25,951 nt of DNA, taken from positions 1 through 25,951 of IMG/VR virus record IMGVR_UViG_3300025112_000159. One strand, written 5' to 3'. Shown in pieces: positions 1 through 25,951 of the stretch; within the stretch, counting starts at the first letter, position 1; every line of letters starts with the position of its first letter. The stretch is from a virus. A model generated the notes under the pieces. The model had not been told where the DNA came from, did no database searches, and saw only the letters and a program-made list of their open reading frames with translations. Made by a program: the position numbers and the translations under genes.

Positions 1-2479
1 CATCTCCTGAGCTGCGTAGTGCGTTCCACTTTTCGACAGTCCAAGACGTCGCATCAAAGAGCTTGAACTTCTCGTCGCCCAGCCCAATCAGCTCGCCCAC
101 AACGTCAAACCCGAGATCCATGATACCGGCCCACTGCTGACGCTTCGCATTAAGGCCGTCTTCTTCGATCCGCCAGTCCAGCAGATTGCCGGCGATTGTC
201 TCTGCAGAGGTGAGCTGATTGGCGGCGATTGTCTCTGCAGAGGTGATGCGATCGGCCTGAAGAGTAAGCTGCAGGTCGCGATCGAGCTGACGCTCTACTG
301 ACTGCCACAAATCCTCGCGGCGCTGGACAGTGTCGTCGCGCCCCCACTGCCGGCTGGTCATAAACAGCTCACGAGACCAGCTTCGAGTCTCGGCGCGATT
401 GTCGATCATTTCCTGCGCTGCCATCCTGTCGATGTCCAGGCGGGCCGCCAGGTCGGTCAAGGCACGCTCGTGCGCCTGGCTACCCGGCGCACGGTGCATC
501 GCCCCAGTCTCGTCAAGGTACATGCCGCCATACTCGTCGATCATGTCGCGCTGCCAGGCAAGAGTCGCTGTCACCGCGGCGTGTCGTTGGGCGTCGTCCT
601 GGATGGCCATCCTTAGCGATTTGTCCAGGCGGAGCATCTCACGGGCATTGCCGTTCCGCAGGCCTTCCATAACCATATCGTGACGGTTGGCCTTGCTGCT
701 TTCTGACGCCGCTAAAGCACGGTCGAGGGCCTGGTAGGCCTCGAGGTATTTCTGCTGGTCGTCCTGTAGTTCCAACGACGCGGCGGTCTCGGCAGTGATG
801 GTCGCGATGCTGTGCCGCTGCACGTCCTCACGATTGAGCCACTCTTGAAGCCGGTCCAGCCGCGCCTGCTCGCCGGCGAACTCGGTCCGCAGGCCTTCCA
901 TAACTTCATCGTGACGTTCGGCCTTGTTGCTTTCTGACGCCCGGTGAGCATGGTCGAGGATCTGGTAGGCCTCGAGGTATACCTGCTGGTCGTCCTGTAG
1001 TTCCAACGACGCGGCGGTCTCGGCAGTGATGGTCGCGATGTCGTGCCGCTGCACGTCCTCACGATTGAGCCACTCTTGAAGCCGGTCCAGCCGCGCCTGC
1101 TCGCGGGCGAACTCTCTGGTGGCATCGTCGCTCTCCATCGCAAGTTTCGCGGCATGGTTCGCGTCCCGCCATCTTGTGATGTTTTCTCGAGTGAATTGGG
1201 CCCGCGCCTCGTATTCGGTGCCCATCACGGTGACAGTGTCGTAGAAGGGGATGCCATCAGATCCGGTGCGCTGAATGACGATCTCTCCACCTTCTCGACG
1301 CAACGCCTCAAGGGCAGCTCCGCGCTCGGCTTTCATTGACTCAAACTGCTGGTGGCCGATGAGGGTCTGCTTGTTGCCGTCGTTGTCGATGTAACTGCCA
1401 CCGTCAGCCATGAAGATGGTGAAGGCTTGGTCTTGCTTCTGCATGTGCATCTGCAGCTCGTTCTGACCCATCACATGGACGCGCTCCCAGTGGCCTGCCT
1501 CGTTCATCACATGCTTGTAGGTGCCATTAGCATTCTTCTCGTCGTAGCCGAAGATGATGTCACGTTTTGTCTGGTTGTCCATCTCCCGCAGACGGCGTTG
1601 CAGCGTTGGTGAGCCGTCAGCAAACTCGCCTTTTTCCTCAATCCACCGCAGCTGCTCGAGGCGGCTCTCGACGGTCCTGCGCGTGTCGCCGTTCGCGTCG
1701 ACTTCTGGTAGACCGGTGACGGGGTCGTAGATAGTGCCCTCGGCACTGAACCAGGCCAGGGCTTCATTTGCATCGGCAATCTCCGTGTCCAGCTCAAACC
1801 TTTGGCCGGCGAGCAACACTTCAGCCTCAGTCGCTTCAACCTGACGCGCCGTCAGTGACGAAACGCGAATCTCTGACGCGATCGTACCGGTCTCCGCCAG
1901 CTCGCGCACATGTGTCCCCGACAGCTTGAACCCACGCTGCTTGAGGTCTTGCTGAATGAAAGCGATGCCATTCTCGTCAAACGTGCCATCGGGCAGGCGG
2001 AACTGATCAATGACCCCCTGAGAGCCAGTGTTCTCGATTGTAAAGTAGCCGGGCCTGATGGTCGTGTATCCAGCGGCTTCCTCGCCGGCGCGGTCGTGCT
2101 CCTCGCCCACTATCGTGCGGACGCTGATAGGCAGGTCGGTCTCAGGATCAAGCTCGCCGGTAAAAAAATCACCAGTCAGCCTCGATTGCTCGAGGTTCAT
2201 GGTGTGCTCTTCCTTCTCGCGCTTGAGCGTCTTTACGTAAGTGGTCACGCGACCGCGCTCATTGGGATCTCCCAGGGCAACACGGCGGGCCATGGCGTCA
2301 CTGACCGTCGCCCCATACTGTTCCCGGAACTTGTCCTTGATGGCGCCAACCTGCGATTCAAACTTGTCGCGGTTGGTGATCTTTGGGGGTTCCCAAGCAG
2401 GCGCACCGATGATCTCGCCTGTGGGGTCTTTGTCTCCCATCCTCTTATGCTCGAAGGCAGAAGCATTCGTGTTTGTCAT
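1..2479 (-). CDS. Giant virion-associated protein, alpha-helical/coiled coil (C-terminus beyond window)
   Basis: The frame is open from the ATG at 2479 to the window edge, at least 826 codons with no stop. The ATG lies one base after the stop of the upstream virion gene. The N-terminal third is mixed. From about residue 370 the protein is rich in Glu, Gln, Arg, Ala and Leu and looks like long helices. Residues about 456-607 are two near-identical 77-residue repeats containing RLDRLQEWL and EDVQRH, followed by a degraded third copy. Near residues 745-765 the motif TSAETIA occurs twice, 11 residues apart. I recognise no enzymatic motif. As the last visible gene of the tail module it could be an internal (ejection) protein or part of a tail structure; this is inference from position and composition. 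The reading frame is certain, the function is not. Confidence 0.85.
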   Translation of the reverse strand, partial: MTNTNASAFEHKRMGDKDPTGEIIGAPAWEPPKITNRDKFESQVGAIKDKFREQYGATVSDAMARRVALGDPNERGRVTTYVKTLKREKEEHTMNLEQSRLTGDFFTGELDPETDLPISVRTIVGEEHDRAGEEAAGYTTIRPGYFTIENTGSQGVIDQFRLPDGTFDENGIAFIQQDLKQRGFKLSGTHVRELAETGTIASEIRVSSLTARQVEATEAEVLLAGQRFELDTEIADANEALAWFSAEGTIYDPVTGLPEVDANGDTRRTVESRLEQLRWIEEKGEFADGSPTLQRRLREMDNQTKRDIIFGYDEKNANGTYKHVMNEAGHWERVHVMGQNELQMHMQKQDQAFTIFMADGGSYIDNDGNKQTLIGHQQFESMKAERGAALEALRREGGEIVIQRTGSDGIPFYDTVTVMGTEYEARAQFTRENITRWRDANHAAKLAMESDDATREFAREQARLDRLQEWLNREDVQRHDIATITAETAASLELQDDQQVYLEAYQILDHAHRASESNKAERHDEVMEGLRTEFAGEQARLDRLQEWLNREDVQRHSIATITAETAASLELQDDQQKYLEAYQALDRALAASESSKANRHDMVMEGLRNGNAREMLRLDKSLRMAIQDDAQRHAAVTATLAWQRDMIDEYGGMYLDETGAMHRAPGSQAHERALTDLAARLDIDRMAAQEMIDNRAETRSWSRELFMTSRQWGRDDTVQRREDLWQSVERQLDRDLQLTLQADRITSAETIAANQLTSAETIAGNLLDWRIEEDGLNAKRQQWAGIMDLGFDVVGELIGLGDEKFKLFDATSWTVEKWNALRSSGD
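191..246 (-). repeat. 33-bp period direct repeat inside the giant virion gene
   Basis: A 23-base sequence beginning ggcgattgtctctgcag occurs identically at 191-213 and 224-246. The 33-base period equals 11 codons, so the repeat keeps the frame and encodes TSAETIAxN twice. Confidence 0.9.
661..1114 (-). repeat. 231-bp tandem duplication inside the giant virion gene
   Basis: Copy one is 661-891 and copy two is 892-1114. Most positions are identical. The period of 231 bases is exactly 77 codons. Differences are scattered single bases, so the duplication is recent but not brand new. A third, heavily diverged copy can be seen only at protein level, just left of 661 (pattern AREMLRLDK then DDAQRH). 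Confidence 0.93.
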
Positions 2480-2480
2480 C

Positions 2481-4487
2481 TCAACCCCGGAGAATATTGT
2501 CGCGCAGATGTGCTGCGACGGTATGGTTTATCTTGCCCTGGTCGTACAGCAGGTAGAGCGCACTTAGTTCTCCCAAGCGCCCGTCACGCACCATGTTCTC
2601 AATGTCCACCATGCGCGGATCGTTCAGCTGCCATACTTTCGACCCGTCGCCGAACTTGATGTTCTTAGCGAAGGTGCCGGGATTGGCAGCATGGGGAGCG
2701 CTACGCCAGTTGCTGCTGTCGGTGGTGGTAGTGTCGGCAGCAGCCTCGTCGGCAGCAGCCTCGTCTGCTGCTTGGGTGGAGCCAGTATTGAAGCCGCGGA
2801 GATATCTGATCGCCGCCTCCTTGCCCTCACCACGAAAAACGGCGGCGGCGTTGTGTATCTGATCTTCCGTGAAATTGCTCCCCGTCTGGGAGAGCACGTC
2901 GTTCTCAAACTTCTTCGCGTTGGCCGGGTTCGGCACGACCTGCTGATACTTCGCGGGAAGGTCGTCCCATTCCTGTTGTGTAACAGCACCGTAACCACCG
3001 TCGCGGTTTTGTAGATCGAACAGGAAGTCTCTCGCCTGCTCGTCGGTTACAGTGCTCCCGCCGCCGTCGTTGGCGTTGTCACTGGTGGTGGTGTCACTGG
3101 TGGTGGTGTCACTGGTGGTGGTGTCACTGGTGGTGGTGGTGTTCGTATAGGCACCAGGCATCGACAGTGTGTATCCGTCGAGCTTCGCCCGCAATTCGGC
3201 GGGCATGTCCCCAATCAGCCCGCCTTCAGCCAGATACGAACTCAGGGCACTTATGGTCTCAGGATCGTCTTGCCAGTCGACCTCCACCATATTGCCGAGT
3301 GAGGCCAGGATACCCTGAACGTCGGAAGGATCTGCGGCCATCTCCGCTGCCCAATCCAGGAACGACGACACTGGCATGTTGTCGCCCTGCATGAACCGAT
3401 CGAAGAACTCGAAGGCGTCGTCGTAGCCGATGTAACCGACCACCTCTTCGATCTCCTCGGTGGAGAAGTTGATGGCCTGGGCGATCCCAGGGATGGCCAC
3501 TCGAAAGGCGTCCTCGGTCAGAGAGCGCAAGATTTCAGCGCGATCCGATGAAGACACAGATTCGTCCCCTCCGCCAGCGCCACCCCATTCGCCGTCTTGA
3601 TACTCTGACGGTGAGATTTCCATGTCGGCCATGAACTCGGCCAGGTCGACAGTGATGTCGGTACCCCAATAGCCACGATGGACAGCCTCTTGAACGATCT
3701 CGTTGAGCCGATCGCGTTTCGCCTGCAATGTGTCCATGGTTGTGTTGGTTATCGGATCGTAATACCTGCCTGTCATCTCCCCGCGCTGCTCGGCCCGCTT
3801 GATCGCCTGGTCCTGTTCCAGCAGGGTCGTCTTCCGCTCTGAGATACTCTGTGAATGCTCCTCGATCTTTGCTGCCAGTGTCTGGATCTCTTCCTGGGTT
3901 TCCGGGTCTGTCCACATCCCAGTCTCGCGGGCCTCTGCGACAGCTCTGTCATACTCTGAGTTGAGCTCGTCGAGAGCCTGGGCCCTGCCCTGGATTCCCA
4001 ACTGCCCTTCTTGGATTCCCAACTGCCCTTCTATCATGCCGATGTTGGCCATGGTCGTCAGGTCCTGCCGGCGTTCGGCCCGCTCGCCTTTGATCAGAGG
4101 CACCATGACGTCTTCCGCCACGCGCCCGTAGGTGTCCTCTGTGCGGCGGTCGTAGGTCTCCCTGCGATCACCGCTCCAACGCAGACCCATAGACTCAAAA
4201 TACTTCTCGTCCTGCTTGCGCTGGTCGTCCAGCTTCTGGAAGTAGGGCTGGGCCTCGTGCTTGAACACCCGGTCGCGATCCTCACCTGACAGGGCCGGGG
4301 CACCAAGGTCTGTATTGGCCAGCTCCGCTGCCGTATTCAGGACCGCCGGCGTCTGGAAGGTCTTCTTCTTCGTATTGGCGTCCCCTGGGGCACCAAGGTC
4401 TGTATTGTCACCCACGGCCTGGAGTCCGGCGGATCTGTCGTATTTGACATCCTCGACGCCGAGACGATAGCCTGAATCTTTAGCCAT
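2481..4487 (-). CDS. Large virion-associated protein with low-complexity linkers
   Basis: 668 residues. I chose the ATG at 4487 because it shares a base with the TAA of the upstream nozzle-like gene (TAATG); an in-frame ATG 10 codons earlier would overlap that gene needlessly. The N-terminal part carries the motif NTDLGAP twice (encoded by an identical 21-base repeat) and the repeat GQLGIQ twice. A central charged, helix-rich region follows. A Thr/Ser/Asp linker at about residues 451-470 consists of TTTSD units, and an Ala/Asp/Glu linker (ADEAA units) lies further on. The last 100 residues look folded. It sits between the nozzle-like protein and the giant protein, where podoviruses usually keep internal or ejection proteins. 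No family is recognised, so function is inferred from position only. Confidence 0.85.
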   Translation of the reverse strand: MAKDSGYRLGVEDVKYDRSAGLQAVGDNTDLGAPGDANTKKKTFQTPAVLNTAAELANTDLGAPALSGEDRDRVFKHEAQPYFQKLDDQRKQDEKYFESMGLRWSGDRRETYDRRTEDTYGRVAEDVMVPLIKGERAERRQDLTTMANIGMIEGQLGIQEGQLGIQGRAQALDELNSEYDRAVAEARETGMWTDPETQEEIQTLAAKIEEHSQSISERKTTLLEQDQAIKRAEQRGEMTGRYYDPITNTTMDTLQAKRDRLNEIVQEAVHRGYWGTDITVDLAEFMADMEISPSEYQDGEWGGAGGGDESVSSSDRAEILRSLTEDAFRVAIPGIAQAINFSTEEIEEVVGYIGYDDAFEFFDRFMQGDNMPVSSFLDWAAEMAADPSDVQGILASLGNMVEVDWQDDPETISALSSYLAEGGLIGDMPAELRAKLDGYTLSMPGAYTNTTTTSDTTTSDTTTSDTTTSDNANDGGGSTVTDEQARDFLFDLQNRDGGYGAVTQQEWDDLPAKYQQVVPNPANAKKFENDVLSQTGSNFTEDQIHNAAAVFRGEGKEAAIRYLRGFNTGSTQAADEAAADEAAADTTTTDSSNWRSAPHAANPGTFAKNIKFGDGSKVWQLNDPRMVDIENMVRDGRLGELSALYLLYDQGKINHTVAAHLRDNILRG
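3076..3135 (-). repeat. 15-bp tandem repeat encoding TTTSD units
   Basis: Four copies of gtgtcactggtggtg lie head to tail at 3076, 3091, 3106 and 3121; the first copy has one mismatch. The unit is five codons long, so changes in copy number keep the frame and would only lengthen or shorten the Thr/Ser/Asp linker. Confidence 0.93.
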
Positions 4488-6046
4488 TATACCATCCTCA
4501 TGCCCTTGGTGACCCAAGGAAGGGTCAGTGCAGAGATAACGTGTGCGCTGTCTGTGTCTGTCTCTATGAGCTCGACACTGAAGTACCGGCCTGAAGAGTT
4601 GAGAGGTGTCTGGGCCTGTGAGACTGACCCCACCGATAGTACGGACTCGTCCAGAATGAAGTCCACGTCCAGCATCTCGCCGCCGGCGCCCGCAGTGAAG
4701 GTGCCTGAAAAGATCGGACTTTTACCCAGAGCCTCAACCAGAATGTTGAACGTCTTCTTGTCCGGGGTCTCGAGGTCCAAGATGATCTGGCGCAGCCCCT
4801 TGACCCCCTTGTAGCCGAAGTCCAGAAACCCTGTCGAGAACTCAGTGCGGATCGAGGCGCCGTCGTCGGTGAACGTGGTGTCTGCCAGGTTGTGGCCGAA
4901 GCAGTCCCAGACGTTGCCTGAATAGTCGCCCATGATCGTACGCGGTACGCCGTCGCTGTCGACGAAATTGGCGCCAGTAGCGAAGAGCATCTTGGTGCCG
5001 GTGCTCGACGGGGGCCAGATCGTCCAGCCCTCGATCTGCGTGTTCCAGCAGAGGATGGCGTTGTTCTGGGTGCTGTTGGGGCCCACGGTGACAAGGAACA
5101 GGATCTCGTTCCACGGCTCGCCCCGCGGCACCGCCACGATCGAATCGAGGCGCCCGCGGTTGAGGCTATCCCAATACTGCTCGATCTCGCGACCGATGAA
5201 CTCGTCCCGCCAGCTCTCTCCCCGCAGCCCGATACGACGAACGCCGCGCCGGGTGGCGTAGTATGTCCAGCCGTCCTTGGTAGCGATCGACTGCTTGGAG
5301 ATACAGGGCTCAGATCCTTCCACGGGAAAGGAGAGGAACGTGGGGCCCTCGCGCTCGTTGAACGTGATCCGATATACCTGGCGCTCGTAGAAGGCCAGCA
5401 CGGCGTCTCTGGAGTGCTGCTCGAGGGCGAGGCCCAAGGAGTCGCGGGTGGAGTCGATGACGTTCTGGTCCGTCCAGTCGAAGCGACCATAGGCGCTGTA
5501 GGTGAGGCTGGCCCGGTAGAGACTGAGGATGTGGCCGTGATACTCCTTGACGTCTGTGGCAACCGGAGGGGCTCCGGGGCCCAGGCTGGCCCAGGTGACG
5601 GCGTCGTTGGTGCCGTCCCAGGCATAGGGAGGATTAACCCCGTCTGTGCCGAGGAGGTACTCGGTCGTACCGTCGGTGAAGTTGCCGAAGCGGTGTTGGT
5701 CGCTCTCAGTGGTTGAGAGAGTGAGAGCACCTGTGTGTGTCGCCCAGACATCTGACCCCTCAGTGAAGGCCTTCAGCTGCCCATTCGAGACCCCGAACAG
5801 CTTTCTGTTCGACCCGAACTCGTACATCTGCAGGCCCTGCACGGCGTTGTCGCCGCTGATCTTGGGCGACACGTAGCTGGTGTAGCCGTAACGCTTCCGC
5901 CCCCGGCCAAAGCCGATGAGGTGGTAGTTCCTCATGCGGTAGAGCTTGGCCTTGTTGCCGCCGAAGATCCGCTGGTTGGTCAGGGAGTCACGATTATTCT
6001 CCCCGCGAAACTCCTCCATCCGATAAGGCCGGCGCCTTCTTGCCAT
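4487..6046 (-). CDS. Phage stabilisation / tail nozzle-like protein (P22 gp10 type)
   Basis: 519 residues. The basic N-terminus is followed by RNYHLIGFGRGRKRYG (39-54), then a beta-rich body with repeated aromatic and Gly motifs such as WDGTNDAVTW and YYATRRGVRRIG. This pattern resembles the DNA-stabilisation or tail-hub proteins of P22-like podoviruses, which form a beta-propeller nozzle below the adaptor. It starts at 6046, sharing the A of the upstream TAA (TAATG), and ends coupled to the next virion gene. Order adaptor then nozzle fits this assignment. An in-frame ATG nine codons later is an alternative start. A 395-codon open frame runs inside it on the same strand, but its Ser/Arg/Thr/Pro-rich translation marks it as a shadow. 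Confidence 0.72.
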   Translation of the reverse strand: MARRRRPYRMEEFRGENNRDSLTNQRIFGGNKAKLYRMRNYHLIGFGRGRKRYGYTSYVSPKISGDNAVQGLQMYEFGSNRKLFGVSNGQLKAFTEGSDVWATHTGALTLSTTESDQHRFGNFTDGTTEYLLGTDGVNPPYAWDGTNDAVTWASLGPGAPPVATDVKEYHGHILSLYRASLTYSAYGRFDWTDQNVIDSTRDSLGLALEQHSRDAVLAFYERQVYRITFNEREGPTFLSFPVEGSEPCISKQSIATKDGWTYYATRRGVRRIGLRGESWRDEFIGREIEQYWDSLNRGRLDSIVAVPRGEPWNEILFLVTVGPNSTQNNAILCWNTQIEGWTIWPPSSTGTKMLFATGANFVDSDGVPRTIMGDYSGNVWDCFGHNLADTTFTDDGASIRTEFSTGFLDFGYKGVKGLRQIILDLETPDKKTFNILVEALGKSPIFSGTFTAGAGGEMLDVDFILDESVLSVGSVSQAQTPLNSSGRYFSVELIETDTDSAHVISALTLPWVTKGMRMV

Positions 6047-6783
6047 TAGTAGATGTAGCTCTCTCCCTCAACCGCCCCATACCAATCAACAACATGGATC
6101 TGCTCGTCGGAGTGCGGCGTCGGGTCGTAACCTCGAAGCTCTGGCAGGCGCGTCCTGTCCCAATGGGCAAGCATGGTTCTGAACTCAGATTCATCCTCCT
6201 GCTGCATCCCGAAGATGATGCACAGATCGACGTGATCCATGAAGAAGTCCGAGTGGAAGGCGAAGTCTGTGGTCTCCCAATCGCCCCCGCTGCTGTCGAA
6301 GTCCTCGCCCCGGTAGTAGTAGCCCTCCAGGGTAGGATGGCTGCTGACGTAGTCGGAGCTGGGCTTGCCGGCAATGATCAGTGAATTGCCCCGCAGTGAG
6401 GCGTAGTCAGAAACAGTGTTGGCCGAGGCTGAATCCTTCCAGTTGCCGCCCAGGTCACGGTCGATCTCCTCTGCCTCGTCCCGCCAGATGAGGCGCTTGT
6501 TGCTGTTCACCCGGCGGATGGAGTCGACCTGCAGCTTGCGCGGGCGCACCAGAGCAGCCCCGTCCCACACTGTGTCAGTGTAGGCGTAGGCGTAGGTGCC
6601 CGCCGTCAGCGTCAGACTGAACTCCTGCTTGTGACAGGTCCAGTCGTTGATCCGCTGTAGATGGTATCCAGCCTGGATGATCCACCTTGTGACGTGGAGG
6701 TAGTCGTCCGTACCAGTGGTGCTCACGTCCTTGTGGACGCGATCACCGATGTGCGGGCGAATGTCCTCTGGAGCGTAGGGCAT
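6046..6783 (-). CDS. Tail adaptor / head-completion protein (gp4/gp11-like)
   Basis: 245 residues. The first half is helical (DDYLHVTRWIIQAGYHLQRI). Next comes a beta segment typical of podovirus adaptors (FSLTLTAGTYAYAY, then RPRKLQVDSIRR), and an acidic C-terminal half with RGNSLIIAGKP. Its length, fold pattern and position between the connector region and the nozzle-like gene agree with an adaptor ring below the portal. The start is preceded by AAGGGG embedded in the end of the upstream gene. Sequence similarity to a named family cannot be tested here. Confidence 0.6.
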   Translation of the reverse strand: MPYAPEDIRPHIGDRVHKDVSTTGTDDYLHVTRWIIQAGYHLQRINDWTCHKQEFSLTLTAGTYAYAYTDTVWDGAALVRPRKLQVDSIRRVNSNKRLIWRDEAEEIDRDLGGNWKDSASANTVSDYASLRGNSLIIAGKPSSDYVSSHPTLEGYYYRGEDFDSSGGDWETTDFAFHSDFFMDHVDLCIIFGMQQEDESEFRTMLAHWDRTRLPELRGYDPTPHSDEQIHVVDWYGAVEGESYIY

Positions 6784-6786
6784 AGC

Positions 6787-7242
6787 CTACCCCTTCTTGT
6801 CTACTGCAGCTTGCACGTCGGCCTTGGTGACAGAGCCGTCTTTGCCGGTGCCGTGGATCGCTGTCGGATCGAGCTCATGCTCGACTGCCAGCTCCATGGC
6901 CGCGGGGGATATCCTAAACTCTTCCTCTGGAGGAGCGGGAGGAGCGGTGCTCAGACAGTCCACGGCCTGCTGATGGGTGACCAGGCCCAGCTCGATCAGG
7001 AGGTCGAGCATCAGCTTCTTGTTCTGGGCCGACAGGAGGTCTGTGGGTTCGGCGTAGCGCACCGGAGAGATCCCGTGCGGGTTCCCTGTGTCCAGCAGCT
7101 CATCTCGGAGCGCAGAGGTCTCAACCTCGATGACGCGCCGGTTCTTGTAGCCAGGGTTCGGGGGAAAATGCAGGCGCCCAAGCACCCGGTGTAGAATCGA
7201 AACATTGCCCTCGTTTCCCAGATATTCGACCAGATATGACAT
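6787..7242 (-). CDS. Virion-region protein with C-terminal E3-binding (peripheral subunit-binding) domain
   Basis: 151 residues from the ATG at 7242, which has the ribosome site GAGAGGAA just upstream; a longer frame to 7296 would run through a hairpin and lacks a good site. Residues 1-100 are unrecognised, with a helical LMLDLLIELGLVTHQQAVDCL stretch at about 77-97. After a Pro/Glu linker, residues 110-150 read SPAAMELAVEHELDP, then GTGKDGSVTKADV. This is the classic pattern of the small E3-binding domain of 2-oxoacid dehydrogenase acyltransferases (SPAxxxLAxExgxD, GTGkdGxitkxDV). I see no lipoyl or catalytic domain. It lies between the capsid and adaptor genes, so a head-completion or scaffolding-contact role is likely. 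The domain call is strong; its role is inference. Confidence 0.78.
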   Translation of the reverse strand: MSYLVEYLGNEGNVSILHRVLGRLHFPPNPGYKNRRVIEVETSALRDELLDTGNPHGISPVRYAEPTDLLSAQNKKLMLDLLIELGLVTHQQAVDCLSTAPPAPPEEEFRISPAAMELAVEHELDPTAIHGTGKDGSVTKADVQAAVDKKG

Positions 7243-7266
7243 GGGTTCCTCTCTGTGGTGGTAGAA

Positions 7267-7294
7267 GAGGGAGGAGGCAAACGCCCCCTCCCTC
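7267..7294 (-). terminator. Terminator-like perfect 12-bp hairpin after the capsid gene pair
   Basis: On the minus strand GAGGGAGGGGGC, loop GTTT, then GCCTCCTCCCTC form a 12-base-pair stem with one G-U pair. It is followed by TCTTCT rather than a clean T run. It lies between the capsid/secreted-protein pair and the next gene, where phages often place a leaky terminator that keeps capsid mRNA high relative to downstream tail genes. Confidence 0.6.
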
Positions 7295-7325
7295 AAACAG
7301 CTTGCCCTACGGGCCCGCCAGATCT

Positions 7326-7940
7326 CTATCGAGGATAGATTCTGGTGATCACCGCAGAGATATATACCGAGTCTCCCGCCGAGGAGTCAGGGTCAAACCA
7401 CAGCCTGAAAAACCGGCTGTTGCGAACCATCATCTGATCCGCATTGGGTGACACTTCCATCCCTGCGGCGGTAGTCGGCGCAAGCAGCGTGTCTACCCCC
7501 CCAGAGGTGTTGAGCAGCACCCACATGGTGGAATCTCGACCGGTGTTTTCAGACTGGCCCACCGCAGAACCCGCGGTGACGTCGACGCTGTAGGTCGTCG
7601 CAAGCGAGTGCCAGGCCCCGGTTTTGATGTTCTGGTTCGACACTTGGCCGTAGTAAGTGAGATCCTGATCGTCGTTCTTCGAGCGACCAATGATCTCGAC
7701 GGAGACCTGTGAAGCCCCAGCGATTTCGATACCGTAGGTGGTATCGTTCAACGTGCCGGCCACCATGGTGTCGACGCGGTTCGCCGTGCCGGGGATAGAC
7801 CCCGAGGCGAACCAGATCATCGTGTCGGTCTTCGCAGACCCCACGTTGTTGCCGAAGTTGACGGGCCTCAACTCCTGCGCGTCGACAAGGCCAGCGATCA
7901 GAAACAGGGCCAGAAGGCCAGAAACAAAGCGTTTCAACAT
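7326..7940 (-). CDS. Exported protein with Sec signal peptide, encoded directly after the capsid gene
   Basis: 204 residues. Residues 1-21 are a textbook signal peptide: MLKRF, a hydrophobic core GLLALFLIAGL, then VDA with likely cleavage before QE. The mature part (about 183 residues) is rich in Ser, Thr, Asp and Gly with alternating beta-strand patterns, and ends RFFRLWFDPDSSAGDSV then VITRIYPR. It has no cysteines in the mature part and no membrane segment. A strong ribosome site (GGGGAGG) precedes the ATG. The gene follows the capsid gene by 15 bases and is followed by a terminator-like hairpin, so it should be expressed at capsid-like levels. Family unknown. It may be a periplasmic or outer-surface factor, or a virion protein with a processed leader. 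Confidence 0.82.
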   Translation of the reverse strand: MLKRFVSGLLALFLIAGLVDAQELRPVNFGNNVGSAKTDTMIWFASGSIPGTANRVDTMVAGTLNDTTYGIEIAGASQVSVEIIGRSKNDDQDLTYYGQVSNQNIKTGAWHSLATTYSVDVTAGSAVGQSENTGRDSTMWVLLNTSGGVDTLLAPTTAAGMEVSPNADQMMVRNSRFFRLWFDPDSSAGDSVYISAVITRIYPR

Positions 7941-7955
7941 TTTGGCGTCCTCCCC

Positions 7956-9071
7956 TTAGACCGATGTGTTGCCGTAGGTGCTCCAGATAGCAAGACTCTG
8001 GTTCACCGTGGTGGCCGCACCCTGATTCCTCCAGTCAGCCCGGCTCCATCCGCAGATGGCTTTGATGCCGAGACCGTAGGTGTCCTCATACTGATCCTCT
8101 TTGCGACGGACCAGGCGCGGGCGGGCAGTGACCCCTTCAGCGAGCGCGTCGGAGCCCAAGACCAGGCAGCGATACGCATTCCCGTTTGTTGCGGCCTTGC
8201 GAATGCGGTTGTACTTGTGGACGTAAATCCCCATGTACTCAGCATCCGCCATGTCGAACAGCGGGTTGTTGGACGGGCTGGAGGCCCGCTGCCAACCGTG
8301 CTGGAAAGCCTCACGGAACTCAGAGTCCGCGTTGAGGTCCACGTAGTTATACGTGTGAACCAGCATGATGAAGCAATCCCGGCCCATGTGGCGGATCGGG
8401 TTGATGTTGTTCACGTCGCACCAGGCGAATACCCGGCGCAGCTCTGCGGACGTCAGCGTGTCGCTGCTGGTCACAGAGGCGTCGTCGGCCTGGTTGCCCG
8501 CGTACTGCAGGCTGTTCGACGGAGGATCACTGGCGGACGCCAGTGAGGAGGAGACCACATTCGCCGAATAGCGATCGTAGGCGGCGTCGAGGACGCTCTC
8601 TTCCTGCTCCGCGGCCATCCAGTCAGCCAGGACGTCAGCTGCGCGGATGGTCATCTTGAACTCGGTGCGGAGATCCTGAATCTCAGGAGTGTTGAACGAG
8701 GTAGCATGTTTCATCTGCTCGACCCAACAGTCCATGTTGTACAGTTCCATGGTCTCTTCGTTGTCGACCATGGACGCGGTGCCGTAGGTCTGCGCGTCGA
8801 GCGAGCGGGTTCCGGTGCCAACCGTGCGGTTGGTCGTGAGCTGCCGCTGCATCGCTACGCGGACTTCCTGGGCCCGCCGGTTGTTCAGTTGCTCTTGAGA
8901 CACGATCGGTGTCCCAGAGCGCCTCTCGAAGGAGGGCTCGTCGCCGGTATCTGCACTCACCATCCCGCGCTGGTTAAAGAAAAACCGATTGCGGGTCTCG
9001 CGATGGAGCTTTGAACTCCACGCGATCCGGGTAAGGGTGTTACCGGACGCTGTGCCCGTGACGAAAGTCAT
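7956..9071 (-). CDS. Major capsid protein (DUF4043 / N4 gp56-like)
   Basis: 371 residues. The start has GGAAGG upstream. The N-terminal segment WSSKLHRETRNRFFF followed by an acidic or polar loop, and later MQRQLTTNRTVGTGTRS, resemble the DUF4043/N4-gp56 class of HK97-fold capsid proteins. The C-terminal half contains GRDCFIMLVHTY and CLVLGSDALAEG, then the ending RNQGAATTVNQSLAIWSTYG. Position directly after the scaffold-like gene supports the call. It has no N-terminal protease-type extension, so scaffolding is probably by the separate upstream protein. Confidence is high for capsid, moderate for the exact family. Confidence 0.78.
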   Translation of the reverse strand: MTFVTGTASGNTLTRIAWSSKLHRETRNRFFFNQRGMVSADTGDEPSFERRSGTPIVSQEQLNNRRAQEVRVAMQRQLTTNRTVGTGTRSLDAQTYGTASMVDNEETMELYNMDCWVEQMKHATSFNTPEIQDLRTEFKMTIRAADVLADWMAAEQEESVLDAAYDRYSANVVSSSLASASDPPSNSLQYAGNQADDASVTSSDTLTSAELRRVFAWCDVNNINPIRHMGRDCFIMLVHTYNYVDLNADSEFREAFQHGWQRASSPSNNPLFDMADAEYMGIYVHKYNRIRKAATNGNAYRCLVLGSDALAEGVTARPRLVRRKEDQYEDTYGLGIKAICGWSRADWRNQGAATTVNQSLAIWSTYGNTSV

Positions 9072-9097
9072 GGCTTCATACCTTCCGGTGGACGGGG

Positions 9098-10114
9098 TTA
9101 GAGGTAGTCTCCACCCATCTGTTCGCCTACTCTACGAGCGTGATCCTCTTTGATGTAGGCGTCCAGCTGCTCCGGGCTCAGATTGTCGAAAAACGCCTGG
9201 GCCTGCGGAGACGCAGAGGGGAGATCGGAACCGTATTCGTACAGTTCAGCCGGCGTGGCCTTCGCGCCTGGAGGAGTCTTGCCGTTGGAATTGAGCACCT
9301 CGTCGGCCTGACCGTTGCGTCGGCGCTGGGTCAGTCCGTTTTGGAACCCTTCTTCCACCCATCGATTCTTCCAGTAGTCAGGCCGCGCTGCCTGATCTGC
9401 GGCGGCTACGGCATCTCGGGTGAACTTGACTACGCCCGATGGATCAACCTCGCTGAGACCTTCCACCCGCATCATCCGATCCATACGACCCTTGATCAGA
9501 TTCTGGGTGGACTTGTCGACGGGGGTGCCCGCCTTCTCCATCTCGTTGAAGTAGTCCTCGGTCGTCTTCGTGTTCTCCCGGTAGACTCGTTCCTGCTCGT
9601 TGGTCCCCTGCACCTCTCGTTTTACCTGATCGGTGGCAGTCTTCAACTCGCGCCGATACTGGTCCGCTGCCTTCTGTTGCCCGTTGGCCAGAGCATCCCG
9701 CATACGGTTCTGGAGCGCCTCGGCGTGAGCCGCTGGCTCCTCACCCGGATCAGGGAGACCGGACAGATCCAATGGGTCTGCCTGCTCTTCCTTCTTCTGA
9801 TTTGCTACCCGTGTGCGTTCCACTCTCTCTTGGCCTTCCAGTGCAGCCAGGCGACGTTCCTCGGCCAGAGCTTGGCGCTCGGCGGCAATCGCTGCCTCCT
9901 GACGCTTATTCTCTGCGGAACGGTCCTCGTTACTTTTTCGCCAGTCCTGATCGTTTTTGAAGTCGGCCAGGTCTGACTTAGAAAACTCCTCGCCGTCGAC
10001 CGTGATGGTGTCGCCCTCCGTTGCCACCCCAGCAGCCTCAGATCCACCGCAGACAGGGAACAGCATTGCCCGCTGGGTCATCGTCAGCTGTGAGAGGTCG
10101 TATGGCTTATCCAT
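9098..10114 (-). CDS. Capsid scaffold-like protein
   Basis: 338 residues, very polar and rich in Glu, Gln, Arg, Ala and Asp. Residues about 60-110 form a charged coiled coil (EAAIAAERQALAEERRLAA). A Pro/Gly/Asp linker follows, then helical segments, and the protein ends with SPEQLDAYIKEDHARRVGEQ. This is the usual make-up of tailed-phage scaffolds: an acidic N-terminus, coiled coil, and helical C-terminal capsid-binding part. It lies directly upstream of the capsid gene. A ribosome site AGGAG lies about 10 bases before the ATG. I see no protease motif. Confidence 0.75.
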   Translation of the reverse strand: MDKPYDLSQLTMTQRAMLFPVCGGSEAAGVATEGDTITVDGEEFSKSDLADFKNDQDWRKSNEDRSAENKRQEAAIAAERQALAEERRLAALEGQERVERTRVANQKKEEQADPLDLSGLPDPGEEPAAHAEALQNRMRDALANGQQKAADQYRRELKTATDQVKREVQGTNEQERVYRENTKTTEDYFNEMEKAGTPVDKSTQNLIKGRMDRMMRVEGLSEVDPSGVVKFTRDAVAAADQAARPDYWKNRWVEEGFQNGLTQRRRNGQADEVLNSNGKTPPGAKATPAELYEYGSDLPSASPQAQAFFDNLSPEQLDAYIKEDHARRVGEQMGGDYL

Positions 10115-10218
10115 TTGTCGTTTTCTCCTCGAGCGCGTCTGCCGTTGCCCATTAACTGTAGGTCGTCAGTCCGTTGGCCCGATAATGCCGGCGAGTGAGG
10201 CTGGCGCTGCCTCGCTCA

Positions 10219-10273
10219 CCCGGCTGGTTAAAACGCCGGGTATTCCGGCTTTGGTCGTCGCAGTTTGCGACGA
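10219..10273 (-). other. Paired hairpins in the gap before the scaffold gene
   Basis: TCGTCGCA-gtt-TGCGACGA (10255-10273, plus-strand reading) is a perfect 8-base stem that abuts the TAA of the spike-base gene. A second stem, CCCGGC/GCCGGG, spans 10219-10240. Neither is followed by a T run on the minus strand. RNA-stability or processing elements that separate the expression of neighbouring virion genes are more likely than a true terminator. The rest of the 159-base gap shows no gene. Confidence 0.5.
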
Positions 10274-10540
10274 TTACGAAAGCGCAATGATGTCGGTCGC
10301 GGCAGTGCCGGTAGACCAGACGATCTTTGCGCGAATAGAGTGAAATCCCACAGGACAGTTCTCGAAGATGACCTCATCGCCATTGGCGGTGGTCACCTTC
10401 AGATCCCCAGCCACGCCCACGTAGAGCATCGAGCTCGTCCTCTTCAGGAGGTTGGTGTCGTGTGGCGTCAGGGTCGTGGCATTGCCAAATGGCCCTCTGG
10501 GATCTTTGAAGCCTGGGAAAGGATCTATCTCGTTTGCCAT
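10274..10540 (-). CDS. Head spike-base protein, RCAP_Rcc01079 family
   Basis: 88 residues. The run from about residue 25 (LTPHDTNLL, then SSMLYVGVAGDLKVTTANGD) and the ending VGFHSIRAKIVWSTGTAATDIIAL match the small family named after the Rhodobacter capsulatus gene-transfer-agent spike-base protein. In that particle it attaches head spikes at the capsid surface. The whole family-length domain is present, and the first 20 residues are a Gly/Pro-rich lead-in. It lies between the zinc-binding protein and the scaffold, inside the head module. I recognise the family from pattern memory, not from a search. Confidence 0.7.
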   Translation of the reverse strand: MANEIDPFPGFKDPRGPFGNATTLTPHDTNLLKRTSSMLYVGVAGDLKVTTANGDEVIFENCPVGFHSIRAKIVWSTGTAATDIIALS

Positions 10541-10542
10541 GT

Positions 10543-11202
10543 CTATACCTTCGTCCGGGCGTAGCCCATTTTGCCCTCACCTCGAGGGTCATGCGTCACG
10601 CGCATATCTGTGGCATGAACGTCGTCACCGGTGGCCACCGCGAGATGTTCGGCGGCGTCACGTTGGAATTGCTCGATCTCGACCGTATTGGCGAACCAGT
10701 CGTATGCCCCGCATTCCGGGCATGGATGCGCCGGATACACCGCCGGCAGCTTGATCGTGCTCCCTGGGTACGTGATGTAGAACCACTTCTCGTCGTAGCC
10801 ATTGCGGGCCGGTTGTCCGCCGGGTGTTCTGGTAGGATCGCCCAGGCGACAGCTCCAGCACGTACGGATCGTGAGGAAGGGAGAGATGATGCCGACAAGC
10901 ACCCCATTGAAATGCACCGCCATGTGGTGTGGCGGGATCTTCTGGGCCCACGTTGTGGACCAGTTCACATGGATCGTCCACTTCCAGAAGGAGTGCGACA
11001 GGATGCCGATGTCCCGGTTGCTCAACTGCTCCTCCTTCGACAGCGTCGGGTCCATGCGGATGTCCTGCTTCTCCATGATCAGCCACAGGGCTGGCTCAAA
11101 GGCGTCAGCGTAGTCGGACTCTTGGTCCTCCCAGCCGTCCACGTTGTCCGTCATAAACGGGATCGCGGGGTTGCCATGAGGATCGACTATGACACTGCTC
11201 AT
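10543..11202 (-). CDS. Zinc-binding protein of the head module, unknown function
   Basis: 219 residues. Two cysteine pairs, C115-x2-C118 and C161-x2-C164 (CPEC), could hold one zinc in a treble-clef or ribbon arrangement across a beta-rich insert. An aromatic stretch at 71-105 (SFWKWTIHVNWSTTW) precedes them. The start overlaps the portal stop as ATGA, so translation is coupled to the portal. Conserved placement between portal and spike-base genes suggests a virion or assembly role. I recognise no family. Confidence 0.8.
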   Translation of the reverse strand: MSSVIVDPHGNPAIPFMTDNVDGWEDQESDYADAFEPALWLIMEKQDIRMDPTLSKEEQLSNRDIGILSHSFWKWTIHVNWSTTWAQKIPPHHMAVHFNGVLVGIISPFLTIRTCWSCRLGDPTRTPGGQPARNGYDEKWFYITYPGSTIKLPAVYPAHPCPECGAYDWFANTVEIEQFQRDAAEHLAVATGDDVHATDMRVTHDPRGEGKMGYARTKV

Positions 11203-13364
11203 CCTGTTGCTCCTCGATCAGCTGCTGTGACACGACCTTCAGGTTGCTGTGGGGGCCTCATGCGAGCGCCTCCTCCGGGTGGCTCAGGCGGTGGCCCGCC
11301 GCCGCCGGGCGGTGGGCCTGCTCCCGGTGGAGGTCCGCCCCCACCAGGGGGGCCACCGCCTCCAGGGCCCCCGCCGGGTGGCTGAACTGCAGCCATGGAG
11401 CGGATCTGTTGGATCATCTCCGGCAAGGACATGCCGGTTTCCTTCTGCAGCTGGTTGATCTGGGCCATGGCCTGGCCCTGCGCGTCGGACTCGTCGAGGG
11501 CCGCGGCGAGTTCCTCGTAGTTGGGCACGTCCAGCAGCTGCGCGGCCCACTTGAGGATCCCCATGCCGGCGGCGGGGCCCATGTACTGCATCATGTTGGT
11601 GGCCAGCTCCGCCCGCTCTGCCTTCTTGGCCTCCTTGCCGGAGTCCAACGACAGGCGCAGATCGAACTTGCGGATCCCCTCGTCGTTGAGGGGGAGCATG
11701 ATCCCCTTCTCCCCTCGCGGGGTCTCCATGGCCTGACCGTTGTCGGTCTTTCTCAGGCTGTGGGTGTCTTGGATCATCTGCTCGTCGTTGCCCATGAAGA
11801 TCGTGTAGGGCTGCTGCTGGGTGGAGCCGGCCTTGGGCGTGATGCGAGCGAACCGCTTGCCGCGGAAAAACTGCATCATCACAGAGATACGCAGCATCGT
11901 GGCCTGCCTCATGGCGCTCTCGACGTTCTTTCGGGGGATCGTAGAGAACAGATCAGCGTCGGCCTGCAGGGCGCGTACGGCCTTGCCTGACAGCTCATAC
12001 TGAGGCGCTGCGCGATTGACGTCAGCGACCGTCGACATCTTGTCCTTGAGGCTGGTCATAAACTCGATGCCCTGCTGCCACAGCTGGGCGGACTGCGCTG
12101 CCGATCCAACGAACTGCGGCGGGGCCTGGCCGGGGTAGCCGAAGATTTTCTGCAGCGGCTTGCGGCCCAGGTTGTCGAGCTTGCCCTCTTCGCCCTTGGG
12201 CATCATGCCCTTGTTCACCCAGAGGAACTGGCTGTTTTGGATGAACATCGACTCCGCGTAGCGGCTCATCATCTGATTGATGAAGTCCTGATACCCCATC
12301 AGATACTCCACCTCGCCGTGCGGGTGGGTCTGGTCTGGGTCTTGGGAGCCTGAGTAGAACGCGAAGGGATACTCGCCGTGGCCCTTCTCGCGGGTGTCGT
12401 AGATCGACCGCTTCGTCACCTGGGCGACGTGATCGTTGATGACTACGGTGGTGGTGAGCTCGTGCTCTTTGATCTTGTCTGGCTCGAGCATGTTCTGCTC
12501 TTGCTCAGTCAGCCGGGTCTTGGCGTCCGCCTCGGTGCCTGGGCGCCGGATGGGATCGCCCTCCGGGTCCTTGGGGTCAGGATCGGAAACCATCCACACG
12601 TCCCCGTTGGGCAGCAGCAGGCGGTTCTCCCAGGTGAAGGTCTTCTCCCAGAACTCCTGCCGGTAGGCCTTCTTGTGTCTGGCGTTGGGGACGGACTGCG
12701 AGTCAGCGCGGGGCTGCAGGAGGGTGCGGTAGTTCTCGAAGCGGGCGGTCTGGAAGCCCTGAGTGAAGAACCCAGGCACGTCTGCTTTGATCTCGTCCTT
12801 GAGGTCTGGGAACTCTTTCTCGAGGTGCTCAACGAGCATGGGTGGGTATTTGGCCATCCAAGACACGTTCCGCAGCTGCACGGAGTCGCCGTCGTCCGCC
12901 CAGGCGAAGTGCATGGGGTCCAACGCTTTGGAGACCACCATGCCCTGTCCGCCCTCCTCGTCGGCAGCGAACCCCACTTCCTCGATCCCCAGGCCCACGG
13001 TGTACATGTGCATCATGCACTTCCGGCGGACCTCGAGCACGGAGTCGTATTCCTGCCCCGTCCAGTCATCTGACCAGCGCAGGAGATCCTTCCAGACAGA
13101 GGAAATCTGCCAGTCCTCTGGGCCCCGGCCCTGCGTTTCGATGATGGGATCGGCCTCAATCAGCCGGGCGACCAGATTCTCGATGTCGCGCCGGATGACG
13201 TTGTGCGTCAGCCGGAGCTGGTTGCGCCCCTGGTCGAGGTTGACGTCGTCCCACTGCCGGGAGTGCATGTAGCGGCGGGACTTCTGGCCAATACGCCCCC
13301 ACTCCGCCATCTCATGGACGGCGTCGTGGAGCATCTGGGAATACTCTTTTGGGTCTTTGGCCAT
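11199..13364 (-). CDS. Portal protein (P22-like class)
   Basis: 721 residues, close to the 725 of P22 portal. The N-terminal segment RRYMHSRQWDDVN (31-42), then RLTHNVIRRDIENLVARL, is the usual opening of podovirus portals (small helix, xQW motif, conserved Asn/Arg before a helix). A long central wing and stem follow, with the helical segments LMGYQDFINQMMSRYAES and NQLQKETGMSLPEMIQQI. Residues 662-699 are an almost pure Pro/Gly tract of unusual composition, then a basic tail. Portals form the dodecameric DNA channel at one capsid vertex and bind the terminase. The ATG follows directly on the upstream TAG. Confidence 0.85.
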   Translation of the reverse strand: MAKDPKEYSQMLHDAVHEMAEWGRIGQKSRRYMHSRQWDDVNLDQGRNQLRLTHNVIRRDIENLVARLIEADPIIETQGRGPEDWQISSVWKDLLRWSDDWTGQEYDSVLEVRRKCMMHMYTVGLGIEEVGFAADEEGGQGMVVSKALDPMHFAWADDGDSVQLRNVSWMAKYPPMLVEHLEKEFPDLKDEIKADVPGFFTQGFQTARFENYRTLLQPRADSQSVPNARHKKAYRQEFWEKTFTWENRLLLPNGDVWMVSDPDPKDPEGDPIRRPGTEADAKTRLTEQEQNMLEPDKIKEHELTTTVVINDHVAQVTKRSIYDTREKGHGEYPFAFYSGSQDPDQTHPHGEVEYLMGYQDFINQMMSRYAESMFIQNSQFLWVNKGMMPKGEEGKLDNLGRKPLQKIFGYPGQAPPQFVGSAAQSAQLWQQGIEFMTSLKDKMSTVADVNRAAPQYELSGKAVRALQADADLFSTIPRKNVESAMRQATMLRISVMMQFFRGKRFARITPKAGSTQQQPYTIFMGNDEQMIQDTHSLRKTDNGQAMETPRGEKGIMLPLNDEGIRKFDLRLSLDSGKEAKKAERAELATNMMQYMGPAAGMGILKWAAQLLDVPNYEELAAALDESDAQGQAMAQINQLQKETGMSLPEMIQQIRSMAAVQPPGGGPGGGGPPGGGGPPPGAGPPPGGGGPPPEPPGGGARMRPPQQPEGRVTAADRGATG

Positions 13365-13670
13365 CTACCGGCGCCTCTTTGCTGCACTGCGGGCTGAACT
13401 GCGCTTATTCTTCCGGGGGCCAGCTCGCTTGCCGCTGCCCCGTCGCTGTGATTTGCGCTTCTCTACGTCCCGCTCTCGCGTCTGGGCATCGACGCCCAGA
13501 TACCGCTGATCGTCAGTAGCATCAAGGGACGGGCGCTGCTCTGGGGGATCCCCCAGAGCGATGCGGCGAACTTGGTCCGCGCCGGAGATGTAGCCATACT
13601 TCTCCCGTAGGCCAGAGCGGATCTTCTTCTGGGCATTCTTTAGCTTCCTCGCTGTGTATCGCTTTGCCAT
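13365..13670 (-). CDS. Small, very basic nucleic-acid-binding-like protein (paralogue A)
   Basis: 101 residues, more than 30% Lys/Arg. The N-terminal part (KRYTARKLKNAQKKIRSG) precedes an acidic-basic core (LDATDDQRYLGVDAQTRE) and a Lys/Arg tail (KRAGPRKNKRSSARSAAKRR). The core plus tail is nearly identical to the neighbouring upstream gene, from a 136-base duplication. The ATG shares a base with that gene's TGA (TGATG), and the portal ATG follows the stop at once. Such charge suggests DNA or RNA binding or an internal head protein. No family is recognised. Confidence 0.75.
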   Translation of the reverse strand: MAKRYTARKLKNAQKKIRSGLREKYGYISGADQVRRIALGDPPEQRPSLDATDDQRYLGVDAQTRERDVEKRKSQRRGSGKRAGPRKNKRSSARSAAKRRR

Positions 13671-13841
13671 CAGATCCTCCGTCCGGCCCTCGTCGAGCTG
13701 CGGCAGGCTGAACTGCGCTTCTTTTTTCGGGGGCCAGCTCGCTTGCCGCTGCCTCGTCGCTGTGATTTGCGCTTCTCTACGTCCCGCTCTCGCGTCTGAG
13801 AATCGACCCCCAGGTACCGCTGGTCGTCGGTGGCATCAAGG
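13392..13841 (-). repeat. 136-bp direct repeat shared by two adjacent basic-protein genes
   Basis: Copies at 13392-13527 and 13706-13841, offset 314 bases, differ at scattered positions. They start at ggctgaactgcgctt and end at catcaagg. The boundary coincides with the codons for LDATDDQ, so the duplication covers the C-terminal module of each protein. Confidence 0.92.
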
Positions 13842-13858
13842 TTTTTCTCGCGAGGCAT
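13670..13858 (-). CDS. Small, very basic protein (paralogue B), first gene of the structural operon
   Basis: 62 residues. The ATG at 13858 has GGAGAG upstream; a longer frame to 13993 would read through the hairpins and the upstream terminator, so I reject it. After MPREKN the protein is LDATDDQRYLGVDSQTRE and then a Lys/Arg-rich tail, almost the same as paralogue A without its 46-residue N-terminal part. The C-terminal dozen residues diverge. TGATG coupling to paralogue A suggests equal expression. Confidence 0.75.
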   Translation of the reverse strand: MPREKNLDATDDQRYLGVDSQTRERDVEKRKSQRRGSGKRAGPRKKKRSSACRSSTRAGRRI

Positions 13859-13881
13859 CAGCTTCTCTCCAAGAAGTAGGC

Positions 13882-13946
13882 GGTGGACGGAGCGTTGACG
13901 GGCGCCCCGTCCACCTGAGACCATGGCCGCTATGTTGCCATGGTCT
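13882..13946 (-). other. Structured leader of the structural operon: two perfect hairpins
   Basis: Two back-to-back inverted repeats lie between the upstream terminator and the first structural gene. AGACCATGGC/GCCATGGTCT (13918-13946) has a 10-base stem and 9-base loop. GGTGGACGG/CCGTCCACC (13882-13915) has a 9-base stem. In the minus transcript they lie about 25-90 bases before the ATG at 13858. They may be operator half-sites or 5' leader structures. I could not find a convincing sigma-70 promoter here. Confidence 0.55.
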
Positions 13947-13952
13947 ATACAC

Positions 13953-14001
13953 AAAAAAGAGCGACCTCGACGGGCCAGAGCTCGACCCGTCAAAATCGCT
14001 C
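13953..14001 (-). terminator. Intrinsic terminator separating the accessory block from the structural operon
   Basis: On the minus strand the two-part stem GAGCGA...TCGCTC (outer) and GACGGG...CCCGTC (inner) is followed directly by TTTTTTGTG. It lies 90 bases after the Pal-like gene stop. This is the clearest rho-independent terminator in the window. Genes after it need their own promoter, somewhere in 13859-13950, or antitermination. Confidence 0.85.
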
Positions 14002-14091
14002 ATTCCTAAATCCGGCACCTCCATAGCAGAGGTGCGATGTCTCTATGAGAGAATCTTCGTGGGGATCCTCTCGAATGTCAAGCGTATCTGG

Positions 14092-14619
14092 TTACTGCAC
14101 TACGACTTCTGCCCTTCTGTCGGCCTTGAGGCCGGCGCCGGTTGTCTTGTCCGCGCCAAAGGACAGCGTGATGATCTGCTCCTCATTCACCCCGGAGCGC
14201 ACCAGATAGTCGCGTACAGCTGCAGCGCGGCGGCTGGCCAGCAGGGCGTTGGTGATCCGCGATCCCCGCCGGTCAGCGTGGCCTGTGACGTGAACGTAAA
14301 GGTCAGGGTTGTCCATCAGGAACTCGGCCTGCTCGTTAAGGGCAGGGATCTGATCGTACCGGATGTTGTGCTGGCTGGTGTAGAAGAAGACAGGGCCCCA
14401 GCGCCAGGAAGGGCCCTCGTCCATCGTGGTCGTGAACGGCGAGGTGGTCGTCGCGGCTCCGACATATTCTGTGGGGGGCTCGTAGTGGACCGCCGGCTGG
14501 GCCACTTCCTTGGTGGATCCGCAGCCCGCGACCAGGGCGAAGACAATGCCGCCGAAGATGAGGATGGCCATGCCGACAATACCACCGAAGAACAGCTGCT
14601 GCAGCCTATGGATCCTCAT
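14092..14619 (-). CDS. Pal/OmpA-like peptidoglycan-binding lipoprotein
   Basis: 175 residues. A hydrophobic segment at 10-31 ends in the lipobox V-A-G-C33, so the mature protein is probably a lipoprotein. A Thr/Ser/Pro linker leads to an OmpA-C domain at about 75-175. It shows VHVTGHADRRGS, N, then SRRAAAVRDYLVRSGV, then ITLSFGADK and DRRAEVVV. These are the family's peptidoglycan-binding Asp and Arg regions. The host Pal protein has this layout and tethers outer membrane to cell wall. The gene overlaps the HNH gene by ATGA and is last before the terminator. The N-terminal stretch before the lipobox is longer than in most lipoproteins, so an uncleaved inner-membrane anchor is the alternative. 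Confidence 0.82.
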   Translation of the reverse strand: MRIHRLQQLFFGGIVGMAILIFGGIVFALVAGCGSTKEVAQPAVHYEPPTEYVGAATTTSPFTTTMDEGPSWRWGPVFFYTSQHNIRYDQIPALNEQAEFLMDNPDLYVHVTGHADRRGSRITNALLASRRAAAVRDYLVRSGVNEEQIITLSFGADKTTGAGLKADRRAEVVVQ

Positions 14620-14936
14620 ATCAGATCCTCCATGTGCGCTGGTCTGGGCAATTCATCGGCCTCGATCATGCGCTTGTATTCAGCGTGGATTTTGGGGAGA
14701 GAACAGGCAAACCACCTACAGATCGCTTCGCGCCACTTGAACCAGAACTCCGGTCTCTCATGCGATTCCATGTGGTGCTCATGGCAAAACGGAATGAGAA
14801 AGTAGTCCGAACCGCCAGCACCGCGTGAGCGCAGATGCGCTCGGTCTGGCGTCCTACCACAAACCAGACAGCCTTCCCCGCACCAGAGGGGGTTCTGGAC
14901 AATCCAGTGATAGAACGCTTCATCGACGATCCTCAT
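14616..14936 (-). CDS. HNH endonuclease-like protein (DUF968/NinG/Ref-type)
   Basis: 106 residues. A zinc-binding HNH core is plain: C23-x2-C26, then DRAH34 (catalytic-type His), SRGAGGSDY, then C51-HEHH and H59. The pattern CxxC, AH, GaGGsDy, PxCxxHHxExH is that of small phage HNH proteins related to DUF968 and recombination-linked nucleases. It may act in genome processing or packaging; many phages carry an HNH protein near the terminase. Translation is coupled to the Pal-like gene by ATGA. There is no intron or other sign that it is a free homing gene. Confidence 0.78.
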   Translation of the reverse strand: MRIVDEAFYHWIVQNPLWCGEGCLVCGRTPDRAHLRSRGAGGSDYFLIPFCHEHHMESHERPEFWFKWREAICRWFACSLPKIHAEYKRMIEADELPRPAHMEDLI

Positions 14937-14939
14937 TTG

Positions 14940-15728
14940 CTACAGCTTCCAGCCGATACCGATCTCCGTCGACTGCTTCAGCTGCCAGTCATCGCTACTT
15001 CGCTCATCGCGAAACGCGGCCAGCTCCGCCCTCAATACGATCAGCTTCGTAAGCTGGAAGCGCAGCGCCGTGTCTGTTCGTATCACCCAGGTGCGCCCGG
15101 AGGTCTTGAAGAACTTGACCTTGGAGTCCATCTGGGCCGTATCAGAGATCTTGTAGTCCAGCTCCGTTACGGATTCAAACCCGAAGTCCGTCGACATGCT
15201 GCTGCCGCCAGAGTAGTTGTTGAAGTCCCTGGTCAGCACATGCCTGAACGAGGCGCCAGCGCGTGTCTCCACCTCCGCAATGCCGAAGGTCAGACCCTTT
15301 CCAACGCCCGCGGCCTCGTTCAAATAAGCAGGATCCCACAGGTCTGATATCCTACGCTGTGGCGCATATCGGTGTCCTGCAGTGAGTTGTGTCCGCAGCC
15401 CGGCTGACACATACGGCTTGACCCAGCTGTCGGTGTTGATCAGGTAGGTTGTGGCCACCTTGAATAGATCGTCTGTCTTGCGCGGATCTCGAGACCCCTG
15501 TTGCGTCTGGCCGTAGTCGAGTCCATAGCGCCATGTCCATGTGTGGCCGGGGGTCTTCTCGATGCTGATGCCGGTGATGTCGAACTCCCATGAGAACGAG
15601 TCCTCTCCGCCCCTCGACCAGTCCTTCATTTTGACCTGACTGCCTGTCAGGTCCGTAGTGAGCTTGTGCGACCAGTCTGCCTGGGCCGCTACCGTCAGTG
15701 CAAGTATAAGCAGGACAACGCGCTTCAT
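14940..15728 (-). CDS. Outer-membrane beta-barrel-like protein, DUF3078 type
   Basis: 262 residues from the ATG at 15728, which overlaps the upstream stop (ATGA); an in-frame ATG five codons earlier is less likely. Residues 1-17 are a signal peptide (MKRVVLLILALTVAAQA, cleaved before DW). The body follows the DUF3078 pattern of Bacteroidota outer-membrane proteins: WSRGGED (37-43), WTWRYGLDYGQTQ, RKTDD (83-87), YVSAGLRTQLTAG (106-118) and ISDLWDPAYL (127-136). Alternating polar and aromatic strands run to the C-terminus (IGIGWKL). It is expected in the outer membrane of the infected cell. Function in the phage is unknown. Host-surface masking against superinfection and help with release are both possible. 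Confidence 0.76.
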   Translation of the reverse strand: MKRVVLLILALTVAAQADWSHKLTTDLTGSQVKMKDWSRGGEDSFSWEFDITGISIEKTPGHTWTWRYGLDYGQTQQGSRDPRKTDDLFKVATTYLINTDSWVKPYVSAGLRTQLTAGHRYAPQRRISDLWDPAYLNEAAGVGKGLTFGIAEVETRAGASFRHVLTRDFNNYSGGSSMSTDFGFESVTELDYKISDTAQMDSKVKFFKTSGRTWVIRTDTALRFQLTKLIVLRAELAAFRDERSSDDWQLKQSTEIGIGWKL

Positions 15729-16057
15729 CGTTTTCGCTCCCAAGCCATCGACGATCCCATGAGAGAGGACACGGAACTGTCGGCTTCAAATACGAATGTG
15801 TCACCATTTGCCGGAATGGTCAACCTCCAGAGCCTCCGGGTGTCCCCCGGATCGGCGCCTGTGGCCGTCGTGAGTAGTTCTCGTATGTCCAACGGAGAGA
15901 ACTTGATACCGTAGGGGATTTGGTCCAGCTGGTGTGCCATGAAGACCGGGTCTCTCCGCGATCTGTGCATGACGGTGGCCTTTTTGTAGCCCTCCCATCC
16001 GCGGAATCCCAACCCTACGAGGATCAGGGCCAGCACCGCGAGGGCTCCCCACTTCAT
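15725..16057 (-). CDS. Membrane-anchored protein, periplasmic domain, unknown
   Basis: 110 residues from an ATG that overlaps the upstream stop as ATGA. Residues 4-20 (GALAVLALILVGLGFRG) form a single N-terminal membrane segment or uncleaved signal. The rest (IPYGIKFSPLDIREL, then DTRRLWRLTIPANGDTFVF) looks like a small mixed alpha/beta domain. It would sit in the inner membrane with the domain outside. It is directly followed by, and coupled to, the DUF3078-like gene, so a joint envelope role is likely. I recognise no family. Confidence 0.82.
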   Translation of the reverse strand: MKWGALAVLALILVGLGFRGWEGYKKATVMHRSRRDPVFMAHQLDQIPYGIKFSPLDIRELLTTATGADPGDTRRLWRLTIPANGDTFVFEADSSVSSLMGSSMAWERKR

Positions 16058-17019
16058 GTGGCCCACTCCAGGCCCACCGCCTTGCGGTAGCCGTCGAGGC
16101 CCTCCTCCTCGATGAGACCTCTGGTCTGCTGATCGCCGACCATCCAGGCCACATCGCACAGATACTGCTCGTCCTGCTCCTCCTGCTCTTCCTCGCCCTT
16201 GGTCATCTCGCTGGACTCGTAGCCGTCGGAGATCTCCTGCTCCCGCAGGATCTCCGACCAGTCCCAGAACATGAGGGCGCCCACCGCCATGGCCAGGGCC
16301 CTGTGTGGGGTCCGGTATTGGCCGAAGCGCCAGGTCTCGCAGGAGGGGTGGATGATGAGCCGCTTCCGGGCGAATAGAGCGTCGACGGTCGAGAAGTCCC
16401 ACTCGTCGTTGCCGGCGTAGGGCGCCTCGATCGGGGAGCAGATCCTCTCGCGGGACTCGAAGAAGGGAAATCTTTTCCGTATCTGCCTGTCAGACATGGA
16501 ATCTTCTTCCGGGTAGTGGACGATCCCCCACTGCATCTTCTGGATCTCAGTCAGAAACTGGCCGTTTTTGAAGTCCAGATAGATCCGGTCCAGCTTGTAG
16601 ATGTCCTTCAGAGCGGATGTGGCCTCGAAGAGGTCTGGGTGCAGGGACAGCGAGGGGTTGTCCCCCAGCGTGACCCCCTCGTCCAGCAGGAAGAAGTCCC
16701 GCTCCTTGGGGTCGAAGGTGTCGTCGTAGCACTCTCCCACCACAGCGCAGTAGCCTGGCTGCAGGCCCTTTTTCGGGGTGATCGCCGCCCAGATCCGGGT
16801 GTAGAGGGAGTACGAGCCTCCCCGGACCATGGGGTCTACCTGTTCCCCCGGCTTGGGCAGGAACAATTTTCCGTTGGGCAGGACTCCAAACCGGGTATCG
16901 GGGTAGCGCTTGAGGGCTCTGGGGTTGCGGTCGATGACCTCCCAGAGCTCCGGGTCGTTACGCTTCCGCACCTGGGCGTAGGATATCCACTTCCCATCGG
17001 GCAGCTGGATGGCGTTCAA
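16054..17019 (-). CDS. Unknown 321-residue protein, possibly RNase H/terminase-nuclease-like fold
   Basis: Starts with TTG at 17019, overlapping the upstream TGA. The centre alternates strands and helices: YCAVVGECYDDTFDPKERDF (about 90-109), then ALKDIYKLDRIYLDFKNG, then HRALAMAVGALMFWDWSEI near residue 250. This order of an acidic strand, a second acidic strand (YLDF) and a late helix recalls the nuclease half of large terminases. However, the acidic triad is not clearly conserved, so this is only a suggestion. A Glu/Gln-rich stretch (EEEQEEQDEQ) follows. It lies three small genes downstream of the large terminase. Gene call is certain, function is not. Confidence 0.85.
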   Translation of the reverse strand: MNAIQLPDGKWISYAQVRKRNDPELWEVIDRNPRALKRYPDTRFGVLPNGKLFLPKPGEQVDPMVRGGSYSLYTRIWAAITPKKGLQPGYCAVVGECYDDTFDPKERDFFLLDEGVTLGDNPSLSLHPDLFEATSALKDIYKLDRIYLDFKNGQFLTEIQKMQWGIVHYPEEDSMSDRQIRKRFPFFESRERICSPIEAPYAGNDEWDFSTVDALFARKRLIIHPSCETWRFGQYRTPHRALAMAVGALMFWDWSEILREQEISDGYESSEMTKGEEEQEEQDEQYLCDVAWMVGDQQTRGLIEEEGLDGYRKAVGLEWAT

Positions 17020-17333
17020 TAGTCCGCCTCGATCTCAATGTTTCGGAGCATCTCGGCCTTGTCCTCTTCGCGCATGTCTGCCTCGAGCGCGGCCCGGCCC
17101 TTCTGGGTGATGTGATACTCCCGCACCGCGAACATCTGCTCTCCCTCAGTGACACAACGGATCATCCCCTTGGCAGTCAAGGCGTTGACTGTGGCGGAGG
17201 AGGTGCCTTTGTGCCGGCGCTTGGCCAGGAGATCTACGACGAAACCGCCGTCGTCGGCCTCGTAGAGCAGCTTAATCTGCTTCCGGCTCAGTTTGCCGGT
17301 TGCGCTGGGCTTGTAGATGTTTCGTCGTCCCAT
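17016..17333 (-). CDS. Winged-helix DNA-binding-like protein
   Basis: 105 residues. Residues about 15-80 read like a winged helix: KQIKLLYEADDGGFVVDLL, then KGTSSATVNALTAKGMI (recognition-helix pattern) and VREYHITQKGRAAL as the wing and closing helix, as in MarR-like or replication-initiation folds. The ATG at 17333 has GGAGGG upstream and lies 46 bases inside the preceding gene, a longer overlap than usual here. It may regulate the late genes or take part in packaging. No exact family. Confidence 0.72.
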   Translation of the reverse strand: MGRRNIYKPSATGKLSRKQIKLLYEADDGGFVVDLLAKRRHKGTSSATVNALTAKGMIRCVTEGEQMFAVREYHITQKGRAALEADMREEDKAEMLRNIEIEADY

Positions 17334-17494
17334 GTGCCCTCCAGAATCAACACGGTGCCGCTCTTGAACAGCTTGACCGGCACTACGTTCGTGAAATGCG
17401 GATCCTTGGCTACGTCCTTGAGGAACGCCTCGAGTTCTGGCGCCGTGAACTTGTCGATGCTCTGTACGCGGTACGTCCTCCGTAAGTCACTCAA
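17288..17494 (-). CDS. Small conserved-looking protein, unknown
   Basis: 68 residues. I chose the TTG at 17494 because it overlaps the upstream TGA (TTGA), the same coupling seen elsewhere here. The sequence has a helix (APELEAFLKDVAKD) and a strand pair (VVPVKLFKSGTVLILEG), and ends in a polar tail. A longer frame to 17842 is a shadow of the preceding genes. No family recognised. Confidence 0.68.
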   Translation of the reverse strand: MSDLRRTYRVQSIDKFTAPELEAFLKDVAKDPHFTNVVPVKLFKSGTVLILEGTWDDETSTSPAQPAN

Positions 17495-17778
17495 TGGTTC
17501 ACCTCTACGGCTTGGTGGGTGTTGCCGGCGGCGACGTTGAGCTTGGCGTCTCTCAGCGTCTGGCCCCGGTCGAGGAAGATGATGGCCGGCTCGTCGTTGA
17601 CGAAGGTGATGGCCAGGCGCGGATCGCCGGCGTCGTCGACCAGAATGAACTCCTGGGTCTCGACCGGCCCCCGAGGCACACTGCCCACAGGGAGGTCTCT
17701 GTCCTGAGCCAGGACCATACCGGCGAATACCGCGAGGCACACCACGGCTGCGGATACACAGATTCTGTAGAGCATCAT
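17491..17778 (-). CDS. Small exported protein with Sec signal peptide
   Basis: 95 residues. Residues 1-24 are a signal peptide (hydrophobic VSAAVVCLAVFAGMVLA, cleavage after A24 before QD). The mature 70 residues carry EFILVDDAGDPRLAITFVND and AIIFLDRGQTLRDAKL. This beta-strand pattern recalls repeats in secreted bacterial proteins (strand, D-x-G-x-P-R, strand). It has no membrane segment or cysteines after cleavage. The ATG overlaps the terminase stop (ATGA). It starts the envelope-directed block. Confidence 0.8.
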   Translation of the reverse strand: MMLYRICVSAAVVCLAVFAGMVLAQDRDLPVGSVPRGPVETQEFILVDDAGDPRLAITFVNDEPAIIFLDRGQTLRDAKLNVAAGNTHQAVEVNH

Positions 17779-19439
17779 ACCCTCTTCGACATGCGTCCCA
17801 CGTCGGAATGATCATCGTCGTCGTAGTGGCGATACTCGCCACTGGTCTTGTAGGTCATGGCCATGATGGCGATGCCCAGCGCGAAGACGTAGTCATCATG
17901 GGTGCCCGGCTTTGCCTCGGCGACCCGCGGACCTGGGACAGAGTGAAAGGACAACAACTCGAGGATCACATCGTCAGATGGACAGGAGATGTCCTCGTCG
18001 CGAATTGCCGCAGCGAGGGTTTCGACCAGCATGGGCCGGGTGACGTAGGAGGTACACCAGCCGATCCGGTCTCCCGGCATACGGATCTCGCGATCGATCG
18101 GCAGGCGGTGGTAGAAGTTGTGGTAGAGGTGCCGGGCCTGGTTCTGGACGGCGTCCCCGATCCCGTTCACCTCGATGGCCAGCAGGGCGTTGTTGTAGAG
18201 TCTCCCGACAGAGGCCAGCTGCGAGGAGTAGACGTCGGCGTCCATCCAGCCGTGGATGGTGGCTACGACGCGCACGGGGTAGACGCTGGCGTCGATTACG
18301 ACCGCTGCTGAGTAGTCCCCGTCTGGGGAGGAGCCGGCGCAATCGGCGCCGATCACGTAGTTGTGGGTTGGGTCTGGCATCTCCCAGAGGTTGACCATGT
18401 CCCCCGGCTGCATCTGTGTGACCACTTCGACCTGAGACATGGCCAGCGGGAACATGCCCACAGCCATGGGATCTGAGGTATGCTGCCGCCAGTTGCTCAA
18501 GATTTGGACGTTGAACCTGGGGGTGCCGGCGGAGATGAACGCTTCTTCAGGAGTAGACGGGTATTCCTGATGAAACAACAGGACGTCGCCGCCGCAGTTG
18601 TTGGCGATCGCCCATCTCCGCCATGCCATCTGGTCCATGTTGCACTTGAACTGCTCGACCAGATCCTGCTCTTCCCCCTCGTACATGTTGTAGCGCGAGT
18701 CCTTGCCGAACCCTTCCATGCTGATCCGCTTGGGGTCGAGGGAGTATTCTGGCATCGAGAACCACGAATAGAAGCAGGGCTCCCAGGCAGATTCCCCTCG
18801 TTCCGCGGCGTCCCACTGCTCGTTGAACCAGTCGCCGGCGCCCGCCGCCGTCGACTCCATGACCCCGAAAGTATTCTTCCGGCCCGGCAGCGCCTGGGCC
18901 AGAGAGAGGAAGGTGGTCGCTGGGTCGTCCCATTTGGCGACCTCAGACAGGTGGGCGCACTGCACGGTGAGAGAGGTGCCGGCGTATTTGCGCTTGGCGG
19001 TGTCGACTACGACCTGTGAGTTGGAGGGCATCTGGAACTTCAGGCCCTTGGAGTGCATGTGCCTGGTGGGCTTGTGGCCAATGTGGTGGTCGTAGAAGGT
19101 GGTGAACATCTCGTAAAGCCGGGTTGAGCTTTTCGGTGAATCAGCCAAAATCAGGGCGTCTTGGTTGTCGACATGGTTGATCCAGTCGTAGACCACAGAC
19201 TCTGTCCATGTGCTGCAGCCGATCTGCCGGGCCTTCAGGATGATCAGCCTGACCGGGATCTGGGCCCGCATCCCGTCATGGAAGCGGCGGTTCAGATCCT
19301 TCTGGACGGAGTTGTAGCGCAGCGGGACCACGACCCCGTTCTTGTCCTTGATCTTCAGCGTCTTCTCGCACCACGCCTGGGAGTGATGCGGCGACAGGTG
19401 CCTACCGGCGGCGCTGAGGTTGGGGAGGGCGAGTGTCAA
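17775..19439 (-). CDS. terL: Terminase large subunit (ATPase-nuclease)
   Basis: 554 residues from a TTG that overlaps the methyltransferase stop. ATPase half: Walker A-like KARQIGCST (69-77), Walker B-like VQCAHLSE (159-166), and coupling motif ESTA (195-198). Nuclease half, RNase H-like: VIGADCAG with D366, AIEVNG with E423, and GTHDDYVFAL with D515/D516. All key residues are present, so it should be an active packaging motor that cuts concatemers and drives DNA into the portal. The order methyltransferase, TerL, then accessory genes before the portal is unusual; TerL and portal are often adjacent. Confidence 0.95.
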   Translation of the reverse strand: MTLALPNLSAAGRHLSPHHSQAWCEKTLKIKDKNGVVVPLRYNSVQKDLNRRFHDGMRAQIPVRLIILKARQIGCSTWTESVVYDWINHVDNQDALILADSPKSSTRLYEMFTTFYDHHIGHKPTRHMHSKGLKFQMPSNSQVVVDTAKRKYAGTSLTVQCAHLSEVAKWDDPATTFLSLAQALPGRKNTFGVMESTAAGAGDWFNEQWDAAERGESAWEPCFYSWFSMPEYSLDPKRISMEGFGKDSRYNMYEGEEQDLVEQFKCNMDQMAWRRWAIANNCGGDVLLFHQEYPSTPEEAFISAGTPRFNVQILSNWRQHTSDPMAVGMFPLAMSQVEVVTQMQPGDMVNLWEMPDPTHNYVIGADCAGSSPDGDYSAAVVIDASVYPVRVVATIHGWMDADVYSSQLASVGRLYNNALLAIEVNGIGDAVQNQARHLYHNFYHRLPIDREIRMPGDRIGWCTSYVTRPMLVETLAAAIRDEDISCPSDDVILELLSFHSVPGPRVAEAKPGTHDDYVFALGIAIMAMTYKTSGEYRHYDDDDHSDVGRMSKRV

Positions 19440-20107
19440 TTCTGCACAGCCTTCTTTTCCCCTCTGTCCTTCTTTTCCCCTCTGTCCTTCAATTTCGCCT
19501 CCCGCTTGAACCGTTCACTCGACAGCTCGATGTCCATCGCCTTCAGCCTCATCCTCGCATTTTTCACTGTCTGCTCGTTGATTTCGATCCCGATCGCATG
19601 GAAGCCCATCTCGTGGGCGGTACACACGCTGCTTGCCGTTCCGCAGTATGGATCGAGAAACGTCTTCCCTTCGCTGGGCAGAGAGGCGCCGAGGCATTCT
19701 TGGATAACCTCCGTGGGTACGGGTAGGTAGGTGGCGTCTGATTCGATCAGTCCGCCGGCGAGCCAGTTGGGCATCCAGTAGTCAGACTTCCAGTAGTGCT
19801 CCTGGCCCCGCTTCTTGAACAGCCAGATATCGTGCATCACCTCGAGTGGACCCCTGGCGATGTAGGCCTTGTCGACGTCGGATTCGGTCATACACCAGCT
19901 GCAGTGGGTGATCAGATCCCAGCCGGCGAAGGCGAACGCCTCCGGGTGCATCACCCAGAGCAGGGCGTCGTCCTTGGCCACCTTGTAGAGCTTCTGGGTG
20001 ACAGCATACAGGTCGTCGGTGTCTATCTCATACGGCGGCGAGGTCCAGCAAACGTCGAAGACCGGCAGCTTCACATGCGAGGCGCCCCCCCAGATTATCT
20101 CACTCAT
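19436..20107 (-). CDS. DNA methyltransferase, beta class (N6-adenine or N4-cytosine)
   Basis: 223 residues. Catalytic motif IV is TSPPY (22-26), and SAM-binding motif I comes later as FLDPYCGTAS (150-159), followed by GFHAIGIEIN. The order catalytic then SAM motif is that of beta-class enzymes. SPPY suits N4-cytosine or N6-adenine transfer. Between the motifs there are only about 120 residues, so a separate target-recognition domain is small or missing. The C-terminus is a Lys/Arg-rich tail containing KDRGEK twice. ATGA-coupled to the upstream gene and overlapping terL. A role in protecting phage DNA or marking it for packaging is inference. Confidence 0.9.
   Translation of the reverse strand: MSEIIWGGASHVKLPVFDVCWTSPPYEIDTDDLYAVTQKLYKVAKDDALLWVMHPEAFAFAGWDLITHCSWCMTESDVDKAYIARGPLEVMHDIWLFKKRGQEHYWKSDYWMPNWLAGGLIESDATYLPVPTEVIQECLGASLPSEGKTFLDPYCGTASSVCTAHEMGFHAIGIEINEQTVKNARMRLKAMDIELSSERFKREAKLKDRGEKKDRGEKKAVQN
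19451..19490 (-). repeat. 18-bp tandem repeat at the methyltransferase C-terminus
   Basis: cttcttttcccctctgtc occurs twice in direct succession plus four bases of a third copy. The unit is six codons (KDRGEK), so copy-number changes keep the frame. Confidence 0.93.
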
Positions 20108-20739
20108 CCGAAGTTCGACTCCTCGACGTCTTCGTCAGACACATTGCCACCGTCGCCCAGGTGTTGCACGGGGGCAAGCTGGATGCCCTCCTCCTTGAGC
20201 TTGTCGTTGATCCAACGCAAGGTGGACCCCGGAGGGATCCCAGAGGGGTAGTTTTCCTTGTTCTCCTCGAGAAGCTCCCGTGCGATCAGCCGGGCCCGCA
20301 TCTTGTCGGAGGAGTTGTTCACGGCATATTCCACAAACTGCAGCACCGTGGGGCCTGTGAACGCGCCGATCGGCGCCTCTTCGCCTGGGCCGGGCGGGGC
20401 CGCGGTGATGACGCGCTGCTTCTTCTGCTCCGTCTCGTAGGAGGTGATGTCGGGCGGGTTCTTGATGTCGTCCAAGACGTCGAGCGCCGGGGGCGCCTGG
20501 TCTCGGCCTACCACAAAGCGTGTCTCGTAGGAGCCCAGGCGCCGTTCCAGCTCCGCTTCCCAGTACACATCTCGAGCTGCGGATCCTCTCTGCCACCCGG
20601 ACCAGAAGATAAACGCCGCCGCGTCTGGGAGGTCGTCGGGGCACTGCTCGAGCACTTCAGGGGGTAGGAGGCTCTTCCCCAGAGGGATCGTGCCGTTGTG
20701 GTTCTGGGTTGGAGTCGGGGGGGCCTTCTTGGTGGTCAT
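20104..20739 (-). CDS. Unknown 211-residue protein upstream of the methyltransferase
   Basis: The ATG at 20739 has GAGGAAG upstream and lies 83 bases inside the preceding gene. The N-terminus is Pro/Thr-rich. Next comes DAAAFIFWSGWQRGSAARDVYWEAELERRL, a possible helix pair. The C-terminal part (FVEYAVNNSSDKMRARLIARELLEENKENYPSGIP, then TLRWINDKLKEEG) looks like a helix-turn-helix or helical bundle and ends acidic (SDEDVEESNFG). Position just before the methyltransferase and TerL would also suit a second small-terminase-like or DNA-binding factor. Not recognised. Confidence 0.78.
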   Translation of the reverse strand: MTTKKAPPTPTQNHNGTIPLGKSLLPPEVLEQCPDDLPDAAAFIFWSGWQRGSAARDVYWEAELERRLGSYETRFVVGRDQAPPALDVLDDIKNPPDITSYETEQKKQRVITAAPPGPGEEAPIGAFTGPTVLQFVEYAVNNSSDKMRARLIARELLEENKENYPSGIPPGSTLRWINDKLKEEGIQLAPVQHLGDGGNVSDEDVEESNFG

Positions 20740-20971
20740 GGTCTTCCTCTATTCCGTCAGCGATGTTGCGGAGCATTTGGACCAAAAACCTGCTGTGTGG
20801 CAGGCGGTCGTCCAGTCCGTTGAGCAAATACCCGTAGATGTCAGTGTAGTGCAGCCCGTCCTCCTTCGAGGCCGGGGCATGTATCAGGATCCACGCGGGT
20901 TCGGTCTTTAGCGTAGCCGTAGCTTTGGCTACAGCGATGTCCCTGCTGGGGATGTCTTGTGATTTAGCCAA
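20657..20971 (-). CDS. Small acidic/polar protein, unknown
   Basis: 104 residues from a TTG at 20971, eight bases before the stop of the preceding membrane peptide. A folded-looking stretch, EPAWILIHAPASKEDGLHYTDIYGYLLNG then RFLVQMLRNIADGI, is followed by a His/Asp/Glu/Pro tail. The C-terminal 27 codons overlap the next gene in another frame. Not recognised. Confidence 0.65.
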   Translation of the reverse strand: MAKSQDIPSRDIAVAKATATLKTEPAWILIHAPASKEDGLHYTDIYGYLLNGLDDRLPHSRFLVQMLRNIADGIEEDHDHQEGPPDSNPEPQRHDPSGEEPPTP

Positions 20972-21068
20972 AGATCACCCAGGCTATAAGGCCCCAAAAC
21001 GCCAGACAGAAGGCCCCTGCCAGAGTGAGGATCAGTGTGCCTCCCCAAAACCGCGTCCGCCGGCTCAT
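20964..21068 (-). CDS. 34-residue single-pass membrane peptide after the endolysin
   Basis: Starts ATGA-coupled to the endolysin stop (21065-21068). The N-terminus is basic (SRRTR), then about 26 hydrophobic residues (TLILTLAGAFCLAFWGLIAW...). This is the size and shape of a holin-like or regulatory lysis peptide. Too short for family assignment. Confidence 0.68.
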   Translation of the reverse strand: MSRRTRFWGGTLILTLAGAFCLAFWGLIAWVIFG

Positions 21069-21580
21069 TTGAGGGCTTCAGCCTCCTTTGAGCCCCAGGT
21101 AACCAGCTCGCCTGGGCGCAGATCGAGGTGGATGGAGGGGGTGATTTCCTTGCTGTAGTCGCCCTTGTAGACTCCTACACCGGTGAAGCCGATCTCGATG
21201 GCTCTCTCTGCCACCTGAATGTGGGCCATGAACCACCGCTCGTAGAGCTTGGCCTTGTTGCCGCGGACGCGGGTAACTCGAGGCGAATCGATCTTGACCA
21301 CCGAGTCTGTGGCGAAGTCGTCGTTCTGGTCGTGGGGGACTCGCCGCAGGATGTGCTGAGACTTGGGTGCCCCGCCAACCTTGCGGTTGTAGGCCGGGCA
21401 CCTGAACCCAGAGGTGTCGGTGATGCTGGCGTCCCACCAGTCCCGCAGGGCCTGCTTGAGCTCGATGTGGTGCCGAAACCGTTCGGTGGCCGGGCGGGCG
21501 GACCCGCAACAGGGACACACCAGTCTGGTGCCGTCACCGAGCCAGTCGAAGTTATGGGATTGGGGTATGATCAGCGCCAC
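21065..21580 (-). CDS. Endolysin, peptidase M15-type (L-Ala-D-Glu / D-Ala-D-Ala peptidase)
   Basis: 171 residues from a GTG at 21580, preceded by AGGAGG at good spacing; the frame stays open upstream to 21643 (see findings). Zinc-site pattern of the M15_3 group: SGFRCPAYNRKVGG (57-70), SQH76, a later Asp (D92 is the likely ligand), and IHLDLRP with H151 and D153. The segment between H76 and the Asp is longer than in most relatives. N-terminal CPCC (22-25) may bind metal. It should cut peptide cross-links of peptidoglycan at lysis. Flanking membrane peptides make this the lysis cassette. Confidence 0.85.
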   Translation of the reverse strand: MALIIPQSHNFDWLGDGTRLVCPCCGSARPATERFRHHIELKQALRDWWDASITDTSGFRCPAYNRKVGGAPKSQHILRRVPHDQNDDFATDSVVKIDSPRVTRVRGNKAKLYERWFMAHIQVAERAIEIGFTGVGVYKGDYSKEITPSIHLDLRPGELVTWGSKEAEALK

Positions 21581-21669
21581 GATCTCTTCCTCCTGCGATG
21601 AGTGATCCCCCCCCATATAACCAAAGCCCACACCGCGCAACAACCGATGAGTACTGCGGCTTTGATCAT
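21571..21669 (-). CDS. 32-residue membrane peptide overlapping the endolysin start
   Basis: Starts ATGA-coupled at 21669 and ends 10 bases inside the endolysin gene. MIKAAVLIGCCAVWALVIWGG is a single membrane segment and the tail is strongly basic (HRRRKRSWR). Its codons include a run of eight G residues (plus-strand C at 21607-21614). It could be a holin-like or signal-anchor peptide. The endolysin ribosome site lies inside this gene. Confidence 0.65.
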   Translation of the reverse strand: MIKAAVLIGCCAVWALVIWGGITHRRRKRSWR

Positions 21670-21752
21670 AAGGGGGAATCCACGGGGGAGAGCATCGTCG
21701 GGGACTCGATGCCCCTAAAGTGCTCTCTCAGTAGGTGATCCGTCAAGGTCAT
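21666..21752 (-). CDS. 28-residue coupled mini-ORF, unknown
   Basis: ATG overlaps the stop of the 64-residue gene (ATGA), and its own stop overlaps the next ATG (TTATGA). The peptide (start MTLTDHLLREHF) is soluble-looking. Exact coupling on both sides is the only support. It may be a real peptide or a ribosome relay. Confidence 0.5.
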   Translation of the reverse strand: MTLTDHLLREHFRGIESPTMLSPVDSPL

Positions 21753-21943
21753 TTGTCCAACCTCCTTACCAGTTTCACGTTCAACCATGATGTGGCCACC
21801 GCCAGGGCGCCACCCATGGAATAGGCAGCAGCCCGCAGCCACCACGGGTCATCGATCAGCTGCTCGAGCTGCAGCACGGCCTCCAGCTTGAGCAATCCGA
21901 TCACCTGGGCCAGCGTCATCGACGCGACCATGGCTCGCTTCAT
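21749..21943 (-). CDS. 64-residue membrane protein, holin candidate
   Basis: The ATG at 21943 is ATGA-coupled to the preceding gene; a longer frame to 22015 is not needed. An amphipathic N-terminal half (LLKLEAVLQLEQLIDDPWW) leads to one likely membrane segment (AAAYSMGGALAVATSWL) and a basic end (KLVRRLDK). Size, charge layout and place before the endolysin fit a small holin, but no family match can be shown. Confidence 0.65.
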   Translation of the reverse strand: MKRAMVASMTLAQVIGLLKLEAVLQLEQLIDDPWWLRAAAYSMGGALAVATSWLNVKLVRRLDK

Positions 21944-22077
21944 CTGCCGTCGCGTATGCTGCTGGTGTCGCGACCGGTCGCCTCGATCACCCAGACCACT
22001 ACCGCCAGGACACACATCAGCGCCACGGCCACTGCGACCAGAGGGAGCAGGAAGGCAATGCCGAGTACCTCTCTCAT
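21940..22077 (-). CDS. 45-residue single-pass membrane peptide
   Basis: ATGA-coupled on both sides. Residues 4-31 are strongly hydrophobic (VLGIAFLLPLVAVAVALM...), followed by a charged C-terminus (GRDTSSIRDGR). Holin, antiholin or spanin-like function is possible from its place in the lysis region. Starting at the upstream in-frame ATG at 22149 would add residues overlapping a real gene. Confidence 0.68.
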   Translation of the reverse strand: MREVLGIAFLLPLVAVAVALMCVLAVVVWVIEATGRDTSSIRDGR

Positions 22078-22340
22078 TTCGCCATCTCCGGTTTTCTCTG
22101 GGAGAAGCCCCAGATGTATTTCTTCCCCTGTGTCAGTTCGTAGGGCCACTTCTCCGCGTCCGCAAACGCCTCGAGCGGGTCTTTACGGGAGCTGCAGGCG
22201 GTGATTCTGGTGACCCAGGTAGAGCGATCGGATTTCGGATCGCCGATCTTGGCCCCCCACTGGAAGTCCAGATGCCATAGCCCGTTCTCCTCGTACTGAA
22301 AGGCGACAATGAAGTCTGGGCCGTCTCTCACTTCAATCAA
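22074..22340 (-). CDS. Small soluble protein, unknown
   Basis: 88 residues with a probable TTG start at 22340; the start is uncertain because the frame stays open upstream and no strong ribosome site is visible. The content looks folded: FIVAFQYEENGLWHLDFQWG, then STWVTRITACSS and EKWPYELTQGKKYIWGF, with many aromatic residues. The stop is ATGA-coupled to the next membrane peptide. Not recognised. Confidence 0.7.
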   Translation of the reverse strand: MIEVRDGPDFIVAFQYEENGLWHLDFQWGAKIGDPKSDRSTWVTRITACSSRKDPLEAFADAEKWPYELTQGKKYIWGFSQRKPEMAK

Positions 22341-22377
22341 AACTGATGGGCATCGAACAATGCTCTGACTTGCTTGT

Positions 22378-22479
22378 TCACAGGTCGTCGTCCTCAGTCT
22401 CTTCGAGATAGGCGCCGTAGAAGGTTACGATCACGTAAAGAGCTGCCAGCCCACCAGCGACGCAGGCTAAGGCCATCAT
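22378..22479 (-). CDS. 33-residue membrane peptide with acidic tail
   Basis: ATGA-coupled to the upstream gene, with a tandem ATG ATG start. A hydrophobic segment (MALACVAGGLAALYVIVTFY) is followed by an acidic end (YLEETEDDDL). A 37-base gap without a clear gene follows (a 14-codon GTG frame at 22377 is too weak to call). Confidence 0.6.
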   Translation of the reverse strand: MMALACVAGGLAALYVIVTFYGAYLEETEDDDL

Positions 22480-22712
22480 TGGTGATCTTCCAGTGCTTCA
22501 GGTCGAATCATAGACCAGTGTCCACCGCGAGGAGTGTAGACAGCCTTGGCCAGGCCAGCGGCCCACCCTGTTTCCCAGTACGTGGGCCTCTCTTCCTCAA
22601 ACGTGACGTAGTAACAGTGCCACAGCCACGGACTCCAGTTGTGATTGCGCTTCCAGAAGTAAAAGCCTTCCTTCTGCGGCAGTTCACGTGTCCACCAACG
22701 AGGATGTTTCAT
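22476..22712 (-). CDS. 78-residue aromatic-rich protein, unknown
   Basis: The ATG at 22712 has a perfect AGGAGG site and overlaps the stop of the preceding peptide (ATGA). It has about ten Trp residues (WW, YFWKRNHNW, PWLWHCYY, WETGW), a pattern of small beta-barrel phage proteins that resemble DUF551-type proteins (W-h-x-R-x-P-x-x-g-x-Y). That link is a weak pattern match. The N-terminal RELPQKEGFYFW fits it. Confidence 0.75.
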   Translation of the reverse strand: MKHPRWWTRELPQKEGFYFWKRNHNWSPWLWHCYYVTFEEERPTYWETGWAAGLAKAVYTPRGGHWSMIRPEALEDHQ

Positions 22713-22819
22713 AACGCCTCCTTGCATACGAGATACAGCACTACGAGCATGAAGGCCCACACGCCGATCACGAGGTAACACCAACTCCGCTTGCTCTGGC
22801 ATATGCCACACCGTGTCAT
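22709..22819 (-). CDS. 36-residue membrane peptide with N-terminal CxxC
   Basis: TGATG-coupled to the upstream gene and ATGA-coupled to the downstream one. MTRCGICQSKRSW has a C4-x2-C7 pair and basic charge, then one membrane segment (YLVIGVWAFMLVVLYLV). The downstream gene's AGGAGG site lies in its last codons. Confidence 0.68.
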   Translation of the reverse strand: MTRCGICQSKRSWCYLVIGVWAFMLVVLYLVCKEAL

Positions 22820-23151
22820 CACTCTCCTTCCAGTCGTTCGATAGCAGTGAGGGGATCGGGATCGACCTTGCTGATCGTGCCGTCCGAGTTGGCCTGTAGG
22901 ACTGCGCCGGGGAGGCGTCCTGCGGCCCCCAGTTCGTGGGTGCGACTAAGAGGTTGCTGCTTGAAAGGGATGAGCACCTGGGGACACTTACGGGCTGCCG
23001 CCTTCCAGCAGCCGAGTGCCTTGCGGAGATCCTCGATACCGACGACGTAGCCGTCAACGAGAGTGGTCTCGTCGTCCAGGTTGTCGCCGGTCTCGACGGT
23101 GGACTCGTCGAGCGACTGCAGCAGCTGCACGGCAGCCTCACATAAGGTCAT
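22819..23151 (-). CDS. Small soluble protein, unknown
   Basis: 110 residues. The ATG at 23151 is preceded by GGAGAGGTGAGG; a longer version from 23208 lacks a ribosome site. An N-terminal helix (TLCEAAVQLLQSLDEST) and an acidic loop (NLDDETTLVDGYVVGIEDL) are followed by a basic Cys-containing stretch (KALGCWKAAARKCPQVLIP) and a C-terminal part ending in TAIERLEGE. Not recognised. Confidence 0.75.
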   Translation of the reverse strand: MTLCEAAVQLLQSLDESTVETGDNLDDETTLVDGYVVGIEDLRKALGCWKAAARKCPQVLIPFKQQPLSRTHELGAAGRLPGAVLQANSDGTISKVDPDPLTAIERLEGE

Positions 23152-23158
23152 GGTCGCC

Positions 23159-23236
23159 TCACCTCTCCATGTAGAATCCGTCACAGAAATCACAGAAATC
23201 ACTGCCATCGCGGTCGTAGAGAAGCATAACCGACAT
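23159..23236 (-). CDS. 25-residue mini-ORF with CxxC, doubtful
   Basis: Open frame (starts MSVMLLYDRDG) with FCDFCDGF encoded by a 9-base tandem repeat, ending seven bases before the next gene's ATG. No ribosome site is visible. Listed only because neighbouring mini-ORFs are packed the same way; it may equally be leader sequence. Confidence 0.3.
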   Translation of the reverse strand: MSVMLLYDRDGSDFCDFCDGFYMER

Positions 23237-23285
23237 AAAGTATTGGGAGCGGTAACCCCAGTGTGGGGAAGGAGTTACGTCTTCA

Positions 23286-23327
23286 GGGGGACGGTGAGTG
23301 TCAAACTCACTGTACCCCCCCTTTTTT
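23286..23327 (+). terminator. Plus-strand-facing intrinsic terminator
   Basis: GGGG, one mismatch, then ACG-GTGAGT pairs with ACTCAC-TGT and CCCC around a gtcaa loop, followed by TTTTTT on the plus strand. On the minus strand no T run follows. No convincing plus-strand gene ends here. The surrounding stretch 23237-23411 holds no gene I can support. Confidence 0.65.
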
Positions 23328-23400
23328 GCTATTCGGATTTTTTTGCTGCAAAAGCCCTTCTCTTCTCTTAACTACCCTTTACTACTCTATGAGACATTTT

Positions 23401-23447
23401 CCTACAGACCGTTACGACCGCGTAACAAACTGTATACGATCTGTAGG
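23401..23447. other. Nested inverted repeat
   Basis: Outer arms CCTACAGA (23401-23408) and TCTGTAGG (23440-23447) enclose a second stem GTTACG/CGTAAC (23411-23426) and the palindrome gtatac. It lies in an AT-richer gap and could be an operator, a structured RNA or part of an origin. Function unknown. Confidence 0.55.
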
Positions 23448-23618
23448 CATTCTGCTACGGGCTCTGTGTGAGAAAGCAGGGGAGCTGGCCCTTTGCGCCA
23501 TCAGCGCGGTGCCAACCCAGAGCACTGCCAGGCGATCAACCCTCACAGCAACAGCTCTCGGCTCCCTGCCACCAGATGCCCAGGTGACCCTACCTGCAGA
23601 ACCTGCAAAAGCCTTCAT
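23412..23618 (-). CDS. Possible 68-residue basic protein
   Basis: The ATG at 23618 has GGAGG eight bases upstream, which is the main support. The translation (starts MKAFAGSAGRVTWASGG) is Ala/Arg/Val/Ser-rich without clear structure and ends inside the nested inverted repeat. It could be a real small protein or a chance frame. Confidence 0.4.
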   Translation of the reverse strand: MKAFAGSAGRVTWASGGREPRAVAVRVDRLAVLWVGTALMAQRASSPAFSHRARSRMPTDRIQFVTRS

Positions 23619-23660
23619 ACCCAGATCCTCCAGATCCAGAACCAGGCCAGGTGCTCGTGT

Positions 23661-23924
23661 CTATGATCGAGGCGTGTCCATTATCACCATCGGGGTCTGC
23701 GGGCCGATCCAGCCGCCCAGGACGTTGAAATCGATCCATTCTACGCTCTCCTCTCGATCCATGCCGCCTGCAATGAAGACGTCCACGAGTTTCTCGTAGG
23801 AGTAGATCGCCACTGGCGGACAGGAACACCTGGCGCCCACGCCCACGAGCGCATCATCGCAGTTGTCGTAGAAGAGCAGCGTCTCTTCGTCGTCGATGAT
23901 AGCAATAGCTTCTTCTTGAGTCAT
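23661..23924 (-). CDS. Small acidic protein, unknown
   Basis: 87 residues. MTQEEAIAIIDDEETLLFYDN begins an acidic alpha/beta sequence. It continues with CDDALVGVGARCSCPP (three Cys), then YSYEKLVDVFIAGGMDREESVEWIDFNVLGGWIG. The content is coherent and unlike a shadow frame. Its ATG overlaps the stop of an 18-codon mini-ORF (ATGA), and three 12-base-spaced repeats lie immediately upstream. Not recognised. Confidence 0.75.
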   Translation of the reverse strand: MTQEEAIAIIDDEETLLFYDNCDDALVGVGARCSCPPVAIYSYEKLVDVFIAGGMDREESVEWIDFNVLGGWIGPQTPMVIMDTPRS

Positions 23925-23977
23925 GGCCGTTTCAAAGCGGGTTTCAAAAGCCGTTTCAAACTGGAAAAATTATTCAT
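23921..23977 (-). CDS. 18-residue basic mini-ORF with LKR repeats
   Basis: ATGA-coupled on both sides. The peptide (start MNNFSS) contains LKR, LLKP and ALKR in a four-residue rhythm encoded by the 12-base repeat. It could be an amphipathic peptide or only a coupling leader. Confidence 0.4.
   Translation of the reverse strand: MNNFSSLKRLLKPALKRP
23929..23960. repeat. Three GTTTCAAA repeats at exact 12-base spacing
   Basis: GTTTCAAA occurs at 23929, 23941 and 23953 with four-base spacers, ending five bases before the ATG of the 87-residue gene. Regular near-helical-turn spacing suggests iterons or regulator sites, or simply the codon repeat of the mini-ORF. Confidence 0.75.
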
Positions 23978-24021
23978 GCGGACCTATCAATTTGGGCCCC
24001 ATCGCCGACCTCCGCATTCAT
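23974..24021 (-). CDS. 15-residue coupled mini-ORF
   Basis: Begins ATGA-coupled to the TerS-like stop and ends ATGA-coupled to the LKR mini-ORF. The peptide starts MNAEVGDGAQ. Its only support is exact coupling at both ends. It may carry ribosomes across the gap to the 87-residue gene. Confidence 0.35.
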   Translation of the reverse strand: MNAEVGDGAQIDRSA

Positions 24022-24692
24022 TCTGGAGGTTCACCCCCCCCTTCCTCTCCTCCAGCCACAGGGAGGCCGAGAGCCGGCTGCTGTCCCTCCTCACACGAGG
24101 TGCAGCCCTCTCCACTGCAGCTCCCACACCTCTGCTGTCCCTCTGAGGGCACGGGTTCGATAGTATCGATAACCCCCGTTATCGTTAGTATCTCTCCTCT
24201 GAGCAGCCCGATCAGGTCGTCGATGCTCGCGACCCCGTGCTTCTCCTTCATTTCGACCAGCCACAGGGCCGCAAGCTCTGCCTGATCAGCCCTGTCATCT
24301 ACCTCCTGCAGCCCCTGCTGCTGCCCATCGCCTACCCCAAACATGCCCCGGTTGCGCCCGAGTAGCTCGATGGCCCTGTTGGAGGGAGCATAGTCGCCTT
24401 GGGCCCTGCTCTCTATCGCATTGGCCTGGAGGAACTTAGCGAGGGCCTCGTCGCCCCAGACCTCCTCGTCCTGCTGCAGGATGCGCTTCTCAATCGCAGC
24501 CCTGAGAGCCCGCAGACGCTCCTGCACTGTCTGGGTCATGTGATACCGGGCAGCGTTGCCGGAGTCAGGGGTGAATCCGACCTCCTCGTAGGCTTCCTCG
24601 GGTGAGAGCCCGGTGAGGATGTAGTAGCAGTAGACCTCCTTCTTGAGGTCAGTGGTGGTCAGGTGGGTCCTTTCGGGGTCACGCTTGGGCAC
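24018..24692 (-). CDS. Terminase small subunit-like protein with C-terminal Cys cluster
   Basis: 224 residues from a GTG at 24692 with GGAGGAG upstream. The N-terminal helix-turn-helix region (VYCYYILTGLSPEEAYEEVGF, then NAARYHMTQTVQERL) and the later AIELLGRNRGMF (107-118) are hallmarks of Terminase_2-type small subunits, which recognise packaging sites and regulate TerL. It is about 4.6 kb upstream of terL, farther than usual. The C-terminal tail carries C189, C192, C197 and C200 (CGSCSGEGCTSC), a possible zinc knuckle not typical of the family, then Gly/Glu/Pro. An alternative reading is a general phage DNA-binding protein. Confidence 0.72.
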   Translation of the reverse strand: MPKRDPERTHLTTTDLKKEVYCYYILTGLSPEEAYEEVGFTPDSGNAARYHMTQTVQERLRALRAAIEKRILQQDEEVWGDEALAKFLQANAIESRAQGDYAPSNRAIELLGRNRGMFGVGDGQQQGLQEVDDRADQAELAALWLVEMKEKHGVASIDDLIGLLRGEILTITGVIDTIEPVPSEGQQRCGSCSGEGCTSCEEGQQPALGLPVAGGEEGGGEPPE

Positions 24693-24801
24693 GTCTGTCT
24701 CCTCCGTCCCCCCCGACCGCCACCCCGGCGGAGAGCCTCTGTCTGTAGTGTGTCTCTCTGCACTGCAGCTGGTACAGGAGTGAGAGCGGGTCCACGTTCA
24801 T
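24679..24801 (-). CDS. 40-residue coupled protein, unknown
   Basis: The ATG at 24801 overlaps the zinc-ribbon stop (ATGA) and the stop lies 14 bases inside the TerS-like gene, whose ribosome site it contains. The sequence has a helical N-terminus (DPLSLLYQLQCRETHYRQRL) and a Gly/Arg-rich end. Not recognised. Confidence 0.6.
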   Translation of the reverse strand: MNVDPLSLLYQLQCRETHYRQRLSAGVAVGGDGGDRRAQA

Positions 24802-25112
24802 AAGGTGCCTCGCCTGGGTCTGCCTCTGTGACCCCACGCATCGGGTCTCGAGTCGAGTTCCGTCTTCAGTGCCTTGAGCCGCCTCAGCAGCCACCGCTTC
24901 AGCGGCGACCGCGCCTTCCTGCCTGAGCCTCTGCCTCCCTGCCACAACACCTCACCTCGCCGGTGCCGGGTATGGCACCGGCTGCACTGCCAACATGCCC
25001 TGCCGGCGTGTTCGCCGGCGCGGTGGGGCGTGGACCGTTGGCAGCGCGGGCAGCGGAGCTCCCGCGTCAGGTCAGACACCGGCTTGGGACCACGGGGCAT
25101 GATGGTGCTCAC
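24798..25112 (-). CDS. Zinc-ribbon protein, first gene of the minus-strand array
   Basis: 104 residues from a GTG at 25112, or 100 from the ATG at 25100. Cysteine pairs CPRC (21-24) and CSRC (43-46), with HTRHRRGE, form a classic zinc ribbon such as in small transposase-like or transcription-related proteins. The C-terminus is strongly basic (WLLRRLKALKTEL). DNA or RNA binding is likely. As the first minus gene next to the divergent region it could be an early regulator. Confidence 0.75.
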   Translation of the reverse strand: MSTIMPRGPKPVSDLTRELRCPRCQRSTPHRAGEHAGRACWQCSRCHTRHRRGEVLWQGGRGSGRKARSPLKRWLLRRLKALKTELDSRPDAWGHRGRPRRGTL

Positions 25113-25178
25113 TTGGACAGGTGGGAAAAATGTGCCGGGGGGTCAGCTGCCTTTTGGACCCATTTTCGGGCTCCCAGG

Positions 25179-25210
25179 CAACTTTTTTTGCCCCTCTGTG
25201 AAAAAAGTTG
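25179..25210. other. AT-rich inverted repeat in the divergent intergenic region
   Basis: CAACTTTTTT (25179-25188) and AAAAAAGTTG (25201-25210) are perfect 10-base arms around a 12-base loop. It lies between the divergent genes, so it is more likely an operator or easily melted site than a terminator. A weak TTGTAA/TAATAT promoter-like pair (25208-25234) overlaps its right arm. Confidence 0.55.
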
Positions 25211-25275
25211 TAAGTCGCTCTCCTGCGGTAATATACCACAGCCGCTACACCTCTGTCCACCCTTCATTTGCCCAT

Positions 25276-25321
25276 TTGCCTGCAGGCAAGGCCTTGACAG
25301 GTGTAGCGAAGGGTATACCTT
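25276..25321 (+). promoter_or_regulatory. Sigma-70-like promoter with adjacent 14-bp palindrome operator
   Basis: A consensus -35 TTGACA (25294-25299) is followed by TATACCTT (25314-25321), giving a 14-16 base spacing depending on which hexamer is used. A perfect palindrome TTGCCTGCAGGCAA (25276-25289) ends four bases before the -35 box, a typical place for a repressor or activator site. It would drive the two plus-strand genes 36 bases downstream. Confidence 0.5.
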
Positions 25322-25356
25322 GGGCACTGCAACACACACACCACACACCAGACAGG

Positions 25357-25770
25357 ATGGCAACGAAGATGACACGGCGGATCGCGGAACCCCGGACAGC
25401 ATTCAAGCTGCTGACCCTGCACAAGGACGGCAGCGTCGGCAGTCTCTTCATCCACCGCCGGAACCGGCTGACCGTGGGCGGCGAGATGCTGCCCGCCGAG
25501 AACCACCCGACCAAGGGCTACGCCGAGCGCATGGGATGGCACTGCTGCCGCACCCCGGAAGCCCCCCACCTGAGCCCCAAGGGCAGGGTGTGGGCGGAGG
25601 TCGTGGTCGCGGACTACGTCGAGGTCGAGCGTCCCGAGTGTCAGGGCGGCACATGGCTCCTCGCCAATCAGATGCGGGTGGTCAGGCTGCTCGACGAGCC
25701 TGTAGTCGAAGCCGATGAGAGCCCGACCGACCTCTTCGCCGGTCGCATCTCCTTCAAGGTGAGTGCCTGA
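25357..25770 (+). CDS. Conserved phage-type hypothetical protein
   Basis: 137 residues from the ATG at 25357 (weak site caccagacagg); an ATG four codons later is an alternative. The sequence has a strand-rich core: FKLLTLHKDGSVGSLFI, ENHPTKGYAERMGWHCC, then HLSPKGRVWAEVVVADYVEVERPE and WLLANQMRVVRLL. I have seen this pattern (kDGS-gpLFI, GwHc, APHLs-kGRvWa) among unnamed phage proteins, but know no function. Its stop is two bases before the next ATG. Confidence 0.82.
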   Translation: MATKMTRRIAEPRTAFKLLTLHKDGSVGSLFIHRRNRLTVGGEMLPAENHPTKGYAERMGWHCCRTPEAPHLSPKGRVWAEVVVADYVEVERPECQGGTWLLANQMRVVRLLDEPVVEADESPTDLFAGRISFKVSA

Positions 25771-25771
25771 C

Positions 25772-25951
25772 ATGACTACCTCGCAGATGAACCTCTTCGA
25801 CTCCTTCGAGCACCGCCTGAACGTGGGCGCTGATGCTGACAAGGCGGAGTGGGGCAAGCTCATGGGCGCTGCCAAGGTGAAGCGGACCATCCCCGCCATG
25901 GACCTGACCCGGTTTCACCTCATCCTCATCTCGACCTCCGCCGGCAAGGAG
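25772..25951 (+). CDS. PP-loop ATPase, PAPS reductase-like (partial, C-terminus beyond window)
   Basis: 60 codons from the ATG at 25772 to the edge. After a polar N-terminus, residues 50-60 form strand plus loop LILISTSAGKE. This matches the N-type ATP pyrophosphatase PP-loop (SxGxDS-like; phage versions often read STSAGKDSQ), used by PAPS reductases, DndC/DpdC-like DNA-modification enzymes and tRNA thiolases. The Glu instead of Asp is a small deviation. Which substrate it uses cannot be told from this fragment. Confidence 0.6.
   Translation, partial: MTTSQMNLFDSFEHRLNVGADADKAEWGKLMGAAKVKRTIPAMDLTRFHLILISTSAGKE

Follow-up and report, generated by a model that had tools for sequence, protein, structure and literature searches.

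A terL–portal gene block of a metagenomic tailed phage encodes a predicted DUF3078 outer-membrane barrel and a Pal-like lipoprotein

Phages are known to encode outer-membrane barrels and lipoproteins, among them Cor-type exclusion lipoproteins and phage porins, and further phage envelope proteins are Llp of T5, Lom and Bor of lambda and the PA-2 Lc porin. Two-component spanins of the Rz/Rz1 type, which have a separated architecture in T4 and B40-8, consist of a type II inner-membrane protein and an outer-membrane lipoprotein. Few phage genomes contain lipoprotein genes, and recognizable spanins are missing in 91 of 677 phages with Gram-negative hosts (PMC6139136). The spanin genes of B40-8 lie about 1 kb apart, more than 120 i-spanins have no coiled coil, the combined periplasmic length of spanins ranges from 62 to 300 residues, and an OMP was suggested as a possible o-spanin (PMC6139136). 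In bacteria, Pal and other OmpA-domain lipoproteins (PDB 4g4v, 1oap and 2hqs) combine a lipobox with a C-terminal OmpA domain that carries a peptidoglycan-binding motif.

Envelope proteins encoded by phages are a known class, and the DUF3078/Pal-like combination described here is unusual within it. The locus resembles phage exclusion proteins and porins in its outer-membrane gene products but differs in that several envelope genes stand together, coupled to terL. To our knowledge, the DUF3078 and Pal domains are unrelated to Cor, Llp, Lom, Bor and the Lc porin, and we know of no spanin with an OmpA domain. As in two-component spanins, a type II inner-membrane protein and an outer-membrane lipoprotein are encoded in one run, are probably late gene products and have a combined periplasmic length of about 230 residues, inside the 62–300 range (PMC6139136). 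Unlike in those spanins, the lipoprotein contains a folded OmpA domain, the two genes are 1.1 kb apart and away from the endolysin gene, and a barrel and other proteins are encoded with them.

The analyzed window is the 25,951-nt stretch at positions 1 to 25,951 of the IMG/VR record IMGVR_UViG_3300025112_000159. Its terL-to-portal interval is occupied by an eight-gene minus-strand block (17778–14092). The block, its surroundings and the upstream lysis genes contain the following features.

21940–22077, minus strand: 45-aa single-TM ORF, holin candidate by topology only
21749–21943, minus strand: 64-aa single-TM ORF, holin candidate by topology only
21065–21616, minus strand: M15_3 peptidase endolysin (PF08291, E=1e-10), upstream of the block and co-directional with it
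17775–19439, minus strand: terL (PF17289, phrog_2), translationally coupled to the block
17491–17778, minus strand: secr, 95-aa secreted protein with a signal peptide ending in VLA before QD; its start overlaps the terL stop by 4 nt
17288–17494, minus strand: 67/68-aa small, cytoplasmic-looking protein with a TTG start and no family match
17016–17333, minus strand: putative winged-helix regulator (PadR/HTH_34-like; weak match, E=0.04, below cut-off)
16054–17019, minus strand: 321-aa orphan (g321), no homologue found
15725–16057, minus strand: memb, 110-aa protein with an N-terminal hydrophobic anchor and a periplasmic domain (type II topology), i-spanin-like by topology only
14940–15728, minus strand: DUF3078 outer-membrane protein with a signal peptide and about 12 long predicted strands (PF11276, AF2, Foldseek, homologues)
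14616–14936, minus strand: HNH-endonuclease-like protein (phrog_22514, E=1.7e-5)
14092–14619, minus strand: Pal-like OmpA-domain lipoprotein with lipobox C33 (PF00691, PDB Pal, lipobox scan)
13959–14001, minus strand: intrinsic terminator that closes the run

All eight ORFs, the couplings and the terminator proposed in a sequence-only reading of the window were recovered, with 4-nt overlaps at nearly every junction, and the block stands as a coupled run with its own terminator. In order from terL, the junctions are overlaps of 4, 4, 46, 4, 4 and 4 nt, a 3-nt gap and a 4-nt overlap. The terminator (14001–13959) has 19 pairs and a U-tract (−35.3 kcal/mol, z=−6.2) and is by a wide margin the strongest hairpin of the window. 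The third-codon-position GC of the block genes (0.64–0.87) is like that of the other genes of the phage. The coupling to terL suggests that the block is expressed late, and its genes are probably co-expressed at that stage. In the interval between the terminator and the portal gene, two small basic ORFs contain a 139-bp direct repeat (13389–13527 and 13703–13841; 91%), and a segment of the second ORF is similar to part of a large protein (11397–11501) of a relative, L008.

Exported proteins are encoded by four of the eight block genes and by one of the 19 other genes counted (p=0.017), a difference that shrinks to 4/8 against 3/19 (p=0.09) when the two holin-like small membrane ORFs are included among the exported genes. 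The proposed number of four exported genes in the block holds, and a further exported ORF lies outside it. This ORF (7326–7940, minus strand), which encodes a 204-aa protein with a signal peptide, sits behind or ahead of no block gene but inside the structural operon, where it separates the major capsid gene from the structural genes that follow; it is 46% identical to L008 4891–5457. Near it, a 169-aa protein (6787–7296, minus strand), 59% conserved in L008, has a C-terminal E3-binding (peripheral subunit-binding) domain (PF02817, E=1.3e-9), which is unusual for a phage structural region.

The terL–portal spacing was compared in 80 IMG/VR TerL relatives and three isolates, with a portal detectable in 70. 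In the 69 co-linear relatives, the distance ranges from −163 to 764 bp (median about 5 bp), versus 4,410 bp in the window; L014, with a reversed terL/portal order, was left out of the range. Fifty whole records of more distant or partial relatives contained no OmpA-domain or DUF3078 match over the cut-off. Because the junction is empty in the relatives and the families are absent from their records, the block is, on these comparisons, a lineage-specific insertion at an otherwise tight terL–portal junction. Scans of IMG/VR with the portal, MCP and Pal-like proteins retrieved only the siblings of the window (3300025131_001051, 3300002518_003023 and 3300025131_006896; 99.7–99.8% identity) and one mid-distance relative, L008 (portal 70%, MCP 92%). 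The block is present in 3300025131_001051 without a single difference, and small indels separate the two sequences elsewhere, at 19450–19467 (18 nt, near the end of a methyltransferase gene) and 23949–23977 (about 12 nt, near 23.95 kb). The expected co-occurrence of the gene set in related phages was thus observed in a 99.7% identical sibling but not in the 50 distant or partial records; it is visible only in this near-identical sibling because the L008 contig edge falls inside the portal gene, short of the block. The phage portal had no match in GTDB genomes. Elsewhere in the window, a tandem 230-bp repeat (655–883 and 886–1114; 92% identical) was seen through cross-matches with L006 and L007. 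Beyond the left end of the window, a sibling contig contains an ORF of at least 2,125 aa that runs off the contig end (L151:1–6375, minus strand) and probably encodes an ejection or internal virion protein.

The DUF3078 protein matches PF11276 with an E-value of 2.3e-12 (47.6 bits versus a gathering cut-off of 25). A motif search of GTDB genomes provided 19 cellular relatives for alignment, from KSB1, Calditrichota, Ignavibacteriota, Aminicenantes, Latescibacteria, Marinimicrobia and a Gemmatimonadaceae-labelled MAG, among others; the family also occurs in Bacteroides. The phage protein aligns with these relatives over its full length, signal peptide included, and retains the W..GGE.SF.W motif. 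An AlphaFold2 model based on this alignment (mean pLDDT 84.5) contains about twelve long strands, and its Foldseek matches in the PDB are the outer-membrane barrels EstA, FapF, NalP and OmpG (TM about 0.4–0.5). Among viral models, the matches are a DUF481 protein of an uncultured phage (TM 0.60) and several other phage-encoded barrels, which are widespread in BFVD. The protein is thus predicted to be an outer-membrane β-barrel with a signal peptide, and the structure check that could have pointed to a virion protein favored the envelope instead. It is closest to cellular proteins from Gemmatimonadaceae-labelled MAGs (identity about 36–37% at most), with which it groups in a tree (99/100) on a long branch of 2.44 changes per site. 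The phage protein differs from the cellular family in its viral encoding and its long branch but shares the full-length alignment, the motif and the predicted barrel. The grouping is a lead to the phage host, short of proof. No second viral DUF3078 was found in INPHARED by tblastn, in IMG/VR contigs by motif or in PHROGs, and literature searches on DUF3078 yielded incidental mentions only. Phage-encoded outer-membrane barrels as such are already known; a phage DUF3078 seems to be new.

The Pal-like protein matches PF00691 (OmpA) above the cut-off (E=3.1e-16), and its closest PDB entries are Pal structures (4g4v and 1oap). It has a V-A-G-C lipobox with the cysteine at residue 33, and the residues D116 and R130/131 of the peptidoglycan-binding motif are kept. 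A home-made pattern (lipobox, positive N-terminus and hydrophobic stretch), used in place of a trained predictor, identified this gene as the sole lipobox ORF in six frames of the whole window. The maximal KD of the N-terminal stretch is 2.6–2.8, and the long hydrophobic stretch ahead of C33 could be an uncleaved anchor. The earlier designation as a Pal-like lipoprotein is borne out by the lipobox, the domain and the binding residues, but not in the sense of a Pal orthologue, since the virus-encoded protein scores 68.5 bits against the Pal equivalog TIGR02802, far below the cut-off of 125.35. In INPHARED, OmpA-domain matches to block genes were found in four records only, and the match in Pseudomonas phage Y1 lies in a record without annotation. 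A PADLOC search of the block for defense systems gave just a weak OmpA/MotB-domain (MotB/ZorB) match.

The signal peptide of secr has a maximal KD of 2.66, and the protein has no family match in Pfam, PHROGs or NCBIfam. The memb protein likewise has no family match, and its proposed membrane anchoring is consistent with the N-terminal hydrophobic segment, which is only modest (KD 1.69–2.0). The 321-aa orphan has no match in Pfam, PHROGs, NCBIfam or INPHARED (tblastn), and its single-sequence AF2 model (pLDDT 38) is uninformative; its origin as a duplicated TerL nuclease domain was considered and rejected (hhalign probability versus TerL 0.1%, no Pfam match). The envelope direction of four block proteins is well supported by homology, the predicted barrel and the lipobox, and sequence signals would place these proteins in the membranes or the periplasm in vivo. 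A single system that remodels all envelope layers exceeds the evidence, because the winged-helix, HNH and 67-aa products appear to be cytoplasmic and the 321-aa product is an orphan.

The endolysin and holin-like genes are located upstream of the block, and neither a lipoprotein nor a type II protein of the spanin kind is found beside them. This result bears out and sharpens the earlier remark on the absence of a visible standard spanin pair. The hairpins between these lysis genes and the terminator are all weak, and the lysis genes and the block plausibly form one transcription unit. Both components of a spanin pair, an outer-membrane lipoprotein and a type II inner-membrane protein, are encoded in the window by sequence signals only; they lie about 5–7 kb from the endolysin gene rather than beside the lysis cassette and 1.1 kb, with two genes in between, from each other rather than in tight linkage. 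The memb protein is the only convincing type II candidate near the Pal-like gene. By those signals, memb and the Pal-like lipoprotein are the only spanin-like pair in the window, atypical in OmpA domain, spacing and company. Since the available sequence does not cover the whole phage genome, a canonical spanin may be encoded beyond it.

Four readings of the block were weighed, and a contribution to breaking the outer membrane at lysis, in a non-canonical spanin role, ranks first as a tentative preference. In this P22-portal-type tailed phage, transcription of the late genes would continue through the block to its own terminator, and the block would deliver an outer-membrane barrel, a peptidoglycan-gripping outer-membrane lipoprotein, a periplasmic protein anchored in the inner membrane and a small periplasmic protein. 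Once the inner membrane and the wall had been opened by the holin candidates and the M15 endolysin, memb (15725–16057) and the OmpA-domain lipoprotein (14092–14619) would function as a separated spanin pair of non-canonical type or, alternatively, as Pal-displacing destabilizers of the outer membrane, which the DUF3078 barrel would weaken or perforate. This lysis role, for which the block proteins may co-operate, is favored by the single lipobox ORF with its one plausible type II partner nearby, by the co-directional endolysin and holin-like ORFs that have no adjoining spanin and only weak hairpins between them and the strong terminator, by the late expression that terL coupling suggests, by the retained Asp and Arg of the binding motif, and by the spanin precedents cited above (PMC6139136). 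It is weakened by the lack of a known spanin precedent for an OmpA domain, by the distance between memb and the lipoprotein, by the chance that the stretch ahead of C33 is an uncleaved anchor or that a canonical spanin lies beyond the available sequence, and by the winged-helix, HNH and 321-aa genes, which lysis does not explain; moreover, a wall-binding, membrane-anchored lipoprotein could stabilize the envelope instead of breaking it. A distinctly doubtful extension is a previously undescribed lysis module in which the classical spanin complex gives way to the lipoprotein, the inner-membrane anchor and a dedicated DUF3078 barrel.

The same barrel and lipoprotein might mask, replace or block a receptor or DNA entry, as in superinfection exclusion or surface remodeling. 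This possibility ranks second and is rather unlikely: the full-length homology of the barrel to cellular outer-membrane proteins, its grouping with one cellular lineage and the abundance of phage barrels in BFVD speak for it, but exclusion is less useful at the late stage suggested by terL coupling, a peptidoglycan-binding domain is unexpected in a receptor blocker, and no lysogeny genes were recognized among the window genes searched. The block proteins had no match to named exclusion families in PHROGs. Accumulation of unrelated host-derived genes at a site that tolerates them, possibly with the aid of the HNH gene and without a common mechanism, ranks third and is unlikely. Such a moron island accords with the empty junction in co-linear relatives (maximum 764 bp) and with the regulator, HNH and orphan genes interleaved among the exported ones. 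It also accords with the cellular DUF3078 neighborhoods examined, which have no Pal or memb partner and led us to reject movement of the block as one host cassette. The near-universal 4-nt overlaps, the exported half of the genes and the single terminator suggest co-selection instead. Least probable by far is that some exported-looking proteins are virion or ejection components; the block abuts the structural operon and the signal-peptide ORF 7326–7940 among the structural genes is conserved in L008, but the barrel model with its outer-membrane PDB matches, the lipobox and the homologous signal peptides point to export.

The locus provides concrete candidates that are open to testing. Its DUF3078 barrel is the first from a virus in the collections searched here, and the nearest homologues, in Gemmatimonadaceae-labelled MAGs, hint at a host among bacteria that are poorly cultured. 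With modest confidence, we infer that the most likely role of the block is to help disrupt or modify the outer membrane at a late stage of infection.
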